64,000 bases of DNA from Actinomycetota bacterium (GTDB taxonomy: Bacteria > Actinomycetota > Thermoleophilia > RBG-16-64-13): positions 162,277 to 226,276 of the forward strand of contig JADQBG010000015.1 of assembly GCA_016278725.1 (NCBI GenBank). The letters are read 5' to 3'. A model generated the notes under the pieces. That model did no database searches. It was not told the DNA's origin and saw nothing but the letters and a program-made list of their open reading frames with translations. Both the position numbers and the translations under genes were made by a program. Positions 1-64,000 of this stretch are shown here, piece by piece (position 1 is the stretch's first letter; each line of letters opens with the position of its first letter).

Positions 1-1483
1 CCGCCTGGCCGGCGTACGTTCTGCCCTCTACTTCGACGACCACGCGCACCTCGCCGAGGGAGTCCTTGCCCGAGGTTATGGAACGCACCCGGTAGTCCAT
101 CAGCTTCCCGCTGATACCCACCGCGTCGTCGATCGCCCGGAAGATCGATTCGACCGAGCCGCCGGAGAAGGCCTTGCCCGGCTGCTCCGCGCCTTCCTTG
201 CGGACACCCACCTGGCTCGTGGGAATCATGTTGGTCCCCGCCGCCACGTAGAAGTGATTGAGGCGGTAGATGTCCTCGCGCTCGCGGATCTCCTCCCCCG
301 CCAGTGCCTCCAAATCGAGCGCCGTGACCTGCTTCTTCTTGTCCGCGATCTCTTTGAAGCGCCGGAAGGCCTCGTCCAGTTCGTTACCGCTCAGGTGGAT
401 GCCCAGTTCGACCAGGCGGGACTGCAGCGCGTGGCGCCCCGAGTGCTTGCCCAGCACGATATCGGACTCGCCCAGACCGATATCGCCGGCGCGCATGATC
501 TCGTAGGTGCTGCGCTCCTTGAGCACCCCGTCCTGGTGGATACCCGACTCGTGGGCGAAGGCGTTCTTGCCCACGATAGCCTTGTTGGGCTGGACCTCGT
601 AGCCGGTCAGGTTGGACACCATGCGGCTGGTGCGTGAGATTTCGGTGGTGACTATGCCGACCGGACGGTCGAGCAGATCCTGCCTCACCCGGAGCGCCAT
701 CGCGACCTCCTCCAGGGCGGCATTGCCGGCGCGTTCCCCCAACCCGTTCACGGACACCTCGACCTGCGTGGCGCCCTGAGAGACCGCTGCCAAGGTATTG
801 GCCACGGCCAGGCCCAGATCGTTATGACAGTGAACCGCCAGGACGACGTCCGCCAATTCGGGCACCCGCTCGTAGAGCGTCTCGATCAGCGGCCCGAACT
901 CCATGGGCAGCGTGTAACCCACCGTGTCCGGCACGTTGATGGTGGTCGCCCCGGACTGAACAGCCCGGCGCAGCACCGCAGCCAGGAAGTCCACGTCGGA
1001 GCGGGTGGCGTCCATAGCACTGAACTGGACGTCGCCCGGGCAGAGCGAGACGGCCAGTTCGACCATGCGCTGAGTCAGTTCCAGCACCTCTTCGCGCGTT
1101 TTCTTGATCTGATGCTCGAGGTGGATGTCCGAGGTGGAGACGAAGGTGTGGATCCGCGGCTTCTCCGCGTCCTTGATGGCGTCCCAGCAGGTGCGGATAT
1201 CCGTTTCCACGCAGCGGGCCAGCCCGCAGACGGTGGCCCCCCGCACCTCGCGGGCGATCGCCTGCACGGCCTCGAAGTCCCCGGGGCTGGTGGCGGGAAA
1301 GCCGGCCTCGATGACGTCGACCCCCAGGCGGACCAACTGATGCGCGATCTCGAGCTTCTCCCCGACGTTCAGGCTTATGCCGGGCGACTGCTCGCCGTCT
1401 CGGAGGGTCGTGTCGAAGAACACCACGGGAACGCCCGCGTTGCGCCGGGGCTTCCCTTTGTGCGTCATTTGAGGGCCGGACAT
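1..1483 (-). CDS. leuA: 2-isopropylmalate synthase, C-terminal end cut by window edge
   Basis: Condenses acetyl-CoA with 2-ketoisovalerate, the first committed step of leucine synthesis. The frame is open from the start codon to base 1, about 494 codons, so only the end of the C-terminal regulatory domain is missing. The ORF track omits it because it has no stop in the window. Visible motifs are DTTLRDGEQSPG near residue 25 (metal and substrate loop), HCHNDLGLAVANT (metal-binding His pair) and the family signature around VNGLGERAGNAALEEV. The ATG at 1483 has GGGGAGAG about six bases upstream; a second ATG lies five codons in. A leucine-rich leader peptide and hairpin precede it, so leucine-dependent attenuation is likely. 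Its partner genes ilvDBNC are encoded 12 kb away on the same strand. Confidence 0.96.
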   Translation of the reverse strand, partial: MSGPQMTHKGKPRRNAGVPVVFFDTTLRDGEQSPGISLNVGEKLEIAHQLVRLGVDVIEAGFPATSPGDFEAVQAIAREVRGATVCGLARCVETDIRTCWDAIKDAEKPRIHTFVSTSDIHLEHQIKKTREEVLELTQRMVELAVSLCPGDVQFSAMDATRSDVDFLAAVLRRAVQSGATTINVPDTVGYTLPMEFGPLIETLYERVPELADVVLAVHCHNDLGLAVANTLAAVSQGATQVEVSVNGLGERAGNAALEEVAMALRVRQDLLDRPVGIVTTEISRTSRMVSNLTGYEVQPNKAIVGKNAFAHESGIHQDGVLKERSTYEIMRAGDIGLGESDIVLGKHSGRHALQSRLVELGIHLSGNELDEAFRRFKEIADKKKQVTALDLEALAGEEIREREDIYRLNHFYVAAGTNMIPTSQVGVRKEGAEQPGKAFSGGSVESIFRAIDDAVGISGKLMDYRVRSITSGKDSLGEVRVVVEVEGRTYAGQA

Positions 1484-1552
1484 AGCTCTCCCCTTGGAAA
1501 TCTTTGTGATCATGCCGGAAGTGACGTGCCGGATACGCCGGCCGCGAATCTC

Positions 1553-1573
1553 TCTCCCCCTAGAGGGGGAGCA
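1553..1573 (-). promoter_or_regulatory. Attenuator hairpin overlapping the leader stop codon
   Basis: CTCCCCC and GGGGGAG form a perfect 7-bp stem around a four-base loop that includes the leader stop codon. No T-run follows, so it is not a classic intrinsic terminator. The leader segment GCTCTCC (its Ala-Leu codons) is also complementary to GGAGAGC in the leuA Shine-Dalgarno region. That allows mutually exclusive structures and fits control of translation or of termination. Confidence 0.55.
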
Positions 1574-1610
1574 GCAGGAGAGCGCTTGTAGTGAGCCGCG
1601 GCAAAGACAT
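1560..1610 (-). CDS. leuL: Leucine-rich leader peptide of leuA (attenuator)
   Basis: A 16-residue ORF, MSLPRLTTSALLLLPL, with seven leucines, four of them consecutive. It ends 76 bases before the leuA start. The ORF track hides it as the tail of a 79-aa shadow ORF. It has no clear Shine-Dalgarno site, but its ATG lies just downstream of a good promoter match, which suggests a leaderless transcript. Leu-rich leaders of leuA are an established class of attenuator; function here is inferred from sequence. Confidence 0.8.
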   Translation of the reverse strand: MSLPRLTTSALLLLPL

Positions 1611-1616
1611 GGGCGA

Positions 1617-1647
1617 GCAGTGTAGAACAACCCGCCCTCGGGAGCAA
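1617..1647 (-). promoter_or_regulatory. Promoter of the leuA leader (leaderless)
   Basis: On the minus strand TTGCTC and TACACT are separated by exactly 17 bases. The leader-peptide ATG begins nine bases after the -10 box, close to where transcription would start. Both hexamers keep the strongest consensus positions. Confidence 0.5.
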
Positions 1648-1683
1648 GACCGGCAGCGGCTTGATGCGGCTCTGTGAGGTGGG

Positions 1684-2892
1684 TTAGGGCTGGTGGCGCT
1701 CGGCCATCGGCTCGTACGTGCACTCCTCAGGTCCGCAGTAATGCCCCACGTAGCGCGCCAGCGGGCGGTAGAGCGCCGGTTTTTCCGCCGCTTCGGCAAA
1801 GCGTTCCTCGATGCAGTGCGCGCACCAACCGGCCACGCGGCTCATGGCGAAAACCGGGGTGAAAAGGTCGACGGGAATCCCCATCATGTAGTAGAGCGAC
1901 GCCGAGTAGAGATCGACATTGGGATAGATGTCCTTGCCCTTCAACTGCCGGAAGATCCGCCGCGTGCTCTTCTCCACTTCTTGGGTCAGTTTGAGCCAGT
2001 GGAGGTCCCGGTCCCCCCCCAACTGCCTGATCAGATCCTGCAGAATCAATGAGCGGGGGTCGTAGGTGGCGTACACCCGGTGCCCCATGCCCATGATCTT
2101 CTCTCCGCGGCTGAGCCTTTCCTCGATATAGCCCTCCACCCGGTCGGGCTCCTGGATCTCGAGCAGCATCTCCATCACCCGGGAGTTCGCGCCCCCGTGC
2201 AGTTCGCCGGAGAGTGCCCCGATAGCCGCGGCCACGGCCGAATACGTGTGCGCGCGGGTGCTGGTGACTGCCCGGGCCACGAAGGTCGAGGCGTTCATCG
2301 AGTGGTCGGCGTGAAGCAGCAGAGCGACGTCCAGCAGGTGGGCGACTTCCTTATCGGGGGTCTCCCCCGACAGCATTCGCAGGAAATCGGCGGCGTGGTC
2401 CAGTTCGGGGTCCGCCTCTATCGGCTCCAGCCCCGAACGGAGACGGTGATAGGCCGCCACCAGCGTGGCCATCTTGGCGGTCAGGTCCACGGCGCGTTCG
2501 CGCACCGCTTCCTTTGAGTCGTCCGGCCGAGGATCGCCCATCTTCAGAAGCGGCACCGCAGCCTGCAGGAAATCCATCGGGCGAAGGTCCTGCGGATACT
2601 GCCGAACCAATTCGAGGATATGCGGCGAAACCTGCCTGCGCTCACCCAACCGGTGATGCAGACGACCATACTCGCTGTCCAGGGGCAGGTCGCCGTAGAG
2701 CAGCAGGAAGACAACCTCCTCGAAGTCCGACCGGGCCGCGAGCGTCTGGATATCGTAGCCCCGATAGACGAGGCGGCCCTCTTCGGCCTGAACGTCGCTG
2801 ATCTTGGTATCGGCCACGGTGATTCCGCGCAGACCCACGTTGGTGGTGTCCGGCCGACCGTTCGACATATCGGGAGTGCTGGTTACTTCCAC
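1684..2892 (-). CDS. gltA: Citrate synthase family protein
   Basis: 402 aa. Condenses oxaloacetate (or a related 2-oxoacid) with acetyl-CoA at the entry of the TCA cycle. The catalytic residues of the family can be placed: His232 in LHGGAN, His271 in GMGHRVY and Asp327 in NVDLYSASLYY. The HADHSMNASTFVAR motif is also present. The length suits the shorter Gram-positive type rather than the NADH-inhibited proteobacterial type. GTG start at 2892, with GAGAGAGGG six bases upstream. It stands alone, upstream of leuA on the same strand, and is divergent from the NYN gene. Sequence alone does not exclude 2-methylcitrate synthase, but no prp genes are nearby. Confidence 0.9.
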   Translation of the reverse strand: MEVTSTPDMSNGRPDTTNVGLRGITVADTKISDVQAEEGRLVYRGYDIQTLAARSDFEEVVFLLLYGDLPLDSEYGRLHHRLGERRQVSPHILELVRQYPQDLRPMDFLQAAVPLLKMGDPRPDDSKEAVRERAVDLTAKMATLVAAYHRLRSGLEPIEADPELDHAADFLRMLSGETPDKEVAHLLDVALLLHADHSMNASTFVARAVTSTRAHTYSAVAAAIGALSGELHGGANSRVMEMLLEIQEPDRVEGYIEERLSRGEKIMGMGHRVYATYDPRSLILQDLIRQLGGDRDLHWLKLTQEVEKSTRRIFRQLKGKDIYPNVDLYSASLYYMMGIPVDLFTPVFAMSRVAGWCAHCIEERFAEAAEKPALYRPLARYVGHYCGPEECTYEPMAERHQP

Positions 2893-3145
2893 GTTCGACC
2901 CTCTCTCGATGAAGGGGCTTCGCGCCAGAGAGCGCGCCGGCGAACCCGCAAAGGCGTGGTTCGTATATTAAACCCCGAGTTACTTCCCCACGAAAGGGGC
3001 GTCGTTATCGATGCTGTAACAACCGATTGTGAGGCTATCCGCCAGATATTGGTTAAGCTATGACCAAAGAGCAACCGATCTTGCCGGTCCAGAGCCGACC
3101 TTCGCTCTGCGAACCGCGTACATGACTCTATCAGGAGCAGACCGT

Positions 3146-3907
3146 ATGGCCATGGCTAACCAAGAACGCACGATTGCCGTCTTCATCGATTTTGAGAACC
3201 TGGCCATTGGGTTCCGGCGCCGCCGCGACGACTTCCAGATAGGCCGCATTCTCGAACGGCTGCTCGAGAAAGGCAAGATCATCGTCAAGAAATCCTACGC
3301 CGATTGGGGCGAGTACAGTAAGTACACCAAGCCCCTGCACGAGGCCGCCATCGAACTGATCGAGATTCCCAGGCGAGGAATGACCGGCAAGAATTCGGCG
3401 GACATACGCCTGGCCGTCGACGCGATGGACCTCGCCTGGTCCAAGGAACACATCGACACCTTCGTGATCGTCTCTGGAGACTCCGACTTCTCGCCCCTGG
3501 TCTCCAAGCTGAAGGAAAACGGCAAGCACGTCATCGGCATAGGGATGAAGGAATCCACCTCGGACCTGCTCTCGTCCAACTGTGACGAATTCATCTTCTA
3601 CGAGGACCTGGAGCGGGCGGCGGAGAGACCGACCCGCCTCACCTCCGAACTTCCTCAGGGCAAGCGCGAGGTCTTCGACCTGCTGGTCGAGGTGATCGCC
3701 GCTTTGATGCGGGAGAACAAGGATCCAATCTACGCCTCGATGGTGAAGGACACGATGCAACGCAAGCGCCCTTCCTTCAACGAGTCAAGCCACGGCTACC
3801 GCACCTTCAGCGACCTACTCAAGGATGCCGAGGAGCAGGGAGTGATCAAGCTGCGGCGCGACAAGAAGGCCGGCTGGAGCTACGTCGTCGAGAGCCTCAA
3901 CAGCTAA
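3146..3907 (+). CDS. NYN (PIN-like) domain protein with C-terminal OST-HTH/LOTUS domain
   Basis: 253 aa from the ATG at 3146, which has AGGAG eight bases upstream; the longer ORF start lacks a site. Residues about 8-155 form a NYN domain, a metal-dependent RNase-like fold. Its acidic cluster is visible in FIDFENL, NSADIRLAVDAMD and SGDSDFSPL. Residues about 175-250 (EVFDLLVEVIAAL ... FSDLLKDAEEQGVIKL) match the OST-HTH/LOTUS RNA-binding domain, and the GYRTFSDLLK signature is present. This LabA-like architecture is widespread in bacteria but its substrate is unknown. The gene is divergent from citrate synthase and six bases from the next gene. Confidence 0.85.
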   Translation: MAMANQERTIAVFIDFENLAIGFRRRRDDFQIGRILERLLEKGKIIVKKSYADWGEYSKYTKPLHEAAIELIEIPRRGMTGKNSADIRLAVDAMDLAWSKEHIDTFVIVSGDSDFSPLVSKLKENGKHVIGIGMKESTSDLLSSNCDEFIFYEDLERAAERPTRLTSELPQGKREVFDLLVEVIAALMRENKDPIYASMVKDTMQRKRPSFNESSHGYRTFSDLLKDAEEQGVIKLRRDKKAGWSYVVESLNS

Positions 3908-3913
3908 CCGCTG

Positions 3914-4351
3914 ATGGTTCGCTATCTGCTCGCCCTGGTCATGTTCACGGTGGGTATCATGGTCGCCACCCAGCCCCCCATCAACGCGGCGCTCGCCAGG
4001 CGCTCCGGCCCCCTTTGGGCGGCCGGCATCTCTTTCGCTGTGGGAACGCTGGCCATCGTGGCCCTCAGCCTGCTGGTCACCCGCAGCCTGCCGCTGGACG
4101 TCCGTGAAGCGCCTCCCTGGCAGTTCGTGGGCGGTCTGCTGGGGGCGATCTTCGTGTTCAGCAACATCCTCATCGTCCCCAGGCTGGGCGCCCTGGGCCT
4201 GATCGCGGCCAGCGTCGCCGGTCAGTTGTCCGGGGCCTTGCTGATCGACCGCTTCGGCCTCTTCGGACTCCCCCGCATTCCCCTCTCCCCGGTGCGCCTG
4301 GCCGGAATCGGCTTTCTGGTCATCGGACTCGCCCTGGTGCTGCGCCGGTAG
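3914..4351 (+). CDS. DMT superfamily membrane protein, YdcZ/DUF606 type
   Basis: 145 aa, almost entirely hydrophobic, with four to five predicted membrane spans. It opens with YLLALVMFTVGIMVATQPPINAALARRSG, typical of the DUF606 (YdcZ) half-size branch of the drug/metabolite transporters. The GAIFVFSNILIVPRLGA segment and a final GIGFLVIGLALVLRR span also fit. Such proteins usually work as dimers; the substrate is not known. It begins six bases after the NYN gene and is probably co-transcribed with it. Confidence 0.8.
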   Translation: MVRYLLALVMFTVGIMVATQPPINAALARRSGPLWAAGISFAVGTLAIVALSLLVTRSLPLDVREAPPWQFVGGLLGAIFVFSNILIVPRLGALGLIAASVAGQLSGALLIDRFGLFGLPRIPLSPVRLAGIGFLVIGLALVLRR

Positions 4352-4408
4352 GCTTGGGTGGCCGGTGTTAAGCTGAAGGCCGTAGGCCGAACGGGGACAG
4401 GAGGCAGG

Positions 4409-4897
4409 ATGGTGGATCAATCCGGAGCAGCTTCGCGGTGGGAAGGGATTCCGCCCGAGGAAGCCAAAGCGGCGGCGATCGCAGCGTTCCGCGACACGAC
4501 GAAGCCCACGAACTGCGCGCAGGCGGTCATGCTCTTCACTCTGCATCTGCTCGGCGGCCGCCCCGAGCTCGCCGACGTGGCCTCCTACCTGGGCGGGGGC
4601 GTGGGCAAGACCGGGGGAGCCTGTGGCGTGCTGACCGGAGCGGCCCTCTCGCTGGGCATCCGCGACAGCCTCTACGCCGACGCCTCGGCCGCGAGAGCCG
4701 ACGAGGGCTGTTCCCAGTTTCAACATCTGAAAGAAGCGTTTGTCGCGGCCTTCGGCGACACGGAGTGTCGGGAGTTGACGGGCTGCGAACTCGATACCAC
4801 CGCAGGACAGGACCGCTTTCGCGATGAGGGCATCCGCGAGAAGCAGTGCGTGGGCTACGTAGACTGGATGTGCGACCGGCTCGCAGACATCCTCTAA
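4409..4897 (+). CDS. C_GCAxxG_C_C family putative redox protein
   Basis: 162 aa from the ATG at 4409, preceded by AGGAGG with a five-base spacer; the upstream GTG in the ORF track has no such site. It carries the spaced cysteines of this family: NCAQAV, GGACGVLTGAAL, EGCSQFQ, the TECRELTGCEL pair and QCVGYVDWMC near the end. The family is common in anaerobes and thought to be redox-active or metal-binding, but its reaction is not established. It follows the YdcZ-like gene at short distance, probably in one transcript. Confidence 0.85.
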   Translation: MVDQSGAASRWEGIPPEEAKAAAIAAFRDTTKPTNCAQAVMLFTLHLLGGRPELADVASYLGGGVGKTGGACGVLTGAALSLGIRDSLYADASAARADEGCSQFQHLKEAFVAAFGDTECRELTGCELDTTAGQDRFRDEGIREKQCVGYVDWMCDRLADIL

Positions 4898-4956
4898 GCC
4901 GTCGGGACGATGAAGGGCCGCAGCGCCCCTCACCGATTTCTCCCAGAAAATAGTGA

Positions 4957-4982
4957 AGCCGGCCCAGGGGGGTCGGCCGGCT
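4957..4982 (+). terminator. Stem-loop after the C_GCAxxG_C_C gene
   Basis: AGCCGGCC and GGCCGGCT form a perfect 8-bp stem around a ten-base loop, 59 bases after the stop codon. There is no T-run, so it may be a weak terminator or an RNA-stabilising hairpin. Confidence 0.4.
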
Positions 4983-5115
4983 ACACTGCGGGGAAAACCG
5001 CTCAGCACTTACGTGGCGCGGGCATGGGGGGAATCCCTCGACACGTTGTTCATGCTCAGCTGGATATTAGTGTACGTTGGAGCCGCAGATAAGGCCAATA
5101 CATCTTTTCTATGTT

Positions 5116-5124
5116 TGGTATAAC
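5116..5124 (+). promoter_or_regulatory. Extended -10 promoter candidate for the LysR gene
   Basis: TGG followed by TATAAC gives an extended -10 element in the AT-rich stretch 87 bases before the LysR start. No good -35 box is visible. Confidence 0.35.
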
Positions 5125-5210
5125 GTGGGATTATTGAACTAGGTTTCTTCGCACCACTTTAAAGGACAGACCATTAACCTTAAGTCGGGAACCGTCTGGA
5201 CAGGTGCCTT

Positions 5211-6131
5211 TTGGAACTAACTCAGCTTCGCTACTTCATCACGATCGCCGAAACGCAAAGCTTTACCGAGGCTGCACGCAGGCTGCACGTCAGCCAACCG
5301 GCGCTCAGCTACCAGATAAAACACCTGGAAAGCGAGCTGGGGGCCGTCCTCTTTCATCGCACCAGCCGACAGGTATCCCTGACCGTCGACGGCAAGGCCT
5401 TCCTCCCCCTGGCCCAAGGGGTTCTGCGGAAGGCGGATGAGGCCGCGCATTTCATGGCCGAGAGGCTGGGGGTGGAGCGGGGCGAGGTCACCATGGGAGC
5501 CGTTCCCAGCGTGGGCAACCAGGTGATCCCCCGCATTCTCTCGAGCTTTCGCCGCAACTTTCCCGGGGTGCGGGTGCACGTGACGGTGGCGGGATCGCGC
5601 GAGCTCGAGGACCTGGTCCTGGACGGGGACGTGGACTTCGCCATCGTGAGCGCCCCCTCGACCTCGGACGCCCTCGAAGTCACCCACCTTCTGGTGGAAG
5701 AGCTGGTGGTGGTCGCCCCTCCCGGCCACGAGTTGGGCAGTAGGCACTCGATCAGCTTTCTCGAACTGCAGAAATACGAGTGGATCCTGCCCGACAAGAG
5801 CTTCACCCTGACCAGCCAGATCCTGCAGGCGTGCGAGCGGGCCGGCTTCGAGCCGGACGTGGCCTTCGAGACCGGGAGCCTGGAATCGGTGCTCAGCTTC
5901 GTGCAGAACGATCTGGGCATCGGCATCCTCCCGCGGCTGGCGCTCTCGGCCCACCCGCAAGGTGAGCTCGTGGTGCTCCCGCTGCAGGAACCGCTAACGC
6001 GCGACCTCAACCTGATCCGAGCCAGAGACCGCTACACCTCGGTGGCGGCCAAAGCGCTCCTGGTTCACACGCGCACCACGATGCTCTCCTCGTTCCCGCC
6101 CGGCGGGCAGCCCACCGGGCGGGTGACCTAA
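5211..6131 (+). CDS. LysR family transcriptional regulator
   Basis: 306 aa. N-terminal winged helix-turn-helix at residues 2-60, with the classic LRYFITIAETQSFTEAARRLHVSQPALSYQIKHLESELG, followed by a periplasmic-binding-protein-like effector domain (about 90-295). The TTG at 5211 is the only start that keeps the complete first helix. It has no strong Shine-Dalgarno site. Its 3' end faces serA with only four bases between the coding regions. The effector and targets cannot be read from the sequence, and no adjacent divergent gene suggests one; the upstream neighbours run in the same direction. Confidence 0.92.
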   Translation: MELTQLRYFITIAETQSFTEAARRLHVSQPALSYQIKHLESELGAVLFHRTSRQVSLTVDGKAFLPLAQGVLRKADEAAHFMAERLGVERGEVTMGAVPSVGNQVIPRILSSFRRNFPGVRVHVTVAGSRELEDLVLDGDVDFAIVSAPSTSDALEVTHLLVEELVVVAPPGHELGSRHSISFLELQKYEWILPDKSFTLTSQILQACERAGFEPDVAFETGSLESVLSFVQNDLGIGILPRLALSAHPQGELVVLPLQEPLTRDLNLIRARDRYTSVAAKALLVHTRTTMLSSFPPGGQPTGRVT

Positions 6132-6135
6132 CCGG

Positions 6136-7740
6136 CTAGAGCTCGACCGAGCGCGCCTCGAAGAAGCCGTCCAGCGCGCAGATCTCGTCAAGGATCTCCT
6201 GCGGGAGCCGCTCATCCAGGGCCACGCCCATTACCGCCTTGCCTTCGACCTTCTTGCGGCCGACGTTCATGAAGGCGATGTTTATGCCCCGCTTACCGAG
6301 CGCCGTCCCCACCTTGCCGATCATGCCCGGCACGTCCTCGTACTGGAAGAAGGCCATATGCGCGGCCGGCTCCAGGTCGATGTCGTGGCGATAGATCTTG
6401 ACCAGGCGCGGCTTGTGCTTGGGCCCGATGGTGGTCCCGGCGACGGTCAGCGCACCCCGGCGGTCCTCGGTCTCGACGGTGATGAGGTTGGTGTAGTCCC
6501 GCGAACGGCGTTCGCTGACCTCGGCCACGTCGAGACCGCGCTCGTCCGCGATGGCGGCGGCGTTGACGATATTGACCGGCTCCTCGACGTGGTGCTCGAA
6601 GATGCCCTTTAGCACGGAGAGGGTGATCAGCTTGGTGTCGTGCTCGGCGATCTCGCCGGCGGTGGTCACCGTGATCTTGCTCAAAGGACCGTCGGCGATC
6701 GAGATCAGCAGACGTCCCAGAGTCTCCGAAAGCGGCAGGTAGGGGCCCAGCACCTGCATGGCTTCGTCGGGAATGGCGGGAACGTTGACCGCGTTGGAGA
6801 CAAAGCGGCCGTGGAGCGCGGCCGCCACCTGCTGGGCGATGATCACCCCAGCCTTGTCCTGCGCCTCCTCGGTCGAGGCCCCCAGGTGGGGCGTGACCAC
6901 GATGTTGTCGTACTTGAGCAGGGGATGATCGGCGGGCGCGGGCTCCTTGGAGAATACGTCCACCCCGGCCGAAGCCACCTTGCCCGACTCCACCGCCCGC
7001 GCCAGAGCGCCCTCGTCGATGATTCCGCCGCGAGCGGCATTGATGACACGCACGCCGTCCTTCATCTTGGCGAATTCCTCGTCGCCGATGTAGCCCATGG
7101 TCTCGGCGTTCTTGGGCAGGTGGACGGTGAGGAAATCCGCCTTGGCGTAGACTTCATCGGGGGATTCGGCCGGTTCGATGCCGTTCTCGCGGAAGCGATC
7201 GATCGAGACGTAGGGGTCGTAACCGATAACCTCCATGCGCAGTCCCCGGGCGCGCTGCGCGACCACCAGTCCGATGCGGCCCAGACCGATCAGACCCAGA
7301 GTCTTGCCGGTGATCTCCACCCCTTTGAACTTGGAGCGCTCCCACTTGCCCGCCTTGAGCGAGGCGTGCGCCTGCGGCAGTTGACGGGCTTGGGCGAGCA
7401 TCAGGGCGATGGCATGCTCCCCGGCGGCGACGGCGTTCGATTCGGGCGCGTTCGCCACCAGGATGCCGCGTTTGGTGGCCGCGGTCACGTCGATGTTGTC
7501 CACGCCGCTTCCCGCCCGCCCGATCACCTTGAGCCGGCTGCTCTTCTCCAGCATTTCGGCGGTCACCTGCGTCTGCGAACGGACGATCAGGGCGTCGTAC
7601 TCGTTGATGCGCGAAGTGAGCTCCTCATCGCTCATCCCGGTGTCGACCTCGACCGCGAAGTCCTTGCGGAGCAGATCGATTCCCGCTTCAGAGATCTTTT
7701 CCTTGACCAATACCTTGGCGTTAGCCTTTTCGCCTACCAT
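6136..7740 (-). CDS. serA: D-3-phosphoglycerate dehydrogenase
   Basis: 534 aa, the long form of SerA. Oxidises 3-phosphoglycerate to 3-phosphohydroxypyruvate, the first step of serine synthesis. The Rossmann motif is LGLIGLGRIG near residue 150. The catalytic dyad region shows INAARGG and TPHLGASTEEAQ with the active His. An intervening allosteric substrate-binding domain (about 315-450) precedes a C-terminal ACT domain (about 460-534, DVPGMIGKVGTALGKRGINIAFM). This layout is usual in Actinobacteria and Bacillus. The start overlaps the end of the upstream class V aminotransferase by seven bases, so the two are translationally coupled. Confidence 0.96.
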   Translation of the reverse strand: MVGEKANAKVLVKEKISEAGIDLLRKDFAVEVDTGMSDEELTSRINEYDALIVRSQTQVTAEMLEKSSRLKVIGRAGSGVDNIDVTAATKRGILVANAPESNAVAAGEHAIALMLAQARQLPQAHASLKAGKWERSKFKGVEITGKTLGLIGLGRIGLVVAQRARGLRMEVIGYDPYVSIDRFRENGIEPAESPDEVYAKADFLTVHLPKNAETMGYIGDEEFAKMKDGVRVINAARGGIIDEGALARAVESGKVASAGVDVFSKEPAPADHPLLKYDNIVVTPHLGASTEEAQDKAGVIIAQQVAAALHGRFVSNAVNVPAIPDEAMQVLGPYLPLSETLGRLLISIADGPLSKITVTTAGEIAEHDTKLITLSVLKGIFEHHVEEPVNIVNAAAIADERGLDVAEVSERRSRDYTNLITVETEDRRGALTVAGTTIGPKHKPRLVKIYRHDIDLEPAAHMAFFQYEDVPGMIGKVGTALGKRGINIAFMNVGRKKVEGKAVMGVALDERLPQEILDEICALDGFFEARSVEL

Positions 7741-8891
7741 GCGTCCTCCTCGAGGAACACTCTTTGCGCCGCGGCCACGCCCTTGCCCAGCGGAACGGCC
7801 TGCCCCAACTCGTTCAGCGCCATCTCCAAAGCCGAGACGGCGATGATGATGTCAAAGGGGCCGAAGTAGCCCAGATGACCCACGCGGACTATCTTGCCCG
7901 CGAGTTTGCCCTGCCCCCCGGCGAGCTGCACCCCGTACTTATCCTTGAGCAGGGCGTTGAGCTTCTTGCCGTCCAGCCCTTGGGGCACGCTGATCGAAGT
8001 CACCGCGCTCGCCTCGGGATAGTCCCCGGCGAAGAGCTCCAGCCCCAGAGCCTTGGCGGCTTCCCGCGTGGCCCGGCCCAATATGCGGTGCCGCTTGAAG
8101 AGCTTCTCCAACCCCTCTTCGCGGATGTGCTCGAGCGCAAGGGCGAGGGACTGGACCACCCCCACCGGGGGAGTCCAAGGCATCTGCGGCCTGGGGTTCT
8201 CCAGCGCTTTCTTCGTGTGCTCGAACGACAGGTAGAACACCGGGCTGGTCGCCTTGCCGGCCCTCTCCCAGGCGGCCTCGCTCACGCTGACGAAGGCCAG
8301 CCCCGGCGGCGACATCAACGCCTTCTGCGAGCCGGACACAGCCACGTCGATGCCCCACTCGTCGGTCCGCAGTTCGACCGCGCCCAGACCCGACACCGTG
8401 TCCACCACCAGCAGCGCCGGGTGCCCGCGCACGATGGCCCCGATGGCCTCCAGGTCGTTGACCGCGCCGGTCGAGGTCTCCGCGTGAGTGACGAAGACCG
8501 CCACGTAGTCGTCACGCTCGCCGAGCGCCTTTCGCAGATCCTCCGGAGGCACGCGCTCGCCCCACTCATACTCGAGCGTGGTGACCTCCGCGCCGTACAT
8601 CTCGCAGAGTTGCTGCCAGCGCTCGCCAAAATTCCCATTACTGGCCACGAGCACCGCATCCCCGGGGCTGACCAGGTTGGCTACCGCAGCCTCCATCCCT
8701 CCGGTGCCCGAGGCTCCGAAGATCAGCACATCGTTCTTCGTTTGAAAGACGTACTTGAGCCCCTCGGTTACCTCGAGAAAGAGCTCGGAGTATTCCTGGG
8801 ACCGGTGGTGGATGACCTCCTCGGCCCCGGCCAAGAGCACTGCTTCGGGGACCGGAGTAGGCCCGGGGGTAAGGAGATAACGTTTGAGCAC
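7734..8891 (-). CDS. Class V aminotransferase (serine/alanine-glyoxylate type)
   Basis: 385 aa PLP enzyme of the serine-pyruvate/alanine-glyoxylate aminotransferase group. It starts RYLLTPGPTPVPEAVL and IHHRSQEYSELF. GASGTGGMEAAVANLVSPGD is the cofactor phosphate region, VVDTVSGLGAVE carries the Asp that contacts the pyridine ring, and the Schiff-base lysine is in SGSQKALMSPPG. Because it overlaps serA and no serC is visible here, it may act as the phosphohydroxypyruvate (phosphoserine) aminotransferase. Such use of class V enzymes is known in several lineages but is an inference here. Serine-glyoxylate transamination is the alternative. Confidence 0.88.
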   Translation of the reverse strand: MLKRYLLTPGPTPVPEAVLLAGAEEVIHHRSQEYSELFLEVTEGLKYVFQTKNDVLIFGASGTGGMEAAVANLVSPGDAVLVASNGNFGERWQQLCEMYGAEVTTLEYEWGERVPPEDLRKALGERDDYVAVFVTHAETSTGAVNDLEAIGAIVRGHPALLVVDTVSGLGAVELRTDEWGIDVAVSGSQKALMSPPGLAFVSVSEAAWERAGKATSPVFYLSFEHTKKALENPRPQMPWTPPVGVVQSLALALEHIREEGLEKLFKRHRILGRATREAAKALGLELFAGDYPEASAVTSISVPQGLDGKKLNALLKDKYGVQLAGGQGKLAGKIVRVGHLGYFGPFDIIIAVSALEMALNELGQAVPLGKGVAAAQRVFLEEDAW

Positions 8892-8921
8892 GAGATCCTC
8901 TCTTTCAAGCTATTGGGCGCG

Positions 8922-8940
8922 TTTCCCAATTGGCCGAGCG
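8922..8940. promoter_or_regulatory. Inverted repeat upstream of the aminotransferase-serA operon
   Basis: ATTGGG and CCCAAT flank a seven-base spacer, 31 bases before the aminotransferase start. The position suits an operator. The binding protein is unknown. Confidence 0.35.
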
Positions 8941-9000
8941 GCGCCGAGCGTATGCGGCCCGGCGTCTGTTCGGCAGTCTAGAGCACGGCGCACGGGAGGT

Positions 9001-11709
9001 CTAGAGGAGGCGGCGCACCAGCTTCTCCAACTCGGCCAGCCAGAAGGCCGAAGAGCCTGCAAGGATCACCACCGTGAGTTCCGAGGCGGAGAGAGGTACC
9101 GTGCCGAAGATGTTCTGCGCCGGCGGCAGATAGATCACCAGAAACTGGAGCGCCAGGGTGATCAACACGGCGGCCAGGAGCCAGGGGTTGCCTCCAGGCC
9201 GGCGAAAGAAGCTGCCCTTTTCCGACCTCACACTGAGCGCGAAGAACACCTGAGCGAAGGTCAGGGTGGTGAAGATGATGCTCCGCCGGTGAGTCTCGTC
9301 CTCGGAACCGAAGAGGTAACCCGCGGCCAGCGAGATCAGCCCGACCAATATGCCGATGGTAAGGATGGAGACGGCGAGGCTGGAGTCGAGAATGCGCGAG
9401 TCGGGAGGGCGCGGAGGCCGGGACATGGTGTCGGGCTCACCCGGCTCAACCGCGAGGGCCAGCGCGGGGGGGCCGTCTGTCACCAGGTTGATCCAGAGGA
9501 TCTGCAGGGGGAGCAGGGGCAGGGGGAGCCCCAGGGCGAGCGCGGCGACCATCACCGTCAGCTCGGCGGAATTTCCGGTGAGCAGATAGCGCAGGAACTT
9601 GCGGATGTTGTCGTAGATCACCCGCCCTTCCTCGATCGCGGCCACGATGGTGGCGAAATTGTCGTCCAAAAGGACCATCTCGGCGGACTCCTTGGCGACG
9701 TCCGTGCCGGTGATGCCCATGGCCACGCCGATATCGGCCCGGCGCAAGGCTGGGGCGTCGTTGACCCCGTCCCCGGTCATGGCCACCACGTGTCCGCGCC
9801 GCTGCAGTGCGGTGACGATGGAGAGCTTGTCTTCGGGGGACACGCGCGCGAACACCCCTGTGCTCTCCGCCCGGTCCGCCAGCTCCTCCAGGTCCATTTG
9901 CGCGATGGCGCGGCCGCTCACCACCTCGGCGTCTTCGTCGGCGATCGCCAGATCGACGGCGATGCGCCGCGCCGTCAGGGGGTGATCCCCGGTGATCATC
10001 ACCGGGCGGATTCCGGCCGCCTTGCTCCGCCCGACGGCGGGGCCCGCCTCCTTGCGCGCAGGGTCCAGCAGCCCCGCGAGCCCGAGAAACACCAGGTCGT
10101 GCTCCGGGTCTTCGTGGCCATCTTCGGAAAGGCCACCGTCCGGCACGGCTCGTAGGGCAAGACCCAGACTGCGGAAGCCGTTATCGGCCAATCCGTCGTC
10201 CGCGGCAGCCACTCTTTCGCGCCATTCGTCGTCCAGTTCGACGAGATCTCCACCGGCCAGAATGAAGCGGCTGGCCGCCAGCACCTGCTCGACCGCTCCC
10301 TTGGTCGCGAGCAGCAGCCCGCTTGGGCAAATCTCCAAAGCCGGTGCCAGGGCCGACATACCCAGGGGGAGGACCGCGAGGTCGGCGGGGAGCCGGTGAA
10401 CCGTGGTCATGCGCTTGCGCGATGATTCGAAAGGCACCTCGCTCACCCGGGGCAGCCGCTCTTCCAACTCGGCCCGCAATATTCCCCGGTTCGCCCCGGC
10501 GGCCAGCAGCGCGACCTCAGTGGGATCGCCGTGCGCGGGACCCTCCTCACCCAGATCGGCATCGTTACAGAGCACCGCGGCGAGCATCAGGAGTTCGGCC
10601 GCATCCCCGCCGTGCTCAGGGGCCACCCTCTGAAACTCCCGGCCGTCCGGCAGCTCCACGGTCCCCACGCGCATCCGGTTCTCGGTCAGGGTTCCCGTCT
10701 TGTCCGCACAGATGATGGTGACCGAGCCCAGGGTCTCCACCGCCGGCAGCCGCCGGATGAGCGCATGCCGGGACAGCATCTTCCGGGCGCCCAGGGCGAG
10801 CGCGATGGTGACCACCGCCGGCAGACCCTCCGGCACCGCGGCCACGGCCATGCTCACGGCGGTCATGAACATCAGGCGGAAATCCTCCCCCCGGACCACA
10901 CCCAGAGTGAAGATCAGAATGACAAGCGCGAGGGCCGCGGCCGCGAGCAGCCGGGCGAGGCGGGCGAGGCGGCGCTGGAGCGGCGTGTCCACTCGTTCCA
11001 CCGTCTGCACCATGTCGGCAATCATCCCCAGCTGGGTGTTCATGCCGGTGGCGACGGCGATGCCTTCCCCTCGGCCGTAGGCGACATTGGTGCCCATGAA
11101 GGCCAGGTTCGTCCGGTCCCCGAGGGCCAGCCCGGCATCGGCCAGCGGAGCGGTGGACTTCTCCACCGGTTCAGACTCTCCCGTGAGCGCAGCTTCCTGT
11201 GCCCGCAGCAGCGCGGTCTGGGTCAGGCGAAGGTCGGCGGGCACGTGACCCCCCGCTTCCAGCAGAACGACGTCGCCGGGGACGAGGTCCCGCGACGCCA
11301 CTTCGAGCACGCGCCCGCCGCGCCGCACCGTTGCCTGAGGCCGGGCCATCTCTTGCAGCGCCTCCACCGCGCGCTCGGCCCGATACTCCTGTACGAAACC
11401 CAGGACGCCGTTGAGCAGCACTATCGCGAGGATGGCCCCCGCCTCCAGCAGGTCCCCCAAGAGTCCGGAGATGACCGCGGCCACGATCAGGACGACGATC
11501 ATGGTCGAGGTGAACTGCTCGAGCAGGATGACGAGAGGGCTTCGCGAGGCCCGCTGTTCGAGCAGATTGGGGCCGTGTTCCGACAGTCGGCGCTCGGCCT
11601 CGTCCTGCTCGAGGCCGCTCCTGCGGTCGGTGGCCAGGCGCTCGACCGTGTGATCGACGCTTACGCCGTGCCAGGCAGCGGCTTCCGGCTCAGGTTTCTT
11701 CGGACCCAC
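9001..11709 (-). CDS. P-type Ca2+-transporting ATPase (SERCA/PMR1-like)
   Basis: 902 aa P2-type ATPase that would export Ca2+ across the membrane. The N-terminal cation ATPase domain (about 10-80) is followed by the actuator loop with [11 protein letters not shown]. The phosphorylation motif is [11 protein letters not shown] and the hinge is [22 protein letters not shown]. Ca2+ ligands of the SERCA type are present: VPEGLP in M4, NSAE in M5 and NLVTDG in M6. That separates it from the Mg2+ and heavy-metal branches. GTG start; the first 20 bases overlap the end of the upstream SRPBCC gene. Confidence 0.92.
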
Positions 11710-12280
11710 GCGGGTGCTCCCGCTCGAACCCGCGGAAGTCCTTCTCCCTCCCAGTCCATTGGGCCCCCTCCACCCGGGCCACGTCGGGATCCCCCGAGGT
11801 AGCCCCGGCCACCCGGGCCCTGGACATTCCGGCCGCCTCCTCCCCGATCACGCGCCGGCGCAGAGCCTCGTCCATCTCCCGAAAGCCCTCCTCCACCTGC
11901 TCCAACAATCCGCGCCGGAAAGGCACCAGGGCACCGTGGAAGAATTCCTCCTGCTTGAAGTGCACTCCCCCTCCCGCCAGCGGCTCCAGGGTGAAGCGAT
12001 GCTCGCCATCGAAGAGACCGGGAATCCACCAGTGTCCCAGCCAAACCAGAGAGTGTGGCGGACGCAGTTGGATGATCCGCGGGCGGAAGGCCATCCCCTC
12101 GGCCCCCGGAGGCTTGACGTAAACGTGCATGCGGTTGTTGAGCCGGAGCCTGCCGGTCACGGAGGTGATGAACGGGTTCCACTCCTCATATCGCTCAAAA
12201 TCGATCAGCGCGGCCCAGACCTCCTCCGGCGTTGCCTCTATGCCAATGTCCGTGGCGATCCTGGTTTGAAAGAGAGGCAT
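11690..12280 (-). CDS. SRPBCC-fold (polyketide cyclase/dehydrase-like) protein
   Basis: 196 aa from the ATG at 12280, preceded by GAGGAG. Residues about 5-150 show the START-like SRPBCC pattern: IATDIGIEATPEEVWAALIDFERYEEWNPFI, then PPHSLVWLGHWWIPGLFDGEHRFTLEPLAGGGVHF, and a long C-terminal helix. This fold holds hydrophobic ligands in a pocket, and no reaction can be assigned. The last 40 residues are charged and proline/glycine-rich, and lie near the 20-base overlap with the Ca2+ ATPase gene. The overlap suggests coupled translation. The ORF extension to 12508 lacks a start signal and is rejected. Confidence 0.8.
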   Translation of the reverse strand: MPLFQTRIATDIGIEATPEEVWAALIDFERYEEWNPFITSVTGRLRLNNRMHVYVKPPGAEGMAFRPRIIQLRPPHSLVWLGHWWIPGLFDGEHRFTLEPLAGGGVHFKQEEFFHGALVPFRRGLLEQVEEGFREMDEALRRRVIGEEAAGMSRARVAGATSGDPDVARVEGAQWTGREKDFRGFEREHPRGSEET

Positions 12281-12522
12281 GGTCACTCCTCGGACTCGGA
12301 CTCTGGTACGCAGCTTGGCCGGGTACGCCGGGAAACGCGGGCGGGCCACGAGCCGAGTGGTGAGAGCAACTCGAGGTTTGCCCCCTCGCGCGTCGGGGAA
12401 CCGGCAGAGACGACCTGACCCAATATTCCCCGGGTATCGCCTCTGGCGAAACGGCACGGGGTCGCGGAGTGGATCGGGTGAGGGACGAAGGGCCGGGAAG
12501 GCATCCAAAAGGAGGAGGATCT
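12281..12522. other. Divergent control region, SRPBCC/bacterioferritin
   Basis: 242 bases between two divergently read genes. I see no clear -35/-10 pair, no Fur-type box and no small ORF with a ribosome site. Confidence 0.5.
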
Positions 12523-12942
12523 ATGGCGGACCAAGCACTCATCGACACTCTCAATGATCTGAGAGCCAGAGAGTTGGCCGTAATCGTGCAGTACATGAGG
12601 CATCACATGGTGATGACCGGCGCCGACGCGGCCGCACTCGCGGGCGACTTCAAATCCATTTCCATCGTCGAGATGAAGCATGCCGAAGCCCTGGGCGAGC
12701 GCATCGACTTCCTGGGTGGGGATCCAACGACCAAGCCCACCGAGATCAAGAAGGGCGGCGACACGCTCGAGTCCGCGGCGTCGATCGACCTGGCCTCCGA
12801 GAAAGAAGCCGTCGAGCTTTATAAGAAGGCCATCAAGCAGGCCGATGAGGCCGGCGATGTGACCACGCGGCGGCTGCTCGAGGACATCCTCGCCGACGAG
12901 GAAGACCACGTGAACGACTTTCAGATGATGCTCGGCAAGTAA
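12523..12942 (+). CDS. bfr: Bacterioferritin-like ferritin family protein
   Basis: 139 aa from an ATG with AGGAGGAGG upstream, one of the strongest ribosome sites in the window. The four-helix di-iron ligands are visible: Glu in LRARELAVIVQYMRHH, ExxH in EMKHAEAL, Glu in SEKEAVELYKKA and ExxH in DEEDHVNDF. EMKHAEALGERIDFL aligns with the bacterioferritin segment that holds the haem-binding Met. The protein is shorter than the usual 155-160 aa at both ends. Iron storage or peroxide protection is expected. A strong hairpin follows. Confidence 0.85.
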   Translation: MADQALIDTLNDLRARELAVIVQYMRHHMVMTGADAAALAGDFKSISIVEMKHAEALGERIDFLGGDPTTKPTEIKKGGDTLESAASIDLASEKEAVELYKKAIKQADEAGDVTTRRLLEDILADEEDHVNDFQMMLGK

Positions 12943-12970
12943 GCAGGAATGGCGGCCTCAGGGCCGCGTG

Positions 12971-12991
12971 GGCGGCGCGAGACGCGCCGCC
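12971..12991 (+). terminator. Terminator of bfr
   Basis: GGCGGCGCG and CGCGCCGCC form a perfect 9-bp stem with a three-base loop, followed by the pyrimidine-rich GCAGTTCTCTTCTC. It lies 28 bases after the stop codon. Confidence 0.65.
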
Positions 12992-13010
12992 GCAGTTCTC
13001 TTCTCAAACC

Positions 13011-13036
13011 GAAGCCGCGGCCCCGGCCGCGGCTTC
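13011..13036. terminator. Bidirectional stem-loop between bfr and ilvC
   Basis: GAAGCCGCGGCC and its exact complement form a 12-bp stem, followed by GTTATTATC on the plus strand. The convergent position suits termination from either side. Confidence 0.6.
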
Positions 13037-13142
13037 GTTATTATCAACCAGACCGGCCCCGCAGGCGGCCGGGAGCCGGAGGCGGGATGGCCGGCGGGGC
13101 GCCCGAGGATGCCCGCCCCGCGCGCTCCCAGCCGCGGCTCAG

Positions 13143-14205
<1,063 letters not shown>

Positions 14206-14249
14206 TTTGAACCATGCCGATCGTTGCGCCGCCCGCGTCATCCGCGCCT

Positions 14250-14735
14250 TCAGGTGCGTTTCCTTCCCCGGCTGATCGCGATCTTGCCCGTGCGCACCAC
14301 CTCTACCAGCCCGAAGGGCCGAAGCAGGGAGATTATCCCCTCGATCTTGTCCTTGGTGCCGGTAACCTCGACGATCAGGGTGGAGGCGGACACGTCGATG
14401 ATCTTGGCCCGGAAGATCTCCACCACCTGGATGATCTCCGAGCGCGTCTCCGAGGTGGCGTGAACCTTGATCAACACCAGTTCGCGGGTCACCGAGGAAT
14501 TGGGATCCAGGTCGGTGATCTTGATCACGTTGATCAGCTTGTGCAGTTGCTTGGTCACCTGCTCGATCGGCTGATCCTGACCGTCGACGCTTATGGTCAC
14601 CCGGGAGAGCATGGGGTCCTCGGTCTCGCCCACCGCCAGGCTGTCGATGTTGAAACCGCGGCGGGCGAAGAGCCCGGATATCCGCACGAGCACGCCCGGC
14701 TTGTTCTCCACCAGCACGCTTAGCGTGTGTTTCAT
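14250..14735 (-). CDS. ilvN: Acetolactate synthase small (regulatory) subunit
   Basis: 161 aa from the ATG that overlaps the ilvB stop (ATGA). It binds the catalytic subunit and confers valine feedback inhibition. The N-terminal ACT domain (about 3-75) reads HTLSVLVENKPGVLVRISGLFARRGFNIDSLAVG, the valine-site signature. A C-terminal ACT-like domain follows (RSEIIQVVEIFRAKIIDVSASTLIVEVTG). Length is normal for IlvN/IlvH. The longer ORF start inside ilvB is rejected. Confidence 0.95.
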   Translation of the reverse strand: MKHTLSVLVENKPGVLVRISGLFARRGFNIDSLAVGETEDPMLSRVTISVDGQDQPIEQVTKQLHKLINVIKITDLDPNSSVTRELVLIKVHATSETRSEIIQVVEIFRAKIIDVSASTLIVEVTGTKDKIEGIISLLRPFGLVEVVRTGKIAISRGRKRT

Positions 14736-16441
14736 GCCTCGCCACCCCCCAGCATGTCGCTGATCGCAGAGCCCGCCGGCACCATGGGCCAGACGTTGGC
14801 TTCGCGTTTGATGCGGAAGTCCATCAGGGCCGGAGCGTCCGAAGCCAAGGCGATGCGCAGCACCTCTTCCACCTCGTCGGGCCGCGTCGCGCGGAAGCCC
14901 TGAGCCCCGTAGGCTTCGGCCAACTTGACGAAATCGGGCTGGCACTCGATGCACGTGGAAGCGTAGCGCTTATCGTAGAAGAGTTCCTGCCACTGCCGCA
15001 CCATGCCCAGGTAGCGGTTGTTCAGGATGGCCACTTTGACCGGGATGTTGTAGGAGACGCAGGTGGCGAGCTCCTGGGAGGTCATCTGGAAAGAACCGTC
15101 CCCGGCGATGTCGACCACGGTCAGATCGGGACGGGCGAGCTTGGCGCCCATCGCCGCCGGAAAGCCGTAGCCCATAGTCCCCAACCCGCCCGAGGAGATG
15201 AAGCGGCGGGGATGCTTGGCCAGCCAGTACTGCGCGGCCCACATCTGATTCTGGCCCACCTCGGTGGTGACGATGGCCTCCCCTTTGGTCACCTCCCAGA
15301 GCTTGCGGATCACGAACTCGGGCATGATCTCGCCGTCGGGATCCTCGCGCAGAGGTAGAGGATGCGCCTGCTTCCAATCCTCGACCTGCCGCATCCAGGG
15401 CAGGTGACGTTCCGGCGAGGGATCCAGCTTGCGCAGTTCGTCTATCAGCGAGCCGAGCACCCACTTGGCGTCTCCCACGATGGGGATGTCCACCGCCAGG
15501 TTCTTGGCGATCTCCGCCGGATCCACATCGACGTGGATGATCTTGGCGCCGGGAGCGAAGGTCTCCACCTTGCCCGTGGCCCGGTCGTCGAACCGAACTC
15601 CGACCGCGAAGATCAGATCGCAGTTGGTCATGGCGTAGTTGGCGTACCGGGTGCCGTGCATGCCCAGCATGCCCAGCGAGAGCGGATCGTCCTCGGGAAA
15701 GAGCCCCTTGCCGTTCAATGTGGTGGTCACCGGTATGTGCGCGTAGGCGGCCAGTTCCCGCAACTCGTCCGACGCTTCGGAGATGATGATGCCTCCGCCG
15801 GCGTAGATCATGGGCTTCTGCGCCTCGGCCAGGGCGCGCGCGGCTTCCCTGATCTGCCGGGGATGCCCCTTGACCGTGGGCTTGTAGCCAGGCAGGTTGA
15901 GCTTCGGCGGGTTGTCAGGATCGTAATCGATCAGCGCCGTGGCCACGTCTCCGGGAAGGTCGACCAGCACCGGTCCCGGCCGGCCCGTGCGCGCCAGATA
16001 GAAGGCCTCGTGCAGGATGCGCGGCAGTTCGTGCTCGTCGGTCACCAGGTAGCTGTGCTTGACCACCGGCAGGGTGATGCCGAAGGTGTCGGCCTCTTGA
16101 AAAGCGTCCGTGCCCACCACCGGCCGCCTCACCTGCCCGGTGATCGCCACCATGGGCACGCTGTCCATATAGGCATTCGCGATACCGGTGACCAGGTTGG
16201 TGGCTCCTGGGCCGGAGGTGGCGATGCAGACCCCCACCTTGCCCGAAGCCCGGGCGTATCCATCGGCGGCGTGGACCGCGCCCTGCTCGTGCCGGGTGAG
16301 CACGTTGAGCAGATCGGCATCCATCAGGGCGTCGTAAAGAGGCATCACCTGCCCCCCCGGCACCCCGAAGACGACCTCCACGCCCTCGTTCTTGAATATC
16401 TCCATCATGACCTTGGCTGCGACCTTCATGCTCAACTCCAT
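14732..16441 (-). CDS. ilvB: Acetolactate synthase large (catalytic) subunit
   Basis: 569 aa ThDP- and FAD-dependent enzyme that joins two pyruvates, or pyruvate and 2-ketobutyrate. Domains run in the usual order. The N-terminal Pyr domain contains the catalytic Glu of VLTRHEQGAVHAADGYAR. The central FAD domain contains RFDDRATGK. The C-terminal PP domain contains the ThDP/Mg motif GDGSFQMTSQELATCVSYNIPVKVAILNN. ATG start 47 bases after ilvD and an ATGA overlap with ilvN make an operon. Biosynthetic rather than catabolic, because IlvN is present. Confidence 0.96.
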   Translation of the reverse strand: MELSMKVAAKVMMEIFKNEGVEVVFGVPGGQVMPLYDALMDADLLNVLTRHEQGAVHAADGYARASGKVGVCIATSGPGATNLVTGIANAYMDSVPMVAITGQVRRPVVGTDAFQEADTFGITLPVVKHSYLVTDEHELPRILHEAFYLARTGRPGPVLVDLPGDVATALIDYDPDNPPKLNLPGYKPTVKGHPRQIREAARALAEAQKPMIYAGGGIIISEASDELRELAAYAHIPVTTTLNGKGLFPEDDPLSLGMLGMHGTRYANYAMTNCDLIFAVGVRFDDRATGKVETFAPGAKIIHVDVDPAEIAKNLAVDIPIVGDAKWVLGSLIDELRKLDPSPERHLPWMRQVEDWKQAHPLPLREDPDGEIMPEFVIRKLWEVTKGEAIVTTEVGQNQMWAAQYWLAKHPRRFISSGGLGTMGYGFPAAMGAKLARPDLTVVDIAGDGSFQMTSQELATCVSYNIPVKVAILNNRYLGMVRQWQELFYDKRYASTCIECQPDFVKLAEAYGAQGFRATRPDEVEEVLRIALASDAPALMDFRIKREANVWPMVPAGSAISDMLGGGEA

Positions 16442-16488
16442 TGGTTGGGATCCCGGCGGCTTTGAGAGGCGAGAAGAGGCGAGGGAAC

Positions 16489-18183
16489 TCAGATTCCCTC
16501 GCGGGGCGCGGCCGGCTTGACGCGAAGCACGGCCCCTTCCTCGGCTCCGGAGACGGCGGCTACGTACCGGCCCAGCACGCCGCCGGTTTCCAGCACCGGC
16601 GGCCGCCAGGCCGACCTCCTCGTTTCCAATTCCGCCTCCGCCACCTCGAGGGTCATGCGGCGGGCGGGGATGTCTATGGAGATGATGTCGCCTTCCTCCA
16701 CCAGGGCGATGGGGCCGCCGTCCACCGCCTCCGGGGCGGCGTGGCCGATGCTGGCTCCCCGGCTGGCCCCGCTGAAGCGGCCGTCCGTGACCAGGGCCAC
16801 CGAGTCGTCGAGCCCCAGGCCGGCGAGCGCCGAGGTGGGCGTGAGCATTTCGGGCATGCCCGGCCCCCCTTTGGGGCCGCAGTAGCGGATCACCACCACG
16901 TCACCCGGGCGGATGGCCTGCGCCTCGATGGCGCTCACGGCGGAGGCTTCGTCCTCGAAAACCCGGGCCGGGCCGGAATGCACCAGCATCTCGGGAAGCA
17001 CCGCGGCCTCCTTGACCACGGCGCCGCGCGGCGCCAGATTGCCGTAGAGAATGGCCAGGCCGCCTGTCTGATTGTAGGCCCGGTCAAAGGGGCGGATGAC
17101 TTCGGCATCGCGAACCGGGCGCGCCTGGTACTGATCGCGGAGGCTGCCCCCGGAGATGGTCGGAGTGGAGCCGTCCACCAGTTCGCGCTCGGACAGCCGG
17201 TTGAGCACCGCCATCACGCCGCCCGCCCGTTCCAAGTCGTCCATGTAGTGAGCCCCGGCCGGCGACATCTTCACCACCTGCGGAGTCCGGCCGCTCACCT
17301 CGTTGAAGGACTCCAGCGGCAATGCGACGCCGGCCTCGCCGGCGATGGCCTCGAGGTGGAGCACGGTGTTTGTCGAGCAGCCCAGCGCCGCATCGAGGGC
17401 CAGAGCGTTCCGCAGGCCGGCCTCAGTGATGTAACGGCGCGCCCCCCACTCCTGCTTGACAACCTCCACAGCCTGCGCCCCGGTCGCGCGGGCCAAGGCC
17501 AGGCGCGACGAATAGACCGCGGGAATGGTGGCGTCGCCGGGCAACGAGAAGCCCAGCACTTCGGTCAGGCAGCTCATGGAGTTGGCGGTGAAGAGGCCCG
17601 CGCAGGATCCGCAGGTGGGACAGGCGGACCCCTCGAGCTCCGCCAGTTCGTCCGCGTCCATGGAGCCGGCGAAGTACTGACCGACCGCTTCGAAGACGTC
17701 CTTGAGGTCCACCTTGCGGCCGCGGTGCTCGCCGGGAAGCATGGGACCGCCGGAGATGACCGCGGTGGGCACGTCCACCCGCACCGCTCCCATCACCATC
17801 CCGGGCACGACCTTGTCGCAGTTGGGAATGAGAACCAGGCCGTCCAGGCCGTGGCCCTCCACCATGATCTCCACGGAATCGGCAATGGTCTCGCGGGAGA
17901 CCAGGCTGAACTTCATCCCCCGGTGATTCATGGCGATGCCGTCGCAAACGCCGATGACGTTGAATTCGAGCGGCACGCCGCCGCCCTGCCACACGCCGAA
18001 CTTGACCTGCTCAGCCAGCTGACGCAGGTGCATGTGGCCGGGGATGAGCTCGTTATACGAGTTGGCAATGCCGATGAGGGGGCGGTTCGCGTCGGAGGGG
18101 CTGAGCCCCAAGGCGTTCATCAGAGACCTGTGGGGAGCCCGCCCGGGTCCTTGGGTAACCGCGTCACTGCGTCTGCCTGCCAC
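16489..18183 (-). CDS. ilvD: Dihydroxy-acid dehydratase
   Basis: 564 aa iron-sulfur enzyme that dehydrates 2,3-dihydroxyisovalerate to 2-ketoisovalerate. Cluster cysteines lie in [16 protein letters not shown] and [16 protein letters not shown]. The signatures [14 protein letters not shown] and [18 protein letters not shown] are intact. The GTG start at 18183 has GAGAGGAG upstream. It is the first gene of ilvD-ilvB-ilvN-ilvC. I looked for a leader peptide upstream and found none with branched-chain codon runs. Confidence 0.96.
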
Positions 18184-18275
18184 CTGAGTCTCCTCTCGCC
18201 GTCTTTACCCCGCCGGCCCACGGGATGGCCGTGTCCAACGGAACCGCTCTGGTATGCGAACGGAAGCAAAAGCGC

Positions 18276-18305
18276 AGTTTACAAGATTCGCCGGGTCAGA
18301 ACCAA
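18276..18305 (-). promoter_or_regulatory. Candidate ilvD promoter
   Basis: On the minus strand TTGGTT and TAAACT are 18 bases apart, about 90 bases before ilvD. The match is moderate. Confidence 0.4.
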
Positions 18306-18432
18306 TAGAAAGCCCACGCCGGCGGGCGCCCGGGGAACCCGGGCCCGGGCCCGAAGGCCCAAGGGCCGGGCAGCACCTCGCTCGCCCCATCTGGGGGGAT
18401 GGTGTGGCGCTCCACATCTATTAGACATAGTC

Positions 18433-18448
18433 CTGTGAACGGTCACAG
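18433..18448. promoter_or_regulatory. Inverted repeat CTGTGA-N4-TCACAG
   Basis: Perfect 6-bp arms around ACGG, about 250 bases before gabT. The arms look like CRP half-sites but the spacer is two bases too short for CRP. Confidence 0.4.
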
Positions 18449-18483
18449 TGCACTCGGGCCGGCCGAGCGATAGAGTGGCCTCA

Positions 18484-18497
18484 AATGGTCAACCATT
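18484..18497. promoter_or_regulatory. Inverted repeat AATGGT-N2-ACCATT
   Basis: Perfect 6-bp arms around CA, about 200 bases before gabT. TGGT/ACCA half-sites are typical of GntR-type operators. No GntR gene is in the window. Confidence 0.4.
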
Positions 18498-18698
18498 CCG
18501 AGGAGGGCGAGTGCCGGACCGATTTCCTGAAGGCCGCCTCGACGGCGAGCGAACTCGAGAAGAAAGCGATCCCCTGCGGGAGCGTCGCACTCTGAAGCCG
18601 CCTCCCCGCCCCCAATACCGGTTGACCATCGGCAGACTCGCCGGCGAGCTCTGGGGAAGACCCGCCGCGTTCCGCCCGAGAGAGGAGCGCCCGACCCG

Positions 18699-20033
18699 AT
18701 GAACAACGAGCAGCTAAACCGCATGCGCGACGAGGAGGTGCCCCGCGGCCCCTTCAACGTCACCCGGATTTTCGCGGACAGCGCCAAAAACGCCACCATT
18801 ACCGACGTGGAGGGCAGAGAGTACATCGACTTCGCCGGTGGGATCGGGGTCATGGGCGTGGGCCACGCGCACCCCAAGGTGGTCCAGGCCGTGCAGGATC
18901 AGGCGGCCCACTTCTCGCACACCTGCTTTCACGTGGTGATGTACGAGGCTTACGTCGAACTGGCCCGGCGAATGAACCGGCTGGCGCCCGGCGATTTCGC
19001 GAAGAAGACCATGTTCGCCAATTCCGGAGCCGAGGCCGTGGAAAACGCCGTGAAGATCGCCCGCCACGCCACCGGGCGCGACGCGGTCATCGCCTTCGAA
19101 GACGGCTTCCACGGCCGCACGCTGCTGGCCATGGGGCTGACCTCCAAGGTCATGCCCTACAAAGCCGGCTTCGGCCCCTTCCCCCCGGAGATCTACCGCA
19201 TTCCCTACGCCTACTGTTACCGCTGCCCGCTCAAGCTGGATCACGAGACCTGCGGGACCGCCTGCGCCGAGCTGTTGGAGGATGCCTTCAAGAACTACGT
19301 GGAGGCAGAAGAGGTGGCCGCTGTGGTCGTCGAGCCGATTCTGGGCGAAGGCGGCTTCGTCACCCCGCCGCCGGACTACTTCCCCAGACTGAAGGCGACA
19401 TGTGAGCGGCACGGCATCGTCTTCGTCGCGGACGAGGTGCAGTCGGGCTTCGGCCGCACCGGCCGGATGTTCGCCATCGAGCATTGGGGCGTTGAGCCCG
19501 ATCTGATCTGCACGGCCAAGTCGCTGGCCGCGGGCTATCCCCTTTCGGCGGTCACCGGCCGAGCGGAGCTGATGGACGACCCGCAGGTGGGTGGCCTGGG
19601 CGGCACTTACGGCGGCAACCCCGTCGCCTGCCGGGCGGCCCTCGCGGTCCTTGACATCATCGAGGAAGAGGGACTTCTCCAACGCGCCGAGCTCATCGGG
19701 GCCCGGATCCGCAAGGCCTTCATGGACTTCCAAGAGGAGTTCGAAGTGATCGGGGACGTCCGCGGGGTCGGGGCCATGGTGGCCATGGAAATGGTGCTTC
19801 ACCGGGAGGCCAAGACCCCCGCCGCCGATCTGACCAAAGCACTGGTCGGCCGGGCGGTCCAGAAAGGGCTCATCATGATCTCGGCCGGCACCTACGGCAA
19901 TGTCATCCGGCCGCTGATGCCCCTCACCATCGAGGACGAGGTGCTTGAGCGCGGCCTGGACATTCTCCATGAATCTCTGCAAGAGGTGGTGCGGGAAACC
20001 GCGACCCCTTCACCCGCGCAAACCGGAGCCTAG
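18699..20033 (+). CDS. gabT: Class III aminotransferase, 4-aminobutyrate aminotransferase-like
   Basis: 444 aa PLP enzyme moving an omega-amino group from GABA (or a related amine) to 2-oxoglutarate, giving succinate semialdehyde and glutamate. Cofactor motifs: NSGAEAVENAVKIAR near residue 110, FHGRT, the catalytic DEVQSGFGRTG and the Schiff-base lysine in CTAKSLAAGYPLSAVTG. The cysteine-bearing segment YCYRCPLKLDHETCGTACAE is characteristic of the GabT branch. ATG start at 18699. Nineteen bases separate it from the glutamate dehydrogenase gene, which would recycle the glutamate formed. Related omega-amine substrates such as 5-aminovalerate remain possible. Confidence 0.88.
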   Translation: MNNEQLNRMRDEEVPRGPFNVTRIFADSAKNATITDVEGREYIDFAGGIGVMGVGHAHPKVVQAVQDQAAHFSHTCFHVVMYEAYVELARRMNRLAPGDFAKKTMFANSGAEAVENAVKIARHATGRDAVIAFEDGFHGRTLLAMGLTSKVMPYKAGFGPFPPEIYRIPYAYCYRCPLKLDHETCGTACAELLEDAFKNYVEAEEVAAVVVEPILGEGGFVTPPPDYFPRLKATCERHGIVFVADEVQSGFGRTGRMFAIEHWGVEPDLICTAKSLAAGYPLSAVTGRAELMDDPQVGGLGGTYGGNPVACRAALAVLDIIEEEGLLQRAELIGARIRKAFMDFQEEFEVIGDVRGVGAMVAMEMVLHREAKTPAADLTKALVGRAVQKGLIMISAGTYGNVIRPLMPLTIEDEVLERGLDILHESLQEVVRETATPSPAQTGA

Positions 20034-20052
20034 GACCCTAAGGAGCCGCCCC

Positions 20053-21321
20053 ATGTCCATCAGCGTGCGACAGATAGACGAAACCAAACCGCTCGAGGTC
20101 GCGCTTCACCAGTTCGATCAGGCCGCGAGTTTCCTCAAGCTCCAGGAAGGGCTCCGGCAGGTGCTGCGCACCGGGCATCGGGAATTGACGGTGCACTTTC
20201 CGGTGGCGATGGACGACGGCAGTACCCGCATGTTCACCGGCTACCGCGTGCAGCACTCGATCAGCCGCGGCCCCGGCAAAGGCGGGATCCGCTATCACCC
20301 GAACGTAGACCTGGATGAAGTGCGCGCACTGGCCGCCTGGATGAGCTGGAAGTGCGGGGTCATGAACATCCCCTTCGGCGGAGCCAAGGGAGGGGTGCAG
20401 TGCAACCCCAAGGAGCTCTCCCTGGCCGAACTCGAGCGGATGACGCGCCGCTTCACCTGGGAGATTGCGCCGTTGATCGGGCCGGATCAGGACATCCCCG
20501 CGCCCGACGTCTACACCAACGCTCAGACCATGGCCTGGATCATGGACACCTACTCCATGTTCAAGGGCCACACGGTCACGGGCGTGGTGACGGGTAAGCC
20601 CATTGAGATCGGCGGCAGCTTGGGCCGCGAGTCCGCCACCGCCCAGGGCTGCGTGTACGCCGTTCGGGAAAGCTTCCGCCACATGGGCATGGACCTGGAG
20701 GAAAGCACCGCGGCGGTGCAGGGCTTCGGCAACGCCGGCTACCACGCCGCCCGGCTGCTCTCCGAGATGGGCGTGCGCGTGGTCGCCGTCAGCGACTCGT
20801 CCGGGGGAGCGTTCAACTCCGAGGGACTAGACGTCCAGGCGCTCAAAGAGTGGAAGGCGGAGATGGGCACCGTGGCCGGAGCCGCCGGCACGGACGAGAT
20901 CACCAACGCCGAGCTCTTGGAACTGCCGGTCGACGTGCTGGTTCCGGCGGCGATGGAAGGTCAGATCACCGGCCACAACGCCGACCGCGTGCGGGCGCGG
21001 ATAGTGGCGGAGGCGGCCAACGGCCCCACCACGCCTTCGGCCGATGAGATCCTCTACGATAAGGGCGTCTTCGTGGTGCCCGACATTCTCGCGAACGGCG
21101 GGGGGGTCACGGTCAGCTATTTCGAGTGGGTGCAGAACACCCAGAAACTCTTCTGGAACGAAGCCGACATCAACCAGAAGCTGGACAGCATCATGACCCG
21201 GGCCTTCCACGAAGTCCTGGACATCGCGCAAAAAGAACGCGTGCCGATGCGCACCGCCGCCTACATCCTGGGTGTGGGCCGGGTGGCGAACGCCAAGAAG
21301 CTGCGGGGAGTCTTCCCGTAG
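20053..21321 (+). CDS. gdhA: Glutamate dehydrogenase (hexameric, RocG/GudB-like)
   Basis: 422 aa. Interconverts glutamate and 2-oxoglutarate plus ammonia. Motifs: catalytic lysine region GPGKGGIRYHPNVDLDEVRALAAWMSWKCGVMNIPFGGAKGG, catalytic Asp in DQDIPAPDVYTN, and the dinucleotide fold AAVQGFGNAGYHAARLL near residue 215. The pattern follows the catabolic NAD-type enzymes. The ATG at 20053 has AGGAGC upstream; the longer ORF start lies inside gabT and is rejected. Placement after gabT and before the AOR genes fits amino acid degradation rather than ammonia assimilation. Confidence 0.94.
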   Translation: MSISVRQIDETKPLEVALHQFDQAASFLKLQEGLRQVLRTGHRELTVHFPVAMDDGSTRMFTGYRVQHSISRGPGKGGIRYHPNVDLDEVRALAAWMSWKCGVMNIPFGGAKGGVQCNPKELSLAELERMTRRFTWEIAPLIGPDQDIPAPDVYTNAQTMAWIMDTYSMFKGHTVTGVVTGKPIEIGGSLGRESATAQGCVYAVRESFRHMGMDLEESTAAVQGFGNAGYHAARLLSEMGVRVVAVSDSSGGAFNSEGLDVQALKEWKAEMGTVAGAAGTDEITNAELLELPVDVLVPAAMEGQITGHNADRVRARIVAEAANGPTTPSADEILYDKGVFVVPDILANGGGVTVSYFEWVQNTQKLFWNEADINQKLDSIMTRAFHEVLDIAQKERVPMRTAAYILGVGRVANAKKLRGVFP

Positions 21322-21407
21322 AGAGAACGAACAGGCAACGACCGGATTGGCGGCGCCCCGTGAATCGGGGCGCCGCGAGCACGTTCACGGAGTAATGAGG
21401 AGGGGGC

Positions 21408-23252
21408 ATGCAGACCAACGGCATGGAGCGCTACGAAATCCTTCGGGTGGACCTGAGCAAGGGAACCGCCGCTCGCGAGGAGGTCCCGCCTGAGCTGATT
21501 CAGCAGTTCGTCGGCGGCAAGGGTCTGGCCACCCACTACCTGGCCAAGGAACTGCCGGCAGGCGCCGACCCCTTGGGCCCGGATAACCCGCTCATCTTCA
21601 TGACCGGGCCCGTCAGCGGAATCTATCCCGGCACCACCCGCCACATCACCGTGACCAAGTCCCCGCTGACCGGCGCGTATCTGGACAGCACCGCCGGCGG
21701 CTACTTCGCCTGGGAGCTTCGCCGGGCCGGGCTGCTGGGGATCATCGTGCAGGGAGCCTCCGAGCAACCGGTCTATCTGCGGGTGAGCGACGGCGAAGCC
21801 GCGCTCGAGGACGCGGCCGAGCTGATGGGCCGCTCGATCATCGAGGTCGACGACGACCCCCGTTTTGCCGACTACCGGGTGGCCGCCATCGGCCCCGCCG
21901 GAGAGAACCGGGTGCTCTACGCCAACATCGGGAACAACGCGGGCCGCACCAAGAACGGCCGTTCCGGCTACAACGGGCGCGGCGGCGCGGGTGCCGTGAT
22001 GGGATCGAAGAACCTGAAAGCCATCGCGGTCAGGGGCACCGGCCGGCCGGCAATATCCGAGGAGGTCAAAGGCCTGCGGGGCGAGTTCTCCAAGCGGATC
22101 AAACAGGAAGACTCCGACTCCTCCTGGCTCTTCGAAGCGGGCACGCCGATAATCGTCGACTGGACAGACGGGGTCCACGTGCTGCCCACCCGCAACTGGA
22201 CGAGCGGCAGCTTCGAAGGCGCCGAGGCCATCGGCCACGAAGCCATCAAGGCCGAGAGAGAAGCTCAGGTCGGCTGCTACAACTGCCCGGTCAACTGCGG
22301 CCAGCAGGTGAAGGCCATGAGCGGCGCCTTCCCCGGTGCCTTCGCCGACAAGGTGGAGTACGAGACCATCGGCCTGGGCGCTTCCAACACGGGGAACGCG
22401 GATTTCTCCAGCATCGTGAAGTTCAGCGAGCTCTGCGACGAACTCGGCCTGGACACAATTTCCGCAGGAGCGGCGATCGCCTTCGCCATGGACTGCGCCG
22501 AAAAAGGGCTGATCGAGCATCCCATCCGTTTCGGCGACTCGGCCGGCCAAGCCGAGCTTACTCAAGCCATCAGCGACCGCAGCGGTATGGGCGCGGATCT
22601 GGCCGACGGGATCCGCGCGGCCGCCGAGAAATGGGGCATCGACCGGGAGAAGGTCAACGTCTTCGAGGTCAAGGGCATGGAGTTTCCGGCCTACGACCCG
22701 CGGGGCTCGGTGGGCATGGCCATCGCCTACGCCACCGCCGACCGCGGCGCCTGTCACATGCCCTCCTGGCCGATCGCGGCCGACGCGCTCGGCGAGGACG
22801 ACGCCGCCGACCCCTACAGCCCCGAGGGCAAATCGGAGTTCGTGATCGGCGAGCAGGACGAGAACACCGCCGAGTGGTCCCTGGTGGGCTGCGACTTCAT
22901 CGTCTACGGAGCAGAGGACGCCGCCAAGATGCTGGGCAGCCTGGGGATCCAGATGACCCCAGAGGAGTACCTGCGCATGGGCCGGCGGGTCTGGAACCTG
23001 ACGCGCCTGATCAACCTGCGCGAGGGCTTCACCGCGGCCGATGACGCGGTCCCGCCGGGCCTGGACAAGCCGCTCGAGGACAGCGGTCGAGTGCTCACCC
23101 CCGAGGTGTTTGCCCAGATGAAGTCGGATTACTACCGGCTTCGCGGCTGGGATGAGGCCGGCCGGCCGACGGCGCAACTGCTTGCCGAGCTGGACCTGGA
23201 AGAATATGCGCGGGACCTGGGGTTCTCGGCGGCCGAGGAGTCATCCTCGTGA
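21408..23252 (+). CDS. aor: Aldehyde:ferredoxin oxidoreductase family protein
   Basis: 614 aa tungsto-/molybdopterin enzyme that would oxidise an aldehyde to a carboxylic acid and reduce ferredoxin. N-terminal pterin-binding domain: GGKGLATHYLAKELP, NPLIFMTGPVSG and GRGGAGAVMGSKNLKAI. The 4Fe-4S cluster ligands are CYNCPVNC near residue 290 with a distal Cys in SLVGCDF. Second pterin motifs are LGLDTISAGAAIAFAMDCAEKG and AYDPRGSVGMAIAYATADRG. Length matches archaeal AORs (about 605 aa). ATG start at 21408 after GGAGGGGG. It overlaps the next AOR-family gene by GTGA. With gabT and gdhA upstream, an aldehyde from amino acid breakdown is the likely substrate. Confidence 0.93.
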   Translation: MQTNGMERYEILRVDLSKGTAAREEVPPELIQQFVGGKGLATHYLAKELPAGADPLGPDNPLIFMTGPVSGIYPGTTRHITVTKSPLTGAYLDSTAGGYFAWELRRAGLLGIIVQGASEQPVYLRVSDGEAALEDAAELMGRSIIEVDDDPRFADYRVAAIGPAGENRVLYANIGNNAGRTKNGRSGYNGRGGAGAVMGSKNLKAIAVRGTGRPAISEEVKGLRGEFSKRIKQEDSDSSWLFEAGTPIIVDWTDGVHVLPTRNWTSGSFEGAEAIGHEAIKAEREAQVGCYNCPVNCGQQVKAMSGAFPGAFADKVEYETIGLGASNTGNADFSSIVKFSELCDELGLDTISAGAAIAFAMDCAEKGLIEHPIRFGDSAGQAELTQAISDRSGMGADLADGIRAAAEKWGIDREKVNVFEVKGMEFPAYDPRGSVGMAIAYATADRGACHMPSWPIAADALGEDDAADPYSPEGKSEFVIGEQDENTAEWSLVGCDFIVYGAEDAAKMLGSLGIQMTPEEYLRMGRRVWNLTRLINLREGFTAADDAVPPGLDKPLEDSGRVLTPEVFAQMKSDYYRLRGWDEAGRPTAQLLAELDLEEYARDLGFSAAEESSS

Positions 23253-25036
23253 CCCCGGCCCAGACCCCGGCCCAGACCCCGGCCCGGACCTGGCCCGAGA
23301 TCTCCTCGCGGGTTCTCTGGGTGGATCTGGGTCAGGGGACCACGGAGGGCCGGGAAGAGGAGCTCCCGCGTCCGTTGGGTCTGGGTGGAAAGGCGCTCGC
23401 CCTCTCGCTGCTCGAGCGGGAACTGGACCCCGCGGTCGATCCTCTCGCTCCCGAGAACCTGGTGATCCTTACCTCGAGCGAGATGGCCGGTTACGCCTTC
23501 CCCGGGTCCAACCGCGGAGGCATGTACACGAAGAGCCCGCTCACAGGCAGGTTTCTCGAGACCTCCGGGGGGGGTTCCTGGAGCAGGGCTTTGCGCGAGG
23601 CCGGCTGGGACGCAGTGGTGCTGCGGGGGGCTTCGTCCGAGCCCATCCACCTGCAGATAACCGAGGAGGGCGGCAAGCTGGTCTCGGCCGCTGATCTCTG
23701 GGGCGCCGATGTCTTCGAGGCCGATGACTTGCTGGCGGGTATGGCAGATCGCCGCACCGCCCGCCTCGTCATCGGCACCGCCGGCGAGAACGGGGTCACC
23801 TATGCCTCCGTCCACAACGACAAGTTCCACGCGATGGGCCGGGGCGGGCTTGGAGCGGTGCTCGGCGCCAAACGGCTCAAGGCGATCACGGTGCATTCGC
23901 CGGGATCGTCCAAGCAGGGCGAGGTCGGCGAAGCCTTTGCCAGCGCGCGGCGCAAGGTGACCGGCGAGGCCGGTGGTTCTCCCACGGCGCAGGCTTACCG
24001 CCGTCTGGGAACCCCCATGTTGGTCGCGCTCATGAACGAGGCCGGAGGCTTCCCCTCCGCCTACTGGCAAAGTGGCGAGGTGGCCCACCGGGAGCGGCTG
24101 GAGGCCGAGGGCTACAGCGACTGGGCCGAGGTCAAGACCGAGAACTGCCCCCCCTGCCCCATGCGCTGCCGCAAGCGCCTGGAGGTGAAAGCCGGACCCT
24201 ACGCCGGCCACGCCTTCCACGGACCCGAGTACGAGACCATCTACGCCTTCGGCGGGCTCTGCCTGATAGAAGACCCGCAGCAGGTGGCCGCGCTTCACGA
24301 GGAATGCAACCGCCTGGGCATGGACACCATCACCGCCGGCAATGCCGTCGCCCTGGCGATGGAGCTGGGCAAGCGGGGCATTAGGCAGGACGCTCCCGTG
24401 TACGGCGACTTCAGCGGGACCATGCGCCTCCTCGGCGAGGTCGCCGGCGGCTCCACCGAACTGGGCCGCTCCCTGGCCAAGGGCACGCGGATCGCCGCGG
24501 AGGAACTGGGGTTCGGCGAGGAAGCCGTTCAGGTCAAGGGGATGGAGCCCGCCGGTTACGACCCGCGGGCCACTCGGGGGATGGACTTGGCCTACGCCAC
24601 CAGTCCCCGCGGGGCCTGCCACCTGCCCGCCACCTTCTACAAACCCACGCTCTCCGGCCTGACGCAGGACCTGGACGAGACCGAACTGGCCGAATTGTTC
24701 ACCGACTACGAGGACCGATTGTTCCTGCACGACTGCCTCACCATGTGCCGGTTCTACCGCGACTTTCTCGACTGGCCCACGCTCCAGGCGATGGTCGGCG
24801 AACTCGCGGGGAGGCCGGTGGAGCTGCCCGAACTGCGCGAAGTGGTGCGCGGCCTGCTGACCCGGGTGCGGCGGCTGAACTTCGCCATGGGCATGACCGC
24901 CGCGGAGGATCGCCTGCCCCGCCGCTTCTTCGAAGAGGAACTGGAGCGGGCGCCCGCCCTCGACGAGGGCGAGTTCAAGCGAACGCTCGCCGCCTACTAC
25001 GCGGTGCGCGGTTGGCCGGAGGGAGTTCCGAGCTAG
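23249..25036 (+). CDS. Second, divergent AOR-family protein
   Basis: 595 aa, homologous over its length to the preceding AOR but clearly diverged. The pterin domain keeps GGKALALSLLERELDP and GRGGLGAVLGAKRLKAI. Cluster cysteines are CPPCPMRC and a distal Cys in the HDCLTMC stretch. Second pterin motifs are LGMDTITAGNAVALAMELGKRG and YDPRATRGMDLAYATSPRG. GTG start overlaps the upstream stop. Codons 3-11 come from a 12-base tandem repeat (PAQTPAQTPAR), a low-complexity extension in front of the conserved core. All expected ligands seem present, so it may be active, perhaps on another aldehyde or as a partner of the first AOR. Confidence 0.88.
   Translation: MTPAQTPAQTPARTWPEISSRVLWVDLGQGTTEGREEELPRPLGLGGKALALSLLERELDPAVDPLAPENLVILTSSEMAGYAFPGSNRGGMYTKSPLTGRFLETSGGGSWSRALREAGWDAVVLRGASSEPIHLQITEEGGKLVSAADLWGADVFEADDLLAGMADRRTARLVIGTAGENGVTYASVHNDKFHAMGRGGLGAVLGAKRLKAITVHSPGSSKQGEVGEAFASARRKVTGEAGGSPTAQAYRRLGTPMLVALMNEAGGFPSAYWQSGEVAHRERLEAEGYSDWAEVKTENCPPCPMRCRKRLEVKAGPYAGHAFHGPEYETIYAFGGLCLIEDPQQVAALHEECNRLGMDTITAGNAVALAMELGKRGIRQDAPVYGDFSGTMRLLGEVAGGSTELGRSLAKGTRIAAEELGFGEEAVQVKGMEPAGYDPRATRGMDLAYATSPRGACHLPATFYKPTLSGLTQDLDETELAELFTDYEDRLFLHDCLTMCRFYRDFLDWPTLQAMVGELAGRPVELPELREVVRGLLTRVRRLNFAMGMTAAEDRLPRRFFEEELERAPALDEGEFKRTLAAYYAVRGWPEGVPS
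23252..23288 (+). repeat. 12-bp tandem repeat at the start of the second AOR gene
   Basis: Three copies of a 12-base unit (GACCCCGGCCCA, the last diverging to CCCG) encode PAQT PAQT PART. The length keeps the frame. Confidence 0.7.
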
Positions 25037-25098
25037 ACCCTTTCTCTCCGGGTTGATGCGCTCGCCTCCGCCTTTCGGCAGTCGGCATGGCCTTAATC

Positions 25099-25113
25099 TT
25101 GCCGTTTAGGCAA
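25099..25113. promoter_or_regulatory. Inverted repeat TTGCC-N5-GGCAA upstream of the Lrp gene
   Basis: Perfect 5-bp arms ending 18 bases before the -35 box. The TTGC/GCAA form is like the ilvC operator. Position suits autoregulation by the Lrp protein. Confidence 0.45.
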
Positions 25114-25131
25114 CATTGTGTGGCAGAGCTG

Positions 25132-25160
25132 TTGCTTTCGGCATCGGCCTTACCTATAGT
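25132..25160 (+). promoter_or_regulatory. Promoter of the Lrp-aminotransferase operon
   Basis: TTGCTT and TATAGT with a 17-base spacer, the best promoter match in this region. Transcription would start near 25167, about 20 bases before the inferred start codon. Confidence 0.6.
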
Positions 25161-25187
25161 GAGAGCTGACGAACCGGGGGGACTTCC

Positions 25188-25691
25188 ATCAAGCTCGATC
25201 AACTAGACCGCCGCATCATCGGCCTGCTGCAGGAAGACGGGCGCATGTCGTCCGCCGACGCGGCGCGTCGGCTTGGTGAGGTTTCCGACCGCACGGTGCG
25301 CTACCGCATCGACCGCCTGATCGAAAGCGGGGCCATCAGCGTGAGCGCGATCGTCAACCCGCGTGCGGTCGGCTACGGCGTGATCGCCGACGTCTGGATC
25401 GACACGGTGGCCGACCGGCTGTCGCAGGTGGCCGCGAGTCTGGCGGAGCTCGAGCAGGTGAGCTACGTGGCTTACTCCACCGGAGAACGCAACCTGAGCG
25501 TCCAGGTGTATGCGCGCAGCAACGAAGAGCTGCACGAGTTCGTCAGCGGCACCATAGCCCGCATCCCCGGTATCGCCCGGGTGCGCACGATGCTGGTGCC
25601 CCGCACCGTCAAGGACGTTCACCAATGGCACATCCCCACGTCCCCAGACAAAGGCAGCATAACCGTGACAACCAAGGAGGAGAACAGATGA
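25188..25691 (+). CDS. Lrp/AsnC family transcriptional regulator with non-standard start
   Basis: About 167 aa. N-terminal winged helix KLDQLDRRIIGLLQEDGRMSSADAARRLGEVSDRTVRYRIDRLIESGAI, then the RAM effector domain (about 65-150). The ORF track starts at the ATG at 25245, but that removes the conserved first helix. The frame is open upstream only to a TGA, and no ATG, GTG or TTG lies in between. The plausible start is ATC at 25188, six bases after a run of six G. A sequencing error is the alternative. The stop overlaps the next gene's start (ATGA), which points to that aminotransferase as its target. Confidence 0.8.
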   Translation: MKLDQLDRRIIGLLQEDGRMSSADAARRLGEVSDRTVRYRIDRLIESGAISVSAIVNPRAVGYGVIADVWIDTVADRLSQVAASLAELEQVSYVAYSTGERNLSVQVYARSNEELHEFVSGTIARIPGIARVRTMLVPRTVKDVHQWHIPTSPDKGSITVTTKEENR

Positions 25692-27070
25692 GCGACTCGG
25701 CGGGAACCACCGTCGCCCGGGACTTCACCCAACGGGCCAAAGAGATCACCGAGCGGGAGATGCCGCGCTACGAGGAGATGACCCCGGGCAGCCAGAAGGC
25801 AACCGCGCGGGCGAAGAAAGTGCTCCCCATGGGGGTAGCCAGCAACTTCCAGTTCTTCGATCCTCATCCCGTGGTGATGGCCCGAGGCAAGGGCAGCCGC
25901 ATGTGGGACGTCGACGGCAACGAATACATCGACTTCAACATGGGCTATGGCTCTCTGCTCGCCGGCCACGCTCATCCCCAGGTGGTCGAGGCCATCAAGA
26001 AGCAGGCCGACGAGGGCACCCTTTTCGTCACTCCCAGCCCGCACATCGCCGAGGTGGCCGAGGCCCTGTGCGAGCGCTTCCCCTTCGAGCAGGTCCGGTT
26101 CACCAACTCGGGCACCGAGGCAACGATGGACGCCATCCGCCTCGCCCGGGGCTTCACCAAGCGGGAAAAGGTGATCAAACTCGAGGGTGGCTATCACGGG
26201 CACCACGACCTGGCCATGATGTCGGTCAAGCCACCCCTAGATGAGGCCGGTCCCGCAGGTCACCCCAACACGATTCCCTGGTTCGGCGGCATCACTCAGG
26301 CCGCGGTCGAAGAGGTCATCGTCGTTCCCTTCAATGACGCCGAGGCGCTCGAGCAGGCCTTCAGCGAGCACGAGGGCGAGGTGGCCTGCTTCATCCTGGA
26401 ACCGGTGCCCGAGAACATGGGGATCGTGCTTCCCGAAGAGGGCTACCTGCAGAAGGTGGCCGAGATCACCCGCCGGCACGGCGCCCTCTTGATCTTCGAC
26501 GAGGTAAAGACGGGCATCACCTCCCACCCCCGGGGCGCGAGCGCAATCTACGGCGTGGAGGCCGACATCATCTGCCTGGCCAAATCCATCGGCGGCGGGG
26601 TGCCCCTGGGAGCCTTCGGCGCGCGCAAGGAGATCATGGACCTGATCACCAACTGGGAAGTTGCGCATCAGGGCACCTTCAACGGCAACCCCCTGGTGAT
26701 GGCGGCCGCCAAGGCGGTGCTCACCCAAGCCTGTACCGAGGAGCACTGGCAGGAGGCCAAGGAGAAGAACGATCGTCTGATCGCGGGCTGCCAGAAGATC
26801 ATCGACGATGCCGGGCTGCCGGCGCATACCGTACAACTAGGCGCAAAGGGCTGCATCACCTACTCCAAGGATCCGGTGCGCACCTACCGCGACTACAAGG
26901 CGACGGACTTCGACCTGGCCTACGCCCATTGGATCTACATGGTCACCCACGGCATCTTCCTGCCCCCGGGCCTGGACGAGCAGTGGCTGGTCTCGGTGCA
27001 ACACACCGACGCGGACATCGATCGCCACCTGGAGGTCTTCGCCGACTTCGTCGCGGAACTGACCAGCTAG
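25688..27070 (+). CDS. Class III aminotransferase, glutamate-1-semialdehyde aminomutase-like
   Basis: 460 aa from the ATG at 25688, which has AAGGAGGAG upstream and overlaps the Lrp stop. PLP motifs: NSGTEATMDAIRLARGFT, YHGHHD, the cofactor Asp in LLIFDEVKTG, and the Schiff-base lysine in CLAKSIGGGVPLGAFG. The protein resembles HemL but is longer, with an extra N-terminal segment, and it sits with an Lrp regulator and no other tetrapyrrole genes. It is more likely an aminotransferase acting on an amino acid or amine. The exact substrate cannot be assigned. Confidence 0.85.
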   Translation: MSDSAGTTVARDFTQRAKEITEREMPRYEEMTPGSQKATARAKKVLPMGVASNFQFFDPHPVVMARGKGSRMWDVDGNEYIDFNMGYGSLLAGHAHPQVVEAIKKQADEGTLFVTPSPHIAEVAEALCERFPFEQVRFTNSGTEATMDAIRLARGFTKREKVIKLEGGYHGHHDLAMMSVKPPLDEAGPAGHPNTIPWFGGITQAAVEEVIVVPFNDAEALEQAFSEHEGEVACFILEPVPENMGIVLPEEGYLQKVAEITRRHGALLIFDEVKTGITSHPRGASAIYGVEADIICLAKSIGGGVPLGAFGARKEIMDLITNWEVAHQGTFNGNPLVMAAAKAVLTQACTEEHWQEAKEKNDRLIAGCQKIIDDAGLPAHTVQLGAKGCITYSKDPVRTYRDYKATDFDLAYAHWIYMVTHGIFLPPGLDEQWLVSVQHTDADIDRHLEVFADFVAELTS

Positions 27071-27096
27071 CTTCTCGTCACACGACGAATTCTGCT

Positions 27097-27124
27097 GACG
27101 GCCGGGCGGCAGCGCCCGGCCGTC
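27097..27124 (+). terminator. Terminator after the GSA-like aminotransferase
   Basis: GACGGCCGGGCG and its exact complement form a 12-bp stem with loop GCAG, 26 bases after the stop codon, followed by GCCTTCTC. Confidence 0.65.
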
Positions 27125-27167
27125 GCCTTCTCGGTTCAAACAACCGGCCGCAGGGGACCTGTGGGAG

Positions 27168-27560
27168 ATGCTCCCTGAGGAAAACTACGACCGGCCTGAT
27201 TGGCGGTGGCGGGCGGTCACCGCACTGGCCGTCGGGGGTCTTCTGGTATACGCGATCACGCTGGGGCTCCTCGCGCTGGCCCTCCTCGGAGCAAACGACT
27301 CGGTGGCGGGCACGGAATCGGGCGTTTTCTTCGTGCTCCTGGTCGCGCTCGCCACCATGCTTGCGGGCACTGCGGTCTACGGCGCCCTGTTGCGGCGGGT
27401 AACCCTGCTTTGGCCCCCGGGGATCTTACTGCTGGTGCTCGCCGTGCCCTGGGCGGGGTTCTGGCCAATGCTGGTGGGCGGCGCTCTGGTCGGTCTGGCC
27501 GCGGCGCTCGCCCGTCCCCAACCCAGGCCGGAGGACGAAGCCGACGAGACCACAAACTAG
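27168..27560 (+). CDS. Small integral membrane protein, unknown function
   Basis: 130 aa. A short charged N-terminus (PEENYDRPDWRWR) is followed by about four hydrophobic segments: ALAVGGLLVYAITLGLLALALL, GVFFVLLVALATMLAGTAVYGALL, PPGILLLVLAVPWA and GFWPMLVGGALVGLAAAL. The tail is acidic (RPEDEADE). I do not recognise the family. ATG at 27168 has GGGAG upstream. It converges with the potC gene. Confidence 0.6.
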   Translation: MLPEENYDRPDWRWRAVTALAVGGLLVYAITLGLLALALLGANDSVAGTESGVFFVLLVALATMLAGTAVYGALLRRVTLLWPPGILLLVLAVPWAGFWPMLVGGALVGLAAALARPQPRPEDEADETTN

Positions 27561-27602
27561 GCTTCAGCTATCCAGGTCTCAGATCGGCCGGGCGCGTCGA
27601 AG

Positions 27603-28421
27603 CTACTCCTCGTCGGTGACGACCGGCTTTCCCGACTGGCGCTGAATCCGCCAGCTGAGCAAGAGGAGCAGCGACGAGAAGGTCAGCATAAAAACCGAGA
27701 TGGCGTTGATCTCCGGCGTCACCCCAAACTTCACCATGGAGTACACCTTGAGGGGCAGGGTGGTGTTGCCCACGCCCGAATTGAAGAAGGTGATGACGAA
27801 GTCGTCGAAGCTGAGCACGAAGGCGAGCAGGCCCCCGGCGATGATCCCGGGCGCCATGAAGGGCAGAGTCACCAGTAGAAACGTCTGGAACTCGTTCGCC
27901 CCCAGGTCCATGGCCGCCTCTTCCAGGGCGCGATCGAAGCCGGACATGCGCGCCCGCACGATGACGATCACGAACGAAATCATGAAAGCCACGTGGGCCA
28001 CGATCAGGGTTTGCAGGCTGAGTGAGACACCGGCTGCGTTGAAGCCGCTGAGCAGGGCCACGCCGAAGACGATCTCGGGAATCACCAGCGGTACGTAGAT
28101 CGCGCCGTTGTAGAGGCCGGAGCCGCGGAACCGGTACCGCGTGAGCGCGTAGGCCGCGAGGGCGCCCATCACGGTGGCCAAGACGGTGGCCACCAGGGCG
28201 ATCTTCATGGTGTTGGCCAGCGCGTCCAGCACCGGGCCGTCGTTGATCAGCTCGCCGTACCAACGCGTGGTAAACCCCTGCCAGGCCGCGTTCCGCCGGG
28301 AATCGTTGAAGCTGAACAGGACGAGCACCACGATCGGCGCGAACAGGAACGCGTACACCAAGGCGACGTATGCCCGCAGGCCCTTGGCTTTGGTGCGCTG
28401 GTCCTTGCGTTTCCTTTTCAC
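27603..28421 (-). CDS. potC: Spermidine/putrescine ABC transporter permease
   Basis: 272 aa inner-membrane permease of the polyamine importer, six predicted spans. After a lysine/arginine-rich N-terminus it reads YVALVYAFLFAPIVVLVLFSFNDSRR, typical of PotC. The EAA loop that contacts the ATPase reads LEEAAMDLGANEFQTFLLVTLPFMAPGI. The GTG start overlaps the potB stop (GTGA). Last gene of the Lrp-potA-potD-potB-potC operon. Confidence 0.93.
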   Translation of the reverse strand: MKRKRKDQRTKAKGLRAYVALVYAFLFAPIVVLVLFSFNDSRRNAAWQGFTTRWYGELINDGPVLDALANTMKIALVATVLATVMGALAAYALTRYRFRGSGLYNGAIYVPLVIPEIVFGVALLSGFNAAGVSLSLQTLIVAHVAFMISFVIVIVRARMSGFDRALEEAAMDLGANEFQTFLLVTLPFMAPGIIAGGLLAFVLSFDDFVITFFNSGVGNTTLPLKVYSMVKFGVTPEINAISVFMLTFSSLLLLLSWRIQRQSGKPVVTDEE

Positions 28422-29353
28422 ATCAGGTCCTCGGAGCCCATCTTGCGCACATAGAGGAAGATCCCGACGAGCAGGATGGCCATCAGGCTAAACGACAGCG
28501 CGGAACCGTACGCCCAGTCACGCGCCGACAGGAACTGCTGCTGGATGACGTTGCCGATCATGAGGGTGTCCGGACCGCCCAGAAGGTCAGGAGTGACGAA
28601 GTCGCCCACCGCCGGAATGAAGGTCAAGAGCGTGCCCGCGACGACTCCCGGAAGCGAAAGCGGCAGGGTTACCCTGAGGAGCGTCCACAGCCGGTTGGCG
28701 CCCAGGTCCTGCGCGGCTTCCAGCAGGCTCTTGTCGAGCTTCTCCAGGCTGGCGTAGAGAGGCAGGGTCATGAAAGGCAAGAACCCGTAGGTCAGGCCCA
28801 GAACCACAGAAAAGGGCGTGTTGAGCAGATCGAGCGGCCCGCTGATGACCCCGAGCCAGCTGAGCGAGGTATTGATCACGCCCTCGGTACGCAGGATCAC
28901 TATCCAGGAGTAGGTGCGGATCAGGTAGCTGGTCCAGAAGGGCAGCATGATCAAGATAAGAAAGATGTTCTTTTTTGCCCCGCCGTAGATCGCGATGAAG
29001 TAGGCCAGGGGGTAGCCCAGCGCCAGGGTGAGCACCGTGGCGATTCCGGCAAAGGCGAAGGAGCGCAGGATGACCGGCAGCCAGAGGGGACTGAAAGCTT
29101 TGGTGTAGTTGCTCAGCGAGAAGCCCAGTTCCACTTCGCCGTAGGCGCCGCGGCCGCCGAAACTGTAGACGAAGATGACGAGCAGCGGCAGCACCAGGAA
29201 GAGCGTCAGCCATAACATGGTCGGAGCCAGGAGGACGTTGGCCACCAGGAAGCTGTGGCCCCGGAACCGGTCCACAAACCGGCTCCAGAGCCCAGGCTTC
29301 CTGATGACCGCCTCTTCGGGCGGCGGAGACGGAGTAACGGTACTCGCGTCCAT
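28418..29353 (-). CDS. potB: Spermidine/putrescine ABC transporter permease
   Basis: 311 aa, six predicted spans, the partner permease of PotC. It starts with a hydrophilic N-terminus, then FLVANVLLAPTMLWLTLFLVLPLLVIFVYSFG. The EAA loop is LLEAAQDLGANRLWTLLRVTLPLSLPGV. I prefer the ATG at 29353 over the TTG at 29359, which follows the potD stop directly. The gene overlaps potC by four bases. Confidence 0.92.
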   Translation of the reverse strand: MDASTVTPSPPPEEAVIRKPGLWSRFVDRFRGHSFLVANVLLAPTMLWLTLFLVLPLLVIFVYSFGGRGAYGEVELGFSLSNYTKAFSPLWLPVILRSFAFAGIATVLTLALGYPLAYFIAIYGGAKKNIFLILIMLPFWTSYLIRTYSWIVILRTEGVINTSLSWLGVISGPLDLLNTPFSVVLGLTYGFLPFMTLPLYASLEKLDKSLLEAAQDLGANRLWTLLRVTLPLSLPGVVAGTLLTFIPAVGDFVTPDLLGGPDTLMIGNVIQQQFLSARDWAYGSALSFSLMAILLVGIFLYVRKMGSEDLM

Positions 29354-29359
29354 CGACAA

Positions 29360-30493
29360 TTAGGTGGCCCTCAGCTCCGCGAAGGCGTCGTTGTAGAGCG
29401 TGGTCGCGTCGCCCAGATCCTCGATGAACTGCAGGCGGGCTTCCACCTCTTCGGGCGGGTAGATCGCCGGATCTTGGAGGATCTCGGGATCGATGAATTC
29501 CTCTGCGGCCTGGTTGGGGCTCGCGTACCAGACGTAGTTGCTGATCGCCGCGCCGACCTCGGGCTGGAGCACGTAGTTCATGAAGGCCTCGGCCGTGTAC
29601 TTATGCGGCGCGTCCTTCGGGATGCACATCGAGTCGACCCAGATGACCGCCCCTTCTTCGGGGATCGCGTAACCCACGGATTCGTTCTCGGCGACCGCCT
29701 GGAAGACGTCGCCCGAGTACCCATGGGCCAGCCAGGTGTCGTTGGAGGCCAGCTCATCGATGTAGGTATCCGAAGTGTAGTGCTTGAGCAGCGGCTTCTG
29801 CTCCAGCAGCATGTCCTTGGCCTCGTTGATCTGGGCGGCGTCCGTGGTGTTGATGTCGTAGCCCAATCGGAAGAGGGCAACGGCGAAGACGTCGCGGATC
29901 TCGGTCAGCATGGTGATTTTGCCGCTGTACTTCTCGTCCCACATCATTTCCCAGCTCGGCCGGAAGTCGGGAACCTGCTCCATGTTGTAGCCGATGCCGG
30001 TGGTGCCCCACTGCCAGGGGATGGAGTACTCATTGCCCGGGTCGAAAGGAGCCTCGCGGAAGCGGGGGTAGAGGTTCTCGATGTTCGGCACGTTGTCCAA
30101 GTTGATGGGCTGGAGCAGGTCGAGCTGGCGCATAGTGGTGACCATGTAATCGCTGGGCACGATGATGTCGTACCCGGTGGCCCCGCTTTGGAGCTTGGCT
30201 AGCAGGGTGTCGTTGCTGGAGTAGTTGTCATAGGTGACCGAGACCCCGAACTCCTCTTCGAAGTTCGGAATGGTGTCCTCGGCGATGTAGTCCGACCAGT
30301 TGTAGATATTCAGCTGATCCGACATCTCGGTGTCGCCGCTGCCACCCCCGTCATCGCCGCAACCGGCCAACCAGCCGGCCCCGGCCAGGACGAGTCCCGT
30401 GGTGCCCGCCCGGCGCAGAAAACCCCGCCGGGACATGGGCTCGTTCATCCCCTTGATGAACAGAACCCTCAGTTCGTCCTCACGCTTCCCCAT
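29360..30493 (-). CDS. potD: Polyamine ABC transporter substrate-binding lipoprotein
   Basis: 377 aa extracellular binding protein of the PotD/PotF type. The signal region MSRRGFLRRAGTTGLVLAGAGWLAGCGDD combines a twin-arginine motif with a lipobox (LAGC), so it may be a Tat-exported lipoprotein. The mature part begins LNIYNWSDYIAEDTIPNFEEEFGVSVTYDNYSSND, the PotD signature, with acidic and aromatic ligand positions later (YSGDVFQAV, IPEEGAVIWVDSMCIPKDA). The ATG at 30493 shares its A with the potA stop (TGATG); the ORF extension into potA is rejected. Confidence 0.94.
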   Translation of the reverse strand: MGKREDELRVLFIKGMNEPMSRRGFLRRAGTTGLVLAGAGWLAGCGDDGGGSGDTEMSDQLNIYNWSDYIAEDTIPNFEEEFGVSVTYDNYSSNDTLLAKLQSGATGYDIIVPSDYMVTTMRQLDLLQPINLDNVPNIENLYPRFREAPFDPGNEYSIPWQWGTTGIGYNMEQVPDFRPSWEMMWDEKYSGKITMLTEIRDVFAVALFRLGYDINTTDAAQINEAKDMLLEQKPLLKHYTSDTYIDELASNDTWLAHGYSGDVFQAVAENESVGYAIPEEGAVIWVDSMCIPKDAPHKYTAEAFMNYVLQPEVGAAISNYVWYASPNQAAEEFIDPEILQDPAIYPPEEVEARLQFIEDLGDATTLYNDAFAELRAT

Positions 30494-31629
30494 CACGCAA
30501 CCTCCTCCGTCGACTCTGCCGTCGCCTGCTCCGGGAGCACCCGGTTGTGGTACGGATGCCAGGTGAGGATGGTCTCCTCCCCCGGCACCCAAAGCGTCTT
30601 GTCCGACGCGACCTGAACGTTCTGCTCGAGCACCGTAAACTGCGAATGCAGCGCGGGCACGTCGATCTTGTACTGCGTGGTCATCCCGAGGTAGACCACA
30701 TCGCGGACGATCCCCTTGAGCACGCAGTTCTCCTCGGGCGGCTCTTCGTGGAGCTCCAGCAGGCGGATCTTCTCGGGCCTAACCGAGAGCGAAACAATAT
30801 CTCCCACCGGGTGGTCCTGGGGCCTGCCGAATATCACCCGCTGATTCTCGCCGTAGGACAGCGTGCCCATCCCGTTGCTGCTCTCGACTCGGCCTTCGAT
30901 GAAGTTGGAGACCCCGATAAAGCCGGCGACAAAGCGCGTGGCGGGGGCTTCGTAGAGCTCTTCCGGCTCTCCCACCTGCTCGACCCGCCCCTGCCTCATG
31001 ACCGCGATGCGGTCCGACATGGTCAGGGCTTCTTCTTGGTCGTGGGTCACGTAGATGAAGGTGATGCCCACGCTCTCGTGGATATGCTTGAGTTCCAACT
31101 GCATCTGCCGGCGCAACTTGAGGTCCAGAGCGCCGAGGGGTTCGTCGAGCAGCAGAACCGCGGGGAGGTTGACCAGCGCGCGGGCCAAGGCCACGCGTTG
31201 CTGCATCCCTCCAGAGAGCTGAGTGGGTTTGTTCTTGCCGCGATCCTCGAGTTCCACCATCTGCAGGGCATCGTGCACGCGCTTGTCGATCTCGGCCTTG
31301 GGCAGCTTCTTGCGCTTGAGCCCGAAGGCGACATTCTTCTCCACGTTCAGATGGGGGAAGAGCGCGTAGTTCTGAAAAACCGTGTTGACGTTGCGCCGAT
31401 AAGGCGGAAGGCGGGCGACGTCGGTGCCTTCCAGGTAGATGGACCCCTCGCTGGGCTCCTCGAAGCCGGCGATCATGCGCAGGCAGGTGGTCTTACCGCA
31501 ACCGCTCGGTCCGAGCAGGGAGAAGAACTCACCCCTGCGAATGCCCAGGCTCAGATCGTCGACGGCGCGCAGATCACCGAAGAGCTTTGTGACCCCTTCC
31601 AGACGGATTGCATAGTCCTCTCCGCTCAT
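30493..31629 (-). CDS. potA: Polyamine ABC transporter ATPase
   Basis: 378 aa. Walker A GPSGCGKTT, signature LSGGMQQRVALARAL, Walker B VLLLDEPLGALD and the switch His in YVTHDQEEALTMSDR. A C-terminal TOBE domain (about 285-360) with SLSVRPEKIRLLE is typical of PotA. The start codon overlaps the stop of the upstream Lrp gene (TGATG). Confidence 0.95.
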   Translation of the reverse strand: MSGEDYAIRLEGVTKLFGDLRAVDDLSLGIRRGEFFSLLGPSGCGKTTCLRMIAGFEEPSEGSIYLEGTDVARLPPYRRNVNTVFQNYALFPHLNVEKNVAFGLKRKKLPKAEIDKRVHDALQMVELEDRGKNKPTQLSGGMQQRVALARALVNLPAVLLLDEPLGALDLKLRRQMQLELKHIHESVGITFIYVTHDQEEALTMSDRIAVMRQGRVEQVGEPEELYEAPATRFVAGFIGVSNFIEGRVESSNGMGTLSYGENQRVIFGRPQDHPVGDIVSLSVRPEKIRLLELHEEPPEENCVLKGIVRDVVYLGMTTQYKIDVPALHSQFTVLEQNVQVASDKTLWVPGEETILTWHPYHNRVLPEQATAESTEEVA

Positions 31630-32123
31630 CAGCTGTAGATCTCCTTGATGATCTTGAGATGGACGAAGGTCTCGAAGTCCCTGACCCCGCTGATGGATCC
31701 CAACCGGGTGAGAAACCGCAGCACGTGCTGGTGGTCGTGACAGCCGACCTCGGCCAACAGATTGTAGTTGCCCGCGAGGGCGACCAGGTAGATGACCTCG
31801 TCTTGGGCGGCGATCTCTTCGGCGATTTGGTCCAGCCGGCTGCTGTCCGCCTTGATCCCGACCAGCGCCATCATGGAGTCGCCCAGGGCCAGGCGATTGG
31901 TGACGACCGTGACCTGCATGGCCTTCTCCCGGACCAGACGCTGAAAGCGCTGGCGGATCATCCCGGGAGAGACGTCGAGACGGCGGGCAATTTCGGAGAA
32001 GGGCATGCGCGCGTCTTCCTTGAGCGCCGCGATGATCTGCTCATCGGCTCGGTCCAGATCGACCTGCCGGAATGACTGATGCGCCTCCAGCGTGCCCCCA
32101 ATGACGATAGACTTGGTGCCCAA
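31629..32123 (-). CDS. Lrp/AsnC family regulator of the pot operon
   Basis: 164 aa. Helix-turn-helix at about 20-70 (VDLDRADEQIIAALKEDARMPFSEIARRLDVSPGMIRQRFQRLV), then a RAM domain. The start is a TTG at 32123 without a good ribosome site. The stop overlaps potA, so regulator and transporter are translated together. Position first in the operon suggests that it senses an amino acid or polyamine-related ligand and controls potADBC, and perhaps the divergent ureohydrolase. Confidence 0.88.
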   Translation of the reverse strand: MGTKSIVIGGTLEAHQSFRQVDLDRADEQIIAALKEDARMPFSEIARRLDVSPGMIRQRFQRLVREKAMQVTVVTNRLALGDSMMALVGIKADSSRLDQIAEEIAAQDEVIYLVALAGNYNLLAEVGCHDHQHVLRFLTRLGSISGVRDFETFVHLKIIKEIYS

Positions 32124-32489
32124 GTGCCGGGCGAACCCCTGCGAGAATCCCTTGCTCCCCCAGCGGACACTTGAACGGTATTACCAAAAGGCACCAAAAA
32201 GCAAGGCATATTCGATATTCGGCATAAATCCGTCGACGAGATTGCTGGTACGGCACTGATCGAGGCCCCCGGCTACCGAATTGCGAGGGCAAAACGGCCA
32301 TGGATGGACGGTGGGTCCGGCGAGGCACGACGGCCGGCCAAGCCCGATGGGCCGGCCAAGGCCGATGGGCCGGCCAAGGCGCTTCTGATACCTTTGGCGC
32401 GAAGCGGCGGCGGCCGGGCAGGCAGCCGGGTGTCGAGTGCCGGCTGAGGAGTGGCCGGGGCCGAATCGAGCTACGGGAGAGAGGAGCCA
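32124..32489. other. Divergent control region, Lrp-pot operon/ureohydrolase
   Basis: 366 bases. The left part (about 32170-32260) is AT-rich, with TGG-TAATAC as an extended -10 on the minus strand facing the Lrp gene. The right part is GC-rich and contains an 18-bp tandem repeat. The ORF 32041..32490 on the minus strand is low-complexity and rejected. Confidence 0.55.
32332..32380. repeat. 18-bp tandem repeat upstream of the ureohydrolase
   Basis: The unit GGCCGGCCAAGNCCGATG occurs twice in full and once in part. Each copy contains the palindrome GGCCGGCC. It lies about 110 bases before the ureohydrolase start. Confidence 0.75.
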
Positions 32490-33461
32490 ATGGTGCCGGA
32501 GTCGAGCAGACCGGGCGGAGTAGGAGCCGAAGCGGGCCAGTCGGGTTCGATGCCCTTCGTCGGCATCCCTTCCTTCCTGAAGCTGCCCGTGGTGCCTCCC
32601 GACGCTCCCGGTTGGCATTTCCTGATACTCGGCCTGCCGTACGACGAGGGAGCTTCCAACCGGCCGGGAGCCCGCTTTGGACCCCGGGCCATCAGGAATG
32701 CGTCCACCCTCTACTCCTATGAAGGCGGCGCCGAGCTATTCGACGTGGAACTCGGCCGCAAGATCCTGACAGGCGCGCGAATCGCGGACGCCGGGGACGT
32801 CCCCATCGTGCCGGGCGGCGGCAGGCAGAACCGCGAGGCCATCTCGGACGCCGTACGCCGAATCCTCGCCTCGGGCGCGATCCCCGTCTGCTTGGGCGGC
32901 GATCACTCCGTGAGCGCCCCGGTCCTGCGCGCCGTCTCGGACTCCTCGGCGACCCCTCACCTGGTGCACCTCGATACCCACATGGACTTCGACTCCTACC
33001 TGCCGCCGCACACTCACGGCACGCCGATCCGCCACGCGATTGAAGAAGGACTGGTCTCGGGGGTCACGCAGATCGGGATCCGCGGGCTAAACAGCGGACA
33101 CGAAGACTGGTTGGAGGCCCGTCGCCGCGGCGTGCGCGTGGTGACCGCGCGCGAATTCAGGACCCGGGGATCCGCGCACGCCCTCGAGCAGGTCCCCGAA
33201 GAGGAGGCGCTCTACCTCTCCATCGACATCGACGTCTTCGATCCCTCCATCGCGCCGGGTACGGGAACCCCCGAGCCCGGTGGCCTGGGGTACCCGGAGG
33301 TGGTCGAGTTGGTGCGGGAGTTGGCCCGGCGGGGACCCATATTGGGAGTGGATCTGGTGGAGGTCAATCCGGCCTACGATCACGGCGAGATCACCGCGAT
33401 TCTCGCCGCCCGGCTGCTGCTCGACGTGATGGGAGCGGTCTGGGAGGCGCGCTCGGGCTAG
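32490..33461 (+). CDS. speB: Ureohydrolase (agmatinase/guanidinobutyrase-like)
   Basis: 323 aa arginase-family enzyme with a di-manganese centre. Metal motifs are GGDHSVS, DTHMDFD (usually DAHxD) and SIDIDVFDPS, with the Glu of VDLVEVNPAYDH. It hydrolyses a guanidino compound to urea and an amine. The common candidates are agmatine to putrescine or 4-guanidinobutyrate to GABA. Divergence from Lrp-potADBC and the presence of gabT 12 kb away make both plausible. The ATG at 32490 has GAGGAG upstream; the GTG at 32451 is less likely. Its stop overlaps the PucR stop in the palindrome CTAG. Confidence 0.88.
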   Translation: MVPESSRPGGVGAEAGQSGSMPFVGIPSFLKLPVVPPDAPGWHFLILGLPYDEGASNRPGARFGPRAIRNASTLYSYEGGAELFDVELGRKILTGARIADAGDVPIVPGGGRQNREAISDAVRRILASGAIPVCLGGDHSVSAPVLRAVSDSSATPHLVHLDTHMDFDSYLPPHTHGTPIRHAIEEGLVSGVTQIGIRGLNSGHEDWLEARRRGVRVVTAREFRTRGSAHALEQVPEEEALYLSIDIDVFDPSIAPGTGTPEPGGLGYPEVVELVRELARRGPILGVDLVEVNPAYDHGEITAILAARLLLDVMGAVWEARSG

Positions 33462-35113
33462 GTCTTGCGGCCGAAGCGCAGGCAGATCAGAGCCAGCGCC
33501 AGGTCGACCAGCACCTCGGTCTCCTCCAGGGAGCGTCCCAGCAGGCCTTCGATCTTGTGCAGCCGGTTGCGCAGGGTGTTGGGGTGAACGTAGAGGATCT
33601 CGGCCGCGCGGGCCACGTTTCGGTTCTCGTCCAGATAGGCCCGAAGGCTCTCCACCAGTTTCTCCCCGCGCTCCCGGTCGTGCCTCAGCAGGGGGTCGAG
33701 GTACTGCCGGGCCACCGACTCCAGCTTCAACGCATCGGAGGTGTCCAGCGCGCGCACGCTCGGGCCCAGCCGGGAGAACAGGCGCACGTGTGGAGATTGG
33801 CGGCCGCCGGCGGCCCGCACCGCCTCGCGGGCCTGAAGCAGCGCGGCGGGAGCGCTGTCCGCACGCTCGACCGGGTTGCTGATACCAATGGTGACCGACA
33901 GGCGGGGTGGCCCCTCCACCAGCCTCTGCCGCAGCCCCTGGCCCAACTCCAGCAGCTTCTCGTCTTGGCCGGGAGCCTCCTCCCCGGATTGGACCAGGGC
34001 GATCACCGAATCGCTCTTTCCCACGGAAACGAAGGGAACCCGTAGGTCCGAGAAGAAGTCGTCCACCCGTTCCTTGAACTCGCTCTTGAGTTCCTGGATG
34101 GCCTCTTCTGTGACGCTGCCCAGGCGGGCCGACACCGTGCCGGAGAAGTTGTCCACGTCGCAGACCAGCAACCGGCCCCGAGGAACGTCCGTGCGGAACC
34201 CCAGATTGCGCAGCCTTTCCTCCAGCTCTTCCGGGCGGCTGCTGCCCGAAATCAATTCGTCCAGCAACCCCGCGCGCATGCGGACGCGAACCAGCGCCTC
34301 CTCGCGGTAGCGGTGAAGCTCCAAGTTCAGCAGTTTGCGCACGTACTCGGCCAGCACCTGGGCGGTCTCGCCGGGCGGATCATCGTCGGAGTAGACCAGG
34401 CCCAGCACCTGCTCCACCCTGCCGCCCAGCCGGACGTCGCGAAGCACCACCGGATGCTCGTCGACGCGCCCGGGATCGCGCTCGGTGGTGGGACCGGCAG
34501 CGCGGTAGAGCTCCCAGATCGCCTCCCGGAGCTCCGGGGTCAGCTTGATGCGGGCATCGGCCTGCGAGAGGACCTCTCCGCGTCCGTCGAAGACGAGCAC
34601 CGAGGCCGAGAGCAGCATGGCCGCGGCCGAGACCAGATGATCCAGCCCGCGTTCTTCGAGAAGCAGGGCCAACAGGTGATCCTGAGCGGTGAGGCCCCGC
34701 CTGAGTTGGTAGAGAGAAGGGCGCTTCAACCGGTCCAGGACAAAGCCGGTGATGCCTTTGAAGGGCACCTCGACGGGGACCTCGAACAGGGGCAGGCCGG
34801 TGCGGTCCGCCGCCGCGCGCATGTCCGTCGGTGCCTCGTCGAAGTACAGGCCGACGCCCAAACCCAGCGCGGCGGCTCCTTTCTCGGCGAGCCGCCTGAC
34901 CACGCGAACCCGCTCGCCGGGCTTGTCGTAGACGGCGAGTCCGGTCATCAGGAGGACGTCGCCCTCCCCCAGCCAGGGAGTGGGATCCGGCATTTCCGAG
35001 ATGTGCACTCCGCGAATCTCGCGGGCACGGCCGCCGAGGCCGGCGACGAGGCGCAGGCCGAGCTCCTCCGCTCCGATCAAATCCTGAACGGTCAGCCGCC
35101 CAGTAGCCGTCAC
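33458..35113 (-). CDS. PucR family transcriptional regulator
   Basis: 551 aa. N-terminal PucR domain (about 5-125: LTVQDLIGAEELGLRLVAGLGGRAREIRGVHISEMPDPTPWL), a middle GGDEF-related sensory region, and a C-terminal helix-turn-helix of the HTH_30 type (about 480-545: LRAYLDENRNVARAAEILYVHPNTLRNRLHKIEGLLG). This family controls purine, GABA and amino acid breakdown. The GTG at 35113 has AGAGGTGA upstream. It follows the isocitrate dehydrogenase gene by ten bases, in one transcript. Confidence 0.92.
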   Translation of the reverse strand: MTATGRLTVQDLIGAEELGLRLVAGLGGRAREIRGVHISEMPDPTPWLGEGDVLLMTGLAVYDKPGERVRVVRRLAEKGAAALGLGVGLYFDEAPTDMRAAADRTGLPLFEVPVEVPFKGITGFVLDRLKRPSLYQLRRGLTAQDHLLALLLEERGLDHLVSAAAMLLSASVLVFDGRGEVLSQADARIKLTPELREAIWELYRAAGPTTERDPGRVDEHPVVLRDVRLGGRVEQVLGLVYSDDDPPGETAQVLAEYVRKLLNLELHRYREEALVRVRMRAGLLDELISGSSRPEELEERLRNLGFRTDVPRGRLLVCDVDNFSGTVSARLGSVTEEAIQELKSEFKERVDDFFSDLRVPFVSVGKSDSVIALVQSGEEAPGQDEKLLELGQGLRQRLVEGPPRLSVTIGISNPVERADSAPAALLQAREAVRAAGGRQSPHVRLFSRLGPSVRALDTSDALKLESVARQYLDPLLRHDRERGEKLVESLRAYLDENRNVARAAEILYVHPNTLRNRLHKIEGLLGRSLEETEVLVDLALALICLRFGRKT

Positions 35114-35123
35114 CAAGTCACCT

Positions 35124-36137
35124 CTAGCCTTGCAGCTCCCCGATCCGCCGGGCAATCGCCTGCCCCATCTCCCGGGTGCCCGCGGTCCCGCCCAGGTCGT
35201 AGGTCACGTCCCGGCCGGCGCCGACCACGTCCCTGATTGCGTTAAACAGCAGGTCCGCCGCCTCGCGCTCGCCCAGGTGACGCAGCATGAGCACCGCGCT
35301 CAGCATGAGGGCACCGGGATTCACCTTGTTCTGCCCCGCGTACTTGGGGGCAGAGCCGTGGACCGGCTCGAACAGAGCCAACTCGTCGCCCAGGTTGGCC
35401 CCGGGCGCCATGCCCAGGCCGCCCACCAGGCCGGCACAGAGGTCGGAGAGGATGTCGCCGTAGAGGTTGGGACAGAGGATCACGTCGTAGAGTTCGGGCT
35501 TCTGCACGAGCTGCATGGCCATGTTGTCGACGATGCGGTCCTCGAACTCGATGTCACCGTATTCGGCGGCCACTCCGCGCGCCACCTCGAGAAAAAGCCC
35601 GTCGGTATACTTCATGATGTTGGCTTTATGCACGGCCGTGACCTTGCGCCGGCCTTCGCGGCGGGCGTACTCGAAGGCGAAGCGGGCGATCCGCTCGGAG
35701 GCGTAGCGGGTGATGATCTTGATCGACTCCGCGGCGTCCTTGCCCACGGAGTGCTCGATCCCCGCGTAGAGATCCTCGGTGTTCTCGCGCACCACCACCA
35801 GGTCGATGTCCTCATAGCGGCTCTTGACCCCGGGAATGCTGATGGCGGGACGCAGGTTGGCGTAGAGATCCAGCTCCTTGCGCAGAGCGACGTTCACGCT
35901 GCGGAAGCCGGAACCCACCGGCGTGGTCAGCGGGCCTTTGATCGCCACCTTGGTCTCCCGCACCGAGGCGACCGTTTCCGGCGGCAGCGGGGTGCCGTAC
36001 TTTTCGATCACATCGGCCCCGGCCTCGACGTCGACCCATTCGATGTCGACTCCGGTTGCGCCGACCGCCTCTTTGGTCGCAGCCATGATTTCCGGGCCGA
36101 TGCCGTCCCCGGGTATGCAGGTCACTCTGTATTTCAT
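35124..36137 (-). CDS. Isocitrate/isopropylmalate dehydrogenase family, NAD-isocitrate dehydrogenase-like
   Basis: 337 aa beta-decarboxylating dehydrogenase. It begins [16 protein letters not shown]. The substrate loop is [24 protein letters not shown]; the phospho-site-like SGFRSVN is the isocitrate pattern rather than LeuB's. [16 protein letters not shown], the catalytic Lys in [14 protein letters not shown] and the metal-binding aspartates in [19 protein letters not shown] are intact. Short homologues like this are mostly NAD-dependent isocitrate or homoisocitrate dehydrogenases. ATG at 36137 with AGGAGAG upstream. The upstream ORF extension runs through a tandem repeat and is rejected. 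Confidence 0.85.
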
Positions 36138-36184
36138 CTCAAAAACTCTCCTACAGGACTCGAACGCAGGCCGCCGCATGCTAT

Positions 36185-36256
36185 CAGACCTCCCCGGTTC
36201 ATGAGCGGCAGACCTCCCCGGTTCATGAGCGGCAGAGCTCCCGCTCCATGACCGGC
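36185..36256. repeat. 24-bp tandem repeat upstream of isocitrate dehydrogenase
   Basis: Two identical 24-base units (CAGACCTCCCCGGTTCATGA...) are followed by a degenerate third. They occupy the divergent intergenic region between the isocitrate dehydrogenase and ABC importer genes. Confidence 0.85.
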
Positions 36257-36274
36257 GAGAGACTTTTAACCGTA

Positions 36275-36290
36275 GTGCATAAACTTGCAC
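36275..36290. promoter_or_regulatory. Inverted repeat over the -35 box of the ABC importer
   Basis: GTGCA and TGCAC flank six bases. The right arm overlaps the TTGCAC -35 hexamer, as a repressor site would. Confidence 0.4.
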
Positions 36291-36313
36291 CGAACCCGGC
36301 GTATCGCTAGGAT
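36285..36313 (+). promoter_or_regulatory. Promoter of the TrpXYZ-type ABC importer
   Basis: TTGCAC and TAGGAT with a 17-base spacer, 36 bases before the binding-protein start. Confidence 0.55.
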
Positions 36314-36349
36314 GAGTCGCTCTTTCCCCCATCACTGTAGAGGAGCACG

Positions 36350-37414
36350 ATGAACCGAAGGATCGCCCTGCTCACGGGCCTGCTGCTGGTACTCCTTCTC
36401 GCGGCCCTGCCGGTCTTGGCCGGTTGCGGGGAAGACGAGACCACCACCGACACCACCGAGACCGCCGACACCACCGAGACCTCGGACACCACCGCAGACA
36501 CCACGGAAACCAGCGAAGGCGCCGCCGCGAGCGCCGAGACCTACGACATCGGCATCACCCAAATCGTCAGCCACCCGGCGCTCGACGCCGTCGCCCAGGG
36601 CTTCAAGGACGCCCTGGAAGAAGAGGGCATCCAGGCCAACTTCGACGAGCAGAACGCGCAGGGCGAGTTGCCCGTGGCCTCGACCATTGCCGAGAAATTC
36701 GTCGCGGACAACGTCGATCTGATTCTCGCCATCGCGACGCCGACCAGCCAGGCCGCGGTCCAGGCAACCGACGAAATCCCCGTGCTCTTTGCCGCCGTTA
36801 CCGATCCCGTGGCCGCCGGCCTGGTGGATGATCCGGAGAACCCCACGGCCAACGTCACCGGGGTCAGCGACAAGCTGCCCATCCAGCCCCATCTGGACCT
36901 GGTGAAGGAATTGGTGCCCGATATCAAGACCTTGGGCGTGCTCTACAACGCGGGCGAAGCCAATTCCGTCGCCCTCGTGGAGGAAGAGCGGCGGCTGGCG
37001 GAGGAAATGGGTTGGGAGGTGCAGGAGGCCACGGTGGCTTCTTCCGCCGAAGTCCTCTCCGCCGCACAATCTCTCATCGGCCGGGTCGACGCCATCTCGG
37101 TGCTCACCGACAACACCGTGGTTTCGGCCTTCGAGAGCGTGGTCAAGGTGGGCCAGGAGAACGGCATCCCGATAATCGCCGGGGATATCGACAGCGTCGA
37201 GCGCGGCGCGGCTGCGGCCTACGCCTTCGACTACTACGAGCACGGACGCCAGGCGGGCCGCATGGCGGCGCGCTGGCTGACCGGTACCCCGGTCGATCAG
37301 CTTCCCGTGGAATTCGCGCAAGACCTGGTGCTCGCGGTGAATCCCGCCTCCGCCGAGCAGATGGGCATCACCATTCCCGAAGCCATGCAGCAGGAGGCCG
37401 GCGAGGTCTTCTAG
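36350..37414 (+). CDS. ABC transporter substrate-binding lipoprotein (TrpX/DUF534 family)
   Basis: 354 aa. Signal peptide with lipobox LAGC near residue 25. A linker of about 35 residues made almost only of T, E, D and A ([18 protein letters not shown]) precedes the binding domain, and probably works as a spacer from the membrane. The domain ([29 protein letters not shown] ... [18 protein letters not shown] ... NVTGVSD) is the DUF534 type, linked to aromatic amino acid uptake in some Firmicutes. The ligand here is unknown. ATG at 36350 with GAGGAG upstream. The permease and ATPase genes follow. Confidence 0.88.
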
Positions 37415-37458
37415 GCTCGGATCCGTACCCGGCGACGGCGCGGGTCTAGTACAATGCC

Positions 37459-37482
37459 GGGCGGCGCCGCATGGCGCCGCCC
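37459..37482 (+). terminator. Stem-loop between binding-protein and permease genes (first)
   Basis: GGGCGGCGCC and GGCGCCGCCC form a perfect 10-bp stem with loop GCAT, 45 bases after the binding-protein stop. Confidence 0.5.
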
Positions 37483-37499
37483 TCAAACGAGACCACGAG

Positions 37500-37523
37500 G
37501 GAACCGGGGCCCGCCCCGGTTCC
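37500..37523 (+). terminator. Stem-loop between binding-protein and permease genes (second)
   Basis: GGAACCGGGGC and its complement form an 11-bp stem, followed by CCCATTTTGG. Together with the first hairpin it could stop or stabilise most transcripts after the binding-protein gene. Confidence 0.5.
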
Positions 37524-37548
37524 CCATTTTGGAGGAAGAGCTTCCCGT

Positions 37549-38472
37549 ATGACCGGCATCCTGACGAGCGGGCTCGAACAAGGCCTCGTCTTCAGCTTCA
37601 TGGTCCTCGGGGTTTTCGTCACCTTCCGGGTCCTGGACTTCCCCGACTTGACCGTCGACGGGAGCATCGTCACCGGCGCGGCGGTGACCGCCATGGCGCT
37701 CACGAACGGCTGGTCGCCTGCGCTGGCCACGGCGACGGGCACCCTGGCCGGTTTCGCGGCGGGGACGGTGACCGGGATTCTGCACGTGCTGCTCAAGTCT
37801 GGGTCCGATGCCACCAATTACGGTCCCAAGCTGCTCGCGGGTATCCTCACCATGACCGGACTCTACAGCCTCAACCTGCGCATCATGGGGTTGGGCACGA
37901 GTGCCACCGCCCGCAGCAACGTACCGCTGCTGGGCGAGCCCACGCTGATCGAATCCATCGAGAATCTGCTGTCGATCGAACTCACCACCTGGCGGCTCAT
38001 CGCCGCTCTGGCCATTCTGGCGCTGGTGATCAAACTGGTGCTCGACTGGTTCCTGCACACCGAGGTGGGCCTGGCGATGCAGGCCACCGGCGACAACGAG
38101 CAGATGATCAAGGCCCTCGGGGTCAACACCACCGTCGTGCGGATCGCCGGCCTCGGGCTGGCGAATGCCCTGGTTGCCCTGTCCGGGGCCCTGGTGGCGC
38201 AGACTCAAGGCTTCGCCGACATCGGCATGGGAATCGGCACCATCGTCGCCGGCCTGGCCGGGGTGATCATCGGCGAGGTCCTCTTCGGCAGCCGCAGCGT
38301 GACCTGGGTGCTCTTTTCGGTGATTGGCGGTTCCGTGGTCTACCGGCTGCTCATTGCCGGGGCGCTCCGCGTCGAGCAGATCGACCCCACCGACCTTCGG
38401 CTTTTGACGGCGATCCTCGTGGTGATCGCGCTGGCCACTCCCACCGTCCGCCGTAAGGTGGTGAGGATGTGA
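37549..38472 (+). CDS. ABC transporter permease (TrpY-like)
   Basis: 307 aa, about eight predicted spans, of the branched-chain/simple-sugar permease fold. It starts GILTSGLEQGLVFSFMVLGVFVTFRVLDFPDLTVDGSIVTGAAV, typical of permeases paired with DUF534 binding proteins. The cytoplasmic coupling loop is around MIKALGVNTTVVRIAGLGLANALVALSGALVAQ. ATG at 37549 with GGAGGAAGAG upstream. The stop overlaps the ATPase start (GTGA). Confidence 0.88.
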   Translation: MTGILTSGLEQGLVFSFMVLGVFVTFRVLDFPDLTVDGSIVTGAAVTAMALTNGWSPALATATGTLAGFAAGTVTGILHVLLKSGSDATNYGPKLLAGILTMTGLYSLNLRIMGLGTSATARSNVPLLGEPTLIESIENLLSIELTTWRLIAALAILALVIKLVLDWFLHTEVGLAMQATGDNEQMIKALGVNTTVVRIAGLGLANALVALSGALVAQTQGFADIGMGIGTIVAGLAGVIIGEVLFGSRSVTWVLFSVIGGSVVYRLLIAGALRVEQIDPTDLRLLTAILVVIALATPTVRRKVVRM

Positions 38473-39311
38473 ACACTCGAGTTGCCGAGCCGCCCAAGCC
38501 CGGTTCCGACCACGACGGCCTGCTGGTGACGAACATGCGCAAGGCCTTCTTCCCCGGCACTCCCAACGAGGTCGTGGCGCTCGACCGCGTCGACCTGCTG
38601 GTGCACCCCGGGGACTTCGTCACCATCATCGGTTCCAACGGGGCCGGCAAGTCCACGCTTCTCAATGCCATCGCCGGGACCTTTCCGGTGGATCGGGGCA
38701 GTATCGTCATCGCCGGCAGGAACGTCACCCGCGAGGCCGAGCACACCCGCGCTCGTCTAGTGGGAAGGGTGTTTCAGGATCCTCGTGCCGGGACGGCGCC
38801 CTCGATGTCGATCGAAGAGAACCTGAGCATGGCCATGCTCCGCGGACAGCGGCGGGGATTGCGCCGTGGGGTGAACGGCAACCGCCGCAGGGAGATCCAG
38901 GATCAGCTCGGTCTGCTCGGGATGAGTCTCGAGGGCAGGGTGAGCGCCGAGGTGGCCAAATTGTCCGGGGGGCAGCGTCAGGCCGTGTCGCTCCTGATGG
39001 CGACCATCGCCGAACCGCGCCTCCTGCTGCTGGATGAGCACACCGCGGCCCTTGACCCCAAGGTCGCTCAGACCATCATGGACCTGACCGGCAAGATCGT
39101 CATGGAGAGGCGGCTCACTACCCTGATGGTTACGCACAACATGGAACTGGCGCTTCGCTGGGGGAACCGGCTGGTGATGATGCATCAGGGCCGGATCGTG
39201 CTCGACGTCGGTCAGAAGGACAAGTCCGGCCTAAAGGTGGCCGATCTGGTGGCCAAGTTCCACGAGGTGGCGGGCGAGAGCCTGGTGGTCGATCGGATGC
39301 TCCTGGATTGA
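38469..39311 (+). CDS. ABC transporter ATPase (TrpZ-like)
   Basis: 280 aa. Walker A GSNGAGKSTLLNAIAG, signature LSGGQRQAVSLLMA, Walker B LLLLDEHTAALDPK and switch His in VTHNMELALRWG. The DEHTAALDP form is characteristic of this importer group. GTG start, overlapping the permease stop. Confidence 0.9.
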   Translation: MNTRVAEPPKPGSDHDGLLVTNMRKAFFPGTPNEVVALDRVDLLVHPGDFVTIIGSNGAGKSTLLNAIAGTFPVDRGSIVIAGRNVTREAEHTRARLVGRVFQDPRAGTAPSMSIEENLSMAMLRGQRRGLRRGVNGNRRREIQDQLGLLGMSLEGRVSAEVAKLSGGQRQAVSLLMATIAEPRLLLLDEHTAALDPKVAQTIMDLTGKIVMERRLTTLMVTHNMELALRWGNRLVMMHQGRIVLDVGQKDKSGLKVADLVAKFHEVAGESLVVDRMLLD

Positions 39312-39372
39312 CGGCGCGTACCCGCGCGTAGCCTGATTTTACGGCGGGGCCACGGCGCGACCGCGCGCGCTC

Positions 39373-39576
39373 CTAGGAGAAGCCGATATCCTGCCGGGCC
39401 ACGAAGGTGAGGTAGGCGATCTGGCGGATCGAGAAGTAGTGGCGTTCGTCGTGCTTGTCTTCCACGATCAACCACTCATCTTTCCCGGTCAACGCTTCAT
39501 AGATCGCGGCGGGGTCCGCGGGCGTCTCCAGGGTGACCTCCGTGCCGCCCGCCAGATGCACGATTAGCTTTCGCAT
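39373..39576 (-). CDS. Small conserved-looking protein, unknown function
   Basis: 67 aa from the ATG at 39576, which has AGGAGC six bases upstream. It begins RKLIVHLAGGTEVTLETPADPAAIYEALTGKDEWLIVEDKHDERHYFSIRQIAYLTF, a compact alpha/beta pattern without membrane segments or cysteines. I do not recognise a named family. It lies 49 bases after the glycosyltransferase gene and is probably transcribed with it. Confidence 0.65.
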   Translation of the reverse strand: MRKLIVHLAGGTEVTLETPADPAAIYEALTGKDEWLIVEDKHDERHYFSIRQIAYLTFVARQDIGFS

Positions 39577-39625
39577 GTTCAAGCTCCTCTTGTCTCAGCG
39601 GTCCTAGGGATAAGTGCAGACCGAT

Positions 39626-40831
39626 TTAGCGGCGCCGCGCCGATGCGCCCACCGCATCGCCCACGAGGACCGAGGTGGATTCGGCGTCCGGCTCCGTGGG
39701 GAGGCGCACCGACCCGGTGGCCTCCTCGTAGGTGGTGAGCACGTCGCCGGCGACGCGGTCCCAGGCGAACTGATGCACCGCCGTCCGGCCTTTGACGGAC
39801 ATGCGCTGACGCAACCGTTCGTCGCCCAGCAAAGCCAGGATCGATTCGCCCAACGCCCGTTGGTCTCCCGGGGCCACCAGCCGACCCAAGCGCCCATCGT
39901 CGAGCACCGCCCGATAGCCGGCCAGATCCGAAGCCACCACCGGCAAACCGGCTGCCAGAGCCTCGATGAGGATGACGCCGAAGCTCTCGCTCTGCAGGGA
40001 GGGTACGGCCACCACTTCGGCGGCCCTCATCTCGCGGACCTTGTCCTCGTGGCTCACCCGGCCGAGCGCCTTGACCCCGGGTAGGGGTCCCCTCAGCCCG
40101 GGCCATATCTCGTTGGCCAGCCGTTGAAGATCGTGGGGCGCCGTACCCACCACGTGGAGCGATGCGTTCGAGTGTCGTTCACGCACGCCCTGAAAGGCCC
40201 GAAGCAGCACGTGCAGGCCTTTGCGGGGTTCCGGCCGGCCGATGAACAACACCCGCCCGGGTTGCTTCCCTCCCAGCCAAGCGTCGGCGTAGGCATCCGG
40301 GGACACCCCGTTCGGGATGATGCGGTAGTCACCAGGATGCCTCACGGCCACGTAGTCTCGCGCCGATCCGGAGACGGCGATGCGGACCGACAGTTTCTTC
40401 ATGAGTTGCCGCACGGCGGGCCAGAAGAGGACGTAGGAGCGGGATGCCTCTCCCGCGGCGTGAAAGGTCCCCACCATGGGCACGTCGGCCAGGAAGGCGG
40501 TCAGAAACGAAGTGGGAAACACGCAGGGCTCGTGCAGGTGGATCAGGTCGAAGCCGTAGCCCCGAAGCCGCCGATTGAGATTCCAGGCCGTCCACGGCCA
40601 GATGTTCACGTATGCGCTCGATCCGTTCGAGGGCACCGGGATGGCCGTCCCCACCGGGATGAACCTGCCGGGGAAGGGCACGCCGTCTCGCTGGCGTCCC
40701 GGAGGCCCGGTGGGCGCCACTATCCAGGTTTCGTGCCCTCGCTCATCCAGTTCCCGCGAGAGATTCGCAATATGGTCGTTGACCCCGCCCGGTACCGACC
40801 AGGCATATGGGGATACCAGGGCAATTCTCAC
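39626..40831 (-). CDS. GT4-family glycosyltransferase (PimA-like)
   Basis: 401 aa from the GTG at 40831, with GAGG upstream. The N-terminal acceptor domain starts VRIALVSPYAWSVPGGVNDHIANLSRELDERGHETWIVAP, the pattern of phosphatidylinositol mannosyltransferase PimA. FDLIHLHEPCVFPTSF and GTFHAAGEASRSY follow. The C-terminal nucleotide-sugar domain has LFIGRPEPRKGLHVLLRAF and the E-x7-E motif in SESFGVILIEALAAGLPVVASDLAGY. Mannosylation of a phosphoinositide or other lipid is likely. The ORF extension to 40852 lacks a ribosome site. Confidence 0.85.
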   Translation of the reverse strand: MRIALVSPYAWSVPGGVNDHIANLSRELDERGHETWIVAPTGPPGRQRDGVPFPGRFIPVGTAIPVPSNGSSAYVNIWPWTAWNLNRRLRGYGFDLIHLHEPCVFPTSFLTAFLADVPMVGTFHAAGEASRSYVLFWPAVRQLMKKLSVRIAVSGSARDYVAVRHPGDYRIIPNGVSPDAYADAWLGGKQPGRVLFIGRPEPRKGLHVLLRAFQGVRERHSNASLHVVGTAPHDLQRLANEIWPGLRGPLPGVKALGRVSHEDKVREMRAAEVVAVPSLQSESFGVILIEALAAGLPVVASDLAGYRAVLDDGRLGRLVAPGDQRALGESILALLGDERLRQRMSVKGRTAVHQFAWDRVAGDVLTTYEEATGSVRLPTEPDAESTSVLVGDAVGASARRR

Positions 40832-40997
40832 CCGGTCCTCGCCCTCTGACAATCAGCGGCCATGCGATCCTCTTCCCGCAAATTGACAGTGAAAACCCGG
40901 GAAACCCCGGGACCACCAACCCGAGCGGCGCCCGGGCGGTTTCACTCTAACATCCGACAAGCGATTGGGGTCCTGGTCCGATGGGTAGTCGGCGGCC

Positions 40998-41555
40998 ATG
41001 ACGTCAATCAATGACCATAACTCGCACCCCGACGCTCCCGCGCGCTCCGACGCGCCCGCGGCCCCCGATCACCCGCACCCGCACCCGAGCCCAGACGCGC
41101 CCGAGTACAGCGACGGCAGACTCGAGGCCGCGGTGAAGCGCCGGCTGCACCAGAACGGGCAGCGGATGACCCGCCTGAAACAGGAGGTGCTCGAGGCCTT
41201 CGCCGCCGCCGAAGTGCTCTCGGTGGAGCAGATCGGCAACCGAATCGACGGCCTGGGCGATCTCTCCCCGCTCTACCGCTGCCTGTCGGGACTCGAGGAA
41301 GCGGGCGTTCTCACTCAGGTATCCGTGGCGGACGGACCCAGGCGCTACGCCCTGCACGAGCAGTTCGGCCGCCACCACGACTATCTGCTCTGCACCCGCT
41401 GCGCATCCCTGCAAGAGATGCCCGGTTGCGCCCTCAGAGAGAGCGCTCAGCAACACGCAAGCCGAAGCGGTTTCTTGATCGAAGACCACCAGGTCCTGCT
41501 GCGGGGGATCTGCGCCACCTGCCGTCAGGTCGAGGGGAAGGCGGCGGAGGCGTGA
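40998..41555 (+). CDS. zur: Fur family regulator, probably the zinc sensor Zur
   Basis: 185 aa. A histidine- and proline-rich N-terminal tail (DHPHPHPSPDAP) precedes the winged helix (about 50-110: RRLHQNGQRMTRLKQEVLEAFAAAEVLSVEQIGNRIDGLGDLSPLYRCLSGLEEAGVL). The dimer domain has HEQFGRHHDYLLCTRC and ICATC, giving the two CxxC structural zinc pairs. Overlap with the zinc-type ABC binding protein (GTGA) supports Zur over Fur. I could not find a clear palindromic Zur box upstream. Confidence 0.85.
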   Translation: MTSINDHNSHPDAPARSDAPAAPDHPHPHPSPDAPEYSDGRLEAAVKRRLHQNGQRMTRLKQEVLEAFAAAEVLSVEQIGNRIDGLGDLSPLYRCLSGLEEAGVLTQVSVADGPRRYALHEQFGRHHDYLLCTRCASLQEMPGCALRESAQQHASRSGFLIEDHQVLLRGICATCRQVEGKAAEA

Positions 41556-42520
41556 CCACTCCCCGATTCATGACACTGGGGCAGATCTTGCTGTTCGCCG
41601 CGCTCGGAGGGCTACTGATGGCGGCGGGCTGCGGAGGCCCGGGAAGCCCGACCGGGGATGGCGAGGACGGCCGGTTGCTGGTGGTCAGCACGGTTCCCGT
41701 CATCTACTCGCTGGTCTCCAACGTCACCGGCGAAGATGCGCGGGTCGAGAACCTGCTCCCCCCCGGCTCCTCGCCCCATCAGGTCAACTTCACTCCGGCA
41801 CAGGCCAAACTGGTGGCGGAGGCCGACGTCGTGGTCAAGAACGGGGCGGGCCTGGACTTCTGGGCGGATGACCTGATCGAAGCCGCCGGGACCGGGGACC
41901 TGGTGGTGGTGGAGGCATCCCAGGGGCTGAAATTACTGAAGCCCGATCTGCCCGCCCTGACGTCCGACTTCCCCCCGGAAGAGAGCGACGCCGGACACGA
42001 CGGCGAAGACGTGGACCCGCATGTCTGGCTGGACGCCCGCAACGCCCAACGCATGGCGCGCAACATTGCTGAGGCCCTGATCGAGGCGGATCCCGGCCAC
42101 GCCGACGGCTACCGCACCCGGGTCGAGGCCTACGTGACCCGACTCGAAGCCCTGCACCAGGACATCCTCGAGCGCACCGCGACGCTCGAGAACCGGCGCT
42201 TCGTCGCCTTCCACAGTGCCTTCCAGTATTACGCCCGGGCCTACGGCCTCGAGCAGGTCGGGGTCATCGCCCGCTTCCCCGGGCAGGAACCTTCGCCCCA
42301 GTATCTCGGTGACCTGGTGGACCTGGTGAAGTCCTTGGGTGTCCACGCCATATTCACCGAACCCCAGTTCTCACCTCGACCGGCGGAGGTGCTTGCGCAG
42401 GAGGCCGGCGTGGAGACATACGAGGTAGATCCGGAGGGCGCGGAGCTCTCGCCCTCCGGCTACGAGAATTTGATGCGCGAGAACACCGACGTGTTCGTAC
42501 GCGCGCTGAGCGGAGATTAG
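41552..42520 (+). CDS. znuA: Zinc/manganese ABC transporter substrate-binding lipoprotein
   Basis: 322 aa, cluster A-I metal-binding protein. Lipobox near residue 28 (MAAGC). Metal-ligand positions fit ZnuA: His in PPGSSPHQVNFTP, His in DVDPHVWLD, His in VAFHSAFQYYARAYGL and Asp in YEVDPEGAE. A short acidic loop with HDGED takes the place of the long His-rich loop of many ZnuA proteins. The GTG at 41552 overlaps the zur stop; the ATG at 41570 is an alternative. Confidence 0.9.
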   Translation: MTTPRFMTLGQILLFAALGGLLMAAGCGGPGSPTGDGEDGRLLVVSTVPVIYSLVSNVTGEDARVENLLPPGSSPHQVNFTPAQAKLVAEADVVVKNGAGLDFWADDLIEAAGTGDLVVVEASQGLKLLKPDLPALTSDFPPEESDAGHDGEDVDPHVWLDARNAQRMARNIAEALIEADPGHADGYRTRVEAYVTRLEALHQDILERTATLENRRFVAFHSAFQYYARAYGLEQVGVIARFPGQEPSPQYLGDLVDLVKSLGVHAIFTEPQFSPRPAEVLAQEAGVETYEVDPEGAELSPSGYENLMRENTDVFVRALSGD

Positions 42521-43294
42521 ATGAAAGCGGACAATTCCGAGAGCCTATATCCCAACGCGGTCTTGCTGGTCCAGGACCTCTCCCTGGTCCTCGGCGGGCA
42601 GACCCTGTTCGAGGAAGTCTCCTTTGTCGTCGACGAAGGCGAGATCGCCATCATCATCGGTCCCAACGGCGCGGGCAAGACCATGCTGATAAAGACCATC
42701 CTGAACCTGCGCCAGCCCGCCGCCGGCAGCGTCACCATCTTCGGGCGCGACCACCGGCAGTTGGGCGACTTCCACGACCGCATCGGCTACATGCCCCAGC
42801 GCCTGGACTTCGACCGCACGTTTCCCATCACCGTCTATGAGGTGCTGTTGCTCAAGCTAAAAGACGCCGGCTTCTGGCTGCGCAGCGCGGGCCCCCGGGA
42901 GAAGATCCTGACTGCGCTGGCCAAGGTGCGCGGAGAGAATCTGATCGACCGCCGCGTGGGTCAGCTCTCCGGGGGAGAGCTGCAGCGCATTCTGCTGGCC
43001 TACGCCCTGCTCACCGAGCCCGAACTCCTGGTGTTGGACGAACCGGTGGCCGGGGTCGATGTGACCGGCGAGGAGACCTTCTACGAACTCATCCACAACC
43101 TGCAAAAGAACGAGCAACTGACGGTGCTGATGGTGTCGCACGACCTGGACGTGGTCTACCGTTACGCCGACCAGGTGCTCTGCCTGAACCGTCGCCTCTT
43201 GTGCCGCGGCGCTCCGCGTCAGGTGCTGCGCGAGGACACCTTGGAGCAGACCTACGGCTCCTATGCCGGCGCCTACCACCACAACCACCACTGA
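42521..43294 (+). CDS. znuC: Zinc/manganese ABC transporter ATPase
   Basis: 257 aa. Walker A GPNGAGKTM (Met replaces the usual Ser/Thr-Thr context), signature LSGGELQRILLAYAL, Walker B LLVLDEPVAGVD and switch His in MVSHDLDVVYRYADQVLCLNRRLLC. The extreme C-terminus is histidine-rich (AYHHNHH), a possible metal-binding tail. It starts directly after znuA. Confidence 0.92.
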   Translation: MKADNSESLYPNAVLLVQDLSLVLGGQTLFEEVSFVVDEGEIAIIIGPNGAGKTMLIKTILNLRQPAAGSVTIFGRDHRQLGDFHDRIGYMPQRLDFDRTFPITVYEVLLLKLKDAGFWLRSAGPREKILTALAKVRGENLIDRRVGQLSGGELQRILLAYALLTEPELLVLDEPVAGVDVTGEETFYELIHNLQKNEQLTVLMVSHDLDVVYRYADQVLCLNRRLLCRGAPRQVLREDTLEQTYGSYAGAYHHNHH

Positions 43295-43306
43295 GGTAGG
43301 CAGGAC

Positions 43307-44125
43307 GTGCCCGACAGCGTTGTACAACTGCTGCCCTTCCTCGAGTATCCCTTCATGCAGCGAGCGCTGCTCGTCGGTCTCGCCATCGGCTTTCTCTGCG
43401 CTACGATCGGCGTCTACGTCACACTGCGTTCCATGGCCTTCTTCTCCGACGCCATCGCGCACGCCGCGCTCGCGGGGATCGCCCTGGGAGTCATCTTCGG
43501 CATCGCCCCGGTGCCCGCCGCCGTGCTCTTCACCCTGGTGATCGCCGTCGGCATCACCTACCTCACCTTTCACACCGAACTCAGCTCCGACACGGTCATC
43601 GGCGTCTTCTTTTCCGGGTCGCTGGCGCTCGGGGTGCTCCTGATCGGCATGCAGGAGGGCTACCAAACCGACCTGCTGAGCTACCTCTTCGGTGACATCC
43701 TCGCCGTGACCCGGCTCGACGTGCTCCTGGCGCTGGGCCTTGCCGCCCTAGTCATGACGGTGCTTTTCATGCGTTCGGGCCTGTTGGTGAAGATCGCCTT
43801 CAACCGCGACCTGGCCGCGGTGGAGGGCGTACGGGTGGTGACCTGGGACTACATCTTCATGACCCTCTTGGCGTTGACCGTGGCCGTCAGCTTGAAGACC
43901 GTCGGCATCATCCTGGTCAGCGCACTTATCATCGTCCCTGCGGCCGCCGCCCGCAATGTGGCCCCCAACTTCCGCGTGCTGATGCTGCTCTCGATTCTCG
44001 TCGGGGTAGTCAGCGCCGTCTCCGGACTCATCGGCAGCTACTACCTGAACACCCCCTCCGGACCCACGATCGTGCTGGTTTCCATCGGCCTGTTCGTCCT
44101 CTCCTTCGCGGCGCGCCGCCGCTGA
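43307..44125 (+). CDS. znuB: Zinc/manganese ABC transporter permease
   Basis: 272 aa, about eight spans, ABC-3 family. FLEYPFMQRALLVGLAIGFLCATIGVYVTLRSMAFFSDAIAHAALAGIALG is the family opening, and LSYLFGDILAVTRLDVL and VALKTVGIILVSALIIVPAAAARN-type motifs follow (here VSLKTVGIILVSALIIVPAAAARN). GTG start at 43307 with AGGCAGGA upstream, twelve bases after znuC. Last gene of zur-znuACB. Confidence 0.92.
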   Translation: MPDSVVQLLPFLEYPFMQRALLVGLAIGFLCATIGVYVTLRSMAFFSDAIAHAALAGIALGVIFGIAPVPAAVLFTLVIAVGITYLTFHTELSSDTVIGVFFSGSLALGVLLIGMQEGYQTDLLSYLFGDILAVTRLDVLLALGLAALVMTVLFMRSGLLVKIAFNRDLAAVEGVRVVTWDYIFMTLLALTVAVSLKTVGIILVSALIIVPAAAARNVAPNFRVLMLLSILVGVVSAVSGLIGSYYLNTPSGPTIVLVSIGLFVLSFAARRR

Positions 44126-44207
44126 GCACTGGCCCACCGGGCGTTTTGGGCGCCGGGCTTGCGGTTACAAGTCAAGGTGCTAACGCGCATCATGCGGGGG
44201 TTTCATC

Positions 44208-44594
44208 ATGCCTGAGAAGAAGAAAGCCAACGGACATCGCCGAGTGACCCTGGAGCAACTCGAGAGTTTGAGCGACCAGGAGCTGGCGGAGGGCATCGGC
44301 GCCGAGGAGCCCGAGGTGCGCCACTTGAGCGAAGCCGAGATGCAGCGCCGGATTAGCCGCAACATGAAGAAACTCAACCGGCGCTTCTGGACTTTGAGCG
44401 GATTGTTGCTCTCCCTGAACGTCGCCGCCCTGATCGCCGGCTACCTCTGGTGGCAACCCAAGATCGACCGGGCGGAAGCCTACGAGCAGGCGCGGGAGAT
44501 GATGGAATCCGCGCGCAAGGCGGCCAACCGAGGCGTCGACTACGCGGGCCGCGGCGCCGAACTGGCCGAGAAGCGGATTTCTTCTTTCCGTTAG
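44208..44594 (+). CDS. Single-span membrane protein, unknown function
   Basis: 128 aa. A charged N-terminal half (KKKANGHRRVTLEQLESLSDQELAEGIGAEEPEVRHLSEAEMQRRI) precedes one membrane span (FWTLSGLLLSLNVAALIAGYLWW) and a helical, probably coiled-coil C-terminus. No family recognised. ATG at 44208 without a strong ribosome site (GGGGG eleven bases upstream). Confidence 0.6.
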   Translation: MPEKKKANGHRRVTLEQLESLSDQELAEGIGAEEPEVRHLSEAEMQRRISRNMKKLNRRFWTLSGLLLSLNVAALIAGYLWWQPKIDRAEAYEQAREMMESARKAANRGVDYAGRGAELAEKRISSFR

Positions 44595-44780
44595 CTCACC
44601 CCGGCCGCAGCCGGCCGCAGCGCCCGCAGCATTCCCGCAAACGGGATCCGGCGTGCCCGAGTGGTTCCAAGTCTCTGAGCCGGGTATGAATATCGGCGAC
44701 TGGTGCGCTTCGAGCCCGTTCGGGTGCGGACCCAGTGGTCAAGGGAACTGTCGAATCTGAGGGATGGAGGGGTCGGCCAG

Positions 44781-45725
44781 ATGATCGTAAACACCAAGAA
44801 GTTGTTCGAGGTGGCCTACGGCAAATTCGCCATCGGCGCTTACAACATCAACAACCTGGAACAGGCCATGGGTCTCTTCCGGGGAAACCTGGACTCAAAA
44901 GCCCCCTTCATCATCCAGATCTCCAAGGGCGCACGCTCCTATACCGATAAGAGCATGCTCGAAGCGATCATCCGCGCTTCCGACGCGCTCTTCCCCGATG
45001 CCGTGTTCGCGGTTCATCTCGATCATGGGGACGAAGAGGCCGCCATGGACTCCATCGCCAGCGGTTTCTACTCGTCGGTGATGATCGACGCTTCGCACGA
45101 GCCGCTTCAGAAGAACATCGAGATCACCCGGCGGGTGGTCGACGCCGCCCACGCGAAGGGGATCGTCGTCGAGGCCGAGCTCGGCCGGCTGGGCGGAGTG
45201 GAAGAGCACATCAAGGTCGAGGAGAAGCACGCCAACCTGACCGACCCGGACGAGGCCGAGGAATTCGTCGAAAAGAGCGGCTGCGACAGCCTGGCCGTCG
45301 CCATCGGCACCAGCCATGGCGCCTACAAGTTCACCGGGGAGCAGGGTCTTCGCCTGGACGTGCTGGCCGAGATCCAGAAGCGCCTGCCCGGATTCCCGCT
45401 GGTGATGCACGGCTCCTCGAGCGTTCCTCAGGAAGAGGTTCAGCGCATCAACGCGGCCGGGGGCGAGCTCAAGGGCGCCAAGGGCGTCGATGAGGACGAC
45501 TTCAAGAAGGCGGTGCCCTTGGGCGTGACCAAGGTCAACATCGACACGGATGGCCGTCTGGTCTGGACGCGGGTGCACCGCGAGTTCTTCCGGGATCAGC
45601 CTTCCAAGTTCGATCTGCGTGACCCGGGGAAGGTCTTCATGGCCGAATACGCCAAGTTCATCGCCCACAAGAACGAGAAACTGGGCTCCGCCGGGTGGCT
45701 CGACGACGTCCGGGCCCAGATGTAG
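44781..45725 (+). CDS. fba: Class II fructose-bisphosphate aldolase
   Basis: 314 aa zinc-dependent aldolase of glycolysis and gluconeogenesis. It starts FEVAYGKFAIGAYNINNLEQAMGLF. The zinc ligand and catalytic Asp are in FAVHLDHGDEEAAM. VEAELGRLGGVEEH, the second zinc His in AIGTSHGAYKF and the third in LVMHGSSSVPQEEV follow. NIDTDGRLVWTRVHREFF is the C-terminal substrate-binding segment. ATG at 44781 with GGAGGGG upstream; the ORF extension is rejected. A strong hairpin follows. Confidence 0.93.
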   Translation: MIVNTKKLFEVAYGKFAIGAYNINNLEQAMGLFRGNLDSKAPFIIQISKGARSYTDKSMLEAIIRASDALFPDAVFAVHLDHGDEEAAMDSIASGFYSSVMIDASHEPLQKNIEITRRVVDAAHAKGIVVEAELGRLGGVEEHIKVEEKHANLTDPDEAEEFVEKSGCDSLAVAIGTSHGAYKFTGEQGLRLDVLAEIQKRLPGFPLVMHGSSSVPQEEVQRINAAGGELKGAKGVDEDDFKKAVPLGVTKVNIDTDGRLVWTRVHREFFRDQPSKFDLRDPGKVFMAEYAKFIAHKNEKLGSAGWLDDVRAQM

Positions 45726-45781
45726 CCCCAGGCGCACCGGGGTCTCGGGATCCCGCGACCCGTCTGTCCCAGCCAAAGGAA

Positions 45782-45809
45782 AGGGACCGCTCCCCCGGAG
45801 GCGGTCCCT
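45782..45809 (+). terminator. Terminator of fba
   Basis: AGGGACCGC and GCGGTCCCT form a 9-bp stem, with further CC/GG pairing in the loop, followed by ACTTCT. It lies 56 bases after the stop codon. Confidence 0.6.
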
Positions 45810-45857
45810 ACTTCTGGGAACAGGCATGTGCGGCGGCCAGAGGCCGCCCGCACTCAG

Positions 45858-46118
45858 CTAGGGCACATCCAAATCCAACTCGCCCACATCGTAGTAAGAC
45901 TCGAACTCCTCCCAGCTGAAGGCCGCGTCATCGATGTACTCCGGCACGGCGCCCTGCTCCAACTGGTCCTGCCTGACTCCCCGCACCCGCACATAACGGC
46001 CGCCCGACTCGTCCTCGTATTCCTCGGGCTCCAGCTCTGTAAATCCCGATAACTGCGGCAGCCCGAGCTTCTCGAGCCGTCCGCCCGCCCTTCTTCGTCC
46101 GATCTTGTCCTCCGCCAT
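45858..46118 (-). CDS. Small acidic protein, unknown function
   Basis: 86 aa from an ATG with AAAGGAGATC upstream, a strong site. It starts AEDKIGRRRAGGRLEKLGLPQLSGFTELEPEEYEDESGGRYVRVRG and ends with an acidic tail (EEFESYYDVGELDLDVP). No membrane span or cysteine. Family not recognised. Immediately upstream on its strand lies a 17-bp tandem repeat. Confidence 0.65.
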   Translation of the reverse strand: MAEDKIGRRRAGGRLEKLGLPQLSGFTELEPEEYEDESGGRYVRVRGVRQDQLEQGAVPEYIDDAAFSWEEFESYYDVGELDLDVP

Positions 46119-46170
46119 GCTTGATCTCCTTTGGCATCGTCTCGTCTCGTCCGAGTCGTCCGCGTCGTCC

Positions 46171-46221
46171 GAGTCGTCTCGTCGATCGAGTCGTCTCGTC
46201 GATCGAGTCGTCTCGTCGATC
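46171..46221. repeat. 17-bp tandem repeat between two minus-strand genes
   Basis: Three exact units of GAGTCGTCTCGTCGATC, with degenerate GAGTCGTC-like copies on the left. The unit is not a multiple of three, so it is unlikely to be coding. It contains TCGATCGA at each junction. Confidence 0.9.
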
Positions 46222-46226
46222 GAGTC

Positions 46227-47693
46227 CTACGAAGCACCCGGCCCCATGCTAAGGGCTGCAATCTCCTCGACGCCTTGCGGCGGATCGCTCGCGGGCTGCT
46301 TGAGCGGGTCTGCATCGGACGCGTCGAACCCGTACCACCGTGCTACCCGATACACGCGTTCACGATCCGCTTCGAGCAGGGGGGCCTGCTTCACGCCCTC
46401 CAGCACCAACGCCGCCTGCCGGCGCAGAGGAGCGGCGTGCTCGGGCAAACCCGTCGAGCGCAACTGATCCTGCAGCATGCCGAAGGTGTTCAGCAAGACG
46501 TTGGCGATCGACGGGTACTGAGAACCGTACAGCCGGATCTGCTGGAAGCAGAGGTTCACGTACTCCGCGTGCTCCAACTCCGCCGTGCGGTACACCGTCC
46601 TACCTTCCTCGCCGCGGATGACCACCGGGGGCAGCTTTCGCAGCATGATTTCCCGCAGGACGGTGCCCAACTGCAGAATGACCTCGAAGGCGGCCGTGGT
46701 GTCCTTGGTGCCGGGGGCGAGCGCGCTCAGGCCGATGTCCACCAGTTCGCGGATACCAAAGGTCAGGTCCCGCCGCAAAGAGCGCGTGGTCTCGATCTGC
46801 AGGGCGTCCTGCAGCAGGGACGCGGGGTCCGGCCCACCAACCGCGGGCGAGCCCTGACTGGCGACGACGTCCTCGCCGTCCCCGCCGGCGCTCTCGGCGG
46901 AGGCGGCGTCCTCCGGCAGAAGCAGCCGGCCCACCACGGCGCCTTCGGTCAAATAGAGGCCCACCCTTGCCTCCAGCCAGAATTCCGCGCCTCGGGGAAG
47001 CGCGTCCAGCAGTTCCTGGCTGTGGGCGCGCTGCAACCAACCATGCGTTCGGGCAAAGACCGGAACCGCCTCCGCCGGCGCAGGCGGTATGTCCTCCGAG
47101 GTTCGCTGCTCCGCCTCCCGCTCGGGGAACACCTCTTCGACCTGAGCCACGGTCTCGTCCGCGAGCCGGGCGAGTACATGCGAAAGCCGGGTGGCATAGA
47201 CGCCCGTCGTGATCGCCACGATGATCGACAGCAGCGCGACTATCGCCAGGACGGCGCCCAGCAACGTCGAGAGCAGCGGGGCGACCGCGTTGGGTTCGCC
47301 CGGCAGTTCCAGCAGGGCGATCACCAGATAGGTGAAGACTCCCAGGAGAAAGCCGGTCGAGGCCTGCTGGAAACGGTCGTGCATGTACAGCGAGAGCACT
47401 CTTGGCGAAAGCTGGCTGGCGGCGAGCTGCACCAGCGCGCTCCTCACCCAAAACAAGACGGCGGTGGCGGTGATCATCGCTCCGGCCACGCCGCCAAAAA
47501 GGGTGCGGACGTTGGCCGCCGGGAACTCCAAAGCAGGCAGACTCCCGGCAGGAGCCAGCACATCCACCGCCCGTAAGAACACCGCGAGAAACACGCCCAC
47601 AGGGACCGCGAGCGAGGGATAGAAGTAGGGGCTCTGGAGAATCGAGCGGAAAGGACCTTTGAGAAACAGAGTGCGCATGCGTCTTTCACGCAT
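46227..47693 (-). CDS. DUF2254 family membrane protein
   Basis: 488 aa. The N-terminal half has four predicted spans: YFYPSLAVPVGVFLAVFLRAVDVL, TLFGGVAGAMITATAVLFWV, FLLGVFTYLVIALLEL and LLGAVLAIVALLSIIVAIT. SPRVLSLYMHDRFQQASTGFLLGVFTY is the DUF2254 hallmark. A large soluble C-terminal domain follows. Function is unknown. ATG at 47693. It is divergent from a K+-channel-like gene, with only 45 bases between the starts, so the two probably share control. Confidence 0.85.
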   Translation of the reverse strand: MRERRMRTLFLKGPFRSILQSPYFYPSLAVPVGVFLAVFLRAVDVLAPAGSLPALEFPAANVRTLFGGVAGAMITATAVLFWVRSALVQLAASQLSPRVLSLYMHDRFQQASTGFLLGVFTYLVIALLELPGEPNAVAPLLSTLLGAVLAIVALLSIIVAITTGVYATRLSHVLARLADETVAQVEEVFPEREAEQRTSEDIPPAPAEAVPVFARTHGWLQRAHSQELLDALPRGAEFWLEARVGLYLTEGAVVGRLLLPEDAASAESAGGDGEDVVASQGSPAVGGPDPASLLQDALQIETTRSLRRDLTFGIRELVDIGLSALAPGTKDTTAAFEVILQLGTVLREIMLRKLPPVVIRGEEGRTVYRTAELEHAEYVNLCFQQIRLYGSQYPSIANVLLNTFGMLQDQLRSTGLPEHAAPLRRQAALVLEGVKQAPLLEADRERVYRVARWYGFDASDADPLKQPASDPPQGVEEIAALSMGPGAS

Positions 47694-47738
47694 TCCCGGG
47701 TAATACCGGTTTCATGCGAACTGCCGAGTCTGTCTGAG

Positions 47739-48809
47739 ATGGACATCCGCCTTCTGCTCATCCCTCTGGGATTCGCGGTGATCGCGGTGACCCTGGCGGA
47801 CGTCGTTCTGACCACTCTGGTGCTGCAGGGCGGCGGTCCGGTAACCGGGCCGCTGGGCGATCGGCTCTGGCGGCTGGGGCTTCGCCTGAACCACGGCCGC
47901 CTCGGGCCGTCGATGCTCTCCTACGCCGGCGTCCTGATAATGCTGGGCATCATTCTCTTGTGGGTGCTCTTCTTCTTCCTGGGATGGAATCTGATTTTCT
48001 TTGCCCAGGACCGGGCGGTGCTCACCTCACAGACCCGGCTTCCAGCCGACTTCTCCTCGCGCGTCTACTTCGTGGGCTACACCATCGTGACCTTGGGGAT
48101 GGGCGACTACATCCCCGGGCCGGGAGTCTGGCAGGTGCTGACCGCAATTGCCTCGGCGAGCGGCTACGCGGTGCTAGGGCTCTCGATTTCCTATCTTTTG
48201 CCCACGATATCCGCCGCCGTGTCGAAGAGGCGCTTGGCCGGCGAGATCGCGGGCCTGGGCAGAACGCCGGGCGAGATACTGATCAACATGTGGAACGGCC
48301 GGGATTTCAAGGATCTGCAGCACCATCTCTCTTCACTTGGGTCGGGGGTGTTGAACCTGAGTGAGAACTACCTGGCCTATCCCGTACTGCACTACTTCCA
48401 CAGCAACACCCCTGAGTCTGCCGCCCCAGTGTCTCTGGCCGCGCTGGACGAAGCCCTGACCATTCTCGAATACGCGGTTCCCGAGACCCTGAAGTTGGAC
48501 AGATCGAGCTTCGTTCCGGCCCGGGGGTCCTTCACCAGCCTGCTCAACTCGCTGAACACCGCCTATATCCGCGCCGAAAACGCCCCCCCGCTGCCGAACC
48601 TGGAGGAACTGCGCAAATATGGGCTACCGGTGTGCAGCGAAGAAGAGTTGCTCGCCAGGACCGGCCACCTGCTCGGCCGGCGCCGGTTGCTCCTCGCCCT
48701 TGTCGAGAACGACGGCTGGTCCTGGGAACTCCTGACCCGGCCCCTCACCGCACTCCCCACCCGCGAGGGAACAAACCGCCTCAGCGGCGGGCCTGACCCG
48801 GGGCTTTAG
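47739..48809 (+). CDS. K+-channel-like membrane protein with pore loop TLGMGD
   Basis: 356 aa. Two N-terminal spans (LLLIPLGFAVIAVTLADVVLTTLVL and LSYAGVLIMLGIILLWVLFFFLGWNLIFF), then a pore-helix and filter-like VYFVGYTIVTLGMGDYIPGPG and a third span (VLTAIASASGYAVLGLSISYLLPTISA). TLGMGDY stands where TVGYGD is usual. The soluble C-terminal part (about 160-356) is not an RCK domain I recognise. It overlaps the converging GH15 reading frame by four bases. Ion conduction is inferred from the pore loop. Confidence 0.75.
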   Translation: MDIRLLLIPLGFAVIAVTLADVVLTTLVLQGGGPVTGPLGDRLWRLGLRLNHGRLGPSMLSYAGVLIMLGIILLWVLFFFLGWNLIFFAQDRAVLTSQTRLPADFSSRVYFVGYTIVTLGMGDYIPGPGVWQVLTAIASASGYAVLGLSISYLLPTISAAVSKRRLAGEIAGLGRTPGEILINMWNGRDFKDLQHHLSSLGSGVLNLSENYLAYPVLHYFHSNTPESAAPVSLAALDEALTILEYAVPETLKLDRSSFVPARGSFTSLLNSLNTAYIRAENAPPLPNLEELRKYGLPVCSEEELLARTGHLLGRRRLLLALVENDGWSWELLTRPLTALPTREGTNRLSGGPDPGL

Positions 48810-50605
48810 CGGCGAGCCTGGCTTAGGCGCCAGGCGGCATTGATCAGACCCACGTGGGAAAACGCCTGCGGGAAGTTGCCGAGCAGGCGGCCGCCCTCAG
48901 GCTCGGCCATCTCGGCCATGAGACCCAATTCATTGGAGTAGCGCAGCAGTTCTTCGAAGCGGCGTTCGGCCTTTTCCGTCTCCCCCAGGAGGACCAGGCA
49001 CTCGACCATCCAGAAGCTGACGATGAGAAAGCCGTTCTCCTCCCCCTTCCAACGCTTCAGCAATCCCCCGCCGGCACCGAGCTCACGTTCGACGGCGAAG
49101 ATCGTCGCTCTCATGCGCTCGTCGGTCGCGGGCAGAAAACCAACCAGGGGCAGCAGCAGCACCGAGGCATCCAGGTGGGTCGAGCCGAAAGCGCCGGTGT
49201 AGGCACCGGCCTCTTCACACCAGCCCCGTTCGAGGACGGCGGCGCGCACCTCGTCGCGCGCCCGCCGCCAGTGCCCGATGCGGCCCTCGGCTCCCAGCTT
49301 TCCCGCCAGCTTGATTGCCCGGTCCAGTGCCACCCAGCACATGACCTTGGAGGACAGGTAAGGACGCTCTTCGTCCCGGGCCTCCCACATGCCGGCGTCG
49401 TCCTCCTGCCAGCCTTCCGCTGCGCGGTCGGCCAGAGTCACGAGCAGCGCCCGGATGTTCTCGTCGAGTTCCCCCAATTGCTCCCGCAGTTCGTAGGCGC
49501 CGTCCAGCACCTCTCCCAGAACGTCCAACTGTCTCTGCTACCACGCAGCATTCCCGATACGCACCGGGGAGCTGCCGGCGTAACCCTCGAGGGCTTCGGC
49601 GTGGGTCTCCGTCAGGCGTCTTTCGCCCTCCACGCCGTACATGATCTGGACTACCTCCCCGAGCCGCCCTCCCGCCCGGTCGATCCAGTGAAAGAAGCGT
49701 TCCGGTTCGTGCGGGCAGGCCGCGATCCAGAGCGCGCGCAGCATGAGAGTGAGGTCTCGCAGCCACACGAAGCGGTAATCCCAGTTGGCGTCACCGCCCA
49801 GCACCTCGGGAAGCGAGGTGGTGGCCGCCGCCACCACCGCTCCGCTGGGTTGGTAGGTCAGGCCCTGGAGAACCAGGGCGCTGCGGCGCACGGCCTGCTG
49901 GTGGCGTGCTTGGTAACCCTCATGCCTGGCGCTCCAGGATCGCCAGGCTTCGGCCGTGTCTTCCAGCGCCGCCTCCGGATCCCAAAAGGCCTGCTCCACC
50001 GGGCGCGGCGGGAACGTTCGCGAATAGGCCAGGGTGAACCCGACACTATTCTCCGCGGTCACCTCAAAGCGGGCCCGCGCCGTCGGTTCCACGCTTTCGT
50101 ATTCCACCTCCGGGGCAAATAGATCAAGCTCCACCGCGCCGCCCGCGGCCCGTATGCCTTCGGGGAACGGTTCCAGCAGGGGTCGGGTGAGGCCGTACTC
50201 AAAGCACGGGGCGAACTCACACACGAACTCGACCCGCCCGGATATCCCGAGGAGTTGGCGCACCATGGCGTGGGGCACCCTCATGCCGATCTCGTGACCT
50301 CGCGACCCCATCTCGAAGAGCAATCCGTCGCGCAGAACCACTTCGCCCTCGGGCGTGCGGAAGGTGGTTTCGAGGACCAGCGTGCCCTCCAGATAGCGGC
50401 GGTCGGCCTCGTACTCCCCCGCCGGGCTTATCGACCAGTGCCCGCCTTCCCGGCCGAGCAGACGGGCGAAAACCGGGGCGGAATCGAAGCGGGGAAAACA
50501 GAGCCAGTCCAGCGAACCCTGCCGTGAGACCAGCGCGGCCGACTGGCAGTCCGAGAGGAAGCCGTAGCCGGCAATGTCCCCCGGCGTGAACGCGCCCCCA
50601 GCCAC
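48806..50605 (-). pseudogene. GH15 glucoamylase/trehalase-like gene interrupted by in-frame TAG
   Basis: The two ORFs 49538..50806 and 48806..49528 lie in the same frame and join through one TAG (49538-49540), codon 356 of about 600 counted from the GTG at 50605. The N-terminal part has the GH15 opening IAGYGFLSDCQSAALVSRQGSLDWLCFPRFDSAPVFARLLG and the catalytic-domain stretch LGGDANWDYRFVWLRDLTLMLRAL. The stop falls inside GNAAW-TAG-QRQLDVLGEV, where homologues are continuous. The second part holds the remaining catalytic-domain helices (GNFPQAFSHVGLINAA). Neither half alone would be active. It is either a nonsense mutation, perhaps AAG to TAG, or a sequence error. TAG is an ordinary stop elsewhere in the window. 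Confidence 0.85.
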
Positions 50606-50609
50606 CGTT

Positions 50610-50882
50610 CTAGTCCTCGGGTGGCCTCTGGTGCGCCGAGCGTACCCGCCAGAGCATTTCCTGTGCCTGGTCCTGATAGGTGCTCGCGCTTTCCTGGGGA
50701 AGCGATTTGATGCCGGCAAGAGTGTAGTAGACCGCGGCAGCGTAGAAACGCTCGTCCTTCGCGGCCTCTTGGGCCAGCCTGACGAAGTCTTCCGGAGTAA
50801 GGACATCTTTGCCCAAAGAGCGGGCCGCTTTCTCGGAGAACTCCTGGATCACCTCGGCGGTAATCATCTCGCGCTCGGTCAA
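50610..50882 (-). CDS. Small helical protein, unknown function
   Basis: 90 aa. Starts TEREMITAEVIQEFSEKAARSLGKDVLTPEDFVRLAQEAAKDERFYAAAVYYTLAGIKSLP; all helical in appearance, soluble, no cysteine. The TTG at 50882 has AGGAG upstream; an ATG lies five codons in. The stop lies four bases before the GH15 start, so the two are co-transcribed. Family not recognised. Confidence 0.6.
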   Translation of the reverse strand: MTEREMITAEVIQEFSEKAARSLGKDVLTPEDFVRLAQEAAKDERFYAAAVYYTLAGIKSLPQESASTYQDQAQEMLWRVRSAHQRPPED

Positions 50883-50946
50883 AGGGGACTCCTAGCTTAG
50901 TGCCAGAAATTCAACTCTACTACGAAAAGGATTGGGAAGCCAAAGC

Positions 50947-51534
50947 TCAGCCCGGGGACCATATCCCCAGTGCCTCTCGCCGGGCCCGCCGCTGGGCATC
51001 CAGCAGTTTCTGTTGATTACGCACATTGGGAGCGTAGGTGATGGCCAAGGCCAGGCCCTCTTCCACCAGCCGCCGGTTGACAAAGGTGCCGTCGGCGAAC
51101 ACGTAGGCCAGCAGCCTGCCGTAGCGATCCCGTTCCTGGACGTCGAACTCGAGTTCCACCTCTGCGTTTCGCAGCAGCTCGCGGTTGCGGTTTGCCGCCT
51201 CGGGTCCGTAGGGCTCCACGGGCTGTTCGGGGCGCACGGATTCGGGAGTGTCGATCCCGATGTAGCGCACCCGCTCGGTGGCTCCGTTCGGTAGGCGAAC
51301 CAGGATGGTGTCGCCGTCGACCACCCGCACCACGTCCACCGAAAGCCGGGGATAGCCCTCTGGGCCATCGGCGGCGCGGTCAGTCGAAGCGGCCGGGCGT
51401 TGCTGGTCGGCGCAGGCCAGACCGCCCCCCAACAGGGCGAGAAGCAGGAGCAGGGCGATGAGAATCGGTCCGAATACAGATGCGAGCCCAGGCCGTCGGA
51501 TAGGGCACTCCTCGTCACGCGTTGGCGTCCCCAA
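50947..51534 (-). CDS. Thermonuclease (SNase-like) lipoprotein
   Basis: 195 aa. An N-terminal hydrophobic segment (ILIALLLLLALLGGGLAC) ends in a lipobox-like Cys, then a staphylococcal nuclease domain (about 65-190). Catalytic residues of the family are visible: VDGDTILVRL, VRYIGIDTPES (Arg, Asp, Glu) and ERDRYGRLLAYVF (second Arg). A secreted, membrane-anchored Ca2+-dependent nuclease is expected. The TTG at 51534 is the longest start and lacks a convincing ribosome site. Confidence 0.85.
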   Translation of the reverse strand: MGTPTRDEECPIRRPGLASVFGPILIALLLLLALLGGGLACADQQRPAASTDRAADGPEGYPRLSVDVVRVVDGDTILVRLPNGATERVRYIGIDTPESVRPEQPVEPYGPEAANRNRELLRNAEVELEFDVQERDRYGRLLAYVFADGTFVNRRLVEEGLALAITYAPNVRNQQKLLDAQRRARREALGIWSPG

Positions 51535-51591
51535 ATCCTAGCGCGTTCCCGGACCGGGCGTGCCCGCAGCGGCGTCCGCAGCCCCGGTGGC

Positions 51592-51620
51592 TTGTTCCGC
51601 ATGGATTGCTCATCTATATT
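51592..51620 (+). promoter_or_regulatory. Promoter of the GT2 gene, giving a leaderless mRNA
   Basis: TTGTTC and TATATT with a 17-base spacer. A GTG codon begins eight bases after the -10 box, where transcription should start. Confidence 0.5.
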
Positions 51621-51627
51621 GCGGCGC

Positions 51628-52314
51628 GTGCAAGACCTCCTCATCATCATCCCCGCCTACAACGAGGCCGATAGCATCGCGGCTACCGTGGCCGAGGTCA
51701 GGGCAGCGGTCGATTACGACTTCATCGTGGTCAACGACGGTTCCAGCGACGACACGGCGCGCATCCTGGACCGGGAAGGCATCCCCCACCTCGATCTGCC
51801 CATCAACCTGGGCATTGGAGGGGCCATGCAAACCGGCTACCGCTACGCCTACCGTGAGGGCTATCGGTATGCCGCGCAGCTCGACGGCGACGGTCAACAC
51901 GACCCCAAGGACCTGCCCCGGCTGGCCCATGCCCTCGAGAGCGGCGGCCACGACATGGTGATCGGCTCGCGCTTCGTCGAGGAGCGGGGTTACCGGGGCG
52001 GCCGCGCGCGCCGCTCGGGAATCTACTACTTCCAGCACCTGATCCGCTTCCTCACCGGGCTTAGAATCACCGACCCCACCTCCGGCTTTCGCCTGGCAAA
52101 CCGCCGGGTGATCGAGGAGTTCGTGGAGCATTATCCGGTCGACTATCCCGAGGTCGAAGTGGTGGTGAGTCTGGCCCGCCGGGGTTACCGCCTGGCCGAG
52201 GTGCCGGTTGACATGAGAGACCGAGCCGGAGGCGTGTCGTCGATCACGGCGGTGCGCTCGCTCTACTACATGGCCAAGGTCACGCTTTTCCTGGTGATCC
52301 GCCGCTTGTTCTAG
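51628..52314 (+). CDS. GT2-family glycosyltransferase (polyprenyl-phosphate sugar transferase type)
   Basis: 228 aa. GT-A fold: LLIIIPAYNEADSIAATVAEVR, IVVNDGSSDDT, the metal motif LDGDGQHDP and SRFVEERGYRGGRARRSGIYYFQHLIRFLTGLRITDPTSGFRLANR. This is the dolichol/polyprenyl-phosphate hexose synthase pattern without the C-terminal membrane anchor. The GTG at 51628 fits a leaderless transcript; the ATG at 51601 lies inside the promoter spacer. Downstream genes for DUF2304, an EamA flippase-like protein and a GT39-like transferase suggest a pathway that makes, flips and uses a lipid-linked sugar. Confidence 0.88.
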   Translation: MQDLLIIIPAYNEADSIAATVAEVRAAVDYDFIVVNDGSSDDTARILDREGIPHLDLPINLGIGGAMQTGYRYAYREGYRYAAQLDGDGQHDPKDLPRLAHALESGGHDMVIGSRFVEERGYRGGRARRSGIYYFQHLIRFLTGLRITDPTSGFRLANRRVIEEFVEHYPVDYPEVEVVVSLARRGYRLAEVPVDMRDRAGGVSSITAVRSLYYMAKVTLFLVIRRLF

Positions 52315-52394
52315 ACTCCGACGGATTCTCCCCAATGCGGTAGAGTTTCGGGTCGACGCTCTCTCGCTCTCGTTAGTCAAGGAGTCTGAGAATC

Positions 52395-52901
52395 ATGGGA
52401 GTCGTGCACGCAATCGCACTGCTGGTAGCCGGGATCTTTCTGGGCCAGATCATGCTGCTCACCGGGAGACACCGGCTGCGCGACCGGCACGCCTTCATCT
52501 GGGTGCTGATCGGCGGGGTCGCCTTCGCCGCGGCCCTCGGCCTGCCCGCGCTGAACGCAATCTCGGACGCCATCGGCGTCGCCTATATGCCCAGCCTGGT
52601 GTTCCTCGGCGCCATCTACCTCATCCTCACGCTGCTGATGTACCAGACCATGGTGCTCAGCTCGCATCAGGACGGCATCCGCACCATGGCCCAGGAGATC
52701 GCCTACCTGCGGCGGGCCGTGGAAACGAATCAGAACGTGGATCAGAACAGGCGCGAGGCGGAGTCTCCCGGCAAGTCCGCCGGCCCTCAACCGCCCGACG
52801 CCTCCGATGCGCCCGGCGCGCCCACCGACCCCACCGCCACCGCGCCCGGCGCAACAGACGCCTCGGGTGAGCCCCAACCGGCGGAGGCGTCCCGCTCATG
52901 A
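52395..52901 (+). CDS. DUF2304 family membrane protein
   Basis: 168 aa. Three predicted spans (AIALLVAGIFLGQIMLLT, AFIWVLIGGVAFAAALGLPAL and YMPSLVFLGAIYLILTLLMYQTM) and the DUF2304 ending HQDGIRTMAQEIAYLRRAVE. The last 50 residues are a proline/alanine-rich tail. These proteins regularly accompany GT2 lipid-sugar transferases; their role is unknown. ATG at 52395 with AAGGAG upstream. The stop overlaps the next start (ATGA). Confidence 0.82.
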   Translation: MGVVHAIALLVAGIFLGQIMLLTGRHRLRDRHAFIWVLIGGVAFAAALGLPALNAISDAIGVAYMPSLVFLGAIYLILTLLMYQTMVLSSHQDGIRTMAQEIAYLRRAVETNQNVDQNRREAESPGKSAGPQPPDASDAPGAPTDPTATAPGATDASGEPQPAEASRS

Positions 52902-53287
52902 TGAATCCGGGCAGCATCGTGCTCGTCATGCTCAATGCCGTCCTTCTGGTCGGCGGGCAGTTCCTCTGGAAGGCGGGCATGCAGAATCAGCAGGCCGACT
53001 TCAGCCAGTTGATGGGGGTCGCCCGGGTGCTGCTTTCGCCCTACATCCTCTCCGGGCTGGTGATTTACGGCTTCGCCACGGTCCTCTGGCTCTACATCAT
53101 CAGCCGGGTGCAGCTCAGCCTGGCCTATCCCATGCAGAGCATGGCCTACGTCTTTGCGGTGGTGGCGGCGCACTACCTCTTCGATGAGGCGCTCACTCCG
53201 GGCAAGATCATCGGGGCTCTGGTGATCGTGCTGGGAGTGTCCATCATCGCTCTGACCGGAAACTCGCCGCTCTCCGACCTGCATTAG
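52898..53287 (+). CDS. EamA/SMR-like half-size transporter (ArnE/ArnF-like)
   Basis: 129 aa with four predicted spans. VLMLNAVLLVGGQFLWKAGM-type opening (here VMLNAVLLVGGQFLWKAGM) and SRVQLSLAYPMQSMAYVFAVVAAHYLFDEALTPGKIIGALVIVLGVSIIAL match ArnE/ArnF-like members of the drug/metabolite superfamily. These flip undecaprenyl-phosphate-linked aminoarabinose in Gram-negatives. Within this cassette it is a good candidate flippase. It overlaps the DUF2304 gene by four bases. Confidence 0.8.
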   Translation: MMNPGSIVLVMLNAVLLVGGQFLWKAGMQNQQADFSQLMGVARVLLSPYILSGLVIYGFATVLWLYIISRVQLSLAYPMQSMAYVFAVVAAHYLFDEALTPGKIIGALVIVLGVSIIALTGNSPLSDLH

Positions 53288-53293
53288 TCCCCC

Positions 53294-54535
53294 TTGAGGC
53301 GCCCAGACGGCAAATACCTCCCGTGGCTCGCGCTCCTCGGGATTCTCGTGCTGGCCCTCGCGCTCAGACTGGGATTTCACCTGTGGCACTGGCAGGACTT
53401 CCGCATAACCGGCGACGCCCTCAACTACCAGTTGATGTCTCACCAGTGGGTGGAGAAAGGGGTCTACGGCTACGCGCTCAAGCGCTGGTCGGTCGAGCCC
53501 AACGCCTACGTGACCCCGGGGTACCCCGCCTTCCTCAGCGCCATCTACTACTTCTTCCGCGACCCATACCTGCAGGTCACCGTGGCCCGGCTCATCCAGG
53601 TGGCGGTGAGCACGGCCTCGGTGGGGCTCGGTTTCCTCTTCGTGAGGCGGCTGCTCAAGCGGACGGACGTGGCCCTGGCCACCGCCTTTCTCATGGCGAT
53701 CTACCCCCCCTTCGTGCAGTCCCCCGTGCAGCTCCTGACCGAGGTCTGGTCGCTCGCAACCATGCTGCTCTACTTCTGGTTGACGGTTTGGGGGCTCGAG
53801 TCACGTAACCCCTGGGTCAACGCCGGCGCCGGCTTGGCTCTCGCCGCCCAGGCCTTGATCCGGCCGGTGCTCCTGCCCCTCGCGCCGCTGCCCTTCATCT
53901 ACCTGCTCTTTCGCAAGGGCTGGTCCAGTTGGCCGAGCGTCGCCCGGCTGATCGGCTTCACCCTGGCGGGCTTCTTCCCTTTGATGCTCGTCTGGTGGGT
54001 GCGGAACGCCGTGACCCTTGACGCCCTGATCCTCACCGCGACCGGCTCAGCCAACCCCCTGCTGGCCGGGACCTATCCCGACATGGAGGGCGTGCTCGAG
54101 GATTTCACCGCCGCCGGCCTGCCGAGCGAAGACCAGGCCCGCTTCGCCCGGGAACGCATCATCCGGGGCTTCTCCGAGGAGCCGCTGCGTTACCTGCGCT
54201 GGTACACCGTCGGCAAGATTCAGTTCATGTTCGAGTCGCCCTGGCTCTACCAGCAGCTCGCCGAGCGCCCGCGGCTGATGGAGTTCGTCCTGCGCCTGCA
54301 CGACGTGCTGGCCGGGCTGGGGCTGGGGGGGCTCGTGGTGGGCATCTTCCGGTCGCGGATCCTTCGCTTCGTCGCCCTCTACGCCGCCCTCTTCCTGGGG
54401 CTCTATCTGATCTTCATCCCGACGACGCGCTACGCCTACCAGCTGATGTTCTTCGTGCTGATGGGGGCGGCTTACCTCGCCGCCTCCGCGGTCGACCTGG
54501 TCCGCAGCCGCCGGGCGCGGCCACTGCCGCAGTAG
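53294..54535 (+). CDS. GT39/ArnT-like membrane glycosyltransferase
   Basis: 413 aa, about ten predicted spans. The first extracytoplasmic loop starts DFRITGDALNYQLMSHQWVEKGVYGYALKRWSVEPNAYVTPGYPAFLSAIYYFF, the acidic loop and GYP motif of GT-C enzymes using polyprenyl-phosphate sugars. LLYFWLTVWGLESRNPWVNAGAGLALAAQALIRPVLL is the typical core. It probably transfers a sugar to an envelope acceptor. TTG at 53294 is the start that preserves the first span; it lacks a clear ribosome site and lies six bases after the preceding gene. Confidence 0.82.
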   Translation: MRRPDGKYLPWLALLGILVLALALRLGFHLWHWQDFRITGDALNYQLMSHQWVEKGVYGYALKRWSVEPNAYVTPGYPAFLSAIYYFFRDPYLQVTVARLIQVAVSTASVGLGFLFVRRLLKRTDVALATAFLMAIYPPFVQSPVQLLTEVWSLATMLLYFWLTVWGLESRNPWVNAGAGLALAAQALIRPVLLPLAPLPFIYLLFRKGWSSWPSVARLIGFTLAGFFPLMLVWWVRNAVTLDALILTATGSANPLLAGTYPDMEGVLEDFTAAGLPSEDQARFARERIIRGFSEEPLRYLRWYTVGKIQFMFESPWLYQQLAERPRLMEFVLRLHDVLAGLGLGGLVVGIFRSRILRFVALYAALFLGLYLIFIPTTRYAYQLMFFVLMGAAYLAASAVDLVRSRRARPLPQ

Positions 54536-54579
54536 CAATCGGCAGCGCGGCTCGAAGTTCCTGGAGAAGAACGGCAGGC

Positions 54580-55008
54580 CTAGACGTGCTCTTCCGGAAT
54601 GAGCCCGTCGTCTTGCGGGACGAACCCTTCGCGCTGGAGTTTGAAGCGGAGCACGATCTCGCCCAGCTCCTCGTCGCTCAAGACCTCGTCGGCCATGGCG
54701 ATCGCTCCCGCGATCTCGGACTCGTGAGCTCCGGTTTTTGCGGGTCCTGGCAGCAGCGATGTCTCCTGGACCAGCGCAACCGAGAGGTTGTCGGCGTCGC
54801 AGGTAACTTCGATCTTGCATTTGGACAGGCGATCCGGGAGCAGGTCGTTCAAACCGCAGCGCAAGGCCGAATCTAGCCGCTGCAACAAGGCCGGCTCCAG
54901 TCCGGCATCGAGCGCCACCCTGCGCACCTCGCGAATGGCGGCAGCCCGGTCCTGCGCGGTCGCGCCGGAGAGAAGCGAACAGAGCCTGCGATCTACTGGA
55001 GCATCCAT
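54580..55008 (-). CDS. Hypothetical protein
   Basis: 142 aa from the ATG at 55008, with GAGGAT upstream. Starts DAPVDRRLCSLLSGATAQDRAAAIREVRRVALDAGLEPALLQRLDSALRCGLNDLLPDRL, mostly helical, then a beta-like middle (CKIEVTCDADNLSVALVQE) and an acidic end (EVLSDEELGEIVLRFKLQ). No membrane span. I do not recognise the family. It converges with the GT39-like gene and diverges from the next hypothetical gene. Confidence 0.5.
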   Translation of the reverse strand: MDAPVDRRLCSLLSGATAQDRAAAIREVRRVALDAGLEPALLQRLDSALRCGLNDLLPDRLSKCKIEVTCDADNLSVALVQETSLLPGPAKTGAHESEIAGAIAMADEVLSDEELGEIVLRFKLQREGFVPQDDGLIPEEHV

Positions 55009-55045
55009 GGCCCGAATCCTCAATTGCCGGGTTCCATAACCAACC

Positions 55046-55081
55046 ACTTACCCTAGGCCCAAACAGCCTACTACTTACCCT
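55046..55081. repeat. Direct repeat ACTTACCCT in a divergent promoter region
   Basis: Two copies of a 20-base imperfect direct repeat (core ACTTACCCT, then a GC step and CAAAC), 27 bases apart, with a third partial copy (CTACTTCAAA). The stretch 55030-55130 is AT-richer than its surroundings and lies between divergent genes. Confidence 0.6.
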
Positions 55082-55131
55082 GCGCCAAACTACTTCAAAT
55101 TACTAGCCATTTCCCGAATCTTCAGTTTCCC

Positions 55132-55611
55132 ATGATGAAGCCGGGGGGAAAACGGCCCATGAACTTCTACTACCGGCAAAACATCGTCGGCCTGCTCCGC
55201 AACCTCGCCCACGGCCTGCCCGAGCTCTCGGACCGCAGCCTGAGAGCCGCGGCGCACATCGACCGCACTCCCACGGTCCCTTGGCTGGAGGAGGCCCTAA
55301 GCCTGTTCGAAGAGGCCAGCATCCGCTGCCGAAGCACCGTCTATCTGACCGGCGCCTACTACGCCGTGCAGGCGCTGCGCGAGGTCACCGACTGGGAAAG
55401 CCAAGCCGGCACGCAGGTGGAAACCCTCATGAGCCCGGAGGGGAGAAGCGAAGCCAAGTTCGGTGCCCAGGCCGAGGATCACGACCGGCTCGCCGTGGAG
55501 GTCCAGGCCGATCTGCTCGAGATCTTCACCCGCATACGGGCCGGAGCCACTTTGGAAGAGGCGCTCGCCCTCTACCCCTCCCTGGGGGAGGAGTCTGCGC
55601 CGGAAAGCTGA
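55132..55611 (+). CDS. Hypothetical protein
   Basis: 159 aa, or 150 from the second ATG at 55159, which follows GGGGGG. Starts NFYYRQNIVGLLRNLAHGLPELSDRSLRAAAHIDRTPTVPWLEEALSLFEEASIRCRSTVYLTGAYYAVQALREV; helical, soluble, two cysteines at most. Family not recognised. Real coding is supported by its clean open frame and codon use like that of neighbours. Confidence 0.55.
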   Translation: MMKPGGKRPMNFYYRQNIVGLLRNLAHGLPELSDRSLRAAAHIDRTPTVPWLEEALSLFEEASIRCRSTVYLTGAYYAVQALREVTDWESQAGTQVETLMSPEGRSEAKFGAQAEDHDRLAVEVQADLLEIFTRIRAGATLEEALALYPSLGEESAPES

Positions 55612-55798
55612 GCGCGGCCCGGCCCTCCGCCGTCCGTCCCCACCGGCTCCCTCCGCCGGACCGCCCCTCCCCGTCCGCCGGACGAACGCAATTCTTTGAG
55701 CAGTCATTGAACTATCTTTGCATGGCGAACAAGTTGATTTCCTAAGCTCGAATTCACAGGAACCAGGTGGGTTCCCCAAAAATTCGGGGGTGGTTCGC

Positions 55799-55984
55799 AT
55801 GAAGACCATCACGGTCCCTATTCCCACCAACGGAGGGCTCAAGCGGGTGCAAATCGACCTGGCCCCCGGGGAAGAACTGGGCGCAGGCAGCTACCGGCCC
55901 CAAGGCGAAGCCAAAGCAGACAAGCGGCCGGTGATCAATGAGTTCCGGGCGCCCAGAGGCTTCTTGCCGCAGGACCGCGTCTAG
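55799..55984 (+). CDS. Small hypothetical protein
   Basis: 61 aa from the ATG at 55799, preceded by GGGGGTGG. Starts KTITVPIPTNGGLKRVQIDLAPGEELGAGSYRPQGEAKADKRPVINEFRAPRGFLP; short beta-strands then an unstructured basic stretch. The longer ORF start at 55718 has no ribosome site. Unknown function. Confidence 0.45.
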   Translation: MKTITVPIPTNGGLKRVQIDLAPGEELGAGSYRPQGEAKADKRPVINEFRAPRGFLPQDRV

Positions 55985-56001
55985 CCTAACCCTGAAGGCT
56001 G

Positions 56002-56023
56002 GGGAGACGCCGGCGGGTCTCCC
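56002..56023. terminator. Stem-loop between convergent genes
   Basis: GGGAGAC and GTCTCCC flank eight bases, between the convergent small gene and the winged-helix regulator. No long T-run. Confidence 0.45.
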
Positions 56024-56038
56024 TGCGGGCGGGACGGC

Positions 56039-58096
56039 TTAGAGGTAGCCAAGCTCGCGCGCGAGGTCGCATGCCCGGCGCAGCCCTTCCTCCAGGGCAG
56101 CCCGGTCGCTCGCATTCGCGGCCTCGCGCGCGCGTTCCGCTCGAGCCTGAAGCTCGGGCGGCGGCAGTTGTTGGGGCGGTGCAAGCAACTGCTCGAGGTA
56201 CGCCGCCGCCAACTGGAATTCTCCCTCACGCCGGGCTAGCTCGATCAGGGGCCAAAGAGCCAACCACTGGAAGGGATATACCGTCGGTTGCGCGGCCCAG
56301 CCGTCCAGGGCTTCGCGGGCTTTGGCTTGGGCACCGCCGGGGTTGCCCTGGGCCAAAGCCACCCAAGCCAGCTGCGCGTGCGCGGCGCTCACGTATTCCT
56401 TCAGCCCGGAGCCCACCGCCGCTGTCATCGTGCGGTGGGCGTACCAAGCGGCAGTGACGGAGTCTCGCCGGAAGCGGTAGACGACCCCCAGGTAGGTCAA
56501 GATACGGGCCTGCAAGGCGAGATCGCGCCGCTCCAGGGCAACGGAAAGCGAAGAGCTCATCCACAGTTCTGCGTCGGAGGGCCGGTCCGCCCATAGGTAG
56601 CAGAAGCCCAGAACGAAGCGGGCAAAAGCAATTTCGTCCTCCGGTGCCTCCGCCCCCTGCAGGGCCTCGTACAGGGAATGAGCATAAGTCAAGGCCTGGG
56701 GAGAGATGCGGTAACGGTCGCGCAGGCAAAGCTCAGTCAGCAACTGGTTGTAGAAGCGGGCCAACTGCCGCGGCGACCCGTGGGTTTGTATCTGCGCTGT
56801 GGTCTCGGCCACGAGTTCTGAGAGCTGGTCAAGAGCCCCCTCATAGTACGCGGTCCACATCCGGGCGAGTCGAATCTCGATCCACTCCTCCCACCAGGCG
56901 GCGGAACGCCGGCCCCGGACTCCAGCGGCAGCGGAGGGAGCGGGTCCCAGTACTGTCTCGGCCTCAGCGAGCGCTTCGAGGGCCCGGGCGAACTGCCGTC
57001 CGGCCTCATGGCAGCAGCCAATCTTGCGGTGGAGGCGCGCGGTGCGAACGGGAGCACCCAAGGTCTGAAACTCGCCTAGGCGCACCTCAATCTGCAGGGC
57101 CCTTCTGTATGCGGTCACCGCCTGATCCCAGGCGCAGGCAGCACGGTGAGCATCACCTTTCTGCTCATAGAGCGCGAGCGCAAGCTCGAGTTCGACTCGG
57201 CCGAGAGCCCCCGCCGGTCCCGCGGCGTCCAGCGCCCGTTCGAGCAGCGCGGTGGCTCGGTCGTATTCGTAACGGTCGTGATAGGCGGAGGCCAGCCCGC
57301 CGGCATGAAGCAGGATCCACTCCGGCTCAGCGAGGGGCAGAGCTTCGAGAAAGTGTCCGGCCAAGGTGTTCAGGCACTCGAGTTCACCGTCGCGGTAGGA
57401 CTTCTCAGCGAGGAGGAGCTGAGCCATCGCCCGGTGGAGGCCGACCCGCCGCGCGCGAGGAACCGCTTGGTAGACCTCCTCGTGCACTCTGGGGGAAGAG
57501 AACCGGTACTCACCCACCTTTTCACCCAGCACCAGCGCTCCTTGCGCGAGCAGCTCGTCGATGAGACCGAGTAAGGCGCGGGCGGACTCGCCCAGAAGCC
57601 GCGCCAGCCGGTGGATGTCGAATGCCTCGCCGATGACGGCCCCGGCGTTGAGCACCTCTTGCTGCCGCGGTGACCGCAGCTTCCCGGGTGGGTTCTCGTG
57701 CCGCTCGAGTTCGCCGGATTCCGCGGCCTCGATTTCCAGCCGGTACCCCACACCCCTGACGGTGACGACGTAGCGTGGGCGCAGCGGATCAGGTTCAAGC
57801 TTCCGCCGCAGGTTGCTGATGTGCACCGAGACCACCCGGGCATCGAAGCACCGATCCCCCCAGACTTCGAGCAGGAGTTCCTCGGCCGAGTGCACCCAAC
57901 CCGGATGCACGGCCAACGCATGTAGCAGTTGGAACTCGAGCGGGGTGAGGTCCAGGGGCCGGCCGTCCATGAGCGCGTGGTGCCGGCGCGGGTAAAGGCG
58001 AAGAGGACCGGCGCGAACGCAAGGATCTTCTTCTCGTGCGCTCTCGCGTTTGAGTGAGTCGCGTCGGAACTCGTCCGAAGCGTCTCGCAAGACCAC
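56039..58096 (-). CDS. Transcriptional regulator: OmpR-type winged helix fused to TPR region, no P-loop ATPase
   Basis: 685 aa. Residues about 28-118 form an OmpR/PhoB-type winged helix (LRLYPRRHHALMDGRPLDLTPLEFQLLHALAVHPGWVHSAEELLLEVWGD ... VVSVHISNLRRKLEPDPLRPRYVVTVRGVGYRLE). Next comes a segment like the post-ATPase helical domain of large AfsR/MalT-type regulators (RQQEVLNAGAVIGEAFDIHRLARLLGESARALLGLIDELLAQGALV). About 450 residues of TPR-like helices fill the rest. No Walker A or B motif is visible, so the usual STAND ATPase is missing. GTG start at 58096. It is divergent from norC, whose expression it may control. Confidence 0.82.
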   Translation of the reverse strand: MVLRDASDEFRRDSLKRESAREEDPCVRAGPLRLYPRRHHALMDGRPLDLTPLEFQLLHALAVHPGWVHSAEELLLEVWGDRCFDARVVSVHISNLRRKLEPDPLRPRYVVTVRGVGYRLEIEAAESGELERHENPPGKLRSPRQQEVLNAGAVIGEAFDIHRLARLLGESARALLGLIDELLAQGALVLGEKVGEYRFSSPRVHEEVYQAVPRARRVGLHRAMAQLLLAEKSYRDGELECLNTLAGHFLEALPLAEPEWILLHAGGLASAYHDRYEYDRATALLERALDAAGPAGALGRVELELALALYEQKGDAHRAACAWDQAVTAYRRALQIEVRLGEFQTLGAPVRTARLHRKIGCCHEAGRQFARALEALAEAETVLGPAPSAAAGVRGRRSAAWWEEWIEIRLARMWTAYYEGALDQLSELVAETTAQIQTHGSPRQLARFYNQLLTELCLRDRYRISPQALTYAHSLYEALQGAEAPEDEIAFARFVLGFCYLWADRPSDAELWMSSSLSVALERRDLALQARILTYLGVVYRFRRDSVTAAWYAHRTMTAAVGSGLKEYVSAAHAQLAWVALAQGNPGGAQAKAREALDGWAAQPTVYPFQWLALWPLIELARREGEFQLAAAYLEQLLAPPQQLPPPELQARAERAREAANASDRAALEEGLRRACDLARELGYL

Positions 58097-58159
58097 TCCC
58101 CCCGATTGTCGCTACCTTCTTTCATAGAAGTCTCAAAATTACTTCCTGTCAAGCAAAGC

Positions 58160-58171
58160 CGACAAATGTCG
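58160..58171. promoter_or_regulatory. Palindrome CGACA-N2-TGTCG between regulator and norC
   Basis: Perfect 5-bp arms in the AT-rich divergent region, 117 bases before norC. Possible operator. Confidence 0.4.
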
Positions 58172-58177
58172 TTGCCC

Positions 58178-58200
58178 GGCTTCCCGATATATAGGAAGCC
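58178..58200. promoter_or_regulatory. Palindrome GGCTTCC-N9-GGAAGCC between regulator and norC
   Basis: Perfect 7-bp arms around an AT-rich nine-base centre (CGATATATA), 77 bases before norC. A strong candidate operator for norCB or for autoregulation. It does not match the FNR consensus. Confidence 0.5.
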
Positions 58201-58276
58201 TATTCATCTTGCTTTACAAGAGAAAAGGATTGTTGTATCCCAATACATGGTGCTGTTTCTGAAAGGGGAGGCGGCC

Positions 58277-58969
58277 TTGAACAACCGCAACGCTTTCCTA
58301 TTCTTCCTGATCGGGACGTTGGCTTCCGCGGCGGTGTTTGCCTTCATGACCTGGGACACTCATGCCCGGGTCGACGCCCTCACCAACGCGGACAAGCTCG
58401 ACGAGAACGTCGTCGCCGGCAAGCGCGTATGGCACGAAAACGAGTGCAACCTCTGTCACACCATTCTGGGGATCGGGGGTTACTACGCGCCCGACATGAC
58501 CGAGGCCTTCACCCGGGTGGGTGCCCAGGGAATCACCCTCGCAGTCCAACAGCCCGAAGTCCTGTTCAAGGATTCCTTCCGCCACATGCCCAATCTGGGG
58601 GTGAGCGACGAGGATACCGCCGACCTGGTGGCCTTCCTCGAGTGGGTCTCCAATATCGACAACAACGAGTGGCCTCCGCAGGATCAGCCCGACCGCCAAC
58701 AGAAAGCCCAGCAACGCATGCAGGCCGGGGGCCTTTCTCTGGGAGCCACCGTGTTTGCTCAAGTCTGCATGGGCTGCCACTCGATCGGCGGCGAGGGCGG
58801 CAGCATCGGTCCTCCTCTGGACGACATCGAACAACGCTACAAAGCGGGGACCATCGCCCAGTACGCGGCCGAGCCCACCTCGGTCAACCCCAACTCGCAA
58901 ATGCCGCCCCAGGATCAGCTCAGCCAAGAAGAACTGCAGGCGGTGGCCGAGTTCCTGTCCCAGGAGTAG
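58277..58969 (+). CDS. norC: Nitric oxide reductase subunit C with an extra cytochrome c domain
   Basis: 230 aa from the TTG at 58277, with AAGGGGAGG upstream. One N-terminal membrane anchor (AFLFFLIGTLASAAVFAFMTW) is followed by two cytochrome c domains. The first haem motif is CNLCHTILGIGGYYAPDMTEAF, the NorC signature, with a candidate axial Met in FRHMPNLGVSDED. The second is CMGCHSIGGEGGSIGPPL with MPPQDQLSQEE. Standard NorC has a single haem and about 150 aa, so the second domain is an addition. It passes electrons to NorB, encoded directly downstream. Confidence 0.88.
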   Translation: MNNRNAFLFFLIGTLASAAVFAFMTWDTHARVDALTNADKLDENVVAGKRVWHENECNLCHTILGIGGYYAPDMTEAFTRVGAQGITLAVQQPEVLFKDSFRHMPNLGVSDEDTADLVAFLEWVSNIDNNEWPPQDQPDRQQKAQQRMQAGGLSLGATVFAQVCMGCHSIGGEGGSIGPPLDDIEQRYKAGTIAQYAAEPTSVNPNSQMPPQDQLSQEELQAVAEFLSQE

Positions 58970-58978
58970 GTGACGGCT

Positions 58979-60403
58979 ATGGAAGCATCCGCAACGCGGT
59001 CCGGAGTTGTGCAGCCTCCCCGGGAGGGCGTTAACGTCACCGCCGCCCTGGAGGATCAGCCCCTGGTGCCCTATGAGACCCAACGGGTTTCCTACTGGTA
59101 CTTCATGGCGGCTCTGGCCCTCTTCGTGCTCCAGCTTCTGGTGGGGCTCTGGCTGGCCGGCGGTTACTCCTTCACCTATCCCCAGTGGGTGACCGACGCG
59201 CTGCCCTGGGGCAACACCCGGGCCATGCACACCAATCTGCTTGTCCTCTGGATGCTGCTGGCGTTCATGGGCGGCACCTACTACCTGATCCCCGAGGAAA
59301 CCGAGCGCGAGATCTACAGCGTGAAGCTGGCCTATCTGCAACTGCTGGCCTTTCTGGCCGTGGGCGTCACGGCCATAATCGGCTTCGCCTTCGGCTGGTC
59401 GCAGGGCACGCCCATCCTCGAGATCCCGCGCCTGCTTGACGTCTTCGTCGTGATCGGGGCGTTGATCTTTCTCTTCAACGTGGGCATGACCGTGCTTCGC
59501 GGCCGCAAGACGGCGATCGGCGGCATGCTCCTCGGCGGGCTGGTGTTTCTCGCCCTGCTCTACCTCTTCGGCATGCCCTTCTACGAAAACCTGACCATCG
59601 ACTGGTTCTACTGGTGGTGGGTGGTGCACCTCTGGGTGGAAGGCGCCTGGGAACTCGTCACCGCCGCCATCCTGGCTTTCGTGCTCCTCAAGGTAACCGG
59701 CGTCCCCCGCCGCCGTATCGAGAAGTATCTCTACATCGAGGCCGGCCTGTTCATGTTCACCGGTATCGCCGGCACCGGTCACCACTACTACTGGATCGGG
59801 GCACCCGATCTTTGGCTATGGGTCGGCGGGGTGTTCAGCGCCCTCGAGGTCCTGCCCATCATCGCCATGGTGATCGATACCTTCCTGCACGAGCGAGACG
59901 CCGGCCGCCCCATCCAAAACCGGGTGGTCTGGACCTTCGCCGTGGGCACCGCCGTGGGACACCTGATCGGGGCGGGCGTCTGGGGCTTTGCCCACACCCT
60001 CCCCCAGGTCAACTACTGGACCCACGGCAGCCAGGTGACGGCCAGCCACGGGCATATGGCTTTCTTCGGAGCCTACGCCCTGCTCAACTTCACCATGTTC
60101 TGGTACGCCATCCCCCGGCTGCGCGGGATCGTCCACTACAAGCCGGGGCCGGCCTTCTGGGGCTTTTGGCTGATGAGCGTGGCCGTGCTGGGCATGGGTC
60201 TGGCCTTCGGCGTCGCCGGGGTCATCCAAACCTACGTCGAGCGCGTGTTGGGGCAGGGGTTCATGGTGGCCCAGCAGAACATGCAGCTCTGGTTCCGCGT
60301 GGTCCTCTTCCTGGGCGTGTTCGTGCTGGCCGGCGCCCTGGTCAGCTTCTGGCACCTCTTCCGGGGTGAGCGCGAGCCGGGCCCGGCGGAACCGGTGGGC
60401 TAG
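58979..60403 (+). CDS. norB: Nitric oxide reductase catalytic subunit (cNOR type)
   Basis: 474 aa, about twelve spans. Reduces two NO to N2O. The haem-copper superfamily ligands are visible: His in RAMHTNLLVLW (low-spin haem), His with both glutamates in VVHLWVEGAWE (FeB ligand and the cNOR-specific Glu), HH in GTGHHYYWIG (FeB), Glu in FSALEVLPI, and HxH in TASHGHMAFFGAY (haem ligands). The HxxxE FeB motif distinguishes it from cytochrome oxidases, which have a Tyr or Cu ligand there. No quinol-oxidase extension, so it is the cytochrome c-dependent form paired with NorC. ATG at 58979 with AGGTGA upstream. No norQ/norD in the window. Confidence 0.95.
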   Translation: MEASATRSGVVQPPREGVNVTAALEDQPLVPYETQRVSYWYFMAALALFVLQLLVGLWLAGGYSFTYPQWVTDALPWGNTRAMHTNLLVLWMLLAFMGGTYYLIPEETEREIYSVKLAYLQLLAFLAVGVTAIIGFAFGWSQGTPILEIPRLLDVFVVIGALIFLFNVGMTVLRGRKTAIGGMLLGGLVFLALLYLFGMPFYENLTIDWFYWWWVVHLWVEGAWELVTAAILAFVLLKVTGVPRRRIEKYLYIEAGLFMFTGIAGTGHHYYWIGAPDLWLWVGGVFSALEVLPIIAMVIDTFLHERDAGRPIQNRVVWTFAVGTAVGHLIGAGVWGFAHTLPQVNYWTHGSQVTASHGHMAFFGAYALLNFTMFWYAIPRLRGIVHYKPGPAFWGFWLMSVAVLGMGLAFGVAGVIQTYVERVLGQGFMVAQQNMQLWFRVVLFLGVFVLAGALVSFWHLFRGEREPGPAEPVG

Positions 60404-60405
60404 CC

Positions 60406-61665
60406 CTATCCGAGAGCCCGAGCGGCCACGTGCTCGGTCAGTTCCCCCAAGCGGTGGGTGTAGCTGCCCATCTCGTTGTCGTACCAGCCGAAGATCTTGA
60501 CGTGGGTGACGGGGATGCGCACGCCGTCCGCGTCTTCCCCGTAGGGTTCGGGAAGCGTGCATCCCTCGGGCAGCCGTACGTTGACGAAGCCGGTGCGCGT
60601 GTGGGTTTCCACCGCCTCGATCACCACGGCGGCGTCGTACCCGCGCAGGTCCGAGCTCACGTTCTGCTCCTCGCTGTAGGCGACCAGGCCGCGGGCCTCG
60701 CCTTCGGCCGCCTCCTGATAGATGCGGTTGATCGACTCCCGGTTGATCAGCGAGTTGCCGTCCGCGGTCATCTCCCCTTGGAGGGTCAGGTTGAGGATGA
60801 TCAGGCTGGTGGTGGAGGTGGGGATGCGCACCGAGTCGGCCATGAAGCCCACCCGGGCAATCTCGGGCATCACCGGCTCGAGGGCGCGGGCGGCGTTGGT
60901 CGAGGTGATGACGATGTTGTCCAGAGCGCCGCGGCTCTTACGCAGATCCTTGGCCCCGGCTCCGGGCACGGCATCGAGCACCGGTTGGCTGTTGGTGACC
61001 GCGTGAATGGTGCTCATGCCGGCCGTGATCATGTTCGCGGTCAATTTGCGGTCGAGCAGAGGCCTGAGCATGTGGGCCAGGGCGGTGGTGGTGCAGGAGG
61101 CGGCGGAGACCAGGCGGTGACGGTCGGGATCGTATTCCTGCTGGTTTATGCCGTTGATCAGCATGATGGCGTCGTCGGGCAGGGGGGCTTCCTTGCGGGC
61201 GGCCTTGAAGGGAGAACTCTGCACGACCACCTTGGCGCCGGCGTCGATGTGGCCGCGTAGCGCCGGAGCCCCGTCCGACTCCGCCCCGGGGTCGACGAAG
61301 CGGCCGGTGGCGTCCACCACCACCCGCACCCCGTGCTCGCGCCAGGGGAGCCGCGCGGGATCACGCTCTTCCCGCAGCACCAGGACTTCCTTGCCGTAGA
61401 CGTCCAGCAGGCCGCGCTCCTCGTCGACCACCCGTATCTCGGGCTTTGCCCGATGGCCGTAGAGGTAGCGGCAGAGGCTGCCGTAGGTGCTGTCCTTTTC
61501 CAGGTACTGCGCCACGTCCCCCAAGGAACGGCCCACCGGACGGCCCAGATTGACCACGAACCTGTCGAAATTGTCCCGGTCCAGGTGATACCAGAGACTG
61601 AGCTTGCCGATCCGGCCCAGGCCGTTGATGCCCAGCGTCGGCTGCCCGTTGCCCGCACCGTTCAC
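60406..61665 (-). CDS. gap: Glyceraldehyde-3-phosphate dehydrogenase, long variant
   Basis: 419 aa, against about 335 for standard GapA. Rossmann start GINGLGRIGKLSLWYHLDRDNF. An insertion around residues 40-75 (RPVGRSLGDVAQYLEKDSTYGSLCRYLYG) replaces the normal linker. The active-site Cys lies in SAASCTTTALAHMLRPLLD, differing from the usual SNASCTTNCLAP. HAVTNSQPVLD, SRGALDNIVITST (substrate phosphate site) and WYDNEMGSYTHRL are conserved. The GTG at 61665 overlaps the stop of the upstream dikinase-like gene and has AGAGGTGA upstream. It converges with norB, two bases apart. Confidence 0.85.
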   Translation of the reverse strand: MNGAGNGQPTLGINGLGRIGKLSLWYHLDRDNFDRFVVNLGRPVGRSLGDVAQYLEKDSTYGSLCRYLYGHRAKPEIRVVDEERGLLDVYGKEVLVLREERDPARLPWREHGVRVVVDATGRFVDPGAESDGAPALRGHIDAGAKVVVQSSPFKAARKEAPLPDDAIMLINGINQQEYDPDRHRLVSAASCTTTALAHMLRPLLDRKLTANMITAGMSTIHAVTNSQPVLDAVPGAGAKDLRKSRGALDNIVITSTNAARALEPVMPEIARVGFMADSVRIPTSTTSLIILNLTLQGEMTADGNSLINRESINRIYQEAAEGEARGLVAYSEEQNVSSDLRGYDAAVVIEAVETHTRTGFVNVRLPEGCTLPEPYGEDADGVRIPVTHVKIFGWYDNEMGSYTHRLGELTEHVAARALG

Positions 61666-64000
61666 GGTGTCACCTCTCTGTTGGTTGAATGCAAGAAATC
61701 GTGCTTGTCCGCCGCGCCCGAGACCGAGTCGATGTCCAGCCGGCCCAGGAATACCCGTCCGGTGCGTCCATCGATGCTCAGCCACTCGCCCACCTCGAGG
61801 GCGCGGCCGGCCAACCGGACCTCACCCAGGGCGTCGTCCACCTGCAGACCGCGGCAATCGACCACCGCGGTCTTACCCAACCGCCGGGCGGTGACGGCCG
61901 CGTGCGAAGTGCACCCGCCCCGGCCGGTGAGCACTCCGCCGACCCGCACCACCAGTTCGATGTCCTCCGGGACCATGTCGGGACGCAGCAGCAAGATGGG
62001 CGCGCTGGGATCTTCGGCCCTAAGCTCCTCGATCTGCTCGAGGGTCATCGCCACTCTCCCGGCGAAGGCCCCGCCCGCCGCTCCCATGCCCACCGCTACC
62101 GGCATGGGACATACCGGGCGCGAAGAAAGGTCGAAGACGGGATAGGCCTCGGGGGTGGATTCCACCATGGTGCGCCGCTGCAGGAGGTGGAGGTCCTCGG
62201 GCGTGGGCCCTTCAAAGGTGAACTCGATCTCCTGCGGATCGTACTCCTGCTCGAGGATCAGGTCGTGCGCCAGTTCGAGCAGCGCCTGATAGATCGCGGG
62301 AAAGTCTCGTTCCAGGGAGTGCTCCCGCGCGCGCAGGGCCGGATTCGACAAACGCTGCGCCCGCGAGATGGGCCAAGGGTTGACCAGGCCCGAGACCAGG
62401 TCCTCGCCCTGAGTGGCCACCCCGTAATCGCCGAAGAGGCGGATCTGGTGCCCGGTGGTGTCGTTGGGGTCTCGGGTGAGCACCACGCCCGCTCCCGACT
62501 CGGGACCCAGATTGCCGAGGACCATGCGCTGCACGATGACCGCGGTCCCCCAGTCGTCGGACATCCCCAAGAGGTTACGGAAGAAGCGCGCCTGCGGCTG
62601 CTGCCAGGACGCCAGTACCTGATGCACGCAGGCCACCAACTGCTCGAAGGGATCTTGGAGAAAGACCACGCCGCGGGTGCGCGAGAGCTCCTCGTAGGAG
62701 AGCGCGATCTCCCGCATTTGCTCTGCGGTGAAGTCGATCTTGTGCTCCACCTCGAAGCTGGTCTTGAATCCGGCGATCAGCCGGTCGAACTCGTCGCGGT
62801 CCACTCCCCCGGCCATCGCCCAGGACTGCAGAAAGCGCCGGTAGGAGTCCCAGGCGCTCCACGCGGTCCAGCCTCCATCCTTCGCCACGGCTTCCGTCAG
62901 CCTCCGGTTGAGGCCGACGTTGACGAAGGTGGTCATCAGCCCCGGCATGGAGATGGCGGCCCCGGAGCGCACCGAGAGGGTGAGCAGCCGCTCGGGGTCG
63001 CCCAGCCTGCGGCCGGTGTCCGCTTCCAACGCCTCCACCGCGCGGCCGATGCGCGCTTCGGTGTCCCGCCGCAGAGGGGGATATTCGAGCGCGGGCAGCA
63101 CGTGAAAGAGCTCGGTGGTCAAAATGAAGCCCTCGGGCACGCGGTAGCCCAGCGCGGCCAACTGCTTGAGCCCCAGCGCCTTGGCCCCCAGGGTCACCTG
63201 ATCGTCCAGTTCGGCCGCCGGCTCATGGATCGGAGCGACCAGCCTCTCGGGATCGTATGCCGCCATGCTGGTCAGGGCTTCCTCCCCCAGATTGAGCGTC
63301 TGCGAGGAGAGCTCCCGCAGAGCCGAGGACAGGTAGCGGTCGAGCACCTGCAGCCCGGAAATCGACACCAAGAGCTCCCGCAGAACCGCCTCCGCCGTGC
63401 CCTCCAGGGTCAGCCGCCGGTTCTGGTACGGGCGGGGGTCGACGCGCAGGATGTCCTTGAGCACCTCGTCATACATCAGCACGCAACGCCGGCTGAGGTC
63501 GGACACGCTCTGGGCCAGGAAGCCCAGGGCGTCGCGATACTGGCGGTGGGTGAAGGTGCGGGTGACGAGCCCCGCCTCGATCAGCGACAGGGCGTCCTCA
63601 AAAGCCTGAGACCGCAGGCCGTCCACCTGCAGCGCGCGCTGGAAGCGGCGCAGCATGTCCACCAGCCGGGAGAGGCCCGTCCGGGTGGGGGCGCCGCCCA
63701 GGCTCTGGTCCAGAGCCGCCTCCAGCAGGCGGCCGAGAAGACCCTCAACGCGAAGAGAGAGGCTGAGCGCGTCGAACTTCGGCTCGCGATAACTACCGTA
63801 CATGCTGGGGATGCCGGCGGCGATGTGGCGCTTGTGGTAGATGTTCTCCTGGGCGTCGGTGGGCGTCGGGTCCAATATGAGCAGCTTGAGCTCGATGAGC
63901 AGATCTAGGCAGGCGTCCAGCAGGCGGGCCCTGGGCGCGGCGCCAGGCGGCGCGGCGGTGGGCACCGCGGTATTGGGCGGCTCGGCGCCTTTGGCCTCGG
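61662..64000 (-). CDS. Dikinase-like protein: ATP-grasp plus phosphohistidine domain, no PEP barrel; N-terminus cut by window edge
   Basis: At least 779 codons; the frame is open to base 64000, upstream of the GTG at 63965. The N-terminal 240 or so residues are helical and unlike PPDK. Then comes a PPDK-type ATP-grasp domain (LGAKALGLKQLAALGYRVPEGFILTTELF; SVRSGAAISMPGLMTTFVNVGLN; GVVLTRDPNDTTG; LQRRTMVEST). The swivelling phosphohistidine domain ends the protein (GGCTSHAAVTARRLGKTAVVDC ... LSIDGRTGRVFLG). The C-terminal PEP/pyruvate TIM barrel of PPDK and PEP synthase is absent. The layout recalls dikinases with other acceptors, such as rifampin phosphotransferase. Coupled by GTGA overlap to gap. 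Confidence 0.82.
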   Translation of the reverse strand, partial: EAKGAEPPNTAVPTAAPPGAAPRARLLDACLDLLIELKLLILDPTPTDAQENIYHKRHIAAGIPSMYGSYREPKFDALSLSLRVEGLLGRLLEAALDQSLGGAPTRTGLSRLVDMLRRFQRALQVDGLRSQAFEDALSLIEAGLVTRTFTHRQYRDALGFLAQSVSDLSRRCVLMYDEVLKDILRVDPRPYQNRRLTLEGTAEAVLRELLVSISGLQVLDRYLSSALRELSSQTLNLGEEALTSMAAYDPERLVAPIHEPAAELDDQVTLGAKALGLKQLAALGYRVPEGFILTTELFHVLPALEYPPLRRDTEARIGRAVEALEADTGRRLGDPERLLTLSVRSGAAISMPGLMTTFVNVGLNRRLTEAVAKDGGWTAWSAWDSYRRFLQSWAMAGGVDRDEFDRLIAGFKTSFEVEHKIDFTAEQMREIALSYEELSRTRGVVFLQDPFEQLVACVHQVLASWQQPQARFFRNLLGMSDDWGTAVIVQRMVLGNLGPESGAGVVLTRDPNDTTGHQIRLFGDYGVATQGEDLVSGLVNPWPISRAQRLSNPALRAREHSLERDFPAIYQALLELAHDLILEQEYDPQEIEFTFEGPTPEDLHLLQRRTMVESTPEAYPVFDLSSRPVCPMPVAVGMGAAGGAFAGRVAMTLEQIEELRAEDPSAPILLLRPDMVPEDIELVVRVGGVLTGRGGCTSHAAVTARRLGKTAVVDCRGLQVDDALGEVRLAGRALEVGEWLSIDGRTGRVFLGRLDIDSVSGAADKHDFLHSTNREVTP

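What the first reader, a model, noticed from the sequence alone, without database searches (positions are those of the whole stretch)
1484..1647. Leucine attenuator of leuA on a leaderless transcript
A 16-residue ORF with seven leucines (four in a row) precedes leuA. Its ATG sits at the expected transcription start of a 17-bp-spaced promoter, with no ribosome site. A hairpin covers its stop codon. The leader's GCTCTCC can also pair with the leuA Shine-Dalgarno region (GGAGAGC), while the proximal GGGGGAG competes for the next leader segment. A ribosome stalled at Leu codons would then free leuA. Without a T-run after the hairpin, control of translation is as likely as control of termination.
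Basis: partly seen in the sequence, partly recalled or inferred. Interest (0 to 1): 0.75.

Follow-up and report, generated by a model that had tools for sequence, protein, structure and literature searches.

The report
Leaderless leucine leader controlling leuA
Upstream of the first leucine-biosynthesis gene sits a tiny leucine-rich reading frame that starts at or next to the 5' end of its mRNA and folds onto the gene's ribosome site; the arrangement is conserved across the actinobacterial class Thermoleophilia and is most likely a leucine-sensing switch related to the known LEU element.

Summary
On the minus strand a 16-codon ORF (MSLPRLTTSALLLLPL*, 1610-1560) lies between a TTGCTC-17-TACACT promoter and leuA (ATG 1483). 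Relatives add strong support. Leaders of 82 related leuA genes carry a near-invariant UCCCCC-N4-GGGGGA hairpin over the end of a Leu-rich ORF. In 69 of 82 a TANNNT box lies 6-10 nt before the leader start (control ATGs 3.3%), and 68 of 70 such ATGs open the Leu frame. A base stem joins the Leu codons to the leuA ribosome-site region and co-evolves (0 of 200 swaps as good in Solirubrobacterales; 3 of 200 in the window's family). A second hairpin and a short pseudoknot show compensatory changes. This matches the organisation of the LEU element described for other Actinobacteria (Seliverstov 2005) and the mapped leaderless LeuL1 of Streptomyces lividans, but the inner fold differs: our model does not detect Streptomyces-type elements, and Rfam has no match. 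Relatives also carry the element before leuC, leuB, leuS-leuA2 and type-2 leuA. Translation attenuation is the likeliest mechanism, because the window's family lacks a T-run. It is untested, and the computed gain in ribosome-site exposure on stalling is modest (0.28 to 0.45 unpaired).

The parts
1642..1647 (-). -35-like hexamer TTGCTC
   Evidence: sequence; TTGC at 17-18 nt from the -10 box recurs in the window's family and in f3, TTGAAA in f6
1619..1624 (-). -10 hexamer TACACT, 17 bp from the -35 and 8 nt before the leader ATG
   Evidence: TANNNT 6-10 nt before the leader start in 69 of 82 relatives against 3.3% of control ATGs
1560..1610 (-). leader ORF (leuL-like) MSLPRLTTSALLLLPL*, effectively leaderless
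   Evidence: 68 of 70 leaderless-type ATGs in relatives are in the Leu frame and open
1577..1583 (-). P0 5' strand GCUCUCC, inside the Leu-coding part
   Evidence: pairs with 1491-1485; own versus swapped partners in relatives
1565..1571 (-). P1 5' strand CUCCCCC
   Evidence: near-invariant in relatives
1554..1560 (-). P1 3' strand GGGGGAG; the UAG stop (1562-1560) spans loop and stem
   Evidence: near-invariant in relatives
1543..1545 (-). candidate pseudoknot 5' strand GCG, pairing with CGU in the P2 loop (weak in this genome)
   Evidence: all three pairs change together in four Solirubrobacterales sequences; A-U for G-C in L017 and L018
1528..1542 (-). P2 hairpin GCCGG-CGUAU-CCGGC; loop 1537-1535 is the pseudoknot 3' strand
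   Evidence: paired in all rows of A1 and A2; compensatory pair in L071, L081, L092
1485..1491 (-). P0 3' strand GGAGAGC, inside the leuA SD region (AAGGGGAG, 1495-1488)
   Evidence: sequence; the folded ensemble pairs the SD region with the leader at 0.54 in the free state and 0.00 when a ribosome covers the Leu codons
1..1483 (-). leuA, 2-isopropylmalate synthase, 5' part (runs off the window start)
   Evidence: NF002086 703 bits and TIGR00973 679 bits, both over cut-off

Best explanation
It is a leucine-responsive leader of leuA that most likely works by translation attenuation. Transcription starts at or within about 3 nt of the leader ATG (inferred), and ribosomes enter the leader without an SD. 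When charged leucyl-tRNA is plentiful the leader is translated and released; its Leu-codon stretch then pairs with the leuA SD (P0), enclosing a hairpin over the leader stop (P1) and a second, pseudoknotted hairpin (P2), so leuA is poorly initiated. When leucyl-tRNA is short the ribosome lingers on the Leu codons and covers the P0 5' strand, which frees the SD. Shown here: the ORF, the conserved leaderless geometry, conserved P1, P2 and pseudoknot, and co-evolving P0. Inferred: response to leucine, the transcription start, and action on translation.
For: -10 box/ATG geometry in 69 of 82 relatives against 3.3% control, 2 of 69 with an SD-like motif. 68 of 70 such ATGs in the Leu frame. P0 own versus swapped partners: Solirubrobacterales -22.6 against -19.3 kcal/mol, 0 of 200 swaps as good; window's family 3 of 200; f6 8 of 200. 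Compensatory pairs in P2 and pseudoknot. A model built only from other families finds this site as its only reported match in the genome, E 1.7e-5. No terminator-like hairpin with a T-run in the window's family, 0 of 14. Blocking the Leu codons abolishes SD:leader pairing (0.54 to 0.00). Precedents: S. lividans LeuL1, mapped leaderless and without terminator (PMC8079986); leaderless poly-Cys leaders acting as attenuators in mycobacteria (Canestrari 2020, known from its title and one sentence in PMC13236596).
Against: The computed rise in SD exposure is modest (0.28 to 0.45 unpaired), because a weak local hairpin partly replaces P0. P0 co-evolution is not significant in family f3 (91 of 200). 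In Solirubrobacterales the P0 3' strand mostly ends 14-20 nt before the start codon, clear of the SD, so simple SD masking does not cover them. In S. coelicolor, mutations in the leuA leader peptide had an effect not consistent with classical attenuation (reviewed in PMC1262725). No expression data exist for this organism.
Confidence: 0.68

Rival explanations
1. Transcription attenuation: leader translation decides between a terminator and an antiterminator, or exposes the leader to Rho.
For: Some relatives have a terminator-like hairpin next to a T-rich stretch: 2 of 9 in f6 and 2 of 8 in f3 by a strict scan, and T-rich tracts follow P2 in f6 generally. Leucine transcription attenuation of leuA is assumed in C. 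glutamicum (PMC8709942).
Against: 0 of 14 in the window's family and 0 of 53 in Solirubrobacterales have such a terminator. P0 sits on the SD in the window's family and f6.
Confidence: 0.2
2. The folded element is a binding site for a protein or another ligand, and leader translation is secondary (the proposal made for LEU elements in 2005).
For: P1 keeps its sequence almost unchanged while its loop varies, more than base pairing alone needs; leader-codon mutations in S. coelicolor were not consistent with attenuation (PMC1262725).
Against: The Leu run, its frame and the -10/ATG spacing are all conserved, which a pure binding site would not need.
Confidence: 0.1
3. Chance: a CU-rich stretch that happens to encode Leu and to complement a purine-rich SD.
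For: Any CU-rich Leu run is partly complementary to AGGAG; folding energy z is only -0.91.
Against: Shuffles give the ORF with a placed -10 box once in 5000; class-wide conservation and partner-specific pairing.
Confidence: 0.02

Closest known systems
LEU element upstream of leuA in Actinobacteria (Seliverstov et al. 2005, PMC1262725)
   Same: Leu-run leader ORF, base stem between the Leu codons and the leuA SD, internal pseudoknot, no terminator, upstream of leuA.
   Different: Here the inner fold is a UCCCCC-N4-GGGGGA hairpin followed by a pseudoknotted second hairpin; the model built from it gives no significant match in Streptomyces-type leaders. It precedes type-1 leuA in most relatives, and sometimes leuC, leuB or leuS. 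In Solirubrobacterales the base stem mostly misses the SD.
LeuL1 leader of Streptomyces lividans leuA (PMC8079986)
   Same: MRFGLLLLSCRGEGL*, transcribed leaderless, no typical terminator; the identical peptide is found in L120 and L121.
   Different: Different inner hairpins, and the downstream gene in L120 and L121 is type-2 leuA (PRK03739).
leuL of Corynebacterium glutamicum (PMC8709942, PMC4046766)
   Same: Leader peptide MTSRANLLLLRRGGSQRS* before leuA, four consecutive Leu.
   Different: Treated there as transcription attenuation.
Leaderless poly-Cys short ORFs of mycobacteria (Canestrari et al. 2020, known here only from its title and a sentence in PMC13236596)
   Same: Leaderless leader ORF rich in the regulated amino acid; translation attenuation in M. 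smegmatis.
   Different: Cysteine genes, no known homology.

Membership tests
[quoted passage not shown]
LEU element (Seliverstov 2005) | base stem between the Leu codon run and the SD of leuA | tested here: met
   GCUCUCC:GGAGAGC in the window; swap test in its family 3 of 200; SD paired with leader 0.54
LEU element (Seliverstov 2005) | two internal helices forming a pseudoknot | tested here: inconclusive
   A pseudoknot J12:P2 loop is supported in relatives but is short in the window, and the published alignment is a figure not held, so equivalence could not be checked
LEU element (Seliverstov 2005) | sequence-structure homology with published members | tested here: inconclusive
   R2 gives no significant match in Streptomyces-like leuA loci (best E 1.6); leader peptides ending LLLLPLRGE and LLLLSCRGEGL look alike but common descent was not tested
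Classical transcription attenuator | intrinsic terminator (GC-rich hairpin plus T-run) before the gene | tested here: not met
   no T-run after P1 or P2 in the window's family, 0 of 14; the two calls of the simple scan lie in the promoter and inside leuA
Leaderless leader ORF | start codon at or within a few nt of the transcription start, no SD | tested here: inconclusive
   conserved -10/ATG spacing and no SD; the 5' end itself was not mapped
Any Rfam family | match at gathering score | tested here: not met
   none in the whole window, none credible at relaxed threshold

The most novel reading that the evidence does not exclude
A distinct RNA family of the Thermoleophilia, not in Rfam, that runs a leucine regulon (leuA of both types, leuC, leuB, leuS) in which the leucine-sensing codons themselves form the mask, and whose near-invariant UCCCCC/GGGGGA hairpin and pseudoknot do more than fold, for instance by slowing the leader ribosome or binding a protein, since in Solirubrobacterales the base stem does not cover the SD.
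Probability: 0.25. Interest if true: 0.6.

Novelty: new variant of a known kind. Interest (0 to 1): 0.42.

Why it matters
It extends leaderless amino-acid leaders and LEU-type control of leuA to a poorly studied class, and supplies about a hundred natural variants with co-evolving pairs. The unresolved question of how leuA leaders of Actinobacteria work (leader mutants gave results not consistent with classical attenuation) becomes testable by defined helix swaps in cultured members such as Conexibacter or Solirubrobacter. The shift of the base stem from on the SD to upstream of it gives a natural experiment on how such leaders block translation.

Tried and rejected
Rfam at gathering and relaxed thresholds: nothing credible. 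One alignment across all families mis-registers P2 between Solirubrobacterales and the window's family, so separate models were built. P0 counted on the fixed MAFFT alignment gives only 65% pairs because the register slides; the alignment-free swap test replaced it. The second-best model hit in the window's own genome (C19, E 0.02) lies beside no leucine gene and lacks the leader and hairpin: rejected. Other class hits without the hairpin pattern (for example L245, L260, L273, L280) were rejected as chance. The leuC of the window's own genome and of its sister has no such leader. Sliding a masked ribosome along each leader raised mean SD exposure only slightly (f1 0.32 to 0.42, f6 0.25 to 0.35, Solirubrobacterales 0.43 to 0.53, f3 no clear change), so it is weak support only. 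A survey of the window and 16 kb more for leaderless starts was not informative: 2 of 42 genes show such a start, 21 show only an SD.

Full report
What is there. On the minus strand, 73 nt separate the end of a citrate synthase gene from the leader ATG; they hold a sigma-70-like promoter (TTGCTC, 17 bp, TACACT) whose -10 box ends 8 nt before the ATG. The ATG opens a 16-codon ORF with seven Leu codons; 76 nt after its stop begins leuA. The leader's stop codon lies in a perfect hairpin (P1, CUCCCCC-UCUA-GGGGGAG), and GCUCUCC in its Leu part can pair with GGAGAGC in the leuA SD region (P0). The simple promoter scan does not list the promoter, because its two hexamers together miss the scan's threshold.

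Where it comes from. The closest named relatives are uncultured Actinomycetota (95% identical LeuA in isolate LH_M23; RBG_16_64_13) and, further off, Solirubrobacter and Conexibacter. One 'same class' genome (G247) has a contig of 435,968 bases, the length of the Conexibacter arvalis contig that carries its leuA; NCBI places that species in Thermoleophilia. The window's genome is therefore taken to belong to that class (inference).

Conservation of the leader. Upstream of leuA nearly every actinobacterial relative shows UCCCCC-N4-GGGGGA, while the Syntrophomonas, Armatimonadota, Chloroflexi and cyanobacterial leuA genes do not. The hairpin overlaps the end of a Leu-rich ORF that stops in its loop (window's family and some others) or just after it. 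A TANNNT box stands 6-10 nt before an in-frame start in 69 of 82 leaders against 3.3% of 4460 control ATGs, and only 2 of the 69 have an SD-like motif. When the frame is left free, 68 of 70 such ATGs open the Leu frame. The ATG-to-hairpin distance varies from 34 to 145 nt, yet the box stays with the ATG. A transcription start at or within about 3 nt of the ATG is the simplest reading, and it was not measured.

Pairing. Duplex energies between the leader and the region before leuA are better for true partners than for partners swapped within a clade: Solirubrobacterales -22.56 against -19.33 (sd 0.40, 0 of 200), window's family -18.91 against -17.28 (3 of 200), f6 8 of 200, f3 91 of 200. In the window's family and f6 the 3' strand is the SD and reaches the start codon in most members. 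In Solirubrobacterales the stem is often longer, about 15-20 pairs, but mostly ends 14-20 nt before the start codon, with a separate SD between. P1 barely varies. P2 and a three-pair helix between the P1-P2 linker and the P2 loop are paired in all 49 Solirubrobacterales sequences, the three-pair helix with all three pairs exchanged together in four of them, perhaps one event. In the window's family 95% of those cells pair, with A-U replacing G-C in two. In the window itself this helix is weak.

Independent recognition. A covariance model made only from Solirubrobacterales finds the window's site as the only reported match in its genome (E 1.7e-5). The model from the window's own family matches it at 1.9e-18, with nothing else credible there.

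Regulon. Extra copies in relatives lie before leuC (G006 and G012, same family as the window), before leuS in a leuS-leuA2 arrangement (G026), before a leuB-like gene (G020, G262), and before type-2 leuA (G025, G225, G238, and L126), with G025 carrying one copy before each leuA type. All are leucine genes, which supports a leucine function independently of the leader peptide. The window's genome has only the leuA copy.

Mechanism. There is no T-run behind P1 or P2 in the window's family. In the folded ensemble of the window's leader the SD region is paired with the leader at 0.54; covering the Leu codons with a ribosome-sized mask removes this and raises mean SD exposure from 0.28 to 0.45. The direction is as expected and the size is modest. 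The proposal is that a stalled or slow ribosome on the Leu codons frees leuA, while a released leader re-masks it. Control at termination remains possible in the f6 and f3 families, where some leaders have a hairpin next to a T-rich stretch.

Comparison. The organisation is that of the LEU element described in 2005 for other Actinobacteria: Leu-run leader ORF, base stem between the Leu run and the SD, pseudoknot inside, no terminator (PMC1262725). The leaderless state is mapped for LeuL1 of S. lividans (PMC8079986), and four consecutive Leu codons precede leuA in C. glutamicum (PMC4046766). The inner fold here is different from that of the Streptomyces-like loci, and no held paper was found that reports it for Thermoleophilia. 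I therefore file it as a new variant of a known kind: it works like a LEU element, while common descent with published members is not shown.

Noticed in passing
L223 (G012:C217:12207-12304), L224 (G006:C1:1237007-1237104), L336: The same kind of leader precedes leuC in two genomes of the window's family, with a degenerate Leu-poor version in a third (G003); the window's genome and its sister lack it.
   Followed up: yes
L225 (G026:C85:25860-25958): The element precedes leuS, with type-2 leuA right behind leuS, so one leader may control both; 29 other class leuS loci checked have none.
   Followed up: yes
L226 (G025:C1:1295527 and 1297454): One genome carries type-1 and type-2 leuA side by side, each with its own copy of the element.
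   Followed up: partly
L229 (G020:C1:55137-55235), L233 (G262): The element precedes a leuB-like gene; an ilvC-like gene lies about 3 kb downstream in G020.
   Followed up: partly
L019-L025, L038, L039 (family f6): P2 is followed by T-rich stretches, so a terminator version of the leader may exist in this sister family.
   Followed up: partly
L040-L111 (Solirubrobacterales): The base stem is long and co-evolving but its 3' strand mostly ends 14-20 nt before the leuA start, clear of the SD; how it would block leuA is unexplained.
   Followed up: partly
L067, L093, L099 (records titled Bifidobacterium breve), L089 (titled Chlamydiae bacterium): Their leuA genes and leaders are of Thermoleophilia type, so these public metagenome records look mislabelled or mis-binned.
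   Followed up: no
window 1684-2892 (-): A type II citrate synthase gene ends 73 nt upstream of the leader ATG on the same strand, so some leuA transcripts could be read through from it and carry a long leader.
   Followed up: no
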